A stretch of 64,000 nt of DNA, taken from assembly GCA_913020155.1 (NCBI GenBank), contig CAJWBA010000002.1, forward strand, positions 1-64,000. The letters are read 5' to 3'. The position numbers were made by a program, and so were the translations under genes. The notes beneath the pieces were generated by a model that was not told where the DNA came from, made no database searches, and saw only the letters and a program-made list of their open reading frames with translations. This DNA is from an uncultured Flavobacteriales bacterium. GTDB taxonomy: Bacteria; Bacteroidota; Bacteroidia; Flavobacteriales; Flavobacteriaceae. Shown one piece after another: positions 1 to 64,000 of this stretch (the first letter of the stretch is position 1; every line of letters starts with the position of its first letter).

Positions 1-1
1 A

Positions 2-49
2 AAATCAACAATGAGCCCTAGTATTTCAATTGACACTAAAATCGCTTAA
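2..49 (+). CDS. rplA: 50S ribosomal protein L1, C-terminal end (partial)
   Basis: The window opens inside a reading frame whose last 15 codons read KSTMSPSISIDTKIA and stop with TAA at 47-49. This matches the usual C-terminal tail of bacterial L1 (an STMGP-like stretch followed by a short basic or polar end). L1 binds 23S rRNA at the L1 stalk and represses its own operon in many bacteria. It lies 20 bp upstream of rplJ, the normal order rplK-rplA-rplJ-rplL. Only about 15 residues are visible, so the call rests on the tail motif and on synteny. Confidence 0.8.
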   Translation, partial: KSTMSPSISIDTKIA

Positions 50-69
50 GATTTTTTAAAACTAATCGA

Positions 70-585
70 ATGACAAAAGAAGAAAAATCGCAAGTTATTG
101 AAAAGCTAACCGCAGAATTATCAGATGCTAAAACGTTTTATCTTACAGATACTGCAGGTTTAAACGCTAAAGATACATCAGCGCTTAGACGTGCTTGTTT
201 TAAGGCTAATATTAGATTATCAGTAGTGAAAAACACCCTTTTAAGTAGGGCTATGGACGCTTCCGGTAAAGAATTTGGTGACTTAAAAGAAGTATTAAAG
301 GGAAATACCTCTCTAATGTTTTCTGAGATTGGAAATGCTCCAGCAAAAGTAATCAAAGATTTTCGTAAAAAATCGGAAAAACCATTACTAAAAGGCGCTT
401 ACATTGAAGAAGCCGTTTTTATAGGTGATGATCAAATCGATGCTTTAGTAGCAATAAAATCAAAAGAAGAATTAATTGGAGAGATTGTTACTTTATTACA
501 ATCACCTGCTAAAAATGTTATCTCTGGGCTTAAGTCCAGCAGTGGTAATTTAGCGGGTATATTAAAAACCCTATCAGAACGTTAA
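70..585 (+). CDS. rplJ: 50S ribosomal protein L10
   Basis: L10 (171 aa, normal length for Bacteroidota) anchors L7/L12 dimers to the large subunit stalk. The N-terminus MTKEEKSQVIEKL followed by a Y-L-T-D-T-A-G-L segment and the VVKNTLLSRA stretch is the rRNA-binding L10 domain. The C-terminal part, with repeated leucine/alanine positions around residues 135-170, is the helix that takes the L7/L12 dimers. It starts 20 bp after rplA and is followed by rplL after 58 bp, so the stalk proteins are probably made from one transcript. Confidence 0.97.
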   Translation: MTKEEKSQVIEKLTAELSDAKTFYLTDTAGLNAKDTSALRRACFKANIRLSVVKNTLLSRAMDASGKEFGDLKEVLKGNTSLMFSEIGNAPAKVIKDFRKKSEKPLLKGAYIEEAVFIGDDQIDALVAIKSKEELIGEIVTLLQSPAKNVISGLKSSSGNLAGILKTLSER

Positions 586-643
586 ACTGATAAAAATTTG
601 TGTACGCACTTAACTAAAATAATTATTTAAACTAAATTTAAAA

Positions 644-1018
644 ATGGCAGATTTAAAAGAATTCGCAGAACAATTAGTTAATTTAACTGTAAAAGAAGTT
701 AATGAATTAGCTACTATTTTAAAAGAAGAGCATGGTATAGAGCCAGCTGCAGCAGCAGTTGCAGTAGCAGGACCAGCAGCAGATGGTGGAGAACCAGCTG
801 AAGAGCAATCAGAATTTACTGTTGTTCTTAAATCAGCAGGAGCTTCTAAATTAGCAGTTGTAAAACTAGTTAAAGAACTTACTGGACTTGGCCTCAAAGA
901 AGCTAAAGGTTTAGTAGATTCTGCACCAGCTAATGTAAAAGAAGCAGTTTCTAAAGACGAAGCTGAAGGTTTAAAATCTTCTTTGGAAGAAGCTGGAGCT
1001 GAGGTTGAACTTAAGTAG
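644..1018 (+). CDS. rplL: 50S ribosomal protein L7/L12
   Basis: L7/L12 (124 aa) is the multicopy stalk protein that recruits translational GTPases. The sequence shows the N-terminal dimerisation helix (residues 1-35, [21 protein letters not shown]), an alanine/glycine/proline-rich flexible hinge (about 38-58), and the globular C-terminal domain containing the conserved [20 protein letters not shown] segment that contacts elongation factors. The gene is followed not by an immediate rpoB but by a 125 bp spacer with a strong hairpin, suggesting reduced read-through into the RNA polymerase genes. Confidence 0.98.
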
Positions 1019-1040
1019 TTCTCCCAACTCAATAAAGTAA

Positions 1041-1083
1041 GGTTATTACCTCTGGAGAAGCTCCAGGGGAAATAACCCTTTTT
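1041..1083 (+). terminator. attenuator-like hairpin between rplL and rpoB
   Basis: GGTTATT (1041-1047) pairs with AATAACC (1071-1077). An inner CTGGAG (1052-1057) pairs with CTCCAG (1061-1066) around a short AAG loop. The structure is followed by CTTTTT (1078-1083), giving a rho-independent-like signal inside the operon. In E. coli a partial terminator in the rplL-rpoB spacer sets the lower expression of rpoBC relative to stalk proteins. The position here suggests the same role, by inference. An internal bulge makes it weaker than the terminator at 9627. Confidence 0.6.
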
Positions 1084-1143
1084 ATAGTTTATAGACCATC
1101 CAAGTCTTGTATCGTTGTTGCAAATAAAATAAAACCACTCCTG

Positions 1144-4100
1144 ATGCCAAGTATATTAAAGAATAGAGTAAATTTCGCTTCCGCCAAAAAGACCCCTGAA
1201 TATCCAGATTTCCTTGATATTCAAATCAAGTCATTTCAAGATTTTTTCCAGCTTGAAACTAAATCTGCTGAACGCGCAGAAGAGGGCCTCTTCAACACCT
1301 TTAAAGAGAACTTTCCAATAACTGATACTCGAAATCAGTTTGTTTTAGAATTTATTGATTACTTCGTTGATCCACCACGATACTCAATCCAAGAGTGTAT
1401 TGAACGTGGATTAACTTATTCAGTTCCTCTAAAAGCCCGTTTAAAATTGTATTGTACAGACCCTGAACACGAAGATTTCGAAACGATTGTTCAAGATGTA
1501 TTTTTAGGAACAATTCCATACATGACTCCAAGTGGTACATTTGTGATTAACGGAGCTGAGCGTATCGTTGTATCTCAGTTGCACCGTTCGCCTGGTGTAT
1601 TCTTTGGCCAGTCTTTCCACGCCAACGGCACAAAATTATATTCTGCACGAGTTATTCCTTTTAAAGGATCATGGATCGAATTCGCAACAGACATCAATAA
1701 TGTGATGTACGCCTACATCGACCGTAAGAAAAAATTACCAGTAACAACTCTTTTTCGTTCTATTGGATACGAAAGTGATAAAGATATTCTTGAAATCTTT
1801 GATCTTGCAGAAGAAATCAAAGTTTCAAAAACAGCACTCAAAAAAATACTTGGACGTAAATTAGCGGCTCGTGTACTTAACACATGGCATGAAGATTTTG
1901 TTGATGAAGATACAGGAGAGGTTATCTCTATTGAGCGTAACGAAATTATTATCGATCGTGATACAGTAATAGAAAAAGATCACATAGAAGAAATCCTTGA
2001 AGCAAGTGTGAAAACAATCTTATTGCACAAAGTAGACGCTCATATGTCTGATTATGCAATCATTCACAATACCCTTCAGAAAGACCCTACAAACTCTGAA
2101 AAAGAAGCGGTTGAACACATTTATCGTCAATTGAGAAATGCTGAACCGCCAGATGAGGAAACTGCTCGTGGTATTATTGATAAATTATTTTTTTCGGATC
2201 AACGATACAACCTTGGAGAGGTTGGTCGTTACCGTATGAACAAGAAATTAGGAAACGACGAAGGAATGGATAAGCTTGTTTTGACTAAACAAGACATCAT
2301 TACCATTGTAAAGTACTTAATTGAGTTGATTAACTCCAAAGCAGAGATTGATGACATTGATCACTTATCAAACCGTCGTGTACGTACAGTGGGCGAACAA
2401 CTTTCTTCCCAATTTGGAGTAGGTTTAGCTCGTATGGCTAGAACGATTCGTGAACGAATGAATGTTCGTGACAATGAGGTATTTACACCCATCGACTTGA
2501 TTAATGCCAAAACACTATCCTCAGTAATTAATACCTTCTTTGGAACCAACCAATTGTCTCAGTTTATGGATCAAACCAATCCACTTGCTGAAATAACCCA
2601 TAAGAGACGTTTATCTGCTTTAGGACCTGGAGGACTTTCAAGAGAGCGAGCAGGATTTGAGGTCCGTGATGTACATTACACACACTACGGGCGTTTATGC
2701 CCTATTGAAACCCCCGAAGGACCTAACATTGGTTTGATTTCTTCTTTAGGAGTTTTTGCTAAAGTGAACAACCTTGGGTTTATCGAAACCCCTTATCGCA
2801 AAGTAACAGATGGTAAAATAAATCTTAAAGAAACAATTTACCTGAGTGCTGAAGAGGAAGAGAGTAAATTAATTGCTCAAGCTAATATTCCTTTTGATGA
2901 AGGCGGGCAAATCACTACTGACAAAATTATCGCACGTGAGGAAGCTGACTACCCTGTAGTAGACCCTAAAATGATAGATTACACTGATGTAGCACCCAAC
3001 CAAATTGCATCAATATCGGCATCTTTAATTCCTTTCTTGGAGCACGACGATGCAAACCGAGCATTGATGGGATCTAACATGATGCGTCAGGCAGTACCTT
3101 TATTACGACCTGAATCTCCAATTGTTGGAACTGGACTTGAACGTCAAGTTGCCTCAGATTCGAGAGTTTTGATCAATGCAGAAGGAGATGGAGTTGTAGA
3201 ATACGTAGATGCGAATAAAATCACAATTAAGTATGATCTAAGTGATGAAGAATACTTGGTACGATTTGAAAGTGATACCAAATCTTATGATCTAATTAAG
3301 TTTAGAAAAACCAATCAGGGAACATGTATCAATCTAAAGCCAATTGTTAAAAAAGGAGATCGTGTAAAATCCGGTCAAGTTCTTTCACAAGGATATGCTA
3401 CTCAAGACGGTGAGCTTGCTCTAGGAAGAAATATGAAAGTGGCTTTTATGCCTTGGAAAGGGTATAACTTTGAAGATGCAATTGTTATTTCTGAACGAGC
3501 AGTTCGTGAAGACGTATTTACCTCCATACATATCGATGAATATTCATTAGATGTTCGAGACACCAAGTTAGGTTCAGAAGAACTTACAAATGATATTCCT
3601 AATGTGAGTGAGGAAGCAACCAAAGATCTTGACGAATTTGGAATGATTCGTATTGGAGCTGAGGTTCATCCTGGTGATATTTTGATTGGTAAAATTACTC
3701 CAAAAGGAGAATCAGATCCAACCCCCGAAGAAAAATTATTACGCGCTATATTTGGAGACAAAGCTGGAGATGTAAAGGATGCTTCATTAAAAGCACCACC
3801 ATCACTTCACGGAGTTGTTATTGACAAAAAACTCTTTACGCGATCTGTAAAAGACAAGCGAAAAAGAAACCAAGACAAGCAAGAACTCGAAATACTTGAA
3901 GCATCATTTGATGTCAAGTTTGAAGAGCTTCGCTCAATTATGGTAGAAAAGCTATTTACTGTAGTAAACGGTAAAACTTGTCAAGGAGTTCAAAATGATT
4001 TAGGGGAAGAAATTTTACCAAAAGGTAAAAAGTACACCTTAAAAATGTTAACAGCCGTAGAGGACTACACCCACTTGACAAAAGGAGTTTGGACAACTAC

Positions 4101-4953
4101 TGTGGCAACTAATTCTTTGATAGCGGATTTAATTCACAACTACAAGATTAAAGAAAATGATCTTCAAGGGGCATTGCGTCGTGAGAAATTTACGATCAGT
4201 GTAGGAGATGAGCTTCCCGCAGGAATCAAGCGTTTGGCAAAAGTTTACATAGCCAAGAAGCGTAAGCTAAAAGTAGGAGACAAGATGGCTGGACGTCATG
4301 GAAACAAAGGGATCGTCGCACGTATTGTTCGTCACGAAGAAATGCCTTTCCTAGAAGACGGAACACCAGTTGATATCGTTCTAAATCCACTTGGAGTACC
4401 TTCTCGAATGAACATCGGTCAGATTTATGAAACCGTTCTTGGATGGGCAGGTCAAAAATTAGATCAAAAATATGCTACCCCGATTTTTGATGGAGCAAGT
4501 GCAAATGAAATCGATACTCTCACAGATGAAGCTGGAATTCCAAGATATGGGCATACCTATCTTTACGATGGTGGAACAGGAGAACGTTTTGATCAACCAG
4601 CAACAGTGGGAGTAATTTACATGTTGAAATTAGGTCACATGGTCGACGACAAGATGCACTCTCGTTCTATTGGTCCTTACTCTTTGATTACGCAACAGCC
4701 TCTTGGAGGAAAAGCGCAGTTTGGAGGCCAACGTTTTGGAGAAATGGAAGTATGGGCATTAGAAGCATATGGTGCGTCAAGTACTTTACAAGAAATCTTA
4801 ACCGTTAAATCGGATGATGTAGCAGGAAGAGCAAAAACATATGAATCTATTGTTAAAGGGGATACCTTACCAGAACCAGGATTACCCGAATCATTTAACG
4901 TGTTAATGCATGAATTGAAAGGTTTAGGTCTTGATATTCGTTTGGAAGAATAA
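1144..4953 (+). CDS. rpoB: DNA-directed RNA polymerase subunit beta
   Basis: The beta subunit (1269 aa) of core RNA polymerase, with the usual length for Bacteroidota. The rifampicin-binding cluster runs from about residue 468 to 495: Q470-LSQFMD476, H486-KRR and S491 correspond to E. coli positions 510, 516, 526 and 531, and all are wild type, so rifampicin sensitivity is predicted. The downstream [15 protein letters not shown] and GRHGNKG motifs and the C-terminal clamp motif ([24 protein letters not shown]) are present. It lies 125 bp after rplL behind a hairpin and 47 bp before rpoC. Confidence 0.99.
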
Positions 4954-5000
4954 TTAGAGAGGGTATCTTCTCTTGTAATCATTAAAAACAACAGGTAGTT

Positions 5001-8000
5001 ATGGCAAGGAATAATGGAATTGTTACTCAAAAAAAATTCAACAAAATATCTATTGGATTATCTTCTCCAGAAGTGATTTTAGGAAATTCTCGGGGGGAGG
5101 TTTTAAAACCTGAAACGATTAATTATCGTACGCACAAACCAGAACGTGATGGTCTTTTCTGCGAACGTATTTTTGGTCCAGTTAAAGATTTTGAATGTGC
5201 CTGTGGTAAATACAAAAGAATTCGATATAAAGGAATCGTTTGTGATCGATGTGGTGTAGAAGTTACCGAAAAGAAAGTCAGAAGAGACCGTGTTGGTCAC
5301 ATCAATTTGGTTGTTCCCGTAGCACACATATGGTATTTCCGCTCGTTACCCAACAAAATTGGATATCTTCTTGGATTACCTTCCAAGAAACTGGATATGA
5401 TAATTTATTACGAACGATATGTCGTTATCCAAGCAGGTGATGCAAAAAATGAAGAAGGAGAACCACTCCAGAAAATGGATTTCCTTACCGAAGAAGAGTA
5501 CCTGAATGCACTCGAAAAATTACCGATTGAAAACCAATATCTCGACCAAACAGATCCAACCAAATTCATTGCGAAAATGGGAGCGGAATGTTTAATTGAT
5601 TTACTTTCAAGAATCAATTTGGAAGAGCTTTCATATGAATTGCGTCATAAAGCCAATAACGAAACATCAAAACAACGTAAAACAGAAGCACTGAAAAGAC
5701 TTCAAGTTGTTGAGGCATTCCGTGATGCCAACGAACGCAAAGAAAATCTCCCAGAATGGATGATTGTAAAGGCTGTTCCTGTAATTCCACCAGAATTACG
5801 ACCACTTGTACCTTTGGATGGAGGGCGTTTTGCAACCTCAGATTTAAATGACCTTTACCGTCGAGTAATAATTCGTAACAATCGTTTGAAGCGATTGGTA
5901 GAAATCAAAGCTCCAGAGGTAATCCTGAGAAACGAAAAGCGTATGCTTCAGGAATCAGTAGATTCTTTATTCGACAACACAAGAAAATCATCAGCAGTAA
6001 AAACAGATTCAAACCGTCCATTGAAATCTCTTTCGGATTCCTTAAAAGGAAAACAAGGGCGTTTTAGACAAAACCTATTAGGAAAACGAGTTGATTATTC
6101 TGCTCGTTCTGTTATTGTTGTTGGACCAGAATTGAAATTGTTTGAATGTGGTCTACCTAAGGATATGGCTGCAGAACTTTATAAGCCATTCATTACACGT
6201 AAATTAATTGAGCGCGGAATAGTAAAAACTGTGAAGTCTGCTAAGAAAATTATTGACAGTAAAGAACCTGTAGTTTGGGATATTTTAGAAAATGTATTGA
6301 AAGGACACCCAGTACTTCTGAATCGTGCCCCTACCTTGCATAGACTTGGTATTCAAGCATTCCAGCCCAAACTAATTGAAGGAAAAGCAATTCAATTGCA
6401 CCCATTGGTATGTACCGCATTTAATGCTGATTTTGATGGAGATCAAATGGCAGTTCATTTACCACTAGGTCCAGAGGCCATACTAGAAGCACAGCTTTTA
6501 ATGTTAGCTTCTCATAACATTTTGAATCCAGCCAACGGATCTCCAGTAACAGTTCCATCACAGGATATGGTCCTGGGATTGTACTACATGACAAAAGCTC
6601 GTATTTCTACTCCTGAACATAAAGTTGTTGGAGAAGGATTAACATTTTATTCTGTAGAAGAAGTTCACATTGCCTACAACGAAAAATGCGTAAATCTCAA
6701 TGCTATCATAAAAATTAGAGCAAAAGATTTCAATGAGGAAGGTGAGCTAGAATATCAAATCATTGACTCAACAGTTGGACGTGTACTTTTTAATGAAGTA
6801 GTACCAGAAAACGCAGGATACTTTAATGAGGTTCTTACCAAGAAAAACCTTCGGCAAATTATAGGAAAAATTCTTAAATTAACCAGTGTTCCTGAAACTG
6901 CTGAGTTCTTAGATAAAATCAAAAGTATGGGATATGGTTTTGCCTTTAAAGGTGGACTATCCTTTAGTCTAGGTGATATTATCATTCCTCCAGAAAAAGA
7001 ACCTTTAATTGAAGAAGCCAACGATTTGGTTGACGGAATCAAGGGAAACTACAATATGGGACTGATTACAAACAACGAACGTTACAATCAGATCATCGAT
7101 ATTTGGACCAACACCAATTCACGTCTTACCAATCTGGCAATGAAGAGAATTAGTGAAGATCAGCAAGGGTTTAACTCTGTGTTTATGATGTTAGACTCTG
7201 GAGCTAGAGGATCTAAAGAACAGATTCGTCAATTAACAGGAATGCGTGGTTTAATGGCCAAACCGAAGAAGTCAACTTCTGGAGGAGGAGAAATTATTGA
7301 AAATCCAATTCTTTCTAACTTTAAGGAAGGACTATCTATTTTAGAGTACTTCATTTCTACCCATGGAGCTCGTAAAGGACTTGCAGATACCGCTCTTAAA
7401 ACGGCAGATGCAGGGTACCTTACTCGACGTTTGGTTGATGTATCTCAAGACGTTATCATCAATACAGTAGATTGTGGTACACTCAGAGGTATTGAGGTTA
7501 AACCTTTACGTAAAAATGAAGAAATCGTTGAAACTTTATCTGATCGAATCAGAGGTAGAGTTGCTTTGTTTGATATTATAAATCCACTTGACGCTTCTGT
7601 AATCATTGGTTCAGGTGAGCTGATTTCAGACCTGGTAGCGGACAGTATTGATCAACTTCCAATCGAATCAGTTGAAGTGCGATCACCATTGACATGTGAA
7701 GCCAAAAAAGGAATATGTTCCTCTTGTTATGGTAGAAACCTTGCAACCGGTAAAATGGTTCAAAAGGGAGAAGCTGTTGGAGTTGTTGCAGCCCAGTCTA
7801 TTGGTGAGCCAGGAACCCAGTTAACCCTAAGAACCTTTCACGTAGGTGGGGTAGCAGGAGGTAGTTCACAAGAGAACGAACTTCGTGTGAAATTTGATGG
7901 TGTTGCCGAAATTGAAGACCTTAAAACAGTAAACGGAACAGATTCTGAAGGTAACGATATCAAAATTGTTATTTCCAGAACCTCTGAAATTAAATTGATC

Positions 8001-9305
8001 GATAAGAAAACCAAAGTGGTCTTGAGTACCAATAACATTCCTTACGGATCTACCTTGATAATTGAAAACGGGAGAACCGTTAAAAAAGGAGATTTAATTT
8101 GTAATTGGGATCCATTTAATGGAGTTATAGTTTCTGAATTTTCAGGTAAAATTGTTTACGAAAACATTGAACAAGGAATAACTTATCAGGTAGAAATTGA
8201 CGAACAAACTGGTTTCCAAGAAAAAGTAATCTCTGAATCTAGAAATAAGAAAGTCATTCCAACTTTATTGATTCAAGATAAAAAAGGTACCGTATTGCGA
8301 TCATACAACTTACCAGTTGGGGCTCACATCATGGTTGATGAAAATGAAAAAATAGAGGAAGGAAAAATCTTAGTGAAAATTCCAAGAAAATCTGCTCGTT
8401 CTGGAGATATTACAGGAGGTTTACCTCGTGTAACAGAACTTTTCGAAGCTCGTAATCCTTCTAATCCAGCAGTGGTTTCTGAAATGGATGGGGTTGTTTC
8501 TTTTGGAAAAATCAAAAGAGGTAATCGCGAAATCATCGTTGAGTCTAAATTTGGTGACATCAAGAAATATCTTGTAAAACTATCGAGTCAAATTTTGGTT
8601 CAGGAAAATGACTACGTAAAAGCAGGAATGCCTCTATCCGATGGTTCAATTACTCCAGTAGATATTTTGAAAATTAAAGGCCCATCTGCAGTTCAACAAT
8701 ATCTAGTAAACGAAGTACAAGAAGTTTATCGATTACAAGGGGTGAAAATTAACGACAAGCATTTTGAAGTAGTTGTTCGTCAAATGATGCGTAAAGTTAA
8801 AATTAACGATCCAGGAGATACAATTTTCTTAGAAAATCAATTGGTTCACAAATATGATTTTTTAACAGAGAACGATGAATTGTTTGGTAAGAAAGTAGTT
8901 GAAGATGCAGGGGATTCTGAAAACTTAAAAGAAGGTCAATTGATAACTTCAAGAGATCTCCGTGATGAGAACTCAATTCTCAAACGTGAAGGGAAAGTAT
9001 TAGTTGCTGCAAGAGATGCAGCTTCTGCAACTGCAACCCCAGAGCTTCAAGGAATTACAAGAGCTTCTCTTCAAACCAAGTCATTTATCTCAGCAGCATC
9101 ATTCCAAGAGACTACCAAAGTATTAAATGAAGCAGCCGTAAATGGTAAAGTAGATACCTTAGAAGGTCTTAAAGAAAATGTGATCGTTGGGCATAAAATC
9201 CCAGCAGGTACCGGTCTTAGAGAATACAATGATATCATTGTAGGATCAAAAGAAGAATACACAAGTTTGTTGATCAACAAAAACGAAGCCGAATTAGAAG
9301 CCTAA
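5001..9305 (+). CDS. rpoC: DNA-directed RNA polymerase subunit beta-prime
   Basis: The beta-prime subunit (1434 aa) carries the active-site magnesium. The N-terminal zinc site is visible as C66, C68, C81 and C84, and the catalytic NADFDGD motif places the three aspartates at 477, 479 and 481. A second zinc site ([13 protein letters not shown], about residues 898-910) and the trigger-loop/bridge region ([25 protein letters not shown]) follow. The gene is full length and in frame. It starts 47 bp after rpoB and is followed 3 bp later by a DUF3467 gene, so the three are probably co-transcribed up to the terminator at 9627. Confidence 0.99.
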
Positions 9306-9308
9306 GTT

Positions 9309-9620
9309 ATGAGTGATTCAAAGCAAGAAGAACAAAAGATCAATATTGAGTTAGACGAAGCAACAGCCGAGGGAACATACTCCAACCTTGCAATAATCAA
9401 CCACTCAATATCCGAGTTTATTGTCGATTTTATTTCAATGATGCCTGGGGCTCCAAAAGCCAAGGTCAAGTCAAGGATAATTTTGACACCACAACATGCC
9501 AAGAGATTACAAAAGGCATTGAGTGAAAATATTGAGCGTTTTGAGCAAGCTAATGGAGAAATTCAATTTCAAGAACAACCTCCAATTCCCCTAAACTTTG
9601 GTCCTACTGGTGAAGCTTAA
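9309..9620 (+). CDS. DUF3467 family protein
   Basis: A 103-aa acidic protein recognised as DUF3467 from its central YSNLAIINHSISEFIVDFISMMPG segment and the RIILTPQHAKRLQKAL helix. There is no signal peptide or membrane segment, so it is predicted to be cytoplasmic. Its biochemical role is unknown. It starts 3 bp after the rpoC stop and ends just before the operon terminator, an arrangement common in Bacteroidota, which hints at a function connected with RNA polymerase or its regulation. That link is an inference from position only. Confidence 0.9.
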   Translation: MSDSKQEEQKINIELDEATAEGTYSNLAIINHSISEFIVDFISMMPGAPKAKVKSRIILTPQHAKRLQKALSENIERFEQANGEIQFQEQPPIPLNFGPTGEA

Positions 9621-9626
9621 AAAACG

Positions 9627-9657
9627 AATCCCCGACAGCAATTTCGGGGATTTTTTA
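9627..9657 (+). terminator. rho-independent terminator of the rpoBC operon
   Basis: AATCCCCGA (9627-9635) pairs with TCGGGGATT (9644-9652) around an 8-nt loop, and the stem runs into a six-T tract (9651-9656). It lies 7 bp after the DUF3467 stop codon. This is the clearest intrinsic terminator in the window and closes the rplJ-rpoC-DUF3467 transcription unit. Confidence 0.9.
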
Positions 9658-9734
9658 TTTTCAACTCATAATCATTTCTTTTTGGTCTATTCAATTCAGC
9701 ATAAAAATTGCTACATTAGAAAAAAACTATTGCG

Positions 9735-10061
9735 ATGTCTGATCAGAATTTTAAAAGTTTCAAGGAGTTTTATCCATTTTATCTTTCTGAACACAAAAAT
9801 AAAACCAGTAGAATTCTGCATTTTACAGGCACATTTTTGGTTTTAATACTTTTGATCTTCCTTCTTTTTGCCCAAAAAAAAGCTCATTTTTGGATCATTC
9901 TTCCATTAACAGGATATGGTTTTGCTTGGGTTGGTCATGCGTTTTTTGAAAAAAATAAACCGGCAACTTTCAAACATCCACTCTGGAGTTTAAGAGGTGA
10001 TTTTAAACTCTTCTTTGAAATTTTTTTTAGAAAAAGAAGTTTTGATGCAGTAAAAGACTGA
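9735..10061 (+). CDS. Mpo1-like (DUF962) membrane protein
   Basis: A 108-aa protein of the DUF962/Mpo1-like family. It has the family signature FYPFYLSEHKNKTSR near the N-terminus and LHFTGT, GYGFAWVGH, FFEKNKPATFKHPLWSLRGDF after it. Two hydrophobic segments (about residues 32-47 and 52-68) flank conserved histidines (H20, H29, H68, H81) that are candidate metal ligands. Yeast Mpo1 is an iron-dependent dioxygenase acting on 2-hydroxy fatty acids. Bacterial members are mostly uncharacterised, so lipid oxidation is only an inference. It is monocistronic, after the rpoC terminator. Confidence 0.88.
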   Translation: MSDQNFKSFKEFYPFYLSEHKNKTSRILHFTGTFLVLILLIFLLFAQKKAHFWIILPLTGYGFAWVGHAFFEKNKPATFKHPLWSLRGDFKLFFEIFFRKRSFDAVKD

Positions 10062-10084
10062 GAGGTTATTCCAATTAACTTCAG

Positions 10085-10431
10085 CTTTTGTGTAAATTTT
10101 ATCTATTTTCTTCCATTAACAAGTTTATCAACCAACTTATCCAGGTAGCGCTTTTTTTCAGTTAGTAGAGTAGTAATATTCTCGATTCAGTAGCTACAAA
10201 TAACTTCTGTAAACAAATGGGATTGGGATTAATTGATTTATTTTTAAAGAATATTTCACAAAGGTTGCTTTTGATCAATCAGTTCTGCTAAAGCGATATC
10301 ATCATAACTGGTTAACATATGCAGTTCTTCCTTGTTTCTTCCCTATTTTCTGAACTTTATTGAGATAATGAGGATAAATGCACGAAATAGTCATTTGAAC
10401 AATGTGTTGGTCATTACCAGGGTTTAGTCAT
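10085..10431 (-). pseudogene. decayed DUF2200 family gene
   Basis: No intact gene occupies the gap between the Mpo1-like gene and prfC, but the minus strand retains pieces of a DUF2200 protein in shifting frames. From an ATG at 10431-10429 (then stops), fragments read in order: QMTISCIYPHYLNKVQKIGKK and QGRT; then LTSYDDIALAELIDQK; then EIFFKNKSINPNP; then EVICSY, stop, IENI; then KKRYLDKLVDKLVNGRK followed by a stop. These line up with the family's YPHYV-KV-GRT, WLTGYD, FF-APQLNPN, VICGYRVE-I and RYLDKLVDELAKGR motifs. Several frameshifts and at least three stops show it is dead. DUF2200 proteins have no known biochemical role. Confidence 0.85.
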
Positions 10432-10443
10432 TGAAATTTTGTT

Positions 10444-12027
10444 TTAAAATTCCGAAGTCATATGAAAAGTTATGGAAGGATATTTTTGTTGGGTCATTTG
10501 CAGAGAAAAACTAGAGTCTGCCAGAAAGACAATTTGTCCCTGCTTATCTTTAGCTAAGAATTTTTGTTTTACTCTTTTGAAATCTAAAAATTCATCATTT
10601 TTATCATCTGTAGTCTTCACCCAACAGGCCTTGAATACATTCAGGTTTTCGTAAGAACACTTTGCTCCATATTCGTGTTCCAAGCGATATTTAATTACCT
10701 CAAACTGAAGTGCTCCCACTGTACCAATTATCTTACGATTATTGAGTGATAGCGTAAACAGCTGAGCTACACCTTCGTCCATCAATTGATTGATCCCTTT
10801 ATTTAACTGTTTAGCTTTCATCGGGTCAACATTGTTGATGTACCTAAAATGTTCGGGAGAAAAACTCGGAATGCCTTTGAAGTGAATTTGTTCTCCAGAA
10901 GTTAAAGAATCTCCAATTTTAAAATTCCCAGTGTCATGAAGCCCAACAATATCTCCAGGGTAGGAAATATCAATAATCTCTTTTCGTTCTGCGAAAAAAG
11001 CATTGGGACTTGAGAATTTTACTTTTTTGTTATTTCGTACGTGCAGGTAGGGGATGTTTCGTTTAAAAGTTCCAGAAACAATTTTAATGAAAGCTAGGCG
11101 ATCTCTATGATTGGGATCCATATTGGCATGTATTTTGAAAATAAAGCCACTAAAAGATTTTTCATCAGGTTGAATCATCCGTTCTTCTGCTTCCTTCTCT
11201 AGGGGAGCAGGAGCAATGTCAATGAAACAATCCAAAAGCTCTTGAACTCCAAAGTTATTCAAAGCAGATCCAAAAAAAACAGGTTGTTGGTTACCCGCTA
11301 GATATTCTTCTTGAGAAAAGGGTGGATAAACTCCAGCAATTAATTCCAATTCATCTTTCAGAGTTTGCAGAGAATCATTACCAATTAATCGTTCCAATTC
11401 TGGATCCTCAAGAGAGTTAAAAAAAACGGTATTATCTTTAGTCTGTTTATCTTCCTCTAAAAACAACTTTGTGTTTTTATTCCAAATATTGTAGATTCCT
11501 TTAAAATCATAACCCATTCCAATAGGATGTGATAGGGGAGTAACACGAAGTCCCAGTTTAGATTCAACTTCATCTAACAAATCAAATGAATCTTTTCCCT
11601 CTCGATCCAGTTTATTGATGAATACAATCATGGGAATATTTCTCATGCGGCAAACTTCAACAAGTTTTTCGGTTTGTTCTTCTACACCTTTTGCAACATC
11701 AATTACCACAATTACGCTATCAACAGCTGTTAAGGTTCTAAAAGTATCTTCGGCAAAATCTTTGTGTCCCGGTGTATCAAGGATATTAATTTTTTTATCC
11801 TTATAGAGGAAAGCAAGAACTGAAGTTGCAACAGAGATTCCTCTTTGGCGTTCAATTTCCATGAAATCACTAGTAGCTCCTTTTTTTATTTTATTCGATT
11901 TAACTGCTCCTGCTTCTTGAATAGCACCTCCGAAAAGGAGTAGTTTTTCTGTAAGGGTTGTTTTTCCTGCATCGGGATGTGATATGATTCCAAAGGTTCT
12001 TCTCTTGGCGATTTCTTCTAAAAACAT
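10444..12027 (-). CDS. prfC: peptide chain release factor 3
   Basis: RF3 is a translational GTPase that recycles RF1/RF2 after termination. The protein (527 aa) has the G1 motif SHPDAGKTTLTEK close to the N-terminus, the RGISV effector region, DTPGHKDF (G3) and NKLDREGKD (G4), then the RF3-specific domains II and III. An in-frame ATG nine codons upstream (12054) exists, but a TATTTTTG promoter box at 12043-12050 lies between them, so MFLEEIAKRRTFG at 12027 is the preferred start. It is transcribed away from idi, with decayed DUF2200 sequence immediately downstream. Confidence 0.97.
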   Translation of the reverse strand: MFLEEIAKRRTFGIISHPDAGKTTLTEKLLLFGGAIQEAGAVKSNKIKKGATSDFMEIERQRGISVATSVLAFLYKDKKINILDTPGHKDFAEDTFRTLTAVDSVIVVIDVAKGVEEQTEKLVEVCRMRNIPMIVFINKLDREGKDSFDLLDEVESKLGLRVTPLSHPIGMGYDFKGIYNIWNKNTKLFLEEDKQTKDNTVFFNSLEDPELERLIGNDSLQTLKDELELIAGVYPPFSQEEYLAGNQQPVFFGSALNNFGVQELLDCFIDIAPAPLEKEAEERMIQPDEKSFSGFIFKIHANMDPNHRDRLAFIKIVSGTFKRNIPYLHVRNNKKVKFSSPNAFFAERKEIIDISYPGDIVGLHDTGNFKIGDSLTSGEQIHFKGIPSFSPEHFRYINNVDPMKAKQLNKGINQLMDEGVAQLFTLSLNNRKIIGTVGALQFEVIKYRLEHEYGAKCSYENLNVFKACWVKTTDDKNDEFLDFKRVKQKFLAKDKQGQIVFLADSSFSLQMTQQKYPSITFHMTSEF

Positions 12028-12042
12028 CAAAATAATTTTGCT

Positions 12043-12050
12043 CAAAAATA
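12043..12050 (-). promoter_or_regulatory. -7 promoter box of prfC
   Basis: On the minus strand this reads TATTTTTG, a perfect match to the Bacteroidota -7 element TAnnTTTG, 15 nt before the chosen prfC ATG. No convincing -33 TTG at the usual 19-21 nt spacing is seen. It sits inside the longer alternative reading frame, arguing against that start. Confidence 0.45.
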
Positions 12051-12107
12051 ACATTATAAATTGGAAGGAGGTTTCTTTTCAAAATAGGTTTTTGACAAAT
12101 TAATCGG

Positions 12108-12115
12108 TAATTTTG
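12108..12115 (+). promoter_or_regulatory. -7 promoter box of the idi operon
   Basis: TAATTTTG matches the TAnnTTTG consensus, 6 nt before the idi ATG, which leaves little or no 5' leader. No well-spaced -33 TTG is seen. It forms a divergent promoter pair with the prfC box 57 bp away. Confidence 0.4.
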
Positions 12116-12121
12116 TAATGA

Positions 12122-12646
12122 ATGAAAGAAGAAAAAGTTATTCTGGTTACTGCGAAAGATGAACCTATTGGATTGATGCCAAAAATTGAAGCCCATGAGA
12201 AAGCAGTTTTGCATCGAGCATTTTCAGTGTTTGTAATAAATAGTAAAAATGAGTTGATGCTTCAACAACGAGCATTCAAAAAATATCACTCCCCCGGATT
12301 ATGGACCAATACCTGTTGTAGTCATCAACGCGATCAAGAGGGAAACATTGAAGCTGGAATAAGAAGATTGAAAGAAGAAATGGGTTTCGAGACTGATTTA
12401 GAATATTTATTTAATTTTATTTACAAGGCACCTTTTGATAACGGATTAACCGAGCATGAACTGGATCATGTAATGTTGGGTAGGTACGAAAATGAACCTT
12501 CAATCAATCCAGAAGAGGTAGCCTCCTGGAAATGGATGAATATTGATAGGATCCATATAGATTTATTGGATAATCCTGAAAATTACACTGTTTGGTTTAC
12601 AATCATTTTTGAACGTTTTTACAACCACATAAAAGAGAAAGTATGA
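12122..12646 (+). CDS. idi: isopentenyl-diphosphate delta-isomerase, type 1
   Basis: Converts isopentenyl diphosphate to dimethylallyl diphosphate in the cytoplasm. The 174-aa protein is a Nudix-fold type 1 enzyme: HRAFSVFVIN and LMLQQRA near the start, WTNTCCSH (catalytic cysteine within residues 60-66), and RLKEEMGF as the Nudix-like helix. E and H metal ligands follow in LTEHELDHV. Type 1 Idi suits a mevalonate-type isoprenoid route, as in many marine flavobacteria, but no other mevalonate gene is in view. The ATGA at 12643-12646 overlaps the next gene, implying translational coupling. Confidence 0.95.
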   Translation: MKEEKVILVTAKDEPIGLMPKIEAHEKAVLHRAFSVFVINSKNELMLQQRAFKKYHSPGLWTNTCCSHQRDQEGNIEAGIRRLKEEMGFETDLEYLFNFIYKAPFDNGLTEHELDHVMLGRYENEPSINPEEVASWKWMNIDRIHIDLLDNPENYTVWFTIIFERFYNHIKEKV

Positions 12647-13056
12647 ATATTACTGTAAGCAGAAAAGCTCATTTTAATGCCGCACATCGTTTGTACAGAA
12701 AAGATTGGTCTGACCAAGAAAATAATCTTATTTTCGGAAAATGTTCAAACCCTAATTTTCATGGGCATAATTATGAACTAATTGTTAGTGTTACTGGCCC
12801 AATTGATCCAGAGACCGGATATGTTATGGATATGAAAATTTTAAAAGATTATATTAAAACTGAAGTTGAGGATGTTTTTGATCACAAAAACTTAAACCTT
12901 GAGGTTCCTGAATTTTCAGATATGATTCCAACAGCTGAAAATATTGTAGTTGTGATTTACAATAAACTCAAAAAAATATTAAAACCCAATCAGAGTATGG
13001 AAGTTGTATTGTACGAAACTCCTAGAAACTTTGTAACCTATTCAGAAAGCTTATGA
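12643..13056 (+). CDS. 6-pyruvoyl-tetrahydropterin synthase / 6-carboxytetrahydropterin synthase family
   Basis: A 137-aa COG0720 (T-fold) enzyme acting on 7,8-dihydroneopterin triphosphate. Zinc ligands are H15, H40 and H42, and the catalytic cysteine is C34 in GKCSNPNFHGHNYE. DHKNLN and a late glutamate (LYETPRN) complete the site. The spacing Cys-x5-HGH is that of pyruvoyl-tetrahydropterin synthase types rather than the Cys-x3-HGH of classic QueD, so the product could be a reduced pterin as well as, or instead of, the queuosine precursor. It overlaps idi and bcp by 4 bp each. Confidence 0.88.
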   Translation: MNITVSRKAHFNAAHRLYRKDWSDQENNLIFGKCSNPNFHGHNYELIVSVTGPIDPETGYVMDMKILKDYIKTEVEDVFDHKNLNLEVPEFSDMIPTAENIVVVIYNKLKKILKPNQSMEVVLYETPRNFVTYSESL

Positions 13057-13499
13057 GTCTAAAAGTTGGAGATTTAGTCCCTTCTTTTGAATTACTCGAT
13101 CAATACGACAATCGCTTCAAGAGCGAAACTGTATTAGGTAAAAAACCAGTTGTCATTTATTTTTACCCAAGAGACGAAACCCCGGGATGTACTGCCGAGG
13201 CATGTAGTTTTAGAGATCATTATGAGGAGTTTGTTGAGTTAGGAGCTGAGGTTATTGGTGTCAGTTCAGATGGAGTTAAAAGCCATCAGAAATTTGCTAA
13301 AAAATATCGATTACCTTTTATATTACTGTCCGATAAGAAGCAACAAGTCCAGCGTTTGTTTAAATTACCAAAAATATTATTCGGCCTTTACACTAAGCGT
13401 ATAACATTTGTTGTTAATAAAGAAGGTAAAATTTCTTATGTACATAATAGCCTCAGGCCAGACAGTCATATCAAAAAAGCATTACAAAAATTACAGTAA
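13053..13499 (+). CDS. bcp: thioredoxin-dependent peroxiredoxin, Bcp/PrxQ type
   Basis: Reduces hydrogen and alkyl peroxides using thioredoxin-type reductants. The 148-aa protein has the AhpC/TSA fold with FYPRDETPGCTAEACSF, giving peroxidatic C46 and resolving C51 four residues later, the atypical two-Cys arrangement of PrxQ/Bcp. There is no signal peptide, so it is cytoplasmic. Its ATG overlaps the stop codon of the pterin synthase (13053-13056), making it the third gene of a tightly coupled unit. Confidence 0.95.
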   Translation: MSLKVGDLVPSFELLDQYDNRFKSETVLGKKPVVIYFYPRDETPGCTAEACSFRDHYEEFVELGAEVIGVSSDGVKSHQKFAKKYRLPFILLSDKKQQVQRLFKLPKILFGLYTKRITFVVNKEGKISYVHNSLRPDSHIKKALQKLQ

Positions 13500-13510
13500 T
13501 AAAAAAGAAG

Positions 13511-13518
13511 TACCTTTG
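13511..13518 (+). promoter_or_regulatory. -7 promoter box before the 90-aa gene
   Basis: TACCTTTG fits TAnnTTTG and lies 19 nt before the ATG at 13538, suggesting that the small gene has its own promoter as well as possible read-through from bcp. No good -33 element is apparent. Confidence 0.4.
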
Positions 13519-13537
13519 AAAAAATTTAAATTAGATT

Positions 13538-13810
13538 ATGGCTAGTAAAAAGCAACTGAAAAAAGATGTCAATAATAGTGTTGGTGCTCTAATAGAGGAA
13601 ATCTACCTATGGGAATTATTAAACCCCAGAGGAGATTTTAAGAAAAGTGAAAAATTAATCGACGAAGCAATTGCATTATTTGATGAATTAATTATGAAAA
13701 TTCATGACCATACAGAAGAAACCCCCGCAAAGAAATATTTTAATGGAATTATAAAAGAGTTGAATACAAAAATCGTTTCAATCTCAGAAAAGATTAGTAA
13801 ACTGAAATAA
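13538..13810 (+). CDS. conserved hypothetical protein, 90 aa
   Basis: No characterised family is recognised. The product is small, charged and predicted almost wholly helical (MASKKQLKKDVNN, then EEIYLWELLNP, then two long amphipathic helices ending EKISKLK). It has no signal peptide, membrane segment or cysteines. Proteins of this size and beginning are, from memory, seen in other flavobacteria, and the gene has its own promoter-like box, so it is probably real. It lies 38 bp after bcp and ends 7 bp before a convergent lipoprotein gene. Function unknown. Confidence 0.75.
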   Translation: MASKKQLKKDVNNSVGALIEEIYLWELLNPRGDFKKSEKLIDEAIALFDELIMKIHDHTEETPAKKYFNGIIKELNTKIVSISEKISKLK

Positions 13811-13817
13811 TTCTGGT

Positions 13818-14525
13818 TTATTCGACTTCCTCTTTTATAGAAGCAAGATAATTTCCAAACTCAACCCCATAGGTTGAGTTTTTTACATTTTCAGACATCT
13901 TGTTGTAAAGATCATCTAAGAATTTTTTGTTGGCATCATTAACCTCAAAGAGACCAATGTATGCTGCAATTTCTTTGTCAGCGTTATTATTAGCATAATT
14001 CAATGCATACAGATAACGACGACGCAAGAGACTCCTAGAAGCTTTAGTAAGTTTTTGTTCTCTCTCTTGGGCAGTTAGTCCGTCATCTTTTATGAAGTCT
14101 TTGATGAGATCAAGATTCTGTTCATTAAACTTTCTCAGAACAGATTGGTATTCTTCATACAATACTTGATTTTCAGAGCCACTAATTTGAGCACTACTTT
14201 CAAAAGTTTTTAAAAGTGAATTGATTGTAATTTCACCTTTTTCAGCAAAAAATAAAATGCGGTCGTTCAGAGTATCTCCATCCTCTTTTGCTAAATATAA
14301 ATAATAAATTTCAGGGGATTCGATATCAGCCTGTAATTTGAAATCACTGTTTTTTTCGACTGTGAAAGAATCAATATTTATGATTGTACTGTCTTCCAAT
14401 TTTTGAAGGTAAAGGGTGCCTTTTCTTAAGCCATCGATTTTGCCCATTACTTGCATGGTTTTATTTGGGGGTGAACCACATGAAATCAAAAGGCTTAGGA
14501 CTAAATTAGTATAAAAAAATCTCAT
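13818..14525 (-). CDS. DUF4369 lipoprotein
   Basis: A 235-aa exported protein with a lipoprotein signal peptide: hydrophobic stretch and lipobox L-I-S-C with C16 as the lipidated residue. The following region (about 22-120) resembles DUF4369, a beta-rich domain found at the N-terminus of Bacteroidota TlpA/AhpC-type thiol oxidoreductases (MGKIDGLRKGTLYLQKL, then DSTIINIDSFTV). No thioredoxin domain or CxxC follows, so it is a stand-alone form. The C-terminal half is helical and charged. It is 11 bp downstream of the DUF5916 gene on the same strand and may be co-transcribed. Role unknown. Confidence 0.8.
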   Translation of the reverse strand: MRFFYTNLVLSLLISCGSPPNKTMQVMGKIDGLRKGTLYLQKLEDSTIINIDSFTVEKNSDFKLQADIESPEIYYLYLAKEDGDTLNDRILFFAEKGEITINSLLKTFESSAQISGSENQVLYEEYQSVLRKFNEQNLDLIKDFIKDDGLTAQEREQKLTKASRSLLRRRYLYALNYANNNADKEIAAYIGLFEVNDANKKFLDDLYNKMSENVKNSTYGVEFGNYLASIKEEVE

Positions 14526-14536
14526 AAAATATATTG

Positions 14537-16738
14537 TTATTTATTGAACCAGTAGGTTAACTTAAATGTTAAACTTCTGACCTTAGGTGCAAAAGTATCA
14601 GTTACAAAGTAATTATCATTGTAAACAAGATAAAAATCTGATAAGGGACTAAATCTCCACTGCAATCTCGAATTAATCCCAAAAATATCAGATTGTGAAC
14701 TGAATTGAAAAAAAGTCCCCCAAAAAACCTTTTTACTGAAGGTAATATCAACTTTAGGACCGATGAGAATAAGATTTACAGAGGGGAAGGGATCGGGAAG
14801 TTTTATTTGATCGTAATTCAAACGCATACTCGCTGTTAAATAAGGTTGCACACGGTAGTTCATTTGAGAAGACAAAGAAAACTTTGTTCCGTTGAAAAAA
14901 TTTCCATAGGAGCTTTTTAGGTTGTAATTAAAAATATTACTCCTGTCCGATTGAAATGAGAATTCAATATCTTCGTAATCATACCCTGTTCCTGCTTGCA
15001 AGGAAACATTAGAGTCACTTCGTGTAGGGTCAAAATCATTAATCAAATAAGTGTAACGACTGCTGTAGCGGAATTCTAACTTAGCCTGATTTAAGAATGA
15101 AAACTCAAGACTAGACCATAATCCACGATCGGTAGTGAGGTAATCGTCTTTTGGAAGACCTACATAATAGAAAGTTTGAGATAAATTTATGGATCTCAAT
15201 ATTTTCGACTTTAGCCAGATGCGGTAGGTGTATCGAAAGTAATTTTTTAAAATACCAGTTCTTCTTATGAACCCTAAATCCGACTGATAATTTTTCCCGA
15301 TTCGAGTTCCTCCATAAGAAATTGAATGAACTTTTGCGTTGTAATTAAAGCGAATTCCAGAGGCATATGCTTCTTGTTTTTGAGCTGGACTGAACGAATT
15401 GTGAAAGAAAGTTCTCCCAGTCCAACGATTGCTTTTTGAAGCCAAGTTAAAGTCCAACCCCAAAACACGATTAAATTCATCTTGGGAATGATCAAATTCA
15501 GGATTACCGACAGTTTGGCGGTTCACAAAAATAAAACTCAAATTGGATCGATCTAAAACTTGTTGTTGTAGCGTAAAAACAGTGTTGTTGTTTGCAGCAA
15601 TTTGATTTGAGGGATCTTGATCCGTTTGCATATTTAGAAAACCCAAGCGTAGATTATTGTTAATTTTTCCACTCAACCTCACACCGGCAATAATTTTATT
15701 TTCAAAAGTAGTACCTGTAGTATCCTTTGCTACTCCAATTCTTCTTGAGAAAAAGGGTTGTGCCTCCCGTTGATCTCCAAAATTAACAAACAAGTCACTA
15801 TTCTGAATAAAAAACTGACGCTTTTCAGGTAAAGTAACTTCAAATCGAGATAAGTTAATTATTTGATCGTCAACCTCAACTTGAGAAAAATCTGGATTAA
15901 ATGTCAAATCCAAATTCATACCACTTCCAATAGAAATTTTAGCATCACCTCCATAATTGAAAATGTTTGTTTGTTGATCTGCATCGAAATCTTTTTGAAC
16001 TGCTCCACCAACATAAGGAATAAGAGCAATCAATTTTTTTGATTTTTTCAGGGGCTTTTCAAAATTAAGTACACCCATGTAAGCTAAGCCCGCAATGGTT
16101 TGATTTTGAGGAACATTAGCCCATGTTGACCACTGTCTGGTATGCGTATCGTGACGATAAATATTAACTCTCCACTGTGTGGCGCCTTCTGGATATTGTA
16201 TGGACTTCAAAGGGATTTTAATTTCAGAAACTGTAAATCCATTTTGTTGACTGGGTTTGGTTTCCCATTTAACATCCCAACTTTTATTGTAGTCCTTTTC
16301 GTAATTATTTCCTCCATTTGAAATCAGAGACTCTCTTTTAACACCAAATGGATTGGTACCAAACATAAATCCGTTGGCCCCATCCATAAAAGTATCTAAA
16401 ATCAGGGTTATGTTATCGTTTCCAGCACCAGAGTAATCTCTTCTTAAGGAAGGAATAATGTATTCTGAAGCCTCCGTATAAGAGGTAACAAGAACATACA
16501 AATTTTCATCATCAACTAAGAATTTTGCAGTTGTTGGCTGGTCTGCTTTAAGGCTATCGGTGGGAAACCACTGCCAAAACCCAGAAATCTGGTCTGCGTT
16601 TTCCCATGACTCCTCATTTCCATAGCCATCAATTTCAATGGTTTCACCCGTATGGTTTACAAAGGCATTTCTAACTTCTTGGGCAATAGAAATAGAATTA
16701 AAAACAATCAGAAAATATAGAGTAATAAGACTTTTAAT
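14537..16738 (-). CDS. DUF5916 outer-membrane protein with CBM9-like N-terminus, apparent ATT start
   Basis: The 733-aa reading frame encodes a signal peptide (IKSLITLYFLIVFNSISIAQ), an N-terminal CBM9-like domain (about residues 25-220; GETIEIDGYGNEESWENA, then IPLKSIQYP with WRVNIYRHD) and a C-terminal DUF5916 region predicted to be a beta-barrel, ending in aromatic YWFNK. No ATG, GTG or TTG is in frame between an upstream stop (16766-16768) and codon 80. The codon at the expected start of the signal peptide is ATT (16738-16736). Either ATT is used, the start was lost by mutation, or there is a sequence error. Starting at 16501 would remove the signal peptide and part of the CBM9 domain. 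Ligand unknown. Confidence 0.75.
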   Translation of the reverse strand: MKSLITLYFLIVFNSISIAQEVRNAFVNHTGETIEIDGYGNEESWENADQISGFWQWFPTDSLKADQPTTAKFLVDDENLYVLVTSYTEASEYIIPSLRRDYSGAGNDNITLILDTFMDGANGFMFGTNPFGVKRESLISNGGNNYEKDYNKSWDVKWETKPSQQNGFTVSEIKIPLKSIQYPEGATQWRVNIYRHDTHTRQWSTWANVPQNQTIAGLAYMGVLNFEKPLKKSKKLIALIPYVGGAVQKDFDADQQTNIFNYGGDAKISIGSGMNLDLTFNPDFSQVEVDDQIINLSRFEVTLPEKRQFFIQNSDLFVNFGDQREAQPFFSRRIGVAKDTTGTTFENKIIAGVRLSGKINNNLRLGFLNMQTDQDPSNQIAANNNTVFTLQQQVLDRSNLSFIFVNRQTVGNPEFDHSQDEFNRVLGLDFNLASKSNRWTGRTFFHNSFSPAQKQEAYASGIRFNYNAKVHSISYGGTRIGKNYQSDLGFIRRTGILKNYFRYTYRIWLKSKILRSINLSQTFYYVGLPKDDYLTTDRGLWSSLEFSFLNQAKLEFRYSSRYTYLINDFDPTRSDSNVSLQAGTGYDYEDIEFSFQSDRSNIFNYNLKSSYGNFFNGTKFSLSSQMNYRVQPYLTASMRLNYDQIKLPDPFPSVNLILIGPKVDITFSKKVFWGTFFQFSSQSDIFGINSRLQWRFSPLSDFYLVYNDNYFVTDTFAPKVRSLTFKLTYWFNK

Positions 16739-16938
16739 GGCAGTAGGTTTAAGAAGTGAATTTTGTTATCCTTTTTACATAATACGTTAAGACTTAAGAA
16801 TTGGTCTATGGTTTAATTCAATAGATGTAAAACAACATTTTTTGTCTTATTAATCTCCAAAACTAATTATAAATTGTCTTCTAATGTTTATTTTTTGTCC
16901 AAACTATATTTTATAAATTATGAAAAAAATATTTTATT

Positions 16939-17574
16939 TCAGCGGTTATTATTATTGTTTGTGGAAACGATAACGGTCCGGAAAGTCAAATTGATTCGTG
17001 GTCCTATTTGCTTTTGAGTTTTTGCAATTTGATGCTTCCAGTGGTGTTGCATTTCACCTCCCATGATTAACAAACTTCCATGAGAAAGTTTAATTTTATA
17101 TCTTTCTGTTTTGATTTTTTTGTGCCTAAGATGAAAAAATCTTTCAGCACCCAAACTAACAGAAGCAATGATGGGATTACTTCCCAATTCCCTTTCATCG
17201 TCTGAATGCCAACTATTACTGTCTTTTCCATCCCTGTATTTATTTAATAAAACACTTGTAAATTCATGTTGCCCTACAGTCTTTATTTTAGAAAGAATAT
17301 GCACTAATATGGGCGACATTGGTTCGGGATTCATTGTGATTCCCGAATAGCCGTAGGGGATATTATTGATGCTGTGAAGAGAAGTTAATCGAGGTTGGGG
17401 ATACGTCTTACCAAAAACAGTAATGGGGTCTTGCCTCCAAGGAATTTCGGTATCCAAAGTTATGTAAAGGAGATCTGCCTCTTCTTTTGACCAAAAATTC
17501 TCAAAATAATGCAGTTCAGCATTGGGAAGTTTTGGTTTCCAAACCGGAATATTATCTGAGAAGAGTTCTTGCAT
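16939..17574 (-). CDS. AlkB-like 2OG-Fe(II) dioxygenase
   Basis: A 211-aa member of the AlkB family, which removes alkyl groups from nucleic-acid bases using iron and 2-oxoglutarate. Iron ligands are visible in SWHSDDE (His and Asp) and in the distal HHWKHQI; the RINLTFR motif near the end supplies the arginines that bind 2-oxoglutarate and hold the active site. The substrate-side motif PRLTSLHS also fits. The start is placed at the ATG at 17574 (MQELFSDNIP) rather than a TTG two codons upstream, which overlaps a promoter box. The tail is asparagine-rich, encoded by an AAT repeat. Confidence 0.9.
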   Translation of the reverse strand: MQELFSDNIPVWKPKLPNAELHYFENFWSKEEADLLYITLDTEIPWRQDPITVFGKTYPQPRLTSLHSINNIPYGYSGITMNPEPMSPILVHILSKIKTVGQHEFTSVLLNKYRDGKDSNSWHSDDERELGSNPIIASVSLGAERFFHLRHKKIKTERYKIKLSHGSLLIMGGEMQHHWKHQIAKTQKQIGPRINLTFRTVIVSTNNNNNR

Positions 17575-17577
17575 ATC

Positions 17578-17585
17578 CAAAAATA
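17578..17585 (-). promoter_or_regulatory. -7 promoter box of the alkB-like gene
   Basis: Minus-strand TATTTTTG is a perfect TAnnTTTG box ending only 3 nt before the ATG at 17574, so the transcript is probably leaderless or nearly so. A TTG lies upstream, but at 26 nt it is too far for a normal -33 element. Confidence 0.45.
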
Positions 17586-17762
17586 CATTTAATTTTTACT
17601 TTTTGGATTTTCAAAGTATTAAATTCTTTACATGAAACTTGTTTATGAATACAATAAACCAGTCGATAATCTTCTGAAATAAATAAGTACAGAATTTTTA
17701 ATAAACTTTCGAATGATTATCTTTAAGAAAAATACAACTATTATTATTAAAAATAATCTGAC

Positions 17763-19289
17763 ATGAATGTACGTACAGGCTTTATTTTTTTAACCTTCCT
17801 AACCGTCACTTTAACCACAGCGATTTACTTTATATGGGAACCCATAAAATGGAGTTTGATACTAACTGCTCCCATGATTTTACTAGGTTTTTATGACCTA
17901 ACGCAAAAAAGACAAACCATCCTTCGGAATTTCCCTGTTTTAGGTCATTTGCGTTATGTACTAGAGGCCATTCGCCCAGAGATTATGCAGTATTTTGTAG
18001 AAACTGACACTCAGGGACGTCCCATCAACAGAATGTTCAGAAGCTTAATTTATCAAAGAGCAAAAGATGTAACCGATACCGTTCCTTTTGGAACACAGAT
18101 GGATGTCTATCGATCAGGTTATGAGTGGATGGATCATTCGATGTATGCTATTGATCAAACTCAAGTAGATCCAACCCCAAGAGTTGAGGTAGGCAGTAAA
18201 CACTGTACACAGCCTTATTCATCAAGTATGTTAAACGTATCTGCAATGAGTTATGGTTCGTTGAGTAAAAATGCTGTTTTGGCATTGAACAAAGGAGCTA
18301 AAATAGGAAGCTTTGCCCAAAACACAGGTGAAGGCTCAATCAGTCCATTTCATCTAGAGTCACAAGGAGATCTAATTTGGCAAATTGGAACGGGTTATTT
18401 TGGTTGCAGAACCAAAGAAGGAAACTTTTGCCCCGATTTATTTGTAGAAAAGGCCACTTTAGATTCGGTTAAAATGATTGAAATTAAAGTATCTCAGGGA
18501 GCTAAACCTGGTCATGGAGGGATTTTACCTGCTGCCAAAAACACTCCAGAAATAGCAGCAATTAGAGGGGTAGATCCATATATAGACGTTCATTCTCCCT
18601 CGAGTCATTCTGCCTTTTCAAATCCAACAGAATTGATCGAGTTTATTTCATTATTACGCGAGCGGTCTAATGGAAAACCTATTGGGTTTAAATTGTGTAT
18701 CGGTAAAAAATATGAATTTATAGATATTTGTAAAGCAATGCTTTCAACTGGAATCACTCCCGACTTTATTACGGTAGATGGAGGAGAGGGGGGAACAGGG
18801 GCAGCTCCTGTTGAATTTTCAAACTCACTTGGAGTTCCCTTGCGTGACGGATTAGCTTTTGCCTATGACACTCTTGTGGGTTATGGGTTAAAAGATGAAA
18901 TAAAATTGATAGCCTCTGGAAAAATATTTACTGGATTCCATATTGCTCGCGCTCTGGCTTTGGGTGCCGATATGGTGTGTTCTGCGCGTGCAATGATGAT
19001 GGCCATTGGATGTATTCAGGCATTGGAATGTAATACTAACACTTGCCCAGTTGGAGTAACCACGCAAAATAAATCTTTGATGAGTGGATTGGATGTGAAC
19101 GACAAATCGACTCGTGTTGCAAATTTTCATAGAAAAACACTCAAGAGTTTCACAGAGTTGATCGCAGCCTCAGGATTGAGTGCTCCTGATCAACTTCGCC
19201 GACAACACATCAACAGACGTTTGGGAATGAATCTCATCAAAAGGTATGACGAAATCTTTCCTTATCCTGAGAAAAATTCCTTATTGTAA
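17763..19289 (+). CDS. FMN-binding glutamate synthase family protein
   Basis: A 508-aa protein with two N-terminal membrane-spanning segments (about residues 4-24 and 28-44) and the FMN-binding synthase domain of glutamate synthase. GTGAAP after the TVDGGEGG phosphate-binding loop and C-S-A-R-A followed by C-x5-C-x4-C (IGCIQALECNTNTCPVG) indicate FMN and a 3Fe-4S-type cluster. It lacks the glutaminase domain of GltB, so it is not classical glutamate synthase; this stand-alone membrane form has no settled reaction. It is monocistronic, facing GNAT 58 bp downstream with no clear terminator between them. Confidence 0.88.
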   Translation: MNVRTGFIFLTFLTVTLTTAIYFIWEPIKWSLILTAPMILLGFYDLTQKRQTILRNFPVLGHLRYVLEAIRPEIMQYFVETDTQGRPINRMFRSLIYQRAKDVTDTVPFGTQMDVYRSGYEWMDHSMYAIDQTQVDPTPRVEVGSKHCTQPYSSSMLNVSAMSYGSLSKNAVLALNKGAKIGSFAQNTGEGSISPFHLESQGDLIWQIGTGYFGCRTKEGNFCPDLFVEKATLDSVKMIEIKVSQGAKPGHGGILPAAKNTPEIAAIRGVDPYIDVHSPSSHSAFSNPTELIEFISLLRERSNGKPIGFKLCIGKKYEFIDICKAMLSTGITPDFITVDGGEGGTGAAPVEFSNSLGVPLRDGLAFAYDTLVGYGLKDEIKLIASGKIFTGFHIARALALGADMVCSARAMMMAIGCIQALECNTNTCPVGVTTQNKSLMSGLDVNDKSTRVANFHRKTLKSFTELIAASGLSAPDQLRRQHINRRLGMNLIKRYDEIFPYPEKNSLL

Positions 19290-19347
19290 ATAAGAGTGCA
19301 TTTTTTTGATTTTGAATTAAAAACTCACTTTAAAATCAGTAAAATCA

Positions 19348-20034
19348 TCAAACAGCCTCAATCAAACAAAAGCCCATTTTCTTTCGAGTAGCAAACCCGA
19401 GTTGTTCATAGAGCTTTATTGCATGGAAATTATTTTCGTCCACATGCAGAATAGGGGTTTTGTTTTCAGAGAAGATCTTATCGGTAGTTTTTTTTAGTAG
19501 CTGCTTTGCATAACCTCTTTTCCGGAAGTCAGGTAGAGTAACCACAGCGCTAACCTCTGTGTAAGAATTCATTTTGATGCGTTCCCCAGAAGCCGCTATC
19601 AATTTTTTTCTAGAGTAAATACCAAAATAGGATCCCAGCTCTACCGTTTTCTCTTGGATAAACCCAGGCTGTACAAAATTCACTAAATCATAAAGTTGCT
19701 TTTTTTGATCCTCAGAATCAAGACTAATAATCGGTTCGCTAAGTTGTAACTCAAATGGATTGGATAGGACCATTTGATTAGCGGTAAGTTGTTTTTTAAT
19801 TTGCGTTTGCACACCAGCAGTTGGGGGGTCTCCTACTATATAAAAACAAGAGGTAAGCTTACTGTATTGATCCGATGCTGAGTCTGTTGTTCCTATTGCT
19901 CCTTTTCCGCCAAAAGTACTGAACTCGGGTTTGTAAAATTTACAGCCGTCAAATTCAACCGCATATTGCTTGTGCGTTTCTTCTAGGGCGAACCAAACGG
20001 GATTGTCCAGTTTGTGGTCTTCATCTTGATTCAT
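19348..20034 (-). CDS. GNAT family N-acetyltransferase
   Basis: A 228-aa protein whose C-terminal half (about 130-228) is a GNAT domain: EVSAVVTLPDFRKRGYAKQLL contains the R-x-x-G-x-A acetyl-CoA pyrophosphate loop, and LHVDENNFHAIKLYEQLGF is the usual final motif. The N-terminal half is less conserved and may set substrate choice, as in the FR47/GCN5-related two-part proteins. Substrate unknown. It lies downstream of htpG on the same strand but behind a strong terminator, so it is probably expressed independently. Confidence 0.85.
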   Translation of the reverse strand: MNQDEDHKLDNPVWFALEETHKQYAVEFDGCKFYKPEFSTFGGKGAIGTTDSASDQYSKLTSCFYIVGDPPTAGVQTQIKKQLTANQMVLSNPFELQLSEPIISLDSEDQKKQLYDLVNFVQPGFIQEKTVELGSYFGIYSRKKLIAASGERIKMNSYTEVSAVVTLPDFRKRGYAKQLLKKTTDKIFSENKTPILHVDENNFHAIKLYEQLGFATRKKMGFCLIEAV

Positions 20035-20075
20035 TTAATACTGAATCTTTTAGTAAAGCAAGTTAAAAATAGTTC

Positions 20076-20109
20076 AAAAAAGATCTGTCTTTTAAGACAG
20101 ATCTTTTTT
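20076..20109 (-). terminator. rho-independent terminator of htpG
   Basis: A near-perfect inverted repeat: AAAAAAGATCTGTC (20076-20089) against GACAGATCTTTTTT (20096-20109) with a 6-nt loop. On the minus strand the stem begins within the htpG stop codon and ends in a T tract. It would work in both directions. Confidence 0.88.
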
Positions 20110-21991
20110 ATTTAATTAGATCAACAGAGCGAATAATAAATTGGGTAAGCTCTTCCCCTTTGAGTAGGTTCTGTGACAAGCGAGCCAAGTCAAGGGTTTG
20201 TTGAATCAATCGTTCTCGTTTCTTCCTGGTCTTGGTGTTTAATATTTGACCGACTAGTGGGTGATTAGTATTTACCACCAAGGTATACATTTCAGGGAAA
20301 TTTCCAAACATCCCTGCGCCACCTCCGGTTTGCTGCATTTCTTTCATACGACGCATAAATTCAGGTTGCGTCAAAACAAAAGGAAGTTGTGAACTGCTCA
20401 ATGCCTCAAGTTGAATGGTGTATTTCTCTTTGGGTACAACTTTTTCGATAAGGGGAGTAAGCGTCTCTTTTTCCTCATCCGAGAGTTTAGAAACGGTAAC
20501 TTCATCTTTTTTGATCAAATTATCAATGGCATCACCGTCAACTCGAGCAAAAGAAATTTTTTCGTGAGTGCTTTCTAGTTTTTGAATAAGGTGGGGTACA
20601 ATAGGAGAATCTAAAAGTAATACTTGATACCCTTTTTCTTTGGCAGCTTCAATGTAAGAATGCTGCTCATCTTTGTTAGAAGCATAAAGAATAATAAGTT
20701 TTTCATTTTTATCAGTTTGCAGATTTTTAGTAGCCTCTTTTAATTCTTCAAAAGTAAAGTAAGTCCCGTTAACATTAGGGTAGAGTGCAAATTTGTCAGA
20801 CTTTTCGAAGAATTTATCTTCAGAAAGCATACCGTATTCAATAACCACTTTAATGTCATTCCACTTTTGTTCGAAAGCAGCGCGGTCTTTCTTGAAAAGG
20901 CTAGCCAATTTATCAGCTACTTTACGGGTGATGTAGTTGCTAATTTTCTTAACAGCCCCGTCTGCCTGTAAATAACTTCTGGATACGTTAAGTGGAATGT
21001 CTGGAGAATCAATAACTCCGCGAAGCATTGTTAAAAATTCAGGAACAATTCCCTCCACATTATCCGTTACAAAAACTTGGTTTTGGTAGAGCTGAATTCT
21101 ATCTTTTTGAATACTGAGATCATTACTTAGTTTCGGGAAATACAAAATCCCAGTCAAGTTGAAAGGATAGTCTACATTCAAATGAATGTTAAACAAAGGC
21201 TCTTCGAATTGTGATGGATAGAGTTCACGATAAAAAGATTTGTAATCCTCTTCTTTCAAGTCAGCCGGCTGTTGTGTCCAAGCTGGATTCGGGTTATTTA
21301 CAATATTGTCTACGGTTATTTTTTCAGCTTCAGTTCCTTCCGGTGCCCCATCTGGAATAGGAAGGGTTTCTTCCTTGGTTCCAAACTTTATAGCAACCGG
21401 CATGAATTTATTGTACTTATTAAGAAGCTCAGTAATTTTTGCGTTTTCTAAAAACTCAACAGAATCCTCAGCGATATGAAGGATAATTTCTGTTCCTCGT
21501 TCTGTTTTGTCATGAGATTCCAAAGTAAATTCTGGAGACCCGTCACAGCTCCAGTGAGCAGCAGGGTCGTCTTTGAAAGATTTGGTAATTAACTCTACTT
21601 TTTCGGCAACCATAAAGGCGGAGTAGAATCCTAAACCAAAATGCCCAATAATACCACTATCAGCAGCACTATCTTTATATTTTTCCAAAAACTCCTCTGC
21701 ACCAGAAAATGCAACTTGGTTAATGTATTTTTCTACTTCTTCAGAGGTCATACCAATTCCTTGGTCAATGATGTGAAGGGTTTTGTTTTCTTTATCTAGC
21801 TTGATTTCAATTGTGGAGTCGCCAAGCTCTCCAATTGATTCACCTAGATTGCTTAGATGCTTAAATTTAAGTGTTGCATCTGTGGCATTAGAAATGAGTT
21901 CACGTAAAAAAATTTCGTGATCACTGTACAAAAATTTCTTAATGAGGGGAAAAATATTCTCAACAGAAACATTGATTTTACCTTTTGACAT
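20108..21991 (-). CDS. htpG: molecular chaperone HtpG (Hsp90)
   Basis: Bacterial Hsp90, an ATP-driven chaperone (627 aa, full length). The N-terminal GHKL ATPase domain shows RELISNATDAT, DQGIGMT and GHFGLGFYSAFMV (the ATP lid region). The middle domain has the LPLNVSRSYLQ-type segment (here PLNVSRSYLQAD), and the C-terminal dimerisation domain follows. A divergent TetR gene lies 126 bp upstream. A promoter-like pair (22017-22048) precedes it and the terminator overlaps its stop codon, so it is a single-gene unit. Confidence 0.98.
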   Translation of the reverse strand: MSKGKINVSVENIFPLIKKFLYSDHEIFLRELISNATDATLKFKHLSNLGESIGELGDSTIEIKLDKENKTLHIIDQGIGMTSEEVEKYINQVAFSGAEEFLEKYKDSAADSGIIGHFGLGFYSAFMVAEKVELITKSFKDDPAAHWSCDGSPEFTLESHDKTERGTEIILHIAEDSVEFLENAKITELLNKYNKFMPVAIKFGTKEETLPIPDGAPEGTEAEKITVDNIVNNPNPAWTQQPADLKEEDYKSFYRELYPSQFEEPLFNIHLNVDYPFNLTGILYFPKLSNDLSIQKDRIQLYQNQVFVTDNVEGIVPEFLTMLRGVIDSPDIPLNVSRSYLQADGAVKKISNYITRKVADKLASLFKKDRAAFEQKWNDIKVVIEYGMLSEDKFFEKSDKFALYPNVNGTYFTFEELKEATKNLQTDKNEKLIILYASNKDEQHSYIEAAKEKGYQVLLLDSPIVPHLIQKLESTHEKISFARVDGDAIDNLIKKDEVTVSKLSDEEKETLTPLIEKVVPKEKYTIQLEALSSSQLPFVLTQPEFMRRMKEMQQTGGGAGMFGNFPEMYTLVVNTNHPLVGQILNTKTRKKRERLIQQTLDLARLSQNLLKGEELTQFIIRSVDLIK

Positions 21992-22016
21992 AATTTTAAT
22001 TTTTTTTATATCTATT

Positions 22017-22048
22017 CAAAAAAAATACCATTCTTTATTCGCTGACAA
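22017..22048 (-). promoter_or_regulatory. candidate htpG promoter
   Basis: On the minus strand, TTG (22048-22046) is followed after 18 nt by TATTTTTTTTG (22027-22017), a stretched version of the TAnnTTTG box. Spacing fits a Bacteroidota -33/-7 promoter about 25 nt before the htpG ATG. The extra T residues lower confidence. Confidence 0.4.
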
Positions 22049-22075
22049 ATTGGCATTTTATTTTGTTTAATTTTT

Positions 22076-22106
22076 TTGACAAAAAGATAAACAATTTGTA
22101 TTTTTG
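22076..22106 (+). promoter_or_regulatory. promoter of the TetR-ABC1 kinase operon
   Basis: TTG (22076-22078), 20 nt, then TATTTTTG (22099-22106): the best match in the window to the Bacteroidota sigma-ABfr promoter (TTG, about 19-21 nt, TAnnTTTG). The expected transcription start is only a few nt before the ATG at 22118. The TetR protein may bind here, but no clear palindrome was recognised. Confidence 0.6.
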
Positions 22107-22117
22107 TATAAATATAA

Positions 22118-22786
22118 ATGGCAATCATGGCAACAGCAAAAAAGAAAAAAACTTTAAGTATTCTTTCACTCTATATGGACAACGCCTTGGAAAACGAAAA
22201 ATTTCCACTCTCGGTTTACAAATTTTGTAAGGTAAACGGAATAGTGGAATCTGATTTTTACAAAACTTACGCATCTTTAGATTCTGTTAAACTACACATT
22301 TGGCAAGTTTTTTTTGAAAACACAATCAATCTCATTTCTAAAAATGAAAATTTTGATGAGTTGAGTAGGAAAGATCGTTTGTTAACGTTTTATTTTACCT
22401 TTTTTGAAGTTTTACAAATCAATAGAAGCTATGTTTATTTTGCATTAAACCCAGCAGGATCTTCAATGTCTGCAATTGGACAATTGAAAAAACTTAAAAG
22501 TAGATTCAAAAGTTTTACCTCTGATCTTATTGAAGAGGGCAATGATCATAAAAAAATTAGTATTACTAGACACCCAGTCGAATTGTTTTCTGAAGCTGCA
22601 TGGGCTCAATTGTTATTTTTATTAAAATTTTGGTTGGGTGACACTTCCTTGGGTTTTGAAAGAACTGATGAGGCTATTGAAAAATCAGTCACTGTTGCTT
22701 TTGATGTTTTTGACAATACACAGCTCGAAAAATTACTTGATTTCGGAAAGTTTTTATGGAAAGAAAAATTAAATAAAACTTATTGA
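22118..22786 (+). CDS. TetR family transcriptional regulator
   Basis: A 222-aa protein resembling TetR regulators: a helix-turn-helix region at about residues 28-60 (FPLSVYKFCKVNGIVESDFYK, then SLDSVKLHIWQ) and a helical ligand-binding C-terminal domain. The DNA-binding region is divergent and preceded by a lysine-rich tip (ATAKKKK). A second ATG three codons in (22127) is also possible. Its stop overlaps the TTG start of an ABC1-type kinase gene, so the two form an operon and probably a functional pair. Ligand unknown. Confidence 0.75.
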   Translation: MAIMATAKKKKTLSILSLYMDNALENEKFPLSVYKFCKVNGIVESDFYKTYASLDSVKLHIWQVFFENTINLISKNENFDELSRKDRLLTFYFTFFEVLQINRSYVYFALNPAGSSMSAIGQLKKLKSRFKSFTSDLIEEGNDHKKISITRHPVELFSEAAWAQLLFLLKFWLGDTSLGFERTDEAIEKSVTVAFDVFDNTQLEKLLDFGKFLWKEKLNKTY

Positions 22787-24090
22787 AAACACTGGATTAC
22801 ATCCCAACAGGAAAAATAGAACGCGCAGGTAAATTGATGACAACAGGTGTTAAAATAGGAGGGAATTACATCAAATACATTAGAGAGAAAATCACAGATC
22901 CCAAAAATGCAAAAGTTAACTTCGATGAAAACAACGCAGCAGACATTTACGATGGACTTAAAAGCCTCAAAGGAAGTGCACTAAAAGTTGCTCAAATGTT
23001 GAGCATGGAAAAAAACTTATTACCAGGTGCCTATGTTGATAAATTCAGTTTGGCTCAATTTTCTGTGCCTCCATTATCTGGACCATTGGTAAGAAAAACA
23101 TTTAAAAAATATTTAGGCGAATATCCTGAAGAAATTTTTGACACTTTTGAATCCGAATCCGTAAATGCAGCAAGCATTGGACAAGTTCACAAAGCCACAC
23201 ATAATGGCAAAAAACTTGCCGTAAAAATTCAATATCCAGGAGTGGCAAATAGTATTAGTTCAGATTTGACATTGGTAAAGCCCGTTGCAACAAGGTTATT
23301 TAATTTGAAGGGAAAAGACTCAGAAAAATATTTCAAGGAAGTTGAAGGGAAATTGTTAGAGGAAACAAATTACCTTCTAGAATTGGAACAAAGCAAATCA
23401 ATGACCCAGGCGTGTTCGCACATCCCTAACCTCAAATTTCCGAACTACTACAAAGATTTTTCTTGTGATAAAATCCTGACCATGGACTGGATGTCCGGAA
23501 ATCATCTGTCGCAATATACCTCCAAACAAAATGATCCTCATGAAAGCAATTTAATAGGACAAACACTTTGGGACTTTTACATGTACCAGATGCACGTTTT
23601 AAAACGCGTTCATGCAGATCCTCATCCGGGTAACTTTTTGGTTGATGATTCAGCTAATTTGATAGCAATTGACTTTGGATGCATCAAAGATGTTCCAGAT
23701 GATTTTTATGTACCTTATTTCAAATTGGCTCAAAAAGATGCTATGGAAGATCGTGATTTTTTTATTGATAAAATTACAGAGCTAGAAATCCTTAGACCTG
23801 ACGATTCAGCCGCGGATAGCGAATACATAACTGATTTATTTCACGAGTTACTTGGAGTATTGACTTTTCCTTTTCACAATGAAACCTTTGATTTTTCTGA
23901 TGAGATCTTTTGGGGAAAGGTTGCTCAAATGAGTGAAAAACTCTCTAAGGATGAGCAATTACGTAAGCTAAATGGAAATAGGGGTTCAAGGCATTTTCTT
24001 TACATCAACCGTACATTCTTTGGGTTGTACAACTTGTTACATGATTTAAAATCCAATGTTGTTGTAGATAATTACAAAAAGTTCATTTAA
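22783..24090 (+). CDS. ABC1/UbiB-type atypical kinase (AarF family)
   Basis: A 435-aa member of the ABC1/ADCK/UbiB family, atypical ATPase-kinases linked to isoprenoid quinone and lipid metabolism. Visible motifs: the KxGQ region, here K68-V-A-Q71; the alanine-rich loop AASIGQVHKA; AVKIQYPG with the ATP-binding lysine; HADPHPGNF as catalytic loop; and IDFGCIK as metal-binding DFG. The glycine of KxGQ is replaced by alanine. Translation seems to start at a TTG (22783) overlapping the TetR stop (TTGA), so expression would be coupled. No UbiB-type C-terminal membrane segments are evident. Substrate unknown. Confidence 0.9.
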   Translation: MKTLDYIPTGKIERAGKLMTTGVKIGGNYIKYIREKITDPKNAKVNFDENNAADIYDGLKSLKGSALKVAQMLSMEKNLLPGAYVDKFSLAQFSVPPLSGPLVRKTFKKYLGEYPEEIFDTFESESVNAASIGQVHKATHNGKKLAVKIQYPGVANSISSDLTLVKPVATRLFNLKGKDSEKYFKEVEGKLLEETNYLLELEQSKSMTQACSHIPNLKFPNYYKDFSCDKILTMDWMSGNHLSQYTSKQNDPHESNLIGQTLWDFYMYQMHVLKRVHADPHPGNFLVDDSANLIAIDFGCIKDVPDDFYVPYFKLAQKDAMEDRDFFIDKITELEILRPDDSAADSEYITDLFHELLGVLTFPFHNETFDFSDEIFWGKVAQMSEKLSKDEQLRKLNGNRGSRHFLYINRTFFGLYNLLHDLKSNVVVDNYKKFI

Positions 24091-24095
24091 TTTTT

Positions 24096-24126
24096 TTGTT
24101 ATGGTTTCTATTATTATTTACTTTTA
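24096..24126 (+). promoter_or_regulatory. candidate promoter of the KAS III gene
   Basis: TTG (24096-24098), 20 nt, then TACTTTTA (24119-24126), one mismatch from TAnnTTTG. Spacing is canonical for Bacteroidota and the ATG follows 22 nt later. Confidence 0.4.
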
Positions 24127-24148
24127 ATAAAACTACTAATAACAACTT

Positions 24149-25156
24149 ATGTATAATTCAAGAATTATTGGGTTAGGGAAATACCTTCCGGAAAATGTTG
24201 TAACTAACTCCGACCTTTCAAAAATCATGGATACATCCGACGAATGGATTACTGAAAGAACAGGAATAAAAGAGCGTCGCCACATAAAAAAAGGAGATGG
24301 AAACACTACAGCAACAATGGCTCTCAAAGCAACTAAAATTGCTTTGGAACGTGCAAATTTGAAAGCTGAAGATTTGGATTTAATCCTTTTTGCAACACTA
24401 AGTCCTGATTATTACTTCCCGGGTTCTGGTGTTATTCTTCAAGACTTGTTGGGGATTCCAGCCTGCCCTGCGATGGACATTCGCAATCAATGTAGTGGGT
24501 TTATTTATGCATTATCCACTGCGGATCAGTTCATCAAAACAGGAATGTACAAAAACATTTTGGTAGTAGGATCAGAGAACCATTCTGGTGGTTTAGACAT
24601 GACCTCTAGAGGCCGTGGAGTGTCTGTTATTTTTGGAGATGGTGCTGGTGTAGCTGTTTTAACTAGAGAAACAAATACGGATCGAGGCATTATGTCTTCC
24701 CATATTTATTCACAAGGGAAGCATGCTGAGGAATTATCTTTAATTGGCCCCAGTACTCAACGTTGGGTTCCCGAAATAATTGATGCAAACGACCCTGAAG
24801 ATTTAACTTATTATCCATACATGAACGGTCAGGTTGTTTTCAAACACGCAGTAGTTCGTTTCTCAGAAGTAATTAATGAGGGGTTACAAAAAAATAATTG
24901 GCAAGTGAATGATATAGATATCTTGGTTCCTCACCAAGCTAACCTTAGAATTTCACAATTCATTCAAAAGAAATTTGGATTGGACGATCATCAAGTTTAC
25001 AACAATATTATGCGATATGGCAACACAACTGCCGCCTCTATTCCAATTGCTTTGACAGAGGCTTGGGAAGAGGGTAAAATCAAAGAAGGTTCAAAGATAG
25101 TTCTTGCTTCTTTTGGAAGTGGGTTTACATGGGGAAGTTCAATGATAGTCTGGTAA
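24149..25156 (+). CDS. 3-oxoacyl-ACP synthase III family protein
   Basis: A 335-aa thiolase-fold condensing enzyme of the FabH/KAS III type. The catalytic triad is visible: C115 in NQCSGF, H262 in PHQANLR and N292 in YGNTTAAS. The N-terminus (RIIGLGKYLPENVVTNSDL, then DEWITERTGIKERR) is standard. Whether it starts fatty acid synthesis or serves a side pathway cannot be decided, since flavobacteria often carry several paralogues and no fab, acpP or plsX genes are adjacent. A CoA-binding protein gene starts 1 bp after its stop. Confidence 0.9.
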   Translation: MYNSRIIGLGKYLPENVVTNSDLSKIMDTSDEWITERTGIKERRHIKKGDGNTTATMALKATKIALERANLKAEDLDLILFATLSPDYYFPGSGVILQDLLGIPACPAMDIRNQCSGFIYALSTADQFIKTGMYKNILVVGSENHSGGLDMTSRGRGVSVIFGDGAGVAVLTRETNTDRGIMSSHIYSQGKHAEELSLIGPSTQRWVPEIIDANDPEDLTYYPYMNGQVVFKHAVVRFSEVINEGLQKNNWQVNDIDILVPHQANLRISQFIQKKFGLDDHQVYNNIMRYGNTTAASIPIALTEAWEEGKIKEGSKIVLASFGSGFTWGSSMIVW

Positions 25157-25157
25157 G

Positions 25158-25532
25158 ATGCACAATACAAGTAAATCTACTTTAATTCTTGGAGCTTCTT
25201 CAAATCCCGATCGCTATTCTTATAAAGCTTTTTACAAATTGCAAGCTGCTTCACATACTGTATTCGTCTTGGGGTTTCGAGCAGGAGTTCTAGGGAATAC
25301 CACAATACATACAGAACATAAATCGGAATGGGAAAATGTAGATACAGTTACTTTGTATTTGGGTCCAGCTCGTCAAGAAATTTATTACGATTATCTTCTA
25401 AAGTTAAAACCCAGAAGAGTGATTTTTAACCCCGGGACAGAAAATGAAAAATTAGAAAGCCTTTTACAAGAAGCTGGGATCGAAACTGAACAGGCCTGCA
25501 CTTTAGTTTTGCTTGCTACGAATCAGTATTAA
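25158..25532 (+). CDS. CoA-binding domain protein (YccU-like)
   Basis: A 124-aa single Rossmann-fold domain of the CoA_binding_2 type: [17 protein letters not shown] at the start is the nucleotide-binding loop, and [23 protein letters not shown] near the end is the conserved final strand-helix. Such proteins bind CoA-like ligands, but no reaction is established. It begins one base after the KAS III stop, so it is probably co-expressed. Its last 30 bp overlap the 3' end of the convergent symporter gene. Confidence 0.88.
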
Positions 25533-26969
25533 ACCCAAAAAAGTAAATATTCCATTGAGGGGTAACAACTCATAGCCAATTTGGTATCCTCCCATAACAG
25601 AAGCCTCTATTTTCCCGAGAATACTACTGATAATTACAGATGTAAAAACTACAATCCAAACATATTTATCTTTGATGGTGTAGTCAGTGAAAATTCCAAA
25701 AGCAAACAATCCTAACAATGGCCCGTAGGTGTACCCTGCAACCGTTAGTAAACTGTCAATAACATTTTCATTTAGGATGTATTTAAAAGAGATAACCACA
25801 AGTACTAGCAGAACACTCATACCAATATGAGTTTTTTTACGAATACTTTTTTGGGTCTTCTGATCTTGTTTTTCTAGGGACAGAAAATCAACGCAAAAAG
25901 AGGTAGTTAATGAAGTAAGGGCACTATCTGCACTGCTGTAAGCCGCAGCAATCAGCCCTAAAATAAATGTAATACCAACTCCCAAACCAAGATTGCCGTT
26001 CAATGCAATTTCTGGGAAAAGTAAATCGGACTTAGCCTTTCCATCAATCATAGGAAGCGAAATTCCTTCCTTTTCTGCATAAATGTAAAGCAGTGCTCCC
26101 AAGAGCATAAAAAGCCCGGTTACAACTACCAATACTAAACTAAAAACTATCATATTTTTTTGTGCATCTTTTAAATTTCGACAGCTCAAATTTTTCTGCA
26201 TCATGTCTTGATCTAAACCCGTCATGCAAATTGTAATGAACACTCCACCGATAAAGGATTTTAAAAAATGATTACGAATAAAAAAAGAATCGGTTACCCA
26301 AATACTGTTGTATTCTTTGAATTTTGCTGATTGCAAAAAATCAATCATATTCCATTCAAGTTCTTTGTTGATATACAGAATTGACAAGAAGACAGCCAAA
26401 ATCATTAAACTGGTTTGAATTGTATCTGTCCATACTATGGTTTTAATTCCTCCTCGCTGTGTGTACAACCATATCAAAAGGATAGAGAGAATAACGGTAA
26501 CTTCAAAAGGTACATTCCACGAATCAAAAATAAATTGTTGTAACACAATTGCCACTAAAAATAAGCGAAAAGCTGCCCCCAAAACTCTCGAAATAAAGAA
26601 GAACAAAGCTCCTGCCAGATGACTGTTTTTTCCAAGCCGTATATTTAAATATTCATAAATAGAAGTTACTTGATTTTTGTAATAAACGGGAAGCAAAACA
26701 AAGGCAACAACAAAATAACCAACCATGTAACCCAAGACTACTTGCAGGTAACTAAACTCAGAAGTTTTGATCCAGCCTGGGACTGAAATAAAGGTAACCC
26801 CAGAAAGTGAGGCCCCCACCATGCCGAAAGCAACCAAATACCATGGTGAGTTCCTATTGGCTGTAAAAAACTCTTTATTGGAATCTTCCCTACCAGTGTA
26901 ATATGAAATGGTTATTAAAACAAAGAAATATCCAAGAATCAAACTAAGAATAAAAACAGGTGTTATCAT
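25503..26969 (-). CDS. sodium:solute symporter (SSS family)
   Basis: A 488-aa integral membrane protein with about 13 hydrophobic segments. The [32 protein letters not shown] segment is the signature of the SSS (SLC5-like) family, and TDTIQT with [26 protein letters not shown] carries the sodium-site serine/threonine residues. It couples substrate uptake across the inner membrane to sodium entry. The substrate (sugar, amino acid, pantothenate, sialic acid) cannot be read from sequence and the neighbours give no clue. It is convergent with, and overlaps, the CoA-binding gene. Confidence 0.93.
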
Positions 26970-27131
26970 ATGGGTTAAAGGTAAAAAAAGAAAAAAATAA
27001 TCATTGCTTGAGAAACAATATTCTCTGATCTTTTTTATCTAGCGGATTTTCATCCAAGTTAAAATTATTTTTTAATATTGAATACGGGAGTAGTTAATGG
27101 TTCATCAAAGAAAAGGACACGGTTTATTTTG

Positions 27132-27139
27132 TATTTTTG
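27132..27139 (+). promoter_or_regulatory. -7 promoter box of recR
   Basis: TATTTTTG, a perfect TAnnTTTG, lies 5 nt before the chosen recR ATG and inside a longer alternative reading frame, which supports the shorter start and a nearly leaderless mRNA. No good -33 TTG is seen. Confidence 0.45.
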
Positions 27140-27144
27140 TGATC

Positions 27145-27762
27145 ATGGAATTTTCATCTAAACTATTAGAACAAGCCGTTGATCAAATGTCTCAGTTACC
27201 AGGAATTGGAAAAAGAACAGCGTTGCGATTGGTCTTACATTTGCTAAAACAACCCAAAGAACAAACTAAAGAAATCGCATCGGCCCTGAATGTGTTTAGA
27301 TCTGAGATTACTTTTTGTTCTCAATGCCACAATATTGCAGATACCGAGATTTGTGAAATATGTTCAAATTCAAAACGGTCTGATGAACAGATTTGTGTTG
27401 TTGAGGATATAAGAGATGTAATGGCGATTGAAAATACAGGTCAATTTCGAGGAAAGTACCATGTCTTAAATGGAATTATTTCTCCAATTGATGGCGTAGG
27501 ACCTCAAGATTTGACAATTACTTCTTTGGCAGAAAAAGTAAAATCTGGAAAAGTAAAAGAAGTCATATTTGCTTTGAGTGCTACTATGGAGGGAGATACA
27601 ACTACTTTTTACATTCACAAGCAATTATCTGGTTTTGAAGTATTAATATCGACAATTGCTCGTGGAATACCTGTTGGAGATGAATTAGAATATGCTGATG
27701 AGATAACTCTAGGTAGGAGTATTTTAAAGCGAATTCCTTATGAGGACTCCCTTCAAGGGTAG
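27145..27762 (+). CDS. recR: recombination mediator RecR
   Basis: RecR (205 aa) works with RecF and RecO to load RecA at single-strand gaps. The order of domains is textbook: helix-hairpin-helix ([17 protein letters not shown], residues 16-32), C4 zinc finger ([16 protein letters not shown]), and Toprim ([17 protein letters not shown]) with the Walker-B-like end. An in-frame ATG 16 codons upstream (27097) is rejected because [20 protein letters not shown] is the family start and a promoter box lies between. It is divergent from the symporter. Confidence 0.97.
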
Positions 27763-27805
27763 CCATAATGTACTTTGATTTTAATAAACTCTTTAATAAT
27801 TTTGA

Positions 27806-27813
27806 TACCTTTG
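27806..27813 (+). promoter_or_regulatory. -7 promoter box of the E2 gene
   Basis: TACCTTTG matches TAnnTTTG, 24 nt before the ATG at 27838. A TTG exists further upstream but the spacing (about 28 nt) is too long to count as a standard -33 element. Confidence 0.4.
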
Positions 27814-27837
27814 TTATACTTTAAAAAGCTTTAAACT

Positions 27838-29187
27838 ATGGGTAAATACCTACTTAAATTACCAAAAATGGGAGAAAGTGTTGCAGAGGCTACGCTGAGT
27901 ACATGGCTCAAAGATGTAGGTGACCCAATAGCTATTGACGATTCTGTAGTTGAGGTTGCCACAGACAAGGTAGATTCAGATATTCCATCAGAGGTAGCTG
28001 GAGTACTCCTGGAAAAGAAATTTGAAGTAAATGAAATAGCAAAGGTAGGAGACGTAATTGCTGTAATTGAGGTTGAGGGAAATGATGATCCATCTGAAGA
28101 ATCCTTAGAATCCTCAGAATCCGAAGAATTCATTATTTATGAATCTTCATTAGAGGCAGAAAGTTCTCCCCAAAAAGACCCCGTTACAATTATCGAAGCA
28201 GAATTATCTTCAATTCAAGAAACGATACAAACTTCAACGATTTCATCGAACGAATCGAGCCGATTTTATTCTCCCTTAGTAAGAAATATTGCCAAGGCGG
28301 AGGGCATTTCAATTGAAGAATTGGATATCATTCAAGGTTCAGGAGATATGGGAAGAGTTACCAAAAATGATATGTTAATTTATCTCAAAAACTTTACTTC
28401 AGTTAAAGGAACCAATCAAAAACAACAACCTTACTCTTCAAATCAAACGGATATTCAGCCCACAGTTGTTTCAGGACAAGACCAAATAATTGAAATGACT
28501 CGAATGGGTAAAATGATTTCCGATCATATGGTCATGAGTCGAAAAATTTCAGCACATGTACAATCTTTTGTCGAGGTAGATGTTACTGATCTTTGGGAAT
28601 GGAGAGAACGAGTTAGGAAAAGATTTCAAGAGCGCGAACAACAAAAATTAACATTTACTCCCATATTTATTTCTGCTGTTGTTAAAGCACTTAAAAAATA
28701 TCCACTGCTCAACAGTTCAGTGGAGGAGAATAGTAAAATCATTCAAAAAAAAGCGATAAACATTGGTATGGCAACTGCCTTGGGAGACGGTAATTTGATT
28801 GTTCCCGTAATAAAAAACACCGACCACCTCAATTTGGTAGGTTTGGCTAGGGCGGTAAATGAGCTCTCTGCCCGTGCACGAGAGAATAAACTACAACCCG
28901 ATGAGATTCAGGATGGAACCTATACAGTCACCAATGTTGGAAATTTCGGATCGATAACAGGGATACCAATTATCAATCAACCACAAGTCGGTATTTTGGC
29001 CATTGGTGTTATCCGAAAAATGCCAGCAGTTATTGAAACTATAAATGGAGATTTCATAGGAATAAGAAGAAAGATGATGCTGTGTCACAGTTATGACCAT
29101 CGCATAATTAACGGAGCTATGGGAGGACAATTTGTAAAAGCGATTTCTGATGCTTTGGAACAATGGGATACTTCAATTGATTTTTAA
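27838..29187 (+). CDS. 2-oxo acid dehydrogenase E2 component (dihydrolipoamide acyltransferase)
   Basis: The acyltransferase core subunit of a 2-oxo acid dehydrogenase complex (449 aa). One lipoyl domain (residues 1-80, lipoylated K44 in VATDKVDS), a long acidic Ser/Glu-rich linker (82-135), an E3-binding domain (about 140-178; SPLVRNIAKAEGISIEELD) and the catalytic domain (about 215-449). The catalytic His is H421 in SYDHRIING, but the aspartate normally found four residues later is asparagine (N425). E1 and E3 genes are not adjacent, so branched-chain, pyruvate or oxoglutarate specificity is not decided; the single lipoyl domain favours a branched-chain type. Confidence 0.92.
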   Translation: MGKYLLKLPKMGESVAEATLSTWLKDVGDPIAIDDSVVEVATDKVDSDIPSEVAGVLLEKKFEVNEIAKVGDVIAVIEVEGNDDPSEESLESSESEEFIIYESSLEAESSPQKDPVTIIEAELSSIQETIQTSTISSNESSRFYSPLVRNIAKAEGISIEELDIIQGSGDMGRVTKNDMLIYLKNFTSVKGTNQKQQPYSSNQTDIQPTVVSGQDQIIEMTRMGKMISDHMVMSRKISAHVQSFVEVDVTDLWEWRERVRKRFQEREQQKLTFTPIFISAVVKALKKYPLLNSSVEENSKIIQKKAINIGMATALGDGNLIVPVIKNTDHLNLVGLARAVNELSARARENKLQPDEIQDGTYTVTNVGNFGSITGIPIINQPQVGILAIGVIRKMPAVIETINGDFIGIRRKMMLCHSYDHRIINGAMGGQFVKAISDALEQWDTSIDF

Positions 29188-29196
29188 AAATATTTT

Positions 29197-29970
29197 ATGG
29201 GACTTGAACTTAAACGACCACTATGCTTTTTTGACCTCGAAACTACTGGAGTTAATATAGTAAAAGATCGAATTGTTGAGATAGCAGTTATAAAGCTTCT
29301 ACCCAATGGAAATAAAGAAGGGAAAACTTGGTTGGTAAACCCAGAAATGCGGATCCCTAAAGGAGCTTCTGATATTCATGGAATAACAGATGAAAAGGTA
29401 GCAGATTCACCTAATTTTAAAACATTAGCCAGTGAGGTTTATGCCTTCATGAAAGGATGTGATTGGGCTGGATTTAATTCAGATCGTTTTGATATCCCTT
29501 TGATAGCAGAGGAATTTATGCGTGCTGAGGTAGATTTTGACCTCAAAAACCACAAGACCATCGATGTACAAACTATTTTCCACAAAATGGAGCAACGAAC
29601 TCTCAGCGCTGCTTTAAAGTTCTATTGTGATAAAGAATTGACAAACGCTCACTCCGCAATGGCCGACACTGAAGCAACCTATCAAGTTTTATTAGCTCAG
29701 ATTAGACGTTATGAAGAATTGGAAAATAATCTGGATTTTTTGAGCCAATTTTCAACCCGTAAACGATCTCTAGACGTAGCAGGATTTATTTTTTTGAATA
29801 AAGAAAACCAACCCTGCTTTTCTTTTGGGAAACATAAAGGAAAAACAATAGATGAGGTTCTAGAAAAAGAACCAGGATACTTTGGATGGTTGCTTAATGC
29901 TGATTTTCCTTTGTATACAAAGAAAGTTTTAACAGCTCTGCGTTTGAATAAATTTAATGAGGGTAATTAA
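29197..29970 (+). CDS. DEDDh 3'-5' exonuclease with C-terminal DUF3820-like domain
   Basis: A 257-aa exonuclease of the DnaQ/epsilon type. ExoI motif FFDLETTGV (Asp, Glu), ExoII NSDRFDIPLI (Asp) and ExoIII AHSAMADTEATY (His, Asp) make the DEDDh active site in residues 9-165. The C-terminal segment (about 205-250; FSFGKHKGKTIDEV, then GYFGWLL) resembles the small DUF3820-type domain often attached to such nucleases. It begins 9 bp after the E2 gene. It may act in DNA repair or RNA trimming; without polymerase-binding features, a replicative proofreading role is not assumed. Confidence 0.9.
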   Translation: MGLELKRPLCFFDLETTGVNIVKDRIVEIAVIKLLPNGNKEGKTWLVNPEMRIPKGASDIHGITDEKVADSPNFKTLASEVYAFMKGCDWAGFNSDRFDIPLIAEEFMRAEVDFDLKNHKTIDVQTIFHKMEQRTLSAALKFYCDKELTNAHSAMADTEATYQVLLAQIRRYEELENNLDFLSQFSTRKRSLDVAGFIFLNKENQPCFSFGKHKGKTIDEVLEKEPGYFGWLLNADFPLYTKKVLTALRLNKFNEGN

Positions 29971-30006
29971 TAATTGATTGAATAGATCGTGTTTACAATC
30001 TAGAGT

Positions 30007-30618
30007 ATGAAAATAATATGTATTGGTCGGAATTACAGCGATCATATCGAAGAACTAGCAAACGAAAAGCCTATTGATCCCTTGGTTTTTCTTAAACCAG
30101 ACACTTCGTTGGTTTTAAAAAACCAACCTTTTTTTATTCCCCCGTTTTCAAATGATGTACACCATGAGGTCGAAGTTTTGATACGAATCAATCGAATAGG
30201 GAAACACATTCAGCAAAAATTTTCACATAAATACTATGACCAAATTGGTTTGGGGATTGATTTTACTGCACGTGATTTACAAGCAAAGCTCAAATCTAAA
30301 GGGTTGCCTTGGGAAAAAGCAAAAGCGTTTGATGGAGCTGCTGTGGTTGGAGATTGGATCAGGAAATGTGAACTTCCCAATGTTGATCAACTTCAATTCG
30401 AAATGACTAAAAATGGTGACGTTGTTCAGAGGGCATCAACAGCCTTGATGTTAAGGAAAGTAGATGAATTAATATCCTATGTGTCCCAGTTTTTTACCCT
30501 AAAAATCGGAGACATAATTTTCACTGGAACTCCCGCTGGAGTGGGTCCTGTTAGTGTAAATGATGTACTTGAAGGATTTTTAGAAGGGCATCGATTATTC
30601 TCAATAAAAATTAAGTAA
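30007..30618 (+). CDS. fumarylacetoacetate hydrolase family protein
   Basis: A 203-aa FAH-fold hydrolase or isomerase. The start KIICIGRNYSDHIEEL and HEVEVLIRINR (metal-binding Glu residues), with GLGIDFTARDLQ and the FTGTPAGVGPV motif near the end, define the family. Members act on acylpyruvates or other 2-oxo acids by splitting a C-C bond, or tautomerise or decarboxylate related compounds such as oxaloacetate. The exact substrate cannot be told. It is 36 bp after the exonuclease gene and 2 bp before cinA, so it belongs to a run of co-oriented genes. Confidence 0.92.
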   Translation: MKIICIGRNYSDHIEELANEKPIDPLVFLKPDTSLVLKNQPFFIPPFSNDVHHEVEVLIRINRIGKHIQQKFSHKYYDQIGLGIDFTARDLQAKLKSKGLPWEKAKAFDGAAVVGDWIRKCELPNVDQLQFEMTKNGDVVQRASTALMLRKVDELISYVSQFFTLKIGDIIFTGTPAGVGPVSVNDVLEGFLEGHRLFSIKIK

Positions 30619-30620
30619 AT

Positions 30621-31862
30621 ATGATTGCAGAAATTGTAAGTATCGGTGATGAAATTCTAATTGGACAAATCGTAAACACTAATGCTGTTTTTATCGCTAA
30701 AGAATTGAACAAAATTGGCATCGAAGTTGGGCAAATTACTTCTATTTCTGATCGAAAAGAACACATTGAAAGTTGTTTGAATGATGCTCAGAAAAGAGCT
30801 CAAGTAATTATCCTAACAGGGGGTTTAGGGCCTACAAAAGACGATTTGACCAAACACACCCTGTGCGCATACTTTGATGATGTTTTGGTGAAAAATGAAC
30901 TTGTATTGGAACGCATTGAAGAAATGTTTACAAAATACGTTCCCACACCCATCAATGATGAAAATCGAAAGCAAGCTTTGTTACCCTCAAAGGCAAAAGT
31001 TTTGAATAATTTTTATGGAACGGCCTCGGGGATGTGGTTTGAAAACGAAGATCGTGTAATCATTTCCTTACCAGGAGTGCCCTTCGAAATGAAAGCATTG
31101 ATAAGCAATGAGGTAATTCCTACTTTACAAAAACATTACACCCGACCATTTATCATTCATAAAACTTTACTTACTTATGGACTAGGGGAGAGTGTTATAG
31201 CAGAGCGTATTGAAGACTGGGAAAACGACCTCCCCATAGACATAAAACTCGCATATCTCCCAAATTTGGGAAGGGTTCGTTTGCGTTTGTCAAGTAAAGG
31301 AAAAGATCGAGATTTGCTCAATCAAAGGATTGATCAGGAGATTGAAAAATTATTCCCGCTTATTGGAGAGATTATTGTTGGTTTCGAAGAAGAGGCATCT
31401 ATTGAAGAACAGCTTCAAAAACAGTTCATAAAAACAAATAATAGTTTGGCGGTAGCAGAGAGTTGTACGGGTGGAAAAATTGCAAATCAATTTACACAAA
31501 ACCCGGGTGCATCTGAATTTTTTAAGGGAGGAGTGGTTGCCTATTCAACTGATGTCAAAGTAAATATATTGGGAGTGCCCCAATCTTTGATAAATGAATA
31601 TTCTGTAGTAAGCTCCCCAGTTGCAGAGGCAATGGCTGTGGCAGTTCGAGAACGATTGGGAGCAACGATCGGTGTTTCAACAACAGGTAATTCGGGGCCT
31701 TCCAAAGGAGAATCTGACGCAGATTTAGGAACTGTTTTTATTGCTTTAGCTTCTAGTAAAGGAGTTGTAAGTCATGAACTTCATTTAGGAAAACATAGAG
31801 AGCGTGTCGTTGAAAAAACTATAAACAAAGCCATGGAACTTCTACACAAAGAAGTTTTTTAA
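30621..31862 (+). CDS. cinA: CinA family protein (NMN amidohydrolase / ADP-ribose pyrophosphatase)
   Basis: A 413-aa two-domain CinA. The N-terminal MoCF/COG1058 domain (1-165; SIGDEILIGQIVNTNA and TGGLGPTKDDLT) is linked to ADP-ribose pyrophosphatase activity, and the C-terminal CinA domain (about 255-413; AVAESCTGGKIA and VSTTGNSGP) to deamidation of nicotinamide mononucleotide in pyridine nucleotide salvage. Both are complete. It is last in the recR-E2-exonuclease-FAH-cinA series and is followed by a 231 bp spacer carrying the rpmB promoter. Confidence 0.95.
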   Translation: MIAEIVSIGDEILIGQIVNTNAVFIAKELNKIGIEVGQITSISDRKEHIESCLNDAQKRAQVIILTGGLGPTKDDLTKHTLCAYFDDVLVKNELVLERIEEMFTKYVPTPINDENRKQALLPSKAKVLNNFYGTASGMWFENEDRVIISLPGVPFEMKALISNEVIPTLQKHYTRPFIIHKTLLTYGLGESVIAERIEDWENDLPIDIKLAYLPNLGRVRLRLSSKGKDRDLLNQRIDQEIEKLFPLIGEIIVGFEEEASIEEQLQKQFIKTNNSLAVAESCTGGKIANQFTQNPGASEFFKGGVVAYSTDVKVNILGVPQSLINEYSVVSSPVAEAMAVAVRERLGATIGVSTTGNSGPSKGESDADLGTVFIALASSKGVVSHELHLGKHRERVVEKTINKAMELLHKEVF

Positions 31863-32028
31863 TATCCAATATTTCCGACTGTGTTTTTATGTTGAACAAA
31901 AGATCCTTATTACATGATTAAATCATTTTTTCGATACTAGTGTAAGTTTTGATATTTAAAATGGCTAAAAAAAAGGTTTTGTTGTTTAAAACCAAAAAAA
32001 GTCTTTTGAAATTTGACTGGAAACTATT

Positions 32029-32057
32029 TTGATACTCCATAAAAAACACTAAATTTG
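32029..32057 (+). promoter_or_regulatory. promoter of the rpmB-rpmG operon
   Basis: TTG (32029-32031), 18 nt, then TAAATTTG (32050-32057), a perfect -7 box. The predicted transcription start near 32064 leaves about 30 nt before the rpmB ATG. The rest of the 231 bp spacer after cinA holds only A/T-rich sequence and a weak GGTTTT/AAAACC hairpin without a useful T tract. Confidence 0.6.
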
Positions 32058-32093
32058 CACCTCGTTTTAAAGGAACATTTAAAGTCTATAATT

Positions 32094-32330
32094 ATGTCAA
32101 GAGTTTGTGAAATAAGTGGAAAAAGAGCAATGTTCGGTAACAGTGTTTCTAAAGCCATTAACAAAACCAAGCGCCGATTTGAGGTTAATCTAATCAAGAA
32201 GCGATTTTTTATCCCTGAAGAAGACAAATGGATTACATTAAAAGTTACTGCTTCTGTATTAAAAACAATAAATAGAAAAGGAATTTCTGCGGTTTTGAAA
32301 GAAGCCAGAGCAAAAGGAAAATCCATCTAA
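32094..32330 (+). CDS. rpmB: 50S ribosomal protein L28
   Basis: L28 (78 aa), a small basic large-subunit protein. MSRVCEISGKRAMFGNSVSKAINKTKRRFEVNLIKKRF is the family's N-terminal half and VTASVLKTINRKGI the C-terminal. A longer frame starting 13 codons upstream (32055) overlaps the promoter box and is rejected. It is followed 11 bp later by rpmG, the usual L28-L33 pairing in Bacteroidota. Confidence 0.97.
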   Translation: MSRVCEISGKRAMFGNSVSKAINKTKRRFEVNLIKKRFFIPEEDKWITLKVTASVLKTINRKGISAVLKEARAKGKSI

Positions 32331-32341
32331 AATAGTAGATC

Positions 32342-32524
32342 ATGGCAAGAAAAGGAAATCGTGTGCAAGTTATACTTGAGTGTACTGAACACAAAAATTC
32401 GGGAAAACCAGGGACTTCTCGTTACATTTCAACGAAAAATAAAAAGAATACACCAGATCGATTGGAGATTAAAAAATTCAATCCAATTTTAAAGAAAATG
32501 ACTGTTCACAAAGAAATTAAATAA
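32342..32524 (+). CDS. rpmG: 50S ribosomal protein L33
   Basis: L33 (60 aa): [18 protein letters not shown], then [23 protein letters not shown], the conserved core. Only one cysteine is present, so this is the zinc-independent (C-minus) form rather than the four-cysteine zinc ribbon. It lies between rpmB and a DUF4295 gene in one short operon. Confidence 0.97.
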
Positions 32525-32526
32525 CC

Positions 32527-32679
32527 ATGGCAAAGAAATCAGTAGCTACCCTGCAAACGGGATCAAAAAGACTCACCAAAGTAATTAAAATGGTAAAGAA
32601 AGATGACGCCATAAGTTATTCTTTCGTAGAAACAATTACTGCACCAGATCTTGTGAACGACTGGTTGAGTAAACACTAA
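32527..32679 (+). CDS. DUF4295 family small basic protein
   Basis: A 50-aa protein, MAKKSVATLQTGSKRLTKV followed by IKMVKKDD, AISYSF and ending VNDWLSKH. This matches DUF4295, a small basic protein found next to rpmG in Bacteroidota. It starts 2 bp after the L33 stop and is followed by a terminator. The strict link with L28/L33 and its basic charge suggest a ribosome-associated role, but this is inference. Confidence 0.9.
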   Translation: MAKKSVATLQTGSKRLTKVIKMVKKDDAISYSFVETITAPDLVNDWLSKH

Positions 32680-32702
32680 TAATTATACAAGTATTCAATC
32701 TA

Positions 32703-32733
32703 AAAAAAAGCTACTTTTACAGTAGCTTTTTTT
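32703..32733 (+). terminator. rho-independent terminator after DUF4295
   Basis: AAAAAAAGCTAC (32703-32714) pairs with GTAGCTTTTTTT (32722-32733) around a 7-nt loop, with the T tract forming the end. It closes the rpmB-rpmG-DUF4295 operon 24 bp after its last stop and sits only 13 bp before ftsY, so ftsY must rely on read-through or on a promoter overlapping the hairpin. Confidence 0.85.
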
Positions 32734-32746
32734 ATTTAACAACTTT

Positions 32747-33700
32747 ATGAGTTTATTAAAATCATTGTTTTCTGGTGATCAAGAAAAAAAATTGAATAAG
32801 GGGCTAGAACAAACTCGAAAATCTTTTTTCTTAAAACTTGGAACTGTTATAGCAGGAAAATCATCTGTAGACGTTGATTTGTTGGATGATTTAGAAGAAG
32901 TCCTAGTTACATCGGATGTTGGAGTTACAACTACGCTAAAAATTATCGATGCCATTGAAGTGCGCGTAGCCAAAGATCGCTACCTAGGAACAAAGGAATT
33001 GAGTTTAATTTTGAAAGAGGAAATTTCGAGAATATTAAATCAACAACAACCCGAAAAACCCTTTTCATTTTCAGATACGTTCTCGCATCAGCCTCATGTT
33101 ATTATGGCAGTCGGAGTAAATGGTGTTGGGAAAACAACAACTATTGGTAAGCTAGCGCATCATTTGAAAAATGCTGGTAAAAGTGTGGTACTGGGTGCTG
33201 CCGATACTTTTAGAGCAGGTGCAATAGATCAATTGCAAGTATGGGCAGATCGATCTGATGTTCCCATTGTAAAACAACAAATGGGAAGTGATCCAGCTGC
33301 AGTAGCATTTGACACCCTTGAATCTGCTAAAAAACAAAAAGCAGATGTTGTCTTAATAGACACTGCTGGACGCCTTCACAATAAAGTGAATTTGATGAAC
33401 GAACTTTCAAAAGTAAAGAAAGTTATGGATCGGGTGATACCCGATGCTCCCCATGAAGTTCTTTTAGTCATAGACGGTTCAACAGGTCAAAATGCTTTTG
33501 AGCAAGCGAAACAATTTACGCAAGCAACAGAAGTCACCTCATTGGCAATTACCAAACTCGATGGAACTGCAAAAGGTGGGGTTGTTCTTGGAATTTCAGA
33601 TGCTTTCAAGATCCCAGTTAAATTTATTGGAGTAGGCGAAGGAATTGATGATCTTCAACTTTTCAATGTAGAATCTTTTTTACACTCTTTTTTTAATTAA
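32747..33700 (+). CDS. ftsY: signal recognition particle receptor FtsY
   Basis: The SRP receptor GTPase (317 aa) docks SRP-bound ribosomes at the membrane. It has the NG domain only: the N helical bundle (1-95), then GVNGVGKTTTIGKLAHHL (G1), the ADTFRAGA insertion motif, DTAGRLHNK (G3) and TKLDGTAKGG (G4/G5). The acidic A domain of E. coli FtsY is missing, as is normal for Bacteroidota. It is followed 6 bp later by the hydrolase and rimO, all on one strand. Confidence 0.97.
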   Translation: MSLLKSLFSGDQEKKLNKGLEQTRKSFFLKLGTVIAGKSSVDVDLLDDLEEVLVTSDVGVTTTLKIIDAIEVRVAKDRYLGTKELSLILKEEISRILNQQQPEKPFSFSDTFSHQPHVIMAVGVNGVGKTTTIGKLAHHLKNAGKSVVLGAADTFRAGAIDQLQVWADRSDVPIVKQQMGSDPAAVAFDTLESAKKQKADVVLIDTAGRLHNKVNLMNELSKVKKVMDRVIPDAPHEVLLVIDGSTGQNAFEQAKQFTQATEVTSLAITKLDGTAKGGVVLGISDAFKIPVKFIGVGEGIDDLQLFNVESFLHSFFN

Positions 33701-33706
33701 TATCAA

Positions 33707-34699
33707 ATGATGAAAAAAAAACTTAAAATTATTCTTGGAATTTTCGGAATTGGATTCATCATTTTTTTTAATGGGCCAAAAGTAGCTGAGCCTAATCTAA
33801 ATCAAGATTCCCCATCTGTTCCCCAGAACCTTTTAGAATTATATGATTGGATCATAGCTCGAGAAGTAAAAGTTGAAGGATTGAAGAAGGGAAATGAATC
33901 TCGAATTGAGTTCTACGATTCGATCCCTCAAAAAACAAAATACAGTGTTTTGTATTTGCATGGTTTTTCTGCAAGCTCTGAAGAGGGCGCTCCTTTTCAT
34001 CAAAATATTGCTAAACACTTTAAAGCAAATTTGTATTTACCTCGTTTATTTGGACATGGAATAGATAATGAAAGTCCCTTGGAAGAGTTTAGTGGAGATC
34101 AATACATAGCCAGTGCATTAGAAGCACTACAAGTTGCGAAAACCCTCGGAGAACAAGTAATTCTTTTGGGAACTTCAAATGGTGGAGCACTTAGTCTTAT
34201 ACTAGGAAATGACCCAGAGGTTGTAATTATTGGATTGTATTCTCCCAACATTAAAATCAAAAACTCACTCACAGGAATTGGAACCCTTCCATGGGGATTA
34301 GAAATAGCAACCTTTGCTTTAGGAACAGATTATCATATTATGCAAGATGTTGTCTCTCCAAAAGATCAATTTTGGACAACACGATACCATATTAAAGCAA
34401 TAACCCATGTTCAAAAATTACTTGAAGTAGCCATGATTCCCAAAACCTTTGAGAAAATAAAAAAACCAGTTTTTATGGGGTATTATTACAAGGACGAAGT
34501 TAACCAAGATAATGTTGTTTCTGTAGACGCAATGATAGAAATGTTTGATCAGTTGGGGACTTCGACCACACTAAAAGAGAAAATGGCTTTTCCCAAGTCA
34601 GGGAATCACGTAATGACATCATACATTACCAGTGATGATGTTGAAGGGGTTACCAAAGAAAGTATCCGTTTTTTTGAAACTCACTTACCTATGAAATAA
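33707..34699 (+). CDS. alpha/beta hydrolase, lipase/esterase-like, membrane-anchored or exported
   Basis: A 330-aa protein with an N-terminal hydrophobic segment (residues 5-21, basic flank MMKKKLK) acting as signal peptide or anchor, then an alpha/beta hydrolase domain. Elements visible: LYLHGFSAS (oxyanion region), LLGTSNGG (nucleophilic serine elbow GxSxG), an acid in YYKDEVNQD and a late histidine in SGNHVMTS. Substrate unknown; a carboxylesterase or lipase role is inferred. It lies between ftsY and rimO with 6 and 2 bp gaps, suggesting co-transcription. Confidence 0.85.
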   Translation: MMKKKLKIILGIFGIGFIIFFNGPKVAEPNLNQDSPSVPQNLLELYDWIIAREVKVEGLKKGNESRIEFYDSIPQKTKYSVLYLHGFSASSEEGAPFHQNIAKHFKANLYLPRLFGHGIDNESPLEEFSGDQYIASALEALQVAKTLGEQVILLGTSNGGALSLILGNDPEVVIIGLYSPNIKIKNSLTGIGTLPWGLEIATFALGTDYHIMQDVVSPKDQFWTTRYHIKAITHVQKLLEVAMIPKTFEKIKKPVFMGYYYKDEVNQDNVVSVDAMIEMFDQLGTSTTLKEKMAFPKSGNHVMTSYITSDDVEGVTKESIRFFETHLPMK

Positions 34700-34701
34700 A
34701 A

Positions 34702-36003
34702 ATGCGAACAAAAAATTCTACTAAAAATAAAATCAATGTAATTACCCTTGGGTGTTCCAAAAACATTTATGATTCTGAAGTTTTGATGGGACAACTCAAA
34801 GCCAACGATAAAGATGTTGTGCATGAAGAAGATGGAAATATTGTTGTAATTAATACCTGTGGTTTTATTGATAACGCCAAGGAAGAATCTGTAAATACAA
34901 TCTTGGAAAACATTCACAGAAAAGAAGCTGGAGAAATTGACAAGGTTTTTGTGACAGGTTGTTTGAGTGAACGTTACAAACCAGACCTTATACAGGAAAT
35001 TCCTGATGTTGACCAGTATTTTGGAACCAGTGAATTACCTCAATTATTGGCTGCATTAGAAGCCGATTACAAGCACGAACTTCTTGGGGAAAGAATAACA
35101 ACAACCCCAAAAAATTTTGCATATTTCAAGATATCTGAGGGTTGCGATAGGCCTTGTTCATTTTGTGCAATTCCTTTGATGCGAGGAAAACACCGATCAA
35201 CACCAATTGAATATTTAGTAAAACAGGCAGAGGCTTTAGCAAGTGACGGAGTTAAAGAACTCATCTTAATTGCTCAGGATTTGACTTATTATGGTTTGGA
35301 TATTTACAAAAAAAGAAATTTAGCAGAGCTGTTACAAGCCTTAGTTAAGGTCGAGGGTATAGAATGGATAAGAATGCACTATGCTTTTCCCACAGGTTTT
35401 CCTCTTGATGTGTTGGAGGTTATGAAATCCGAACCCAAAGTATGTAATTATTTAGATATTCCCTTACAACATATTTCAGATGATATTTTGAAATCTATGA
35501 GAAGGGGTACTACCAAAGAGAAAACCATAAAACTTCTCAAAGAATTCAGAAAACATGTTCCTGGGATTACCATACGAACCAGTTTGATTGTGGGTTATCC
35601 CGGCGAAACTTTAGAACATTTTGAGGAGTTAAGAACTTGGGTAAAAGAAATGCGTTTTGAACGTTTAGGATGTTTTACCTACAGCCATGAAGAAAATACC
35701 AACGCACATCAGTTGGTTGACGATGTTCCTGAAGCTGAAAAACAAAGAAGGTACTCTGAAATAATGGATATTCAGTCACAAATTTCCTGGGAATTGAATC
35801 AGAAAAAGGTAGGAAAAACATACCGATGCGTAATAGATCGAAAAGAGGGAAACTTTTTTGTAGGTCGTTCTGAGATGGATTCACCAGATGTCGATAATGA
35901 AGTTTTAATTGATGCAAGAAAGTTTTACCTCAAACACGGAGAATATGTAAACCTTACCATTATTGAGGCAGCCGATTTTGATCTCTATGCCGAACCAGTA
36001 TAG
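34702..36003 (+). CDS. rimO: ribosomal protein S12 methylthiotransferase RimO
   Basis: RimO adds a methylthio group to an aspartate of ribosomal protein S12. The 433-aa protein has the N-terminal MTTase domain with three cluster cysteines (LGCSKN, INTCGFID, VTGCLSE), the radical SAM motif CDRPCSFC (Cys-x3-Cys-x2-Cys) and a C-terminal TRAM domain (about 370-433). The GCSKNIYDSEVLMGQL start and IVGYPGET motif distinguish RimO from MiaB. It is third in the ftsY-hydrolase-rimO series and ends 6 bp before the convergent peptidase. Confidence 0.96.
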   Translation: MRTKNSTKNKINVITLGCSKNIYDSEVLMGQLKANDKDVVHEEDGNIVVINTCGFIDNAKEESVNTILENIHRKEAGEIDKVFVTGCLSERYKPDLIQEIPDVDQYFGTSELPQLLAALEADYKHELLGERITTTPKNFAYFKISEGCDRPCSFCAIPLMRGKHRSTPIEYLVKQAEALASDGVKELILIAQDLTYYGLDIYKKRNLAELLQALVKVEGIEWIRMHYAFPTGFPLDVLEVMKSEPKVCNYLDIPLQHISDDILKSMRRGTTKEKTIKLLKEFRKHVPGITIRTSLIVGYPGETLEHFEELRTWVKEMRFERLGCFTYSHEENTNAHQLVDDVPEAEKQRRYSEIMDIQSQISWELNQKKVGKTYRCVIDRKEGNFFVGRSEMDSPDVDNEVLIDARKFYLKHGEYVNLTIIEAADFDLYAEPV

Positions 36004-36009
36004 TGTTTA

Positions 36010-38460
36010 TTAGTGAAATACTGCGTTTACTATCCAGAGTTTACCGTTTTCCCAAAATCCTCGGTACAAAGGGTTGTCTACGATGTAAACAACACTTCCA
36101 ATGCCTAAGTACTCGATGCCCAAAATTAACGATTCACTTTGGCGTTTAATGGCTTTATTCCCACTAAAACCAGCCAAGGGTTTAGCTCCCTTCGGAAGTT
36201 TTCCTACCGTACCATCATTCAAAAGTTGGTAGGAGGTAGCACTGTTTTTTAGACTATAATAGTTTTTATCATAACCAAAAGCCAAGGGGTGGGTGGTATC
36301 AATATCTACGGAATAAATACTTCCATAAATTGCTGAACTAATATCTTTTCTTTCCAGTTCTGCAAAAGGAACAAACTCATCTGTTTGATCATTTGTACTT
36401 TTGATTTTTAAATCAAAAGATTTTTGATCAGAAAATGTTCTAACTGCTGATCCCAAAGCGATAAGACGCCCACCTTTTTTTATCCATTTCAAAATCTCAG
36501 AATCATCATTAGAAAATAAGTTGTAATATCCTGGTGGAAGAATTAAAACATCAAATTTATCTAGATTGCGATCGTTCAATCGATTTACATCAATTTGTGT
36601 CATGGGATATTTTAGTTGTTGTTCGAAAAAATGCCAAATTTCTCCATACCCTTGGGGGTTTGAATTATTACTCTTTATGAGTCCTACTCTTTTTTGTGTA
36701 ATAAACTCCATCAGGTTTGATCCTAAATCTATGCCGCTATCAGAAAACCCAGAAGCTAGAGCGGTTATATTTTGGTTGTTTTCTAAAGCAATTTTCCGGA
36801 TTGTTTCATCAAATTCATCAATGTTTTTATTTTCTCCTTTTAATATGAAAAGACTTCCCTCAGCCCAACGTTTTCCTCCATTAACAAGAGGCTTAAGGTT
36901 GTAGCGAACTCTAATTTTCTCTTTTAGTAATGCGGCTAAGAATTTACCGTCTTTATGACTTCTCCAGCCTGTTGCATATGCGTAGGCATTAGTTTCTGGA
37001 AAAGAAACAACAGCTTCTTCTTTAAATGGATCTGTATTTGATATTTTTTGTTGACTTGCTAAAGCTTTTAGCCCGTATGCATATGGTAAAGACCAAGATG
37101 TGATGTCATAGGTAACGGAGTCTGAAAGTTGAGTTTTGGGTTCAAACAAGGCTTGAATCAGTTTACCTTTTTTACCTTCACCATTCAATATTAATGCATT
37201 GGTTCCGAAGGAAATTGTATTGTTTTTTTGATTCTCATAATCCCATCCTTTGATACTTATTTTGGCTTTTGGATGCTCATAGGGGATATGATGTGTATCC
37301 AGTAATTTTTTGAGTCTAGCTATTTTATCGAATTCCCCTTTTAAGGCGTATGTTACATATTTTACGTTATCATTTTGGAAATATTTTTTGAACTCATCAT
37401 TGAGTAGTTTAGAGTTTTTTCCAGCAGTTTCGACTGTTGAAAGCCCAGTGGTGTAGTGGTGGGCAATACGGTCTTTTAAGGTTAAATTGACTCCAATTTT
37501 ATTTTTTATGCTCAAGCCTGCTCTACCACTTCCCCCTTGTTCGTAGGTCATCCCAATTGCTCCATGAAACATTGGGTAAGTATCTCCATACCCTGGGTAA
37601 AGAAGATCAAAAATTTCTTTAGTAAAGTAAGACCAACCTTCTTTATCAAAATAAAGTGCATGATTTTTTCCAATTGTATGTTGAAATTCTTTTTGAAAGT
37701 CTGTGATGATTTCGTGCAAAGGTTCTACTGCTGGTGCAAAATAATAGGGACTATCTACACCTTGTTCGTGAAAGTCAACATGAATATGTGGATACCATTT
37801 GTGGTATTCTTTTAGGCGTTGCCGAGTTTCTTTTTGAGTTGCCCATGCCCAATCTCTGTTGAGGTCAAAATAATAGTGGTTGGATCTACCACCGGGCCAA
37901 TCTTCATAATGCTCATTGGCAATGGGCGAGTTGTCGAAAGGAGTACTTTTCACTTGGTTGTACCAGTTCACATAGCGGTCACGTCCATCAGGATTAATAC
38001 AAGGATCCATAATAACTATCGTGTTTTGTAGCCAATCTGATTTTTGGGTTATCAGCGTGTAAATTGTTTTCATTGCAGCTTCCGCACCAACAGCCTCATT
38101 TCCGTGGACGTTGTAACTCAACCAAACAATACTTTTTGGATCCAAAGTTGATACATTTCCTTTTTTTAAACCCGATTCAACAAGGTGGTTTTCTTTAATC
38201 TCCTCGAGATTAGATAAGTTTTCTGAACTTGAAATTGTTGCTAATTGTAACTCCCTTCCTTCATATGTTGTGCCATAAAACGAAAGATTGACTTGCTCAG
38301 AAGCAGAAGCAACTGCTTTGAAGTACGAAACAACTTGGTGATGTCTAGTAAATTGTGTTCCCAAATCATATCCAAGAAACTCACTTGGGGAAGGGATATT
38401 TTGAGAAATCATAGGCAGAGATGATAGGGCAACGAGGTAGCTAAAAACTAAATTTTTCAT
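36010..38460 (-). CDS. M14 family zinc carboxypeptidase, secreted
   Basis: An 816-aa exported metallopeptidase with an N-terminal signal peptide (MKNLVFSYLVALSSLPMISQ). The M14 catalytic domain (about 25-380) shows zinc ligands in NVHGNEAVGAE (His, Glu) and HVDFHEQG (His), the substrate arginine in NPDGRDR, and the catalytic glutamate in MTYEQGGSG. The long C-terminal part (about 480-816) includes a glutamine-amidotransferase-like fold (FDVLILPPGYY, then KKGGRLIALG) as in other large Bacteroidota M14 peptidases. Likely periplasmic or surface peptide digestion. It diverges from bshC. Confidence 0.92.
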   Translation of the reverse strand: MKNLVFSYLVALSSLPMISQNIPSPSEFLGYDLGTQFTRHHQVVSYFKAVASASEQVNLSFYGTTYEGRELQLATISSSENLSNLEEIKENHLVESGLKKGNVSTLDPKSIVWLSYNVHGNEAVGAEAAMKTIYTLITQKSDWLQNTIVIMDPCINPDGRDRYVNWYNQVKSTPFDNSPIANEHYEDWPGGRSNHYYFDLNRDWAWATQKETRQRLKEYHKWYPHIHVDFHEQGVDSPYYFAPAVEPLHEIITDFQKEFQHTIGKNHALYFDKEGWSYFTKEIFDLLYPGYGDTYPMFHGAIGMTYEQGGSGRAGLSIKNKIGVNLTLKDRIAHHYTTGLSTVETAGKNSKLLNDEFKKYFQNDNVKYVTYALKGEFDKIARLKKLLDTHHIPYEHPKAKISIKGWDYENQKNNTISFGTNALILNGEGKKGKLIQALFEPKTQLSDSVTYDITSWSLPYAYGLKALASQQKISNTDPFKEEAVVSFPETNAYAYATGWRSHKDGKFLAALLKEKIRVRYNLKPLVNGGKRWAEGSLFILKGENKNIDEFDETIRKIALENNQNITALASGFSDSGIDLGSNLMEFITQKRVGLIKSNNSNPQGYGEIWHFFEQQLKYPMTQIDVNRLNDRNLDKFDVLILPPGYYNLFSNDDSEILKWIKKGGRLIALGSAVRTFSDQKSFDLKIKSTNDQTDEFVPFAELERKDISSAIYGSIYSVDIDTTHPLAFGYDKNYYSLKNSATSYQLLNDGTVGKLPKGAKPLAGFSGNKAIKRQSESLILGIEYLGIGSVVYIVDNPLYRGFWENGKLWIVNAVFH

Positions 38461-38553
38461 ATGTTTAATATTTCGGAAACGTAAAGATAAAATTTATCCG
38501 ATATTTTTATATTTACTTTATAAGGAATATCTTTACAAATATGAAAATGCTTT

Positions 38554-40164
38554 ATGCGGTCTCAACAAATTTCTTATCGAAATTCAGGTTATGTTTCCAA
38601 AATCATTTGTGATCTATTTGAGGGAAATAAACAGTTAAGTCAATTTTATGGAGAGAATCCTGAGATTGATAATTTTAAAAATCAATTTTCAGAAAAAGAG
38701 AAAACTTTCACAAAAAAGAAGAGAAAAGTTTTGGTTGATTCACTTATAAGCCAATACGACACTCTTTTGTTGAAGGATAGTTTAGTTTATCAAAACATCA
38801 AGAGTATTTCACTGAATAATACTTTCACAGTCACAACAGGGCATCAACTCAATCTGATGACAGGGCCTTTGTATTTTTTATTTAAAATAATAAGCACCAT
38901 TAACTTGTGTAAAAAGTTAAAAATAGCGTATCCAGAATCTAATTTTGTTCCTGTTTATTGGATGGCTACTGAAGACCATGACTTTGACGAAATTTCTTTT
39001 TTTAATTTTAACAGAATGAATTTTAAATGGAATCGAAATAAAGCAGGAGCGGTAGGTAAATTTTCTCTTGAAGGTATCGAGTATTTATTTTCTGTGTTTG
39101 AAAAAAACCTCGGCTCCTCTTCAACTGCAGAGGAGATTAAAGAGTTGATTCGAGTAAGTTATTTATCCTCAAAAACTCTGGCAGAGGCGACCAGAAAACT
39201 TGTTCATAAGTTATTTGGATCAGAGGGTTTGGTTATTCTAGATGGTGACAATCGTAACTTAAAAACGGAATTTTCCCCCAAAATAAAAGAAGAATTACAG
39301 TCCAGTAGCTGTGAGATTCATGTCAACAAAACCATAAGTAAAATACAAACAGACTACGATTCTTCTTATTTACCACAGGTAAATCCCAGACAAATCAACT
39401 TGTTTTATTTAACAGCAAAGGATCGATTACGACTTATTCGAACAGCAACAGGCTTTACCGATGCAGATAAAACCATGTCATGGACTGCTGAAGAATTACT
39501 GCATGAGGTTGAGAAAACTCCAGAACGCTTTTCACCCAATGTATTGATGCGTCCATTGTATCAAGAAACCATTTTACCCAACCTGTGTTATGTTGGAGGA
39601 GGTGGGGAGCTGGCTTATTGGTTAGAACTCAAGTCATATTTTGAATCTCAAAAAGTTTTATTTCCAATTTTGTTGCATAGAAATACAGCAGTTTTAGTCC
39701 CCAAAAAAATTGCCAAAAAAATCGATAATATGCAGTTATCACCGTTGGATTTTTTTTTAAAGCGTCCTTCATTAATCAATAAAAAAGTCCGTCAAATCAG
39801 TAACATCGATTTGGATCTTCAATCTTTAAAGAAAACTTTAGAAGCTCAATTTAATTCACTAGAAAAGTTAGTAACTGAGGTCGATGCTTCTTTTGAAGGA
39901 GCCGTAAAAGCACAGAAAGCGAGACAGTTCAAGGGTATTGATCATTTAGAAAAACGCTTGTTAAAAGCTCAGAAGCAAAAGCTAACAGGTCAAGTACAAA
40001 GGCTGATATTACTTCATGACTTCCTTTTTCCAAATGAAACATTGCAAGAACGAACCGTTAATTTTTCAGAGTTTTATCTTCAATACGGAAACGAATTATT
40101 ATCGATTCTATCCAAAAAGATTGATCCTTTATCTTTAAAATTTGATTGGATTATTTTAGACTAA
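38554..40164 (+). CDS. bshC: bacillithiol biosynthesis cysteine-adding enzyme BshC
   Basis: BshC (536 aa) adds cysteine to glucosaminyl-malate in the last step of bacillithiol synthesis. The family's TVTTGHQLNLMTGPLYFLFKI, PVYWMATEDHDFDE and GGGGELAYWLELK motifs are present, and the C-terminal coiled coil (about 395-500; charged EKLV-EVDASFEGAVKAQKARQFKGIDHLEKRL) is typical. The presence of BshC implies that this bacterium uses bacillithiol; bshA and bshB are not in the window. It starts 93 bp from the divergent peptidase and stands apart from guaA by 61 bp. Confidence 0.95.
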   Translation: MRSQQISYRNSGYVSKIICDLFEGNKQLSQFYGENPEIDNFKNQFSEKEKTFTKKKRKVLVDSLISQYDTLLLKDSLVYQNIKSISLNNTFTVTTGHQLNLMTGPLYFLFKIISTINLCKKLKIAYPESNFVPVYWMATEDHDFDEISFFNFNRMNFKWNRNKAGAVGKFSLEGIEYLFSVFEKNLGSSSTAEEIKELIRVSYLSSKTLAEATRKLVHKLFGSEGLVILDGDNRNLKTEFSPKIKEELQSSSCEIHVNKTISKIQTDYDSSYLPQVNPRQINLFYLTAKDRLRLIRTATGFTDADKTMSWTAEELLHEVEKTPERFSPNVLMRPLYQETILPNLCYVGGGGELAYWLELKSYFESQKVLFPILLHRNTAVLVPKKIAKKIDNMQLSPLDFFLKRPSLINKKVRQISNIDLDLQSLKKTLEAQFNSLEKLVTEVDASFEGAVKAQKARQFKGIDHLEKRLLKAQKQKLTGQVQRLILLHDFLFPNETLQERTVNFSEFYLQYGNELLSILSKKIDPLSLKFDWIILD

Positions 40165-40195
40165 TTCTTTTGCTAAAAAATCATTAGAGCTTTTA

Positions 40196-40222
40196 TTGAA
40201 CGAAGATTAAATTGTATTTTTG
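40196..40222 (+). promoter_or_regulatory. candidate guaA promoter
   Basis: TTG (40196-40198), 16 nt, then TATTTTTG (40215-40222). The -7 box is perfect but the spacer is short. It ends 3 nt before the guaA ATG, so the mRNA would be leaderless or nearly so. Confidence 0.45.
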
Positions 40223-40225
40223 TAT

Positions 40226-41755
40226 ATGGAAGAAAAAGTGCTCATACTAGACTTCGGTTCGCAATACACACAATTAATCGCAAGGCGTGTCCGAGAGTTA
40301 TTTATTTACTGTGAAATATATCCTTATAATAATCCTCCTGAAGATCTAAAACCGTTCAAAGCAGTAATCTTATCGGGATCTCCTTATTCTGTTCGTTCGG
40401 AAGATGCTCCTCATCCTGATTTATCAGAAATTAGAGGGAATACTCCTTTGTTGGCCGTGTGCTATGGAGCACAGTATTTGGCCCATTTTTCTGGTGGAAA
40501 AGTCAGTCCATCCAACATTAGGGAGTACGGACGTGCAAATTTATCTTACGTTGCTCCTTATGAAACTTTTTTTAAGTCTATTGAAGTAGGAAGCCAAGTT
40601 TGGATGAGTCACAGCGATACAATCAAAGAACTCCCCAAAGAAGGAATGCGTTTAGCAAGTACTGCAGATATTGAAAACGCCGCTTACCGAATAGAAGGAG
40701 AAGAAACTTATGCAATACAGTTTCATCCAGAAGTTTATCATACCACCGATGGAAAACAATTGCTTTCTAATTTTTTGGTAGATGTTGCTCAAGTAAAGCA
40801 AGACTGGACACCAGATTCTTTTGTTTCAATGACTCTAGAGTCGCTCAGAAAACAAGTTGGAGAAGAAAAAGTAATACTCGGTTTGTCTGGAGGTGTTGAT
40901 TCTACTGTTGCAGCTGTTTTGTTACACCAAGCGATTGGAAATCAATTGACCTGTATTTTTGTAAATAACGGTCTTCTTAGAAAAGATGAATTTTCTAGTG
41001 TTTTGGAGCAATACAAAGGAATGGGTCTCAATGTTAAAGGGGTAGACGCATCGAAACGTTTTCTTAATAAACTCGAGGGGATTTCTGATCCCGAAGCAAA
41101 ACGCAAGGCTATTGGAAATACGTTTATTGATGTTTTTGATGATGAATCTAAATTAATAGATGGAGCAACCTGGCTTTCTCAAGGAACAATTTACCCCGAT
41201 GTAATAGAGTCCATTTCAGTAAATGGACCCTCTGCTACAATTAAATCACACCATAATGTAGGAGGTTTACCGGATTACATGAAATTGAAAATTGTTGAAC
41301 CTTTACGTATGCTATTCAAAGATGAGGTAAGACGTGTAGGTACAAGTTTGGGTATTGACTCGGAATTGATTGGGAGGCATCCTTTCCCTGGACCTGGGCT
41401 AGCAATCCGTATCTTGGGCGAGATTACTCAAGAAAAGGTTAGTATGTTACAAGAAGTTGATGCGATTTTTATTGATGGACTCAAAAGCAATGGCCTGTAC
41501 GATCAAGTTTGGCAAGCGGGTGCTATTTTGCTTCCCGTAAATAGTGTAGGGGTAATGGGAGATGAACGCACTTATGAAAAATGTGTAGCGCTTCGTGCAG
41601 TAACTTCAACAGATGGAATGACTGCTGATTGGGTAAATTTACCTTATGAGTTTTTACAAAAAACATCAAATGAAATAATTAATCGAGTTAAGGGAGTGAA
41701 TCGAGTTGTTTATGACATTAGTTCAAAACCTCCAGCAACCATTGAATGGGAATAA
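40226..41755 (+). CDS. guaA: GMP synthase (glutamine-hydrolysing)
   Basis: Converts XMP to GMP. The 509-aa protein has the N-terminal class I amidotransferase (catalytic Cys in [11 protein letters not shown], His/Glu in FHPEVYHT), the ATP-pyrophosphatase domain ([16 protein letters not shown]-loop) and the C-terminal dimerisation domain ending IEWE. The ATG at 40226 ([16 protein letters not shown]) is preferred over a TTG two codons upstream that lies on the -7 box. The downstream LysM gene's chosen ATG follows 14 bp after the stop. Confidence 0.98.
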
Positions 41756-41769
41756 CAAACACCGTCTTT

Positions 41770-43500
41770 ATGAGTATCAAACAATTTTTATTTTCTTTAC
41801 TTTTTTTCTTCATTTCGAGTTTATCTGCTCAGGTTGAACCCAATTCTTTCACAAGCCATAGAGTAAAAAAGAAAGAAACGCTGTATGGATTAGCAAGAAA
41901 GTATGATATTCAAATTGAGGAAATTTATCAATACAACCCCCTCATAAAAAAAATCGGATTGAAGAAAAGAATGCTTCTTCAAATCCCTGTTTATATAAAG
42001 CTAAAATCTGTTACCAAGGCAAGTTTACCCGATACATTGTCGATGTACTTGGTTCAGCCTAAAGAGACAAAGTGGCGCTTAGCTTATCGTTATGGGATTA
42101 CAGTTCAAGAGTTAGAACAATACAATCCTGAAATTGTATCTGGTCTCAAAATAGGACAACAAATTATTGTTCCCAAACAAAGCGAGGCCGAAACCTTAGC
42201 TTTAGAAAAAGAATTTAATTATTACAAGGTAAAACCTAAAGAAGGTTTTTATCGTTTAGAGGAAAAATTAGGAGTTGTTGCTTCCGATCTAATTGCATTA
42301 AACCCTCTTCTCAAAACAAATGGACTCCAGGTTGGAATGATTTTGAAAATTCCTTTGGAGCTAACAGGAGATTTTAAAATAGAGAACGATCTTTTGGTTG
42401 AAAAAAATAATTTACGTGACTCTATTCCTCTGGACTCCAAAGTCACCCTAGGCCTTTTGTTACCTTTTAAATTAAACCAAATTGAGTTTGATTCAATTCA
42501 GGATACCGAAACCAAACTAAAGACTCGTAACCTTCATACCATTGCATTAGATTTTTATTCTGGAGTAGTAATAGCGGTTGAAGAAGCTGCACGTTTGGGC
42601 GTGGAAGTTGTACTTAATGTTCTGGATACTCAAAACGATAAACAATATCTAAAATCAAAGTTAGATAGCCTGAATTGGTCAGATAATGATGTGGTAATCG
42701 GTCCATTGATTCCCTCCAACTTCGATTTTTTATCCCTTCAGGACAGTTTAAAACTGATTCCAATGATTGCTCCTCTTTCTTCTAACCCTGTCATCAGTCG
42801 TCCCAATGTGTATCAATCCATTACCGCTCCTATGTTGTTAAGAGAAAAAATGTTTGATTATTTAGACACTGCAATTGATTCCACACAAAATGTTTTGGTA
42901 ATTGCCGATTCATTGAACTATGAAATAGAAGAAAAGCTTTTGAACCGTTATCCTTTTGCTCAAATGTTACGTCCAGAGCCTGGAGGATATATTGTTCCTG
43001 ATCTCATAGATTCTTTACTAGTAGATTCCTTAACAAATAAAGTAGTTTTTGAATCGCAAAATTTAGGACTCATAGCGAGTGTGACCTCACTTCTCAATTC
43101 TCAGGTTTCAAAAGATCGAGTTGTCCAACTTTACACAACTTACAGATCCAATGCTTACGATGATTCTAATATTTCAAAAAAACAATTGGGTAATTTAAGA
43201 TTTACTTTCACAGCTGGAACTTTTTCTGATGAGAATAAGCGCACCAAAGCATTTGATTCTCTTTATCTAAGTTCTTTTGGAGACCTACCCAAACGAGAAG
43301 CTATACGAGGCTATGATTTAACCTTAGATGTGATTTTACGCTGGGCACATCAGAAGCAATTGAGTTCAGATACTTTAGGAGAAACCGACTACATTGAAAG
43401 CCGATTTGATTATGTTCCCCACAAGGGTCAAGGGTATCAAAATCGAGCATATTTTTTATTGGAACACCAAGGTTATGAACTTTTAGAAATCAAGAAATAA
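41770..43500 (+). CDS. LysM-repeat protein fused to a periplasmic binding (type 1) fold
   Basis: A 576-aa exported protein. A signal peptide (MSIKQFLFSLLFFFISSLSAQ) is followed by three LysM-like repeats (about 30-75, 88-132, 140-190), each with the KETLYGLARKY / KETKWRLAYRY / KEGFYRLEEKL start and an N-P-L or N-P-E turn. From about residue 215 (VTLGLLLPFKL, then DFYSGVVIAVEEA) the rest resembles the type 1 periplasmic-binding fold used by amino-acid receptors. LysM implies attachment to peptidoglycan. The start at 41770 rather than 41746 gives a proper signal peptide. Ligand unknown; possibly a wall-linked sensor or an LpoA-like factor. Confidence 0.85.
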   Translation: MSIKQFLFSLLFFFISSLSAQVEPNSFTSHRVKKKETLYGLARKYDIQIEEIYQYNPLIKKIGLKKRMLLQIPVYIKLKSVTKASLPDTLSMYLVQPKETKWRLAYRYGITVQELEQYNPEIVSGLKIGQQIIVPKQSEAETLALEKEFNYYKVKPKEGFYRLEEKLGVVASDLIALNPLLKTNGLQVGMILKIPLELTGDFKIENDLLVEKNNLRDSIPLDSKVTLGLLLPFKLNQIEFDSIQDTETKLKTRNLHTIALDFYSGVVIAVEEAARLGVEVVLNVLDTQNDKQYLKSKLDSLNWSDNDVVIGPLIPSNFDFLSLQDSLKLIPMIAPLSSNPVISRPNVYQSITAPMLLREKMFDYLDTAIDSTQNVLVIADSLNYEIEEKLLNRYPFAQMLRPEPGGYIVPDLIDSLLVDSLTNKVVFESQNLGLIASVTSLLNSQVSKDRVVQLYTTYRSNAYDDSNISKKQLGNLRFTFTAGTFSDENKRTKAFDSLYLSSFGDLPKREAIRGYDLTLDVILRWAHQKQLSSDTLGETDYIESRFDYVPHKGQGYQNRAYFLLEHQGYELLEIKK

Positions 43501-43580
43501 GGCTAAGAAATCTATTTATCTCAATAGTTTTTGTAATTTTAAGCCCGGTAAATAATTAAAACGTACTTTATAAAAACCGG

Positions 43581-45194
43581 ATGTCAAACACCAAATATAT
43601 TTTTGTTACTGGAGGAGTTACTTCTTCCCTTGGAAAAGGAATTATTGCAGCTTCTTTAGCCAAGCTTTTACAAGCTCAAACGTATCGCGTAACAATTCAA
43701 AAGTTTGACCCCTACATCAATGTTGATCCAGGTACTCTAAACCCTTATGAACACGGAGAATGTTTTGTGACTGATGATGGTGCCGAAACAGATTTAGATC
43801 TAGGACATTACGAGCGTTTTTTGAATGTTTCCACTTCTCAAGCCAATAATGTAACTACAGGTCGGGTTTATCAGAGTGTGATAGAGAAAGAACGAAAAGG
43901 TATTTTTCTAGGAAAAACCGTACAAGTTGTCCCCCACATAACCAACGAAATAAAGGAGCGAATGTGCCTACTTGGTGAATCGGGAGATTATGATATCATA
44001 ATTACTGAAATCGGTGGAACCGTAGGAGATATCGAGTCTTTACCTTATATTGAAGCAGTACGTCAATTGATTTGGGAGTTGGGTGATGAAAATGCCATGG
44101 TAATTCACTTGACCCTTGTGCCGTTCTTGTCGGCTGCTGGGGAGTTAAAAACCAAACCTACTCAACATTCTGTAAAAACCCTTATGGAAAGCGGGGTAAA
44201 AGCCAATGTTTTGGTCTGTAGAACAGAACATCAAATTTCAGATGATATCCGAAGAAAGCTCGCTTTGTTTTGTAACGTAAAGCAAGAAGCAGTTATTCAA
44301 TCAATAGATGCAGAAACAATCTATGATGTTCCTTTATTGATGCTGAACGAGGGATTGGATAAAGTTGTTTTAAATTCATTAAAACTAGAGAGTAGGTCCA
44401 TTGATCTAGTTCATTGGGAAGAATTTTTACAAAAATATAAAAATCCAAAGCAACAAATACGAATAGGATTGATTGGAAAATACGTTGAGTTACAAGACTC
44501 TTACAAATCAATTCTCGAATCTTTGATACATGCTGGTGCCTCTAATGAGGTAAAGATTATTGTTGAATCCATACATTCTGAATTTTTATCAGATTCGGAT
44601 GTTTCAGAAAAACTAAAAGACATTGATGGAGTAATTGTAGCTCCTGGTTTTGGAGGTCGTGGAACTGAAGGAAAAATTGATACTGTTCGATATGTGAGAG
44701 AAAATAAGATTCCGTTTTTTGGAATTTGTTTGGGAATGCAGATGGCAGTTATTGAGCATGCAAGAAATGTGATGGGGATAAAGGATGCAAATTCTACTGA
44801 AATAGATGAGCAATGTTCTGAGCCAGTCATTTCAATTATGGAAAACCAAAAAGCCATAACCGAAATGGGGGGTACAATGCGATTAGGCTCATGGGATTGT
44901 GATTTAGACACAGCCTATTTAGCATATAAAGCATATGGGAAAAATTCCATTTCTGAACGTCATCGTCACCGCTATGAATACAATGATCACTACAGAAAAG
45001 AAATTGAAGCTTCCGGATTAAAAGCAACGGGTATTAATCCCAAGACAGGATTAGTTGAAGTGGTTGAAAACCCTAGCCACCCATGGTTTATTGGTGTTCA
45101 ATATCATCCTGAGTACAAAAGCACGGTACTTAATCCACATCCTTTATTTGTTGATTTTGTTAAAGCAAGTTTGAAATACAATCACTCTAAATAA
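43581..45194 (+). CDS. pyrG: CTP synthase
   Basis: Aminates UTP to CTP using glutamine. The 537-aa enzyme has the N-terminal synthetase domain (YIFVTGGVTSSLGKGI, with GGVTSSLGKGI as the ATP loop; DPYINVDPGTLNPYEHGE) and the C-terminal glutaminase domain (catalytic Cys in GICLGMQ, oxyanion region in APGFGGRG, and QYHPEYKS with His/Glu). Length is normal. It is followed by yidC after 25 bp, a pairing common in Bacteroidota. A stretched TAGTTTTTG upstream is too irregular to call a promoter. Confidence 0.98.
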   Translation: MSNTKYIFVTGGVTSSLGKGIIAASLAKLLQAQTYRVTIQKFDPYINVDPGTLNPYEHGECFVTDDGAETDLDLGHYERFLNVSTSQANNVTTGRVYQSVIEKERKGIFLGKTVQVVPHITNEIKERMCLLGESGDYDIIITEIGGTVGDIESLPYIEAVRQLIWELGDENAMVIHLTLVPFLSAAGELKTKPTQHSVKTLMESGVKANVLVCRTEHQISDDIRRKLALFCNVKQEAVIQSIDAETIYDVPLLMLNEGLDKVVLNSLKLESRSIDLVHWEEFLQKYKNPKQQIRIGLIGKYVELQDSYKSILESLIHAGASNEVKIIVESIHSEFLSDSDVSEKLKDIDGVIVAPGFGGRGTEGKIDTVRYVRENKIPFFGICLGMQMAVIEHARNVMGIKDANSTEIDEQCSEPVISIMENQKAITEMGGTMRLGSWDCDLDTAYLAYKAYGKNSISERHRHRYEYNDHYRKEIEASGLKATGINPKTGLVEVVENPSHPWFIGVQYHPEYKSTVLNPHPLFVDFVKASLKYNHSK

Positions 45195-45219
45195 AATCAA
45201 TAGATTGAATTAATTAATT

Positions 45220-47049
45220 ATGGAAAATAAAAAATTTGATCCCTGGCAATTTGTAGGATTTTTTTTAATAGCACTAATCCTAACATGGATGCTGAACAAT
45301 CAACAGCCCACTGAAGAAGTTGTCACAGAAAATGAAAAACAAACGGAAGTCTCAACTAATACAGCCTCTGAAAGTTCTTCGGAAGTTGTTTTAAGTAATT
45401 CTCTTAAAGATCAACAAATGACAGTTGCTTATGGTGCGTTTTCAAATTTATTTCAAGTAAATACAACCGAAGAACTTGCTTTAGAGAATGAAAAACTATC
45501 CATTGTTTTTTCTTCAAAAGGAGCTCAAATATCAAGCTTGTTTTTAAAAGAATTTAACAATTATAAAGAGAAACCTTTGTATCTGATAAAAGAAAATCAA
45601 AATTTTAATTACAGCTTTTCAACTTCTGATGGTAGAGTTTTAAATACGGCTGATTTTTATTTTACTCCAAAAATTAAAGAAAGAGGTGGAAAACAAACTC
45701 TAACTTTTACAGCTGCAGTCAGCTCATCTCAGTTTATTGTTTTTGAATATCAAATCAATGCTGATAGTTACATGATTGATTTCTCTGTTCGTTCGGAAGG
45801 TATGGTTCGTCTTATGAATACTCGCAAGCAACAAAACATTACTTGGGACTTAAAAGCTTTTAGAAACTCCAAAAGCATTGAATATGAAAATCGTTATCAT
45901 GAATTGACTTATTCTTTTGAAGACGATAAAATTGATTATTTATCGGTGTCTTCTTCAGATGAGGAAGAAGATAATAATGTCCATTGGATTGCTTTTAAAC
46001 AGCATTTTTTTAATTCCATTTTAATTCCTGCAAAATCTTTCGAAAGCGTTTGGTTTACTTCTGAGAGTTTGTTAGATTCCGATATTGTAGATCAGCAGTT
46101 TACCAAAAAATATCATGCTGAAATCCCAGTAAATGTCTCTGGAGAAATCCTTCAAAACTTTCAGTGGTATTTTGGTCCTACAGAATACAAGACTTTAGCG
46201 AAATACGACTTAGGGATTGAAGAATCTATTGATTTTGGTTGGGGAATTTTTGGTTGGATCAATAAATATGTTTTTGTTCCCACCTTTAATTTCTTGAGTT
46301 CTTTTTTGCCTTACGGTATTGCAATTATTATCATGACTGTGCTTGTTCGCTTGGTTATGTCACCAGTAACTTACAAATCCTATGTTTCTCAGATTAAAAT
46401 GAAAGTACTGAAACCTGAGGTAGATGTAATTACAGAAAAATTCAAGGACGATTCTGTAAAACGACAGCAAGAAACGATGGCGTTATACAGTAAAGCTGGT
46501 GCAAACCCAATGTCGGGTTGCTTGCCTGCCTTAATTCAGCTACCAGTTTTCTATGCTTTATTTAGTTTTTTCCCTGTTGCTTTTGCCTTGCGTCAGAAAA
46601 GCTTTTTATGGGCAGATGATTTATCGTCTTATGATTCTGTTCTAGAACTAGGTTTTAACATTCCTTTTTATGGAGATCACATCAGTTTATTTCCAATTTT
46701 AGCCTCGGTAGCCATATTCTTTTACACCATGATGACTACAGCACAACAATCAGTTCCACAACAGCCAGGAATGCCTAATATGAAGGTTATCATGTACATC
46801 ATGCCATTTATGATGCTTGTCTTCTTCAATAATTATGCAAGTGGATTGAGTTTGTATTATTTCGTTTCTAACCTGCTTACAATAATTTTAATGCTTGTTA
46901 TTAAAAACTTTATTGTTGATGATGAAAAGATCTTGGCAAAAATAGAGGAAAACAAAAAGAAGCCACAGAAAAAAGGAGGTTTCTCTGCTCGTTTACAACA
47001 AGCAATGGAACAGGCTGAACAACAAAATAAGGCTAGAGGGAAACGCTAG
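45220..47049 (+). CDS. yidC: membrane protein insertase YidC
   Basis: YidC (609 aa) inserts and folds inner-membrane proteins with or without SecYEG. A first transmembrane helix (about residues 9-25) follows the short N-terminus (MENKKFDPWQFVGFFLI); next come a serine/threonine/glutamate-rich linker and the periplasmic P1 beta-domain (about 65-340). The conserved five-helix core then runs from FNFLSSFLPYGIAIIIMTVLVRLVMSPVTYKSY, with the hydrophilic-groove arginine (LVRLV), to the last helices (NNYASGLSLYYFVSNLL). The C-terminal tail is basic and glutamine-rich, as for ribosome contact. Confidence 0.97.
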   Translation: MENKKFDPWQFVGFFLIALILTWMLNNQQPTEEVVTENEKQTEVSTNTASESSSEVVLSNSLKDQQMTVAYGAFSNLFQVNTTEELALENEKLSIVFSSKGAQISSLFLKEFNNYKEKPLYLIKENQNFNYSFSTSDGRVLNTADFYFTPKIKERGGKQTLTFTAAVSSSQFIVFEYQINADSYMIDFSVRSEGMVRLMNTRKQQNITWDLKAFRNSKSIEYENRYHELTYSFEDDKIDYLSVSSSDEEEDNNVHWIAFKQHFFNSILIPAKSFESVWFTSESLLDSDIVDQQFTKKYHAEIPVNVSGEILQNFQWYFGPTEYKTLAKYDLGIEESIDFGWGIFGWINKYVFVPTFNFLSSFLPYGIAIIIMTVLVRLVMSPVTYKSYVSQIKMKVLKPEVDVITEKFKDDSVKRQQETMALYSKAGANPMSGCLPALIQLPVFYALFSFFPVAFALRQKSFLWADDLSSYDSVLELGFNIPFYGDHISLFPILASVAIFFYTMMTTAQQSVPQQPGMPNMKVIMYIMPFMMLVFFNNYASGLSLYYFVSNLLTIILMLVIKNFIVDDEKILAKIEENKKKPQKKGGFSARLQQAMEQAEQQNKARGKR

Positions 47050-47094
47050 TTAAAAGGGCTGAGCATTTAGATCAGATGTATCGATTCAATTCTC

Positions 47095-47102
47095 TAACTT
47101 TG
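47095..47102 (+). promoter_or_regulatory. -7 promoter box of mnmA
   Basis: TAACTTTG fits TAnnTTTG and ends 4 nt before the mnmA ATG, another nearly leaderless arrangement. No -33 TTG at proper spacing. Confidence 0.4.
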
Positions 47103-47106
47103 TTTT

Positions 47107-48300
47107 ATGAAAAAGAAAGTTGTTGTTGGTCTTTCTGGAGGTGTTGATTCAAGTGTTGCCGCATACTTATTGAAAAAACAAGGGTATGAGGTAATTGCAC
47201 TTTTCATGAAAAATTGGCACGATGAAAGTGTGACATTATCCGATGAGTGTCCTTGGCTAGAAGATAGTAATGATGCGATGATCGTTGCTGATAAACTGGG
47301 TATTCCTTTTCAAACTGTCGATTTAAGTGTTGCGTATAAAGAACGTATTGTTGACTATATGTTTGATGAGTACAAAAAGGGAAGGACACCAAATCCAGAT
47401 GTTTTATGTAATCGTGAAATCAAGTTTACACTTTTTATGGATATTGCTTTTTCTTTAGGTGCTGATTTTGTAGCCACAGGTCATTATTGTCGAAGAGATG
47501 TTAAGGTCGATTCTGAGGGTAAGTCTATTTATCGTTTACTGAGCGGTTGCGATTTGAATAAAGATCAATCCTATTTTTTATGCCAATTAACTCCGGAACA
47601 ACTTTCAAAGGCTTTATTCCCTTTAGGTGAGTTACAAAAATCAGAAGTTAGACTAATCGCTTCTGATCAGGATCTTGTTACAGCCGACAAAAAAGACTCT
47701 CAAGGACTCTGCTTTATAGGTAAAGTTAGTTTACCTGATTTTTTACAACAAAAACTTCAAGCTAAATCTGGAGAGATTATCGAGATAGATGTAAGTTACC
47801 AGGGATATCAAAACCAGCAAATCAATTTTTCTTCTCAAAAAGAACGACTAATCTTTCACACTACAAAAAAGAATTATAGCCCAACCGACGGTAATTTAGT
47901 AGGTCAGCATCAAGGCGCTCATTTTTTTACCAAAGGGCAACGAAAGGGATTAGGCGTAGGAGGAACCCCAGAACCCTTATTTGTTATCGATACAGATGTA
48001 GAAGAGAATATTATTTATACCGGGCAAGGAAAACATCATCCCGGTCTACTTCGCCGAGGTTTGATTATTGCACCGGATGAGATTCATTGGGTCAGAGAAG
48101 ACCTTCAATTGATCATTGGAGATACGCTAAAGGTCGATGCACGGATTCGTTATCGTCAACCCCTGGAACCAGCAACTCTATACAATGAAGCCACCGGACT
48201 TTATATTCTTTTTGATAAGCCTCAAACTGCTATTAGTGAAGGGCAATTTGTGGCTTGGTATGTTGATGATGAGCTATTGGGATCCGGAGTTATTTCTTAA
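47107..48300 (+). CDS. mnmA: tRNA-specific 2-thiouridylase MnmA
   Basis: Introduces the 2-thio group at U34 of tRNA Lys, Glu and Gln. The 397-aa enzyme shows the PP-loop [15 protein letters not shown] at its start and the two catalytic cysteines in LCNREIKF and SQGLCFIG. An insertion at about residues 225-265 ([18 protein letters not shown]) is longer than in E. coli MnmA but is seen in relatives by memory. Its stop lies 2 bp from the end of convergent lysA, with no terminator between. Confidence 0.96.
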
Positions 48301-48302
48301 GT

Positions 48303-49535
48303 TTACACCGTTTTTCTCTCGTTTACTTTATCAAAATTTAAAAGCACTTGATTGTGAAGAATATCTTGAAATGTTTCCTCTTTTCGGATCAAATGAGCTT
48401 CATTGTTTATCCATAAAACTTCCGCAGGGCGGTACCTTGAATTATAGTTACTTGCCATGGTTTGACAATAAGCTCCCGCATTTTTCAATACTAAGAAATC
48501 TCCTTCGTTAATTTCAGAAATCTTACGGTTACTTCCAAAGGTGTCCGTTTCACAAATATAGCCTACAACAGAATAAAAACGTTCTCTTCCTTTAGGGTTT
48601 GAAATGTTCTCTATTTCATGATGGGATCCATAAAACATTGGACGTATTAGATGATTAAAACCACTGTCGATTTGGGCAAAAACCGTTGAAGTAGTTTGCT
48701 TTATCACATTTACTTTTGAAATAAAATACCCAGCTTCGCTTACAAGAAATTTTCCAGGTTCAAATGCTAAGGTTAATTCTTTTCCGTAATCTGCACAAAA
48801 TTGATTAAATCTCTCAGTTAATCTTTCCCCTAGTTCTTCAATATTGGTTTCTATATCTCCTTTTTTATAAGGAACTTTAAATCCAGATCCAAAATCAATA
48901 AAACTTAGATTTTTGAATTTTTTTGCGGTTTCAAATAAAATCTCAGAAGCGTGAAGAAATACATCAATATCTAAAATGTCACTCCCAGTATGCATGTGAA
49001 TTCCGTTTATGTTCATTTTAGTGTTTTCGGTTATCCTAAGTAAATGCGGAATTTGATGAATAGAAACTCCAAATTTAGAATCTATGTGCCCCACCGATAT
49101 GTTGCTGTTTCCTCCTGCCATTACATGGGGATTGATTCTTATACAAACAGGTGTATTTGGATATTTACTTCCAAACTGTTCAAGTATTGATAAGTTGTCA
49201 ATATTTATTTGAACTCCATAATCAGCTACTTCCTCAATTTCAGCTAAAGAAACACCATTGGGAGTGTAAATAATTGAACTCGGCTTAAAACCCGCCTGAA
49301 GCCCTAGACGTACTTCTTGAATGGAGACTGTATCCAATCCGGCTCCCAACTTTTGAATATAACTCAAAATCGATACATTAGAAAGTGCTTTTGTGGCATA
49401 GTTCAGTCTTAGATTCTTTACTCCAATGAAAGCATTGCTAAGACGCCTGTATTGAAACTCTATTTTCTCAGCATCGTAAACATATAGTGGTCCTCCAAAT
49501 TCATTTGCTATCGATTGTAAATTTGCTTGGTTCAT
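48303..49535 (-). CDS. lysA: diaminopimelate decarboxylase
   Basis: A PLP enzyme of fold III making lysine from meso-diaminopimelate. The 410-aa protein has the PLP lysine in NYATKALSN, HMHTGSD and FIDFGSGFKV of the barrel, EPGKFLV, and the C-terminal CETDTFGSNR and NAGAYCQTMASNYNSR motifs that supply the cysteine and tyrosine of the active site. It is a complete enzyme, and with dapD at 62352 it fits the succinylase branch of the lysine pathway. It is convergent with mnmA at 2 bp. Confidence 0.94.
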   Translation of the reverse strand: MNQANLQSIANEFGGPLYVYDAEKIEFQYRRLSNAFIGVKNLRLNYATKALSNVSILSYIQKLGAGLDTVSIQEVRLGLQAGFKPSSIIYTPNGVSLAEIEEVADYGVQINIDNLSILEQFGSKYPNTPVCIRINPHVMAGGNSNISVGHIDSKFGVSIHQIPHLLRITENTKMNINGIHMHTGSDILDIDVFLHASEILFETAKKFKNLSFIDFGSGFKVPYKKGDIETNIEELGERLTERFNQFCADYGKELTLAFEPGKFLVSEAGYFISKVNVIKQTTSTVFAQIDSGFNHLIRPMFYGSHHEIENISNPKGRERFYSVVGYICETDTFGSNRKISEINEGDFLVLKNAGAYCQTMASNYNSRYRPAEVLWINNEAHLIRKEETFQDILHNQVLLNFDKVNERKTV

Positions 49536-49551
49536 GTATTACAGATTTTTC

Positions 49552-49559
49552 CAAAAATA
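49552..49559 (-). promoter_or_regulatory. -7 promoter box of lysA
   Basis: Minus-strand TATTTTTG, a perfect TAnnTTTG box, 16 nt before the lysA ATG. No clear -33 element. Confidence 0.4.
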
Positions 49560-49675
49560 AGAACTATTTACATTCTTTTTTGTGCTTTAGAAAAATTGAT
49601 TAAAAATATAAAATAATGTTACATATATAACAAAATACTTTTTAACTGGATTCAATTTATTTGATTTAACTTCAA

Positions 49676-49683
49676 TACTTTTG
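49676..49683 (+). promoter_or_regulatory. -7 promoter box of sucC
   Basis: TACTTTTG matches TAnnTTTG, 21 nt before the sucC ATG. The rest of the lysA-sucC intergenic region is very A/T-rich with no other recognisable site. Confidence 0.4.
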
Positions 49684-49704
49684 TGCTCATAAATTATCAG
49701 AATA

Positions 49705-50898
49705 ATGAATTTACACGAATATCAAGGGAAAGAGATTTTAGCCAGCTATGGTGTAGCAATACAAAGAGGTGTTGTTGCTCAAACCCCAGAAGAAGCTGTA
49801 GCCGCCGCCAAAAAAATTACTGATGAAACGGGTTCAGGATGGCATGTTATTAAAGCTCAAATTCACGCTGGTGGTCGTGGTAAAGGTGGCGGTGTAAAAA
49901 TTGCTAAAAATCTAGAGGAGGTTTCTTCAATAGCCAATCAAATTATAGGAATGCAATTAATCACTCCACAAACACCCCCGGAAGGGAAACCTGTTCATCA
50001 AGTATTAATAGCTGAAGATGTTTATTATCCCGGTGCAAGCGAAATCAGTGAATTTTATGTTTCAGTATTATTAAATCGTTCAACTGGAAAAAACATGATC
50101 ATGTATTCAACAGAGGGAGGAATGGATATTGAAACTGTAGCTGAAGAAACTCCACATTTGATTTTTACAGAGGAAATTGATCCGGCCACTGGAATGATGC
50201 CTTTTCAAGCTCGTAAAATTGCATTTAATTTAGGGTTAAGTGGTCAAGCTTTTAAAGGAATGATCAAATTTATTTCAGCTTTATATACAGCATATGATAA
50301 ATCTGATTCTTCTTTATTTGAAATAAACCCTGTTTTAAAAACTTCAGATGATAAAATTTTAGCCGTTGATGCTAAAGTTTCTATTGATGATAATGCATTA
50401 TTTCGTCACAAAGATTACATAGCTCTACGAGATATCAGAGAAGAAAACCCGATTGAGGTTGAAGCTGGAGAAGTAGGATTGAATTATGTTGACTTAGATG
50501 GGAACGTCGGTTGTATGGTTAATGGAGCAGGTTTAGCTATGGCAACTATGGATTTGATTAAACAAACTGGTGGAGATCCTGCAAACTTTCTTGATGTAGG
50601 AGGGACTGCAGATGCTGCTCGAGTTGAAACTGCGTTTCGTCTAATTTTAAAAGATCCGAACGTAAAGGCTATTTTGGTTAATATTTTTGGAGGTATTGTT
50701 CGATGCGATCGAGTAGCTCAAGGGATTGTTGATGCCTACAAGAATCTTGGTGATGCTATTAATGTCCCAATTATTGTTCGTCTTCAAGGTACTAATGCAG
50801 ATATAGCAAAAGAACTAATCGATAGCTCTGGGCTTAATGTTCTTTCAGCAACCGCCTTCCAAGAAGCAGCCGATAAGATACAACAAGCTATAAAATAA
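49705..50898 (+). CDS. sucC: succinate-CoA ligase (ADP-forming) subunit beta
   Basis: The beta subunit (397 aa) of the TCA-cycle enzyme that makes ATP from succinyl-CoA. It starts MNLHEYQGKEILASYGV, has the ATP-grasp glycine loop GGRGKGGGVKIA and the C-terminal domain with NIFGGIVRCDRVAQGI, where the subunits meet. Length is standard. The partner sucD is not downstream: an Hsp20 gene follows after 110 bp. The split of sucC and sucD is seen in other Bacteroidota, so sucD is expected elsewhere. Confidence 0.97.
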   Translation: MNLHEYQGKEILASYGVAIQRGVVAQTPEEAVAAAKKITDETGSGWHVIKAQIHAGGRGKGGGVKIAKNLEEVSSIANQIIGMQLITPQTPPEGKPVHQVLIAEDVYYPGASEISEFYVSVLLNRSTGKNMIMYSTEGGMDIETVAEETPHLIFTEEIDPATGMMPFQARKIAFNLGLSGQAFKGMIKFISALYTAYDKSDSSLFEINPVLKTSDDKILAVDAKVSIDDNALFRHKDYIALRDIREENPIEVEAGEVGLNYVDLDGNVGCMVNGAGLAMATMDLIKQTGGDPANFLDVGGTADAARVETAFRLILKDPNVKAILVNIFGGIVRCDRVAQGIVDAYKNLGDAINVPIIVRLQGTNADIAKELIDSSGLNVLSATAFQEAADKIQQAIK

Positions 50899-50965
50899 GA
50901 CAATTTGTCATATTTTTATCTAATTTTAACGACACAATGTCATTTATATTGAATTGGTATTTTAT

Positions 50966-50995
50966 TTGAACAGTACAGTTCGAGTACTAACTTTA
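50966..50995 (+). promoter_or_regulatory. candidate hsp20 promoter
   Basis: TTG (50966-50968), 19 nt, TAACTTTA (50988-50995), one mismatch from TAnnTTTG. The predicted start near 51001 gives a leader of under 10 nt. No CIRCE-type inverted repeat was recognised, so heat induction is not shown by the sequence. Confidence 0.4.
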
Positions 50996-51008
50996 AAAAT
51001 AATATGAT

Positions 51009-51431
51009 ATGAACTTAGTTAAAAGAAAACACCAAATTACCCCATCTTTTTTTGATCAGTTAATTTATAATGAATTGGGACGTCAAAAAGATTCAATGGA
51101 GAAACAGCCCGCTACTAATATTTCAGAAAGCGACACCCAATTTTTGTTGGAAATAGCTGTGCCTGGGAAAACCAAAAGTGATTTTAAAATTGAAGTAAAT
51201 CAAGAAATACTTACAATAAGTTTAGAAACTGAAAATGAGATTTCTGAAAACGAATATCTTTACCATAAAAAGGAATTCGGTTATTCTTCATTTCAAAGAT
51301 CATTTACCCTTCCTGATAGTGTAGCTGTTGACAAAATTGATGCTCTATGCAATGATGGTGTTTTGAAATTAGTTCTCCCCAAAAAGAAAGAAACTTTACC
51401 GCAACCAAAAAAATGGATTAAAGTAAAATAA
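51009..51431 (+). CDS. Hsp20 / small heat-shock protein
   Basis: A 140-aa alpha-crystallin-type chaperone that keeps unfolding proteins soluble without ATP. The alpha-crystallin domain (about 34-130) shows LEIAVPGKTKSDFKIEV, the FGYSSFQRSFTLPDSVAVDKIDA block and NDGVLKLVLPKK, the conserved G-x-L motif. A short N-terminal arm precedes it and the C-terminal extension ends in a basic KKWIKVK; the usual I-x-I/V oligomerisation tail is only roughly matched by W-I-K-V. It is monocistronic with its own terminator. Confidence 0.95.
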   Translation: MNLVKRKHQITPSFFDQLIYNELGRQKDSMEKQPATNISESDTQFLLEIAVPGKTKSDFKIEVNQEILTISLETENEISENEYLYHKKEFGYSSFQRSFTLPDSVAVDKIDALCNDGVLKLVLPKKKETLPQPKKWIKVK

Positions 51432-51450
51432 TTCAAACATTTTTTCAATA

Positions 51451-51480
51451 AAAAAACAGCTCTTTTTGGAGCTGTTTTTT
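51451..51480. terminator. bidirectional terminator between hsp20 and the NTF2-like lipoprotein
   Basis: AAAAAACAGCTC (51451-51462) pairs with GAGCTGTTTTTT (51469-51480) around a 6-nt loop. The stem has A and T tracts on both sides, so it can end transcripts from hsp20 and from the convergent gene ending at 51502. Confidence 0.88.
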
Positions 51481-51501
51481 GTGTAGTAAATTATTGGAAG
51501 T

Positions 51502-52017
51502 CTATTCTTTTGACGGAGTAGATGCTTGTTTATATTGACTGAGTGTTACAATCTTCTGGTTGATGATGTAGTAACTCTCATGAATATAATATTTTTCAAA
51601 AGATCCATCTTTTTTTGGTGAACTGATGCTAAAACCTGCTTGCACATGTTCTCCTCCCCTTGATGGATCGATGTCCACAGAGTAAGCATAGTCAAAAGTC
51701 CAGCTTACATCTAAATCGTCAGCTTCCATAGAAGCTTTAAACTCATCGAAATTTGAAGATACTTTCCCATTCCAATCAGTTACTTTTACTGTATCAACGA
51801 AATGACTTCTCATTGATTCGTAGTCTTTTGCAGCCCATAGTTTATCTAAAGTGATAACGTGATCGATAGCCTCTTGAGTTCCTAAATGCCACTTTAAGTC
51901 TTGTATTTCTGCGTTTGGATGAAATCCAATCATACGTTCTTTAATTTCAGTTGTTGACATTGTTGTGCAAGAACTCAATGCGAGAGCAACTGCAAATAGT
52001 TTAATTAAATTTTTCAT
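51502..52017 (-). CDS. NTF2/SnoaL-like lipoprotein
   Basis: A 171-aa exported lipoprotein: signal peptide MKNLIKLFAVALALSSC with C17 as lipidated residue (lipobox L-S-S-C). The mature part (about 45-165) has the alpha-beta pattern of an NTF2/SnoaL-like cone: DKLWAAKDYESMRSHFVDTVKVTDWNGKVSSNFDEF, then a curved beta-sheet region. Start at the ATG at 52017 rather than 52026, since the signal peptide is then typical. No catalytic residues can be assigned, and the role is unknown. It is convergent with hsp20. Confidence 0.75.
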   Translation of the reverse strand: MKNLIKLFAVALALSSCTTMSTTEIKERMIGFHPNAEIQDLKWHLGTQEAIDHVITLDKLWAAKDYESMRSHFVDTVKVTDWNGKVSSNFDEFKASMEADDLDVSWTFDYAYSVDIDPSRGGEHVQAGFSISSPKKDGSFEKYYIHESYYIINQKIVTLSQYKQASTPSKE

Positions 52018-52110
52018 TAGACACAATTATAGTTGATTTGAAAGATATAATTTAAGTTACTATTCACAATCAATATATGCAATTTCTTTTAGTTTTTATA
52101 CTCAAAAGGT

Positions 52111-53697
52111 TTAGGCATAAATTTTCTTCCAGAAATTTTTCTTTTCTATGGTAGTTGCTGTAATGAATCCTGAAAAAAGTGCACCTCCAATCCCAGCGGT
52201 AACAATATCCTGTCCTGTCAAATATAAACCCTTAATAGGCGTCCTTGGGCTTAAAAAACTTTGTTGATATCGTTCTGGACTGTGATCTAAACCATAAAGT
52301 TCTCCTTTTTCATAGTTTACAAAATGTTTTGTTGTCAGGGGAGTGGATAATTCATAACAGTCTACTTGATTCCTGAGGTGCGGAAATAATTCAAACAAAT
52401 GTTGAATTAATCGTTGAGCAAATTTTTCTTTAAAGGCTTCATAGCTCTCTCCTCTTTTCATCCATTTGCTATCCTCCCATTGATGAAAACTTTCGAATGG
52501 AAGTAATGTGATGATGTCTATGGTACTTTTGTGTGGGTACCTTTCAGACCAACTTGGATCTTTAGAAGACGGAAAAGAAATATAAACAACGGGAAAAGGT
52601 TCATTGTGGTCTTTTAAAAATCGATCCACACACTCATCGTGATCGAGATCATCAGGATAAATCCATAAATTCTTTTTGGGTAACTTTAATTCCTCTGGTG
52701 TTCCATTTAAACCAATATATAAACAACCGTGGGCTACCGATGGTTTTACTTTTGTGAGTTGTTCAGAAAAGATTTTGCTAAACCTATTTTCTTTGGAAAT
52801 TAAATTTTTAAAGGTATTAATTACTCCTACACCACTGATAACAATCGGAGCATAAAAACATTTATCATCACTCATTTTCACTCCTATTGCTCTTTCTTTT
52901 TTAGTAATAATTTCTTTCACTTCAGCATTAATCAGGATAGTTCCTTTTGCCGATTCAATAACTGGATCGATTGTTTTTATAATTTGTGATGATCCTCCAA
53001 TAGGGAAGCTTCCCCCACCAAAATAATGTTTTACAACAGAAGCGTGCATTGCAAAGCTGCTTTGTTTGGGTGGAAGCCCATAATCGCCATATTGACCACA
53101 TAATACTTTAATGAGTTCTTCATTTTCAGTTAGAGACCGTAATACATCATAAGTTGTTTTGTTAGAAAATTCTTGATAGGGTTTCTTAAGTATTCCTCCA
53201 ATAATATTCCCTAGGAATTTAGGAAGAGCTTTGTTGATGTAGAATTTTCCCATAGCCTTATTGGCCTTGAAAACTAATTCAATGTAATCTTCTATTCCTT
53301 TTTCTTCCTCAGGGAAGTACTCGGTTAACTGGTCTTTAAAGGCGTCAACTCCTTTTACAAAATTGTATTTCTTATCCCCAATAATAATTTGATCGTAAAC
53401 TTCGCCCATATCTGCCCACAGTAATTTGCTGTCAGTTATGTAATCAAACATTTTTCGAAGGGCACTATTCTCTTTTTGAACTTCACCTATGTAATGAATA
53501 CCAACATCCCATTCATAACCTTTTCTTTTAAAAGCATGCGTGTAACCCCCAGCGGTGTAATGCCGCTCCAATAAAAGTATTTTTTTACCTTCTTTGGCTA
53601 AAAATGCAGCAGTAGTCAAACTTCCCATTCCCGTTCCGATAATTATCGCATCATATTGATCTTCGAGTTTATGAGGTTTTTTATAGGATTGAATCAT
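52111..53697 (-). CDS. CrtISO/retinol-saturase-like FAD-dependent oxidoreductase
   Basis: A 528-aa FAD flavoprotein of the phytoene desaturase superfamily. The Rossmann loop AIIIGTGMGSLTTAAFLAKEGKKILLLERH is near the N-terminus, followed by AGGYTHAFKRKGYEWDVGIHYIGE, a signature of the CrtISO/RetSat group (carotene isomerases, retinol saturases). The C-terminal LYLTGQDIVTAGIGGALFSG closes the FAD site. Substrate unknown; a carotenoid, retinoid or other polyene is inferred from the family. No crt genes are adjacent. A 215 bp A/T-rich gap with no recognisable element follows toward pnuC. Confidence 0.85.
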   Translation of the reverse strand: MIQSYKKPHKLEDQYDAIIIGTGMGSLTTAAFLAKEGKKILLLERHYTAGGYTHAFKRKGYEWDVGIHYIGEVQKENSALRKMFDYITDSKLLWADMGEVYDQIIIGDKKYNFVKGVDAFKDQLTEYFPEEEKGIEDYIELVFKANKAMGKFYINKALPKFLGNIIGGILKKPYQEFSNKTTYDVLRSLTENEELIKVLCGQYGDYGLPPKQSSFAMHASVVKHYFGGGSFPIGGSSQIIKTIDPVIESAKGTILINAEVKEIITKKERAIGVKMSDDKCFYAPIVISGVGVINTFKNLISKENRFSKIFSEQLTKVKPSVAHGCLYIGLNGTPEELKLPKKNLWIYPDDLDHDECVDRFLKDHNEPFPVVYISFPSSKDPSWSERYPHKSTIDIITLLPFESFHQWEDSKWMKRGESYEAFKEKFAQRLIQHLFELFPHLRNQVDCYELSTPLTTKHFVNYEKGELYGLDHSPERYQQSFLSPRTPIKGLYLTGQDIVTAGIGGALFSGFITATTIEKKNFWKKIYA

Positions 53698-53912
53698 TAA
53701 ATATTTTTTTAATTTTTTTAAAACTACGATTTTTATTATTTAATTTTACTTTCAATAAATTAAAATCAAATGCTTAGTTTATAAATGTTTCATAGGATTA
53801 ATTGATTTATTTTTAACTTACAGTATTAATCTAAAATTAAATTAAATGAAGATCTTCGGATTTTAACAGAAAACTAGGGTGAAAACGGAAAAGCTGCGGT
53901 ATGTTCAGTAGT

Positions 53913-54464
53913 CTAAACAACCTTTTGTTTCCAAGTTTTTAAGCCATAAAATGATAGGGTAAAGTAAAGTAGGGTAAGCGTAAAATAAAGATAAAGTTCC
54001 TTGTTAATGTACAAACCTAGAGTAATCCCGTTGACTATGATCCAATAGTACCATCCACTTAATATTTTTTTTGCCTCCAAATAACTTGCAATAAAACTGA
54101 ATATGGTCGTAAATGCATCCAGATAAGGATTGCTCGCATCGGTGAATGTATTTAAAATGTAGCCTAAGCAAAGGGTACAAAAAATTCCAATTATCAGGAA
54201 AGTAAGGTGCTTATTTTTGGGAATATCAATTACAGGAAGTTCTGATTTGTTATTAGTACCCCATAGTTGGTAGCCGTAAATTCCTATGATGACATAATAG
54301 AAATATAAAATAGATTCGGCGTAAAGTCCTATTCTGTAGAATAAAAAAATACTGATTAGCGACCCTGAAATTCCAAAAATCCAACAATTAATATTTTCTT
54401 TAATTAATAGAATTAAAAAAGTAAGACTCAGTGCTACAGAAAGTATTTCAAGCAATAAATTCAT
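53913..54464 (-). CDS. pnuC: PnuC-family vitamin transporter
   Basis: A 183-aa membrane protein with about seven hydrophobic segments. NCWIFGISGSLISIFLFYRIGLYAESILYFYYVIIGIYGYQLW is the repeat typical of PnuC. YLEAKKILSGWYYWIIVNGITLGLYINKELYLYFTLTLLYF is the second. PnuC proteins move nicotinamide riboside by facilitated diffusion, trapped by phosphorylation inside; Bacteroidota also have a thiamine-specific variant (PnuT). Neither an NadR-type kinase nor a thiamine riboswitch is seen nearby, so the substrate stays open. It lies 24 bp downstream of the FAD oxidoreductase on the same strand. Confidence 0.9.
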   Translation of the reverse strand: MNLLLEILSVALSLTFLILLIKENINCWIFGISGSLISIFLFYRIGLYAESILYFYYVIIGIYGYQLWGTNNKSELPVIDIPKNKHLTFLIIGIFCTLCLGYILNTFTDASNPYLDAFTTIFSFIASYLEAKKILSGWYYWIIVNGITLGLYINKELYLYFTLTLLYFTLSFYGLKTWKQKVV

Positions 54465-54488
54465 TCAATAAAAATAAAAATTTTACAA

Positions 54489-55622
54489 TTACTCAAGAAG
54501 AATCTCAGCAGTTTTGTTTCCGACTATCGAACCTATGGCAACCCCCATTCCGCCTAATCGTACGCCAACAGCAATTTTCGAAGAATAGCGTTTGATTAAA
54601 GGAAGTTTATTTGGGCCAAAAGCCATTATCCCAGACCATTCTTTCTCAATTTCAAAAGGGGTGTTGGGTAAAATGTAGGTTTTTAAATCATCAATAAGGA
54701 CTCTTTTTATGTTATCATTGATACCAAAAACAGATGTATTTTCTTTTTCTATATCCAATTGTCTACCTCCACCAATAAGGATACGTTTGTCGATATTTCG
54801 AAAATAATGATACCCTTGGTGGTAATGAAAACAACCTTTGATATTTAAATTGGATATTGGCTTTGTAATCAAAACCATTCCTCTTCCTGGATTAATTTCT
54901 TCTTTTGGAAACCACTTAGCACTATATGCATTGGTGCAAATAGCAAGCTTTTGCGTTTTAATTTCGATTGAGTTCCCTTCACTTTGGGCCTCAAGCACTA
55001 CGCCATCGCTCTGCTCTTTGAAGTTTTGAATATTTGTAGAAGTAAATAGAGCAATACCTTTTTTGCGAACTTTCTCATGTAAAGACCACATCATTTTACC
55101 CGTGTCAATGTTACCCTCTAATTTGTTTTTTAATAAAGTACTCACCCTGTTTTTGGCAAAACCATTACTTTCAATAAGATTATTTTCTTGTGAAAATATG
55201 TTCTCTCTAAAGATAGTATACAGTAAGGTATTTATTTCCTTAATTCGAGTTTCAATTTCATAGGGAGGTTTCAAAAATAATTCAAATCCCCCATTTTCTC
55301 GATAGGAAATTTCCTCATCTCCCAAAGTATTTCGTAAAAGATGTAGCCCATCATATCTTAATTTCACCAATGCTTTTACATCATCATCACTCAGGTGTTT
55401 ACGATCATTTTCCAATTCAGTTAGTGAACCAAAGCAAGCAAAACCTGCATTTTTTGTACTGGCACCCGAAGGGAATAGCCCCCGTTCAAAAATTGCAATA
55501 CGGGCATTTGGTTTTTCTTGAATCAATTTCAAAGCAGTAAAACAACCAACAATTCCAGCACCAATAACCGTAAAGTCATAGTTTTTAAACCATTTGTCTT
55601 CCCAATAACTTATTGTTGGCAT
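54489..55622 (-). CDS. FAD-dependent oxidoreductase (DAO/glycine oxidase-like)
   Basis: A 377-aa protein of the D-amino-acid oxidase/glycine oxidase superfamily. After a short lead (MPTISYWEDKWFKNYDF) comes the FAD loop TVIGAGIVGCFTALKL (about residues 19-34), then the ASTKNAGFACFGS loop typical of DadA/ThiO-like enzymes. The final GVRLGGMGVAIGS motif contacts FAD. Likely oxidises an amine; the substrate is unknown. It lies 7 bp after uvrB and 24 bp before pnuC, so uvrB-oxidoreductase-pnuC may be one operon. Confidence 0.88.
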   Translation of the reverse strand: MPTISYWEDKWFKNYDFTVIGAGIVGCFTALKLIQEKPNARIAIFERGLFPSGASTKNAGFACFGSLTELENDRKHLSDDDVKALVKLRYDGLHLLRNTLGDEEISYRENGGFELFLKPPYEIETRIKEINTLLYTIFRENIFSQENNLIESNGFAKNRVSTLLKNKLEGNIDTGKMMWSLHEKVRKKGIALFTSTNIQNFKEQSDGVVLEAQSEGNSIEIKTQKLAICTNAYSAKWFPKEEINPGRGMVLITKPISNLNIKGCFHYHQGYHYFRNIDKRILIGGGRQLDIEKENTSVFGINDNIKRVLIDDLKTYILPNTPFEIEKEWSGIMAFGPNKLPLIKRYSSKIAVGVRLGGMGVAIGSIVGNKTAEILLE

Positions 55623-55629
55623 GTTTTTT

Positions 55630-57621
55630 TTAAGCTAATTGTTCTTTTAGATTTTTAATTTCATCACGAAAACGTGCTGCCTCAATAAAATCTAAATCTT
55701 TAGCAGCTTTTTCCATCAGCTTTCGGGTATCTCTAATTTTTTGATCAATCTGTGGTTTAGTCAAATACCTTGTAGCTTCTTCTGCAGCTTTTTTCAATTC
55801 TTTTTCTGAGGCATAAGTTGCTACAGAATTTTTAGATAATGCACTGTCCAAAGATTTATTTAAGGGCGTAGGGACTTTATTATGGAGCTTGTTGTAAGCT
55901 ACTTGTTTTTCACGCCTGTACAGGGTTTGATTCATAGTGAACTGCATGCTTTTGGTAACTTTATCTGCATAGAAAATGGCTAGTCCATTGACGTTCCTCG
56001 CTGCGCGACCTACTGTTTGAGTCAGTGATCTGTTAGAACGCAAGAAACCTTCTTTATCGGCATCCAAAATTGCAACCAAAGAAACTTCGGGTAAATCCAG
56101 ACCTTCTCGTAAAAGGTTTACTCCGATTAAAACATCAAACACCCCTTTTCTAAGATCTTGTATTATTTCCACTCGTTCCAAGGTATCAACATCGCTGTGG
56201 ATGTAGCGGCATCGTATTTGAATCCGACTCATGTATTTTGTCAATTCCTCAGCCATTCGTTTGGTAAGCGTAGTAACCAAAGTGCGTTCGTCTTTTTCAT
56301 TTCGTTTTTGAATTTCCTCAATCAAATTGTCAATTTGATTTTCACTGGGACGAACTTCAATAATTGGATCAAGTAAGCCAGTTGGTCTAATTATTTGTTC
56401 CACAAAAACTCCCTCGGTTTTTTCCAATTCATAATCTGCAGGAGTAGCACTCACGAAGAGAACTTGATTTTGAAGCTGTTCGAATTCTTCAAATTTAAGA
56501 GGACGATTGTCCATAGCAGCTGGGAGTCTAAAACCGTACTCTACTAAATTTTCCTTTCGGCTTCGATCTCCTCCATACATTGCATGAACTTGCGAAACGG
56601 TAACGTGACTTTCGTCAATGATCATCAAAAAATCATCGGGAAAATAATCCAACAAACAGAAGGGGCGGGATCCCGGATTTCTTCCATCCAGATAACGAGA
56701 ATAATTTTCAATCCCCGAACAATAACCGAGTTCTCGAATCATTTCAAGGTCAAAATTTGTACGCTCTTCTAAGCGTTTTGCCTCTAGGTGTTTTCCTACT
56801 TCTTTAAAAAAATCTAGCTGTTTGACCAAGTCATCCTGAATGTGATGAATCGCATTTTGTAAAACATCGGGTGAAGTAACAAACATGTTTGCTGGATAAA
56901 TGTTCAATTGTTCATGTTGTTCGATTCGTTCGTTTGTTATTGGGTCGAAAGCTTCAATTTCCTCGATTTCATCACCAAAAAAATGAACTCGAAAAGCAGT
57001 ATCGGCATAACTGGGATAGATATCAACCACATCTCCCTTTACTCTGAAGTTGCCGTGCTGAAATTCAGCCATGGTTCTAGAGTACAAACTTTGAACCAAC
57101 TGGTGTAAAAATTTTGTTCTGGAGAGTACCTGGTCTCTTTTAATAGAGATTACATTTTTTTCAAATTCAGCGGGGTTTCCAATTCCGTACAAGCAAGAAA
57201 CCGATGCAATTACAATAACGTCTCTCCTTCCAGAAAGTAGAGAAGAAGTGGTACTCAAGCGGAGTTTTTCTATTTCCTCGTTGATCGATAAATCTTTTTC
57301 AATGTAAGTACCCGTAACTGGAATGTAGGCCTCCGGTTGATAATAATCGTAATAAGAAACAAAATATTCTACGGCATTGTCTGGGAAAAATTGTTTAAAT
57401 TCAGAATACAACTGAGCAGCCAAAGTTTTGTTATGGGCCAACACAAGAGTAGGACGATTCAATTCTTGAACAACGTTTGCAACAGTAAATGTTTTTCCAG
57501 ACCCAGTCACCCCCTGTAGGGTCATATACTTTTCCAACTGTGAAAATCCGTCTAAAATTTCCTTGATCGCATTGGGTTGATCACCAGTAGGTGAAAATTC
57601 AGATACTATTTTAAAAGCCAT
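55630..57621 (-). CDS. uvrB: excinuclease ABC subunit UvrB
   Basis: UvrB (663 aa), the DNA-damage verification helicase of nucleotide excision repair. Walker A is GVTGSGKT (residues 37-44), the beta-hairpin region is VSYYDYYQPEAYIP, and DESH (IDESHVTVSQVHAMY) is the Walker B box. Helicase motifs V and VI (GVNLLREGLDLPEV, QTVGRAARN) and a C-terminal UVR domain that binds UvrC complete it. Full length. It starts 120 bp from a divergent unknown gene and is followed 7 bp later by the FAD oxidoreductase. Confidence 0.98.
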   Translation of the reverse strand: MAFKIVSEFSPTGDQPNAIKEILDGFSQLEKYMTLQGVTGSGKTFTVANVVQELNRPTLVLAHNKTLAAQLYSEFKQFFPDNAVEYFVSYYDYYQPEAYIPVTGTYIEKDLSINEEIEKLRLSTTSSLLSGRRDVIVIASVSCLYGIGNPAEFEKNVISIKRDQVLSRTKFLHQLVQSLYSRTMAEFQHGNFRVKGDVVDIYPSYADTAFRVHFFGDEIEEIEAFDPITNERIEQHEQLNIYPANMFVTSPDVLQNAIHHIQDDLVKQLDFFKEVGKHLEAKRLEERTNFDLEMIRELGYCSGIENYSRYLDGRNPGSRPFCLLDYFPDDFLMIIDESHVTVSQVHAMYGGDRSRKENLVEYGFRLPAAMDNRPLKFEEFEQLQNQVLFVSATPADYELEKTEGVFVEQIIRPTGLLDPIIEVRPSENQIDNLIEEIQKRNEKDERTLVTTLTKRMAEELTKYMSRIQIRCRYIHSDVDTLERVEIIQDLRKGVFDVLIGVNLLREGLDLPEVSLVAILDADKEGFLRSNRSLTQTVGRAARNVNGLAIFYADKVTKSMQFTMNQTLYRREKQVAYNKLHNKVPTPLNKSLDSALSKNSVATYASEKELKKAAEEATRYLTKPQIDQKIRDTRKLMEKAAKDLDFIEAARFRDEIKNLKEQLA

Positions 57622-57718
57622 GGTTTATTTTTCAAACATTAAATTTAAGCATTTACAACATAAGAAAACTAACCTTTGTCACTTCATTTACAAAATGAAA
57701 TCAATGAAATAAAGTTAG

Positions 57719-57726
57719 TACCTTTG
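57719..57726 (+). promoter_or_regulatory. -7 promoter box of the kinase-like gene
   Basis: TACCTTTG matches TAnnTTTG, 15 nt before the ATG at 57742. It lies within a TTG-initiated extension of the frame (57676), which supports the shorter protein. A second box-like AACCTTTG at 57671-57678 lacks the initial T. Confidence 0.4.
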
Positions 57727-57741
57727 AATAAATCCTGTTTT

Positions 57742-58809
57742 ATGGAAGAAAAATTAATTTCACAGAAAAAACCTTTTTATCCAATAATTAAAGAGTTAAA
57801 CGATTACCTAAAACACTACAGTCGTTGGGTTTACACGCCTGTGTATTACGAAGATTTACTTCGTTTTGCTGGTTCTGTAGTCGTTTATGATGAAAACGAG
57901 AACGACACCTTGTGGATTCGGGTGTATTATTCGGATAGCGAGCGAGTAGAAATTGATTACAGTCTCAAAAAAGTTTATGCTCTTTTGCATTCAGATGGAA
58001 ACGAAACTTCCATGCCGTTTTTAAATATTGATGCCATTGATTATTGCACATTTGGAAATTCAAAACCATTCAGAATTAAGGTTCGAAATGTTTTAAATGA
58101 TAATTTCACTTACTTCTACATCAAGAAAACAGATGCATCAAGAGTTTATGGTTTGGAATTTGAACACATGCTCTCTCCTCACAATCTGAATTTTTTAATA
58201 AATGATTCTACTTTGATAGAAGAGCACATAGCAGGTATTCCAGGGGATGTGTTTATTGAAAAATACTTAGATAAATGTTCCCCTTCCGAACAAGCTCAAA
58301 TAGCAAAAGAGTATGTAAAGTTCAATGAAAGATCCATGATTCGACTCTTGGGTGATATGCGGGCATACAACTACGTAGTTATTCCTACGCATGATTTTGA
58401 TCAAGTAATTTATAAGATTCGGGCAATCGATTTTGATCAACAAAGTTTTGAAGGGAAGCTGATGGTTTATCGTCCACAGTTTTTCAAAGAAAATTTCCCT
58501 ATGATTTCTGTAGTAAAAGAAAAACTCTCACCAGAATCAATCATTCAATACAAAATAGAGGAACGCTCCATTCTTGCCAAACGTATTTTGAGTTCTGGAG
58601 ACCGATTGGGTAGCTTGTTGGACATCATGACCTTGGATACTTTAACAACTCCAGAAAATCTAAAGAAATTGTCTTCTGAGATTTTTAAATTCACCAAAGA
58701 CGCAGCCTTTAAGAAAAGTAAAAATATGGGAGAAGTTATGAAAGCATCCTTTACTTATGTGCGAAGAAATTATGAAAATTTAAACATGTCAAATTTGATC
58801 AACTCTTGA
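57742..58809 (+). CDS. conserved hypothetical protein with kinase-like motifs
   Basis: A 355-aa cytoplasmic protein (no signal peptide or membrane helix) that I cannot assign to a named family. Order: an N-terminal beta-rich part (1-160), a hinge-like LIEEHIAGIPGDVFI (about 161-175), then L203-GDMRAYN210, which places Asp205 and Asn210 five residues apart as in a kinase catalytic loop (D-x4-N), and RAIDFDQQ (227-234) with Asp230 where a DFG-type metal-binding motif would lie. A helical C-terminal part (285-355) follows. This pattern suggests a protein-kinase-like fold, by inference. It is divergent from uvrB and convergent with the pRiA4b-like gene. Confidence 0.7.
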   Translation: MEEKLISQKKPFYPIIKELNDYLKHYSRWVYTPVYYEDLLRFAGSVVVYDENENDTLWIRVYYSDSERVEIDYSLKKVYALLHSDGNETSMPFLNIDAIDYCTFGNSKPFRIKVRNVLNDNFTYFYIKKTDASRVYGLEFEHMLSPHNLNFLINDSTLIEEHIAGIPGDVFIEKYLDKCSPSEQAQIAKEYVKFNERSMIRLLGDMRAYNYVVIPTHDFDQVIYKIRAIDFDQQSFEGKLMVYRPQFFKENFPMISVVKEKLSPESIIQYKIEERSILAKRILSSGDRLGSLLDIMTLDTLTTPENLKKLSSEIFKFTKDAAFKKSKNMGEVMKASFTYVRRNYENLNMSNLINS

Positions 58810-58810
58810 T

Positions 58811-59308
58811 CTAATAAAAGTCGGCATCGTCATATTCTCCCTCTCCTAAATCATCCTTGATCATATCATCGGAGGTATCGGAATTATTTTTTTCCAATAG
58901 AAAATCTTTTTGAGGTGCTTCCTCTGGTACTTCCCCTTGAGCAAAAATCAGATTGGGGTAAAGTTTAGTAGGTTCTTGTTCTCCAATTTCCATCAACTCA
59001 ACAAAAAAAGTCCATAAAGCTAGAAAGTCGTAAACATAAATTAAATGATGATTTTCAGTATTAAAAATACTATCAACAGAAGCTTGACCCATGGGTTCAA
59101 TACCTTCATCCATATCCAATAACGGAATTTCTTCACCCTGTTCCCATTGTTCATTTGTTTTGTAAAAAGAAGCCATTTCTCTTCCACCAAACCCGAACGA
59201 TTGAGCAATTGCATAATGAAAATCTTCTAATGTAGCTGATCCTTCGATTTCGATATCTCTTAAGATATCTTCTTTAGCATCGAGAATAATTCTAAATCTG
59301 TAAATCAT
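58811..59308 (-). CDS. pRiA4b ORF-3-like (PF07929) protein with acidic tail
   Basis: A 165-aa protein whose first 110 residues match the plasmid pRiA4b ORF-3-like family: MIYRFRIILDAKEDILRDIEIEGSATLEDFHYAIAQSFGF, then LIYVYDFLALWTFFVELMEI. The C-terminus (about 125-165) is very acidic (SDTSDDMIKDDLGEGEYDDADFY). The family is named for a plasmid gene and an IS1096 passenger, but nothing here suggests a mobile element. Function unknown. The start codon overlaps the ctaA 3' end by 17 bp, implying translational coupling. Confidence 0.82.
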   Translation of the reverse strand: MIYRFRIILDAKEDILRDIEIEGSATLEDFHYAIAQSFGFGGREMASFYKTNEQWEQGEEIPLLDMDEGIEPMGQASVDSIFNTENHHLIYVYDFLALWTFFVELMEIGEQEPTKLYPNLIFAQGEVPEEAPQKDFLLEKNNSDTSDDMIKDDLGEGEYDDADFY

Positions 59309-60338
59309 GACTATTGGTATTTAAGTTTTGATTGAAAAGTTGTAATAAAAAATAAAGTTGTCCACCAAACAAAAGGGAGGCTAATAATAAATGTAGCGGT
59401 TGTGTAGCGATTGGAAAATCAAAATAATACATCAAAATTCCTGTTAAAATTTCTGTTCCTAAAATCAGTAAAACCCAGTTGTAAATTGGAAATCTAAGAT
59501 TTATTTTTTGAATATTGTAAAAAAGATAAGCGTTAATCAAAATTACTATCAAAGAAAAACTTCGATGCACATAAAATTTGATTGGAGCAGGATTTAACCA
59601 TTTTACAACTTGTTCCATACCGTGAAAGTCAATCTGAATGTCAACGAATTGCCGAACTTGTGTACCAATACTGATTTGAATTAAAGTCAATACAAATGCT
59701 ATGATTCCTAAGTTTTTAATTTTTAATGTGCTTGTATTTTTTGATTCATCTGAAGACGTCAGTGCATACAGGTAAACCAAAAAAGCAACAATGAATAAAG
59801 CCATGATCATATGGAGACTAATTTTTGTGGGAAGCAAGTTAGAATCTACAACCGTCTTACCCAACCAAGCCTGAAATCCCATTCCTAAGTTTACAAACAC
59901 AGAAAAAAATACAATTCTTTTTTTCTGCTTCCAATAACTCAAAGACAAGATACCCACAATTAAGGTTGCTATTCCTGCAAGTGCCCCTGCCAATCTGTTA
60001 ATGAACTCAACCCATGTATGAAAAGCATTGAAATGTGCATAATCGTGTTTTACGTAAGGCTCCCAATTGGATTCAGAATATTCATTTGCACTGGTAAAGT
60101 TCTTTTTGGCAACACGTAAATTTTCATTCACAATGATTACTTCACCGGTTTTGTAGTTATGTTCAGAAATCCAATCCAATTGTCCTCTTTCAGTGGGTGG
60201 AATAAGGTAACCAAAACACTTTGGCCAGTCGGGGCACCCCATTCCACTTCCAGTAACTCTAACTATTGCTCCAGCAGCAATAACTATGTAAACCAACACC
60301 AATGAAATCCCAATCCAAAAATGAAATCTTTTTTTCAT
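59292..60338 (-). CDS. ctaA: heme A synthase (COX15/CtaA family)
   Basis: Oxidises heme O to heme A in the inner membrane for aa3-type cytochrome oxidases. The 348-aa protein has eight hydrophobic segments, GSGMGCPDWPKCFG with the paired cysteines after helix 1, and the four conserved histidines of two heme-binding bundles: HDYAHFNAFHTW/EFINRL, LPTKISLHMI, KFYVHRSFSL and TQPLHLLLA. The presence of CtaA implies an aa3-type oxidase. It lies 5 bp downstream of cca and overlaps the pRiA4b-like gene. Confidence 0.93.
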   Translation of the reverse strand: MKKRFHFWIGISLVLVYIVIAAGAIVRVTGSGMGCPDWPKCFGYLIPPTERGQLDWISEHNYKTGEVIIVNENLRVAKKNFTSANEYSESNWEPYVKHDYAHFNAFHTWVEFINRLAGALAGIATLIVGILSLSYWKQKKRIVFFSVFVNLGMGFQAWLGKTVVDSNLLPTKISLHMIMALFIVAFLVYLYALTSSDESKNTSTLKIKNLGIIAFVLTLIQISIGTQVRQFVDIQIDFHGMEQVVKWLNPAPIKFYVHRSFSLIVILINAYLFYNIQKINLRFPIYNWVLLILGTEILTGILMYYFDFPIATQPLHLLLASLLFGGQLYFLLQLFNQNLNTNSHDLQI

Positions 60339-60343
60339 TAGCG

Positions 60344-61777
60344 TTAATTTTCAATAAATTTCAATCCTATTTTTTTTCCTTCTTTTTTCATCAACTCAAA
60401 TGCAGCATCGAATTCATTGGTAATTTCTCCTTCCAAAATTGCTTCTTTTATTGCCTCTTTGATTTGTCCAATGGCTTTAGAGGGCTTTAGATTAAATGAC
60501 TTCATAATGATTTCTCCCGAAACAGGAGGCTGAAAATTTCTGATATTATCCCGTTCTTCTACTTCTTCAATTTTTTTACGGACAATTTTAAAGTTGTCGT
60601 GATATTGGTTGAATCGCTTTGGATTTTTGGTTGTAATGTCTGCTTCACAAAGCGTAATCAAGTCATTGATGTGGTCTCCAGCATCAAAAATAAGCCTCCT
60701 AACGGCAGAGTCTGTAACCAGATCTTCGGCAATTACAATAGGTCTTGAACTCATAAGCACCATTTTTTGAACGAATTTCATTTTGTCGTTCAAAGGCATT
60801 TTTAAACGTTTAAATAGTTTGTAAACCATTCTAGCCCCTACAAATTCGTGACCATGAAATGTCCAACCAATTTTCTTGTGGAAGCGTTTTGTTGGTGCTT
60901 TTCCGATGTCATGAAGCAATGCTGCCCAGCGAAGCCATAAATTATTAGTGTTTGGACAAATATTATCTACAACCTCAAAGGTGTGAAAAAAATTATCTTT
61001 ATGAGATTGCCCCTCTACCTCTTCAATCCCTTTTAAATCAATTAATTCTGGAAGTAGAAGAGGGAGAATTTTTACTTTGTTTAGCAAAAGAATTCCATGC
61101 GACGGGGTGTCGCACATCATTATTTTGTGAAGCTCATCTACACATCTTTCTTTGGTGATTATGGAGATTCGTTCAGCGTGTTCTTGAATGGCATCCAGTG
61201 ATTTTTTTTCAATAATAAAATTCAATTGAGAAGCAAAACGGACAGCACGCAGCATTCTCAAAGGATCATCGGAATAGGTGATTCTGGGCTCCAAGGGTGT
61301 TCTAAGGATTCCATTTTCTAAATCAGTAATTCCATTGAAGGGATCCAGTAACTTCCCATAAGTTTTCTTATTCAAGCATACTGCCAAAGCATTTATGGTA
61401 AAGTCTCTTCTTTTTTGATCATCCTCTAAACTCCCTTGAGTTATTTTGGGCTTGCGACTTTCTGGAACATATGATTCTTTTCTAGCCCCAACAAATTCCA
61501 TAGTAGTGCCCTCCCATTTGAGCATTGCAGTTCCATAGGTTTTAAAAACCTTAACTTTTGAGGACTTTTTTAGCTTTTTTTGAAGTGCCTGAGCAAGCTT
61601 AATTCCCGATCCAATAACGACAATGTCAATATCGGTCTGATTTCTTTTGCGACTGAGCAAATGATCTCGAACAAATCCACCAATCACATAGGTTTCCAAT
61701 TGGAGTTTATCCGCAGTTTCTTGAACAGTTTTGAAAAGCACTGTGTTTAAGATGACGTTAAAGTTTTTTTTCAACAT
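60344..61777 (-). CDS. cca: CCA-adding tRNA nucleotidyltransferase with HD domain
   Basis: A 477-aa class II nucleotidyltransferase. The catalytic head (1-140) has VIGGFVRDHLL, the aspartates of TDIDIVV, the RRDFTINALA motif and the D-x-RML-RAVRFA motif that reads the bases. A C-terminal HD-type phosphohydrolase domain (about 245-345; LLHDIGKAPTKRFH, with FHGHEFVGA) makes it a bacterial CCA enzyme of the poly(A)-polymerase-like, HD-containing type. It repairs or adds the 3' CCA end of tRNA. It lies between the tsaC-like gene (2 bp) and ctaA (5 bp). Confidence 0.93.
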   Translation of the reverse strand: MLKKNFNVILNTVLFKTVQETADKLQLETYVIGGFVRDHLLSRKRNQTDIDIVVIGSGIKLAQALQKKLKKSSKVKVFKTYGTAMLKWEGTTMEFVGARKESYVPESRKPKITQGSLEDDQKRRDFTINALAVCLNKKTYGKLLDPFNGITDLENGILRTPLEPRITYSDDPLRMLRAVRFASQLNFIIEKKSLDAIQEHAERISIITKERCVDELHKIMMCDTPSHGILLLNKVKILPLLLPELIDLKGIEEVEGQSHKDNFFHTFEVVDNICPNTNNLWLRWAALLHDIGKAPTKRFHKKIGWTFHGHEFVGARMVYKLFKRLKMPLNDKMKFVQKMVLMSSRPIVIAEDLVTDSAVRRLIFDAGDHINDLITLCEADITTKNPKRFNQYHDNFKIVRKKIEEVEERDNIRNFQPPVSGEIIMKSFNLKPSKAIGQIKEAIKEAILEGEITNEFDAAFELMKKEGKKIGLKFIEN

Positions 61778-61779
61778 AC

Positions 61780-62337
61780 TCAGGCTCTTAGTGTTTTTAG
61801 ATTCCCGTCAGTATCAATCAATATTAAAGTCGATGGACTGGTTCTGGTTTCTTTTGTTTTCAAAGTTACAATATGGTCGACTCCCTCCAAAATGGCTTGA
61901 TCAATTTCTTTAAATTCTTTTGGACTTTGTGAGCCGCTCATGTTTGCAGAAGTTGAAACAATGGGTTTCCCAAACCTTTCAATGAGTTTTCTACAAAATT
62001 CATCTTGAACAATCCGAATACCAACACTTCCATTTTCAGCTTTTAAATCTGCTGCAACTCCTCTCACATTGGGGTAAATTACAGTGGTTGGTTTGCTTGC
62101 TAAAGCAATTTTTTTGATGTCATCCTCTAGTTTTCCTGTAAGTAGTTCAAGCATTTCAAAATCCGAAACTAGGCAGATTAAAGCTTTAACATCTTTTCTT
62201 TTTTTTAAGCTATACACTTTTTTGATTGACTCAGAATTTGTGGCATCGCATCCAATTCCCCATATGGTATCAGTAGGGAAGAGGAGTGTACTTCCTTGGG
62301 CTAGTGCTTCGCAACCTTCATTTACAAAAGTTTTCAT
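61780..62337 (-). CDS. tsaC: Sua5/YciO/YrdC family protein, probable threonylcarbamoyl-AMP synthase
   Basis: A 185-aa YrdC-fold protein. LLFPTDTIWGIGCDAT, the KKRKDVKALICLVS segment and GKPIVSTSANMSGSQSP are the conserved RNA-binding and nucleotide-binding motifs. Such proteins make L-threonylcarbamoyl-AMP from threonine, bicarbonate and ATP for the t6A37 modification of tRNA. The single-domain length fits TsaC/YrdC rather than the longer Sua5. It is 2 bp upstream of cca, another tRNA maturation gene. Confidence 0.9.
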   Translation of the reverse strand: MKTFVNEGCEALAQGSTLLFPTDTIWGIGCDATNSESIKKVYSLKKRKDVKALICLVSDFEMLELLTGKLEDDIKKIALASKPTTVIYPNVRGVAADLKAENGSVGIRIVQDEFCRKLIERFGKPIVSTSANMSGSQSPKEFKEIDQAILEGVDHIVTLKTKETRTSPSTLILIDTDGNLKTLRA

Positions 62338-62351
62338 TTATTTTGAATAAA

Positions 62352-63158
62352 CTAAACAGCAACGTTGTGTTCTCTTAAAGCAACGTTTAAAGAGGTTTTC
62401 TTATTGGTACTTTCTTTGCGTTTTCCAATGATCAAAGCACAAGGGACTTGGTATTCACCAGCATTAAATTGCTTTGGATAAGTACCCGGAATTACAACAG
62501 ACCGAGCAGGTACTCTACCCTTGTATTCCACAGCTTCATCTAAACTTACATCAATTATTTTTGTAGAGGCAGTGAGTACAACATTTGCACCCAGAACAGC
62601 TTCACGTTCAATGTGAACCCCCTCTACTACAATACAACGAGAACCGATAAAAGCATCGTCTTCAATGATAACGGGAGCAGCTTGAAGTGGCTCTAAAACT
62701 CCCCCAATTCCAACACCACCGCTCAGATGAACATTTTCTCCAATTTGTGCACAACTTCCCACGGTTGCCCAAGTATCTATCATAGAACCCGAGTCAACAT
62801 AAGCACCAATATTTACATAACTGGGCATCATAATAACTCCAGATGCTATGTAGGCTCCTTGTCTTGCAACAGCATGAGGCACTACTCGTATTCCTTTGGC
62901 TGCATAATCTTTCTTGAGTGGCATTTTATCATGGAACTCCATAGGGCCAGCATGCAATGTTTCCATTTTTTGAATTGGAAAGTAAAGCACAACCGCTTTT
63001 TTTATCCACTCATTTACCTGCCAACCCTCCGAAGTAGGTTCGGCAACACGAAGACTACCCTCATCCAATTGGGTAATGATTGAACGGATTGCGTTTTGTG
63101 TTTCTTCTTGTTCCAGTAAGCTTCGGTCTTCCCAAGCCGCTTCTATAATTGCTCTCAT
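62352..63158 (-). CDS. dapD: 2,3,4,5-tetrahydropyridine-2,6-dicarboxylate N-succinyltransferase
   Basis: DapD (268 aa) adds a succinyl group to tetrahydrodipicolinate in lysine and diaminopimelate synthesis. An N-terminal helical domain (MRAIIEAAWEDRSLL...) is followed by a left-handed beta-helix of hexapeptide repeats (about 110-215; GVIMMPSYVNIGAYVDSGSMIDTWATVGSCAQIG) and a C-terminal strand region. The start at 63158 matches the family N-terminus; an extension to 63236 is rejected because it crosses a -7 box. With lysA at 48303 it supports the succinylase branch. It is divergent from ruvX. Confidence 0.96.
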   Translation of the reverse strand: MRAIIEAAWEDRSLLEQEETQNAIRSIITQLDEGSLRVAEPTSEGWQVNEWIKKAVVLYFPIQKMETLHAGPMEFHDKMPLKKDYAAKGIRVVPHAVARQGAYIASGVIMMPSYVNIGAYVDSGSMIDTWATVGSCAQIGENVHLSGGVGIGGVLEPLQAAPVIIEDDAFIGSRCIVVEGVHIEREAVLGANVVLTASTKIIDVSLDEAVEYKGRVPARSVVIPGTYPKQFNAGEYQVPCALIIGKRKESTNKKTSLNVALREHNVAV

Positions 63159-63181
63159 GAAATTGATCTTAAATTTTTGCA

Positions 63182-63189
63182 CAAATTTA
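63182..63189 (-). promoter_or_regulatory. -7 promoter box of dapD
   Basis: Minus-strand TAAATTTG matches TAnnTTTG, 23 nt before the dapD ATG at 63158. No clear -33 TTG at proper spacing. Confidence 0.4.
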
Positions 63190-63254
63190 CGCCTTTTGCT
63201 CGACTTTATTTTGGTTTTTTTACACGAAGCCAACAAGGAGACGTATATTTACGC

Positions 63255-63680
63255 ATGGCAGAAATTATTGCAATTGATTTTGGAACCAAACGTACCGGAA
63301 TTGCCGCAACTGATCCTTTACAGATCATTGCATCAGGTCTGGTAATCCTTCCAAGTCAGGACGTAATCCCCTTCTTAGTCAACTACCTCAAGAGTCATGA
63401 GGTAGAAAGCTGTGTGGTTGGTCAGCCCAAAAGACACAACGGTACTTTCTCGGAAGTAGAAACTGAAATAAAGAAGTTTATACAAAATTTGAAAACCAAA
63501 ATACCTTCACTAGAAGTGAAGCGGTTTGACGAGCGTTTCACTTCAAAAATGGCTTTTCAAACCCTTATTGATTCTGGAGTGAAAAAGAAAACTAGAAAAG
63601 AGAAAGGTTTGATTGATAAAATTAGTGCAACTATTATCTTGCAGTCCTATTTAGAAGCACAAAACAATAATTGTTTATGA
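63255..63680 (+). CDS. ruvX: Holliday junction resolvase-like RuvX/YqgF
   Basis: A 141-aa RNase H-like nuclease. AIDFGTKRTGIAATD at the start is the metal-binding Asp motif, and VVGQPKRHNGTFSEV and RFDERFTSKMA are the other conserved blocks. It is believed to act on Holliday junctions or in 16S rRNA processing. The ATG at 63255 (MAEIIAIDFG) is preferred to 63177, which would add an unconserved 26-aa head. It overlaps def at ATGA (63677-63680). Confidence 0.93.
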   Translation: MAEIIAIDFGTKRTGIAATDPLQIIASGLVILPSQDVIPFLVNYLKSHEVESCVVGQPKRHNGTFSEVETEIKKFIQNLKTKIPSLEVKRFDERFTSKMAFQTLIDSGVKKKTRKEKGLIDKISATIILQSYLEAQNNNCL

Positions 63681-64000
63681 TATTACCCATAGAAGCATAC
63701 GGTACTCCCGTATTGAAAAAAGAAGGCAAAAACATAACACAAGATTATCCAGAACTCGATCAGTTCATAGCCAATATGTGGGAAACCATGTACGAAGCGA
63801 ATGGGGTAGGATTGGCAGCCCCTCAAGTTGGAGTTGGAATTCGTCTTTTTGTGGTTGATGCATCACCCTTTGCCGAGGGCGAAGAATTGAGAGATGAAGA
63901 AAGAGAACAACTGATTGAGTTTAAAAAAGTATTCATAAACCCTAAGCTTGAAGAATCGGGAGAAGAATGGGCGTTCAACGAAGGCTGTTTAAGTATTCCA
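63677..64000 (+). CDS. def: peptide deformylase (partial, 3' end outside window)
   Basis: Removes the formyl group from new N-terminal methionines. The first 108 residues are visible: the conserved start MILPIEAYGTPVLKKEGK, motif 1 NGVGLAAPQVGVG, and motif 2 EGCLSIP, with the metal-binding cysteine right at the window's edge. Motif 3 (HExxH) lies beyond it. The start ATG overlaps the ruvX stop codon (ATGA), a tight ruvX-def pairing common in Bacteroidota. Confidence 0.97.
   Translation, partial: MILPIEAYGTPVLKKEGKNITQDYPELDQFIANMWETMYEANGVGLAAPQVGVGIRLFVVDASPFAEGEELRDEEREQLIEFKKVFINPKLEESGEEWAFNEGCLSIP

Follow-up and report, generated by a model that had tools for sequence, protein, structure and literature searches.

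We found that a gene for a predicted outer-membrane DUF5916 protein in an uncultured Flavobacteriales bacterium most probably begins at an ATT codon, and comparison of orthologous sequences indicates that this weak start codon is an inherited feature of the genus. The gene lies in the window, by which we mean the whole stretch of 64,000 nucleotides analysed (contig CAJWBA010000002.1, assembly GCA_913020155.1). In our main reading, to which we assign a probability of roughly 0.75, translation starts at the ATT and the weak start is under selection, so that it would throttle translation of a gene that lacks a Shine-Dalgarno (SD) sequence. The gene and its surroundings are laid out as follows:

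16766-16768, minus strand: in-frame stop TAA, with nine codons between it and the ATT
16736-16738, minus strand: ATT, where the DUF5916 gene is inferred to begin, from the start-column comparison of 17 genus orthologues
16499-16501, minus strand: TTG, the first canonical start-type codon, which is codon 80 counted from the ATT and lies 88 codons after the stop
14537-16738, minus strand: DUF5916 coding sequence of 733 codons plus stop, with signal peptide, CBM9-like domain and predicted outer-membrane beta-barrel
13818-14525, minus strand: downstream DUF4369 gene, starting 11 nt after the DUF5916 stop
16939-17580, minus strand: upstream gene for an AlkB-like 2OG-Fe(II) oxygenase, a neighbour in the orthologous loci as well

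The minus-strand frame 14537-16765 is open for 742 codons in the window sequence, and ATG, GTG and TTG are all absent in frame from the stop at 16766-16768 to codon 80. The preliminary description had claimed just this, and its coordinates proved exact. It had offered three interpretations, of which the rare ATT start is supported by the data below, whereas a silencing point mutation and a sequencing error are refuted. With the ATT taken as codon 1, the signal peptide reads (M)KSLITLYFLIVFNSISIAQ; a start at the TTG of codon 80 would remove it and truncate the CBM9-like domain. Within 150 nt upstream of the ATT, the window also lacks any canonical codon from which one of the other two frames runs across it.

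All 19 genomes of the genus that were searched contain a DUF5916 match, and 17 of them, including the window genome (G000), yielded countable orthologues. Left out of the count were G008, whose match is no more than a distant relative at 30% identity, and G005, whose frame is disrupted; the G005 orthologue (L019), a pseudogene or an assembly error, carries a TTG three codons before the ATT. Orthology is supported by the same two neighbour genes, since the DUF4369 gene lies downstream in 17/17 loci and the AlkB-like gene upstream in 17/17 (complete, or truncated where the fetched locus ends). With the n-region of the signal peptide as the anchor of the alignment, the start column held ATT in nine orthologues (G000, G003, G018, G012, G006, G013, G010, G016 and G011), ATC in two (G017 and G015), ATA in one (G007) and TTG in five (G009, G001, G002, G004 and G014); ATG was found in none of the 17. 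A non-canonical start, AUU, AUC or AUA (hereafter AUH), is thus conserved across species in 12/17, with TTG in the remaining five. The preliminary description, which had supposed that homologues would have ATG here and had proposed a comparison with close relatives, was mistaken in its supposition: the same-genus relatives keep a weak codon throughout and show ATT, ATC, ATA or TTG instead.

The stretch before codon 80 is under selection at the protein level. Among six pairs of four species, dN/dS of codons 2-79 is 0.12-0.27, and that of the signal peptide alone is 0.20-0.48, a weaker constraint that is still below 1. These codons evolve as coding sequence, and therefore the missing start codon is not due to chance. 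Over 117 kb aligned with G003 (70 kb also with G018), the DUF5916 gene is the sole gene with at least 12 coding codons before the first canonical codon, as judged by reading the flagged list by eye; the remaining long entries of that list resemble antisense shadows of genes.

A private point mutation of ATG to ATT that silenced export would require only a single base change, but the start column reads ATT, ATC, ATA or TTG in 17/17 and codons 2-79 are under purifying selection, so that we regard this reading as very improbable. A sequencing or assembly error at 16736-16738 might be suspected in a fragmented assembly (1.70 Mb, 80% complete, 45 contigs), yet ATT stands at the same place in the assemblies of eight other species, including those of G018 (2 contigs) and G016 (4 contigs), and its likelihood is close to nil; because the genus shares the start column, both a private mutation and an error are ruled out. 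It is also highly improbable that only a cytoplasmic short form is made from the TTG at codon 80. This is the first canonical codon of the frame, and it is present in G000 and G003, but it is missing in G018 and G012, codons 2-79 are conserved, and the product would be a barrel protein deprived of its signal peptide, which would not reach the outer membrane, and of part of its CBM9-like fold; the downstream start was accordingly set aside. Translation could alternatively start upstream, either out of frame and then by programmed frameshifting, or at a different codon, near-cognate or, in certain species, canonical. An in-frame ATG does occur 21 codons above the ATT in the sister species G003 (L003), where the signal peptide would then be preceded by 21 extra residues, and in G017 two in-frame TTG codons lie 40 and 54 codons above the ATC; judging from their sequences, another start is possible in these two. 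Between the upstream stop and the AUH codon, the other 10 of the 12 AUH species have no in-frame canonical codon, the ATG of G003 is out of the gene's frame in G000, G018 and G012, with intervening stops, and in-frame stops lie 4-9 codons before the AUH codon in G000, G006, G010, G011, G015 and G016. Poly-A runs precede the codon in G011, G015 and G017, and out-of-frame TTG or GTG codons are found within 80 nt upstream in six of the eight AUH species outside the window clade (G000, G003, G018 and G012) and in none of the other two; they sit at differing places among the six species. Against entry by frameshifting, which was set aside for the window clade, stands the result that in 4/4 members of that clade neither of the other two frames has, within 150 nt upstream, a canonical codon leading across the ATT, and an upstream near-cognate codon common to the AUH species was not found. 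GCC or GCT directly precedes the AUH codon in 10/12 AUH species and, ATT, ATC and ATA being synonymous Ile codons, this is compatible with an internal Ala-Ile. A start is favoured over an internal Ile because TTG in five species of the genus, and TTG, GTG or ATG in outgroups, head the signal peptide at this place. Altogether we consider an upstream start improbable.

The remaining reading, that the ATT is the start but that any weak start is tolerated and drifts neutrally, with no throttling or regulatory role, concerns the wider family. A family search covered 199 genomes, 156 of which gave a DUF5916 match. Start states were read by eye, because automatic assignment was unreliable (among 107 DUF5916 loci, 43 were not assignable and several were clear errors). 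In the best 28 loci outside the genus, one per genome, the start was ATG in 12, TTG in 12 and GTG in three, and one locus, L036 of genome G083 from another genus, had no canonical codon, the candidate being ATC or ATT. In a tree from which the first 44 residues of the 742-codon frame had been excluded, L036 clusters with those eight AUH species of the genus that are more distant. The column varies across the family as drift would predict, with 11 changes among seven states (seven changes when only ATG, TTG/GTG and AUH are distinguished), but the states are clustered on the tree: the shuffled mean is 24.5 changes, and 0/200 shuffles were as low as 11. Moreover, ATG never appears in the genus (0/17 loci), even though one base change would turn ATT into it. 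Neutral drift therefore appears unlikely to us, though it deserves to be taken seriously. A point against the selected weak start, which we prefer, is that such a start is not required everywhere, because 12/28 family orthologues have ATG. For comparison, genes of at least 120 codons in G018 (n=746) comprise 588 with ATG, 73 with TTG and 27 with GTG, counts that come from an assignment rule preferring ATG, and 58/746 have no canonical codon near the scored start.

Two sequence features around the start were considered in addition:

16709-16768, minus strand: initiation region from -30 to +30, without an SD-like 4-mer and with a predicted fold of 0.0 kcal/mol
16858-16865, minus strand: TAGTTTTG, a match to TAnnTTTG, 119 nt before the ATT

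None of the 17 orthologues has an SD-like 4-mer (GGAG, AGGA, GAGG or GGGG) at -20 to -4. The predicted fold of 0.0 kcal/mol for the initiation region of the window is shared by few genes, only 3% of the 588 ATG genes of G018 being equally open, and by predicted initiation-region structure nine of the 12 AUH species rank within the most open quarter; G006 (-5.6) and G007 (-4.8) fold more strongly than the median gene (-3.9). A triplet RYY shared before the AUH codon of infC, DUF5916 and AAA_28 was considered as a motif and dropped, because RYY is common before ATG starts (97/588 in G018, and GYY in 20/588) and because G015 and MnmC2 depart from the pattern. The motif TAnnTTTG, which we take to be the Bacteroidota -7 promoter box, occurs exactly once within 200 nt upstream in 14/17 orthologues; its background in 920 kb of G018 is 0.78 per kb on one strand and 0.75 on the other, or about 0.16 per 200 nt by chance. 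Its distance to the start is 118-119 nt in the window clade, 19-46 nt in eight other species, 13 nt in G011 and 11 nt in G015, and in the latter two there is therefore little room for a leader.

Three segments of the protein were delineated:

16682-16738, minus strand: signal peptide, about codons 1-19 (model helix 2-17; cleavage site judged by eye)
16052-16681, minus strand: CBM9-like domain, residues 20-229 (structural matches with Z 19.0-20.0)
14540-16045, minus strand: predicted outer-membrane beta-barrel, residues 232-733 (model strands and structural match)

The DUF5916 and outer-membrane assignments made earlier are upheld by the profile, the model and the structural matches. The protein passes the PF19313 (DUF5916) profile with E 1.4e-26 and 93.9 bits, against a Pfam cut-off of 22.6, and its structure model has a pLDDT of 83.3; Q20 is invariant in 17 sequences. 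The CBM9-like assignment stands by fold and fails by sequence: residues 20-229 match 4jpq, 1i82, 7nwn and 7nwo at Z 19.0-20.0 (175-197 residues, rmsd 2.5-2.9), whereas the CBM9_1 (PF06452) profile scores 20.1 bits, below the Pfam cut-off of 23.4. The assignment is thus a whole-domain structural match of the model at the level of the fold, and sugar binding is at most putative. Structurally the barrel comes closest to 6r2q chain B, from the Mtr complex (Z 16.4, rmsd 4.1, 384 residues), and siderophore receptors, ushers and LptD match it at Z 13-16; because barrels resemble one another, these matches do not point to a function. Searches found no sequence relative of the protein in the PDB, no NCBIfam family for it and no publication naming DUF5916.

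The same cells seem, from their sequences, to use AUH starts in other genes. The infC gene, encoding IF3, was found in 19/19 genomes of the genus and starts with ATA in 20/20 genus loci, all of which open with ATA-GC(A/T)-AT(A/T) and lack any canonical codon ahead of the conserved IN motif. In the wider family, 59 genomes have infC; 30 loci were fetched and 29 were readable, with ATA in 29/29, so that across the Flavobacteriaceae loci L159-L208 (the copy of the window genome being L175) ATA was found in 49/49 readable of 50 fetched. The infC ATA is mostly preceded by GCC, GTC or ACC, with a stop one codon further up in 9/29 of the family loci read. Of 814 ORFs in 920 kb of G018, a coding-score census flagged 32, among them both positive controls. 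Most other flags resemble fragments, a prfB-like frameshift (G018:C1:969791-970837, presumably prfB itself after its usual programmed frameshift) or noise, and two proved to be further conserved AUH-start genes, for an AAA_28 P-loop protein and an MnmC2-like methyltransferase, with starts again read by eye. The AAA_28 gene (L249-L267; G018:C1:1157041-1157595) has ATC in 14 of 19 genus genomes, TTG in four and ATG in one; outside the genus, TTG was seen in 23/28 family loci. The MnmC2-like gene (L268-L284; G018:C1:1234520-1235206) is represented by 17 loci from 16/19 genus genomes, and the 16 loci holding the 5' end, one per genome, have ATT or ATC in seven and ATG in nine; five of the seven ATT/ATC loci contain an in-frame ATG some 16 codons later. 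The G003 copy of this gene has an internal TAG. A possible further gene, with ATC directly after a stop, lies at G016:C1:843235-843969. Because the census missed infC in a G074 sample (1/287 flagged), and DUF5916 and AAA_28 in a G016 sample (9/339 flagged), it is insensitive, and it supports neither a rate nor a comparison between genera. Gene finders commonly allow only ATG, GTG and TTG; therefore such genes would be shortened in databases, and their signal peptides lost.

If the ATT is the start, the initiator tRNA would read AUU with a third-position mismatch, as at the AUU or AUA start of infC. Bacteroidota ribosomes are reported to sequester the anti-SD (PMC9976891), and because these ribosomes do not select starts by SD pairing, the start site is probably found through the unstructured mRNA around it. 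Selection would keep the start weak, as suggested by a column that alternates among AUU, AUC, AUA and UUG in the genus and is never AUG. The likely effect would be a constant brake on the synthesis of a large outer-membrane barrel protein, and this brake might be stronger when IF3 is abundant; both the low output and the sensitivity to IF3 are presumed from the kind of codon. A regulatory role of the ATT start is plausible, and the gene may be under the control of IF3. A wider proposal, that in these SD-blind marine flavobacteria infC, the DUF5916 barrel gene, AAA_28 and MnmC2 form an AUH-start regulon set by the level of IF3, is in our estimate rather unlikely. If it were true, translation of the four genes would rise together as IF3 falls, and envelope and tRNA modification would be linked to translation capacity.

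In AUU, AUC and AUA the third base does not match the initiator anticodon, and a few genes with such starts are known in other bacteria. Binns and Masters reportedly found in 2002 that E. coli pcnB is held low by its AUU start. The DUF5916 gene resembles pcnB in having AUU, but it encodes an unrelated protein in another phylum and lacks an SD. IF3 is reported to discriminate against AUU at the start of infC, the gene that encodes it (PMC9410913). With infC, which starts with AUU or AUA in E. coli and S. aureus and with ATA in the genomes studied here, the DUF5916 gene shares a third-position-mismatch start; the difference is that its product is an outer-membrane barrel protein, and therefore any control by IF3 would act in trans and not as autoregulation. 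Further parallels are the S. aureus genes cvfC1 (AUU), ccpN and citZ (both AUA). According to the report on them, AUU and AUA starts give about 10% of AUG output in poor medium, and ccpN reaches up to 30% in rich medium; the report describes the non-canonical starts of cvfC1 and ccpN as conserved and predicts that initiation at infC, cvfC1 and ccpN is guided by an extended SD (PMC13009471). The DUF5916 start shares with these genes the AUH codon, which lowers output there, and differs from the subtype with an extended SD, an SD-like 4-mer being present in 0/17 orthologues. Few AUH starts are known, and those of S. aureus are predicted to depend on SD pairing. With several conserved AUH starts in SD-blind bacteria one can ask how the ribosome finds a mismatched start, and the same gene set allows one to ask whether IF3 tunes several genes. 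A search of the open-licence literature found no publication on AUH starts in Bacteroidota. Conserved AUH starts as such are already known, and the DUF5916 start is a new member among them; it differs from the others, as read from the aligned loci, in having no SD guidance and in encoding a surface protein.
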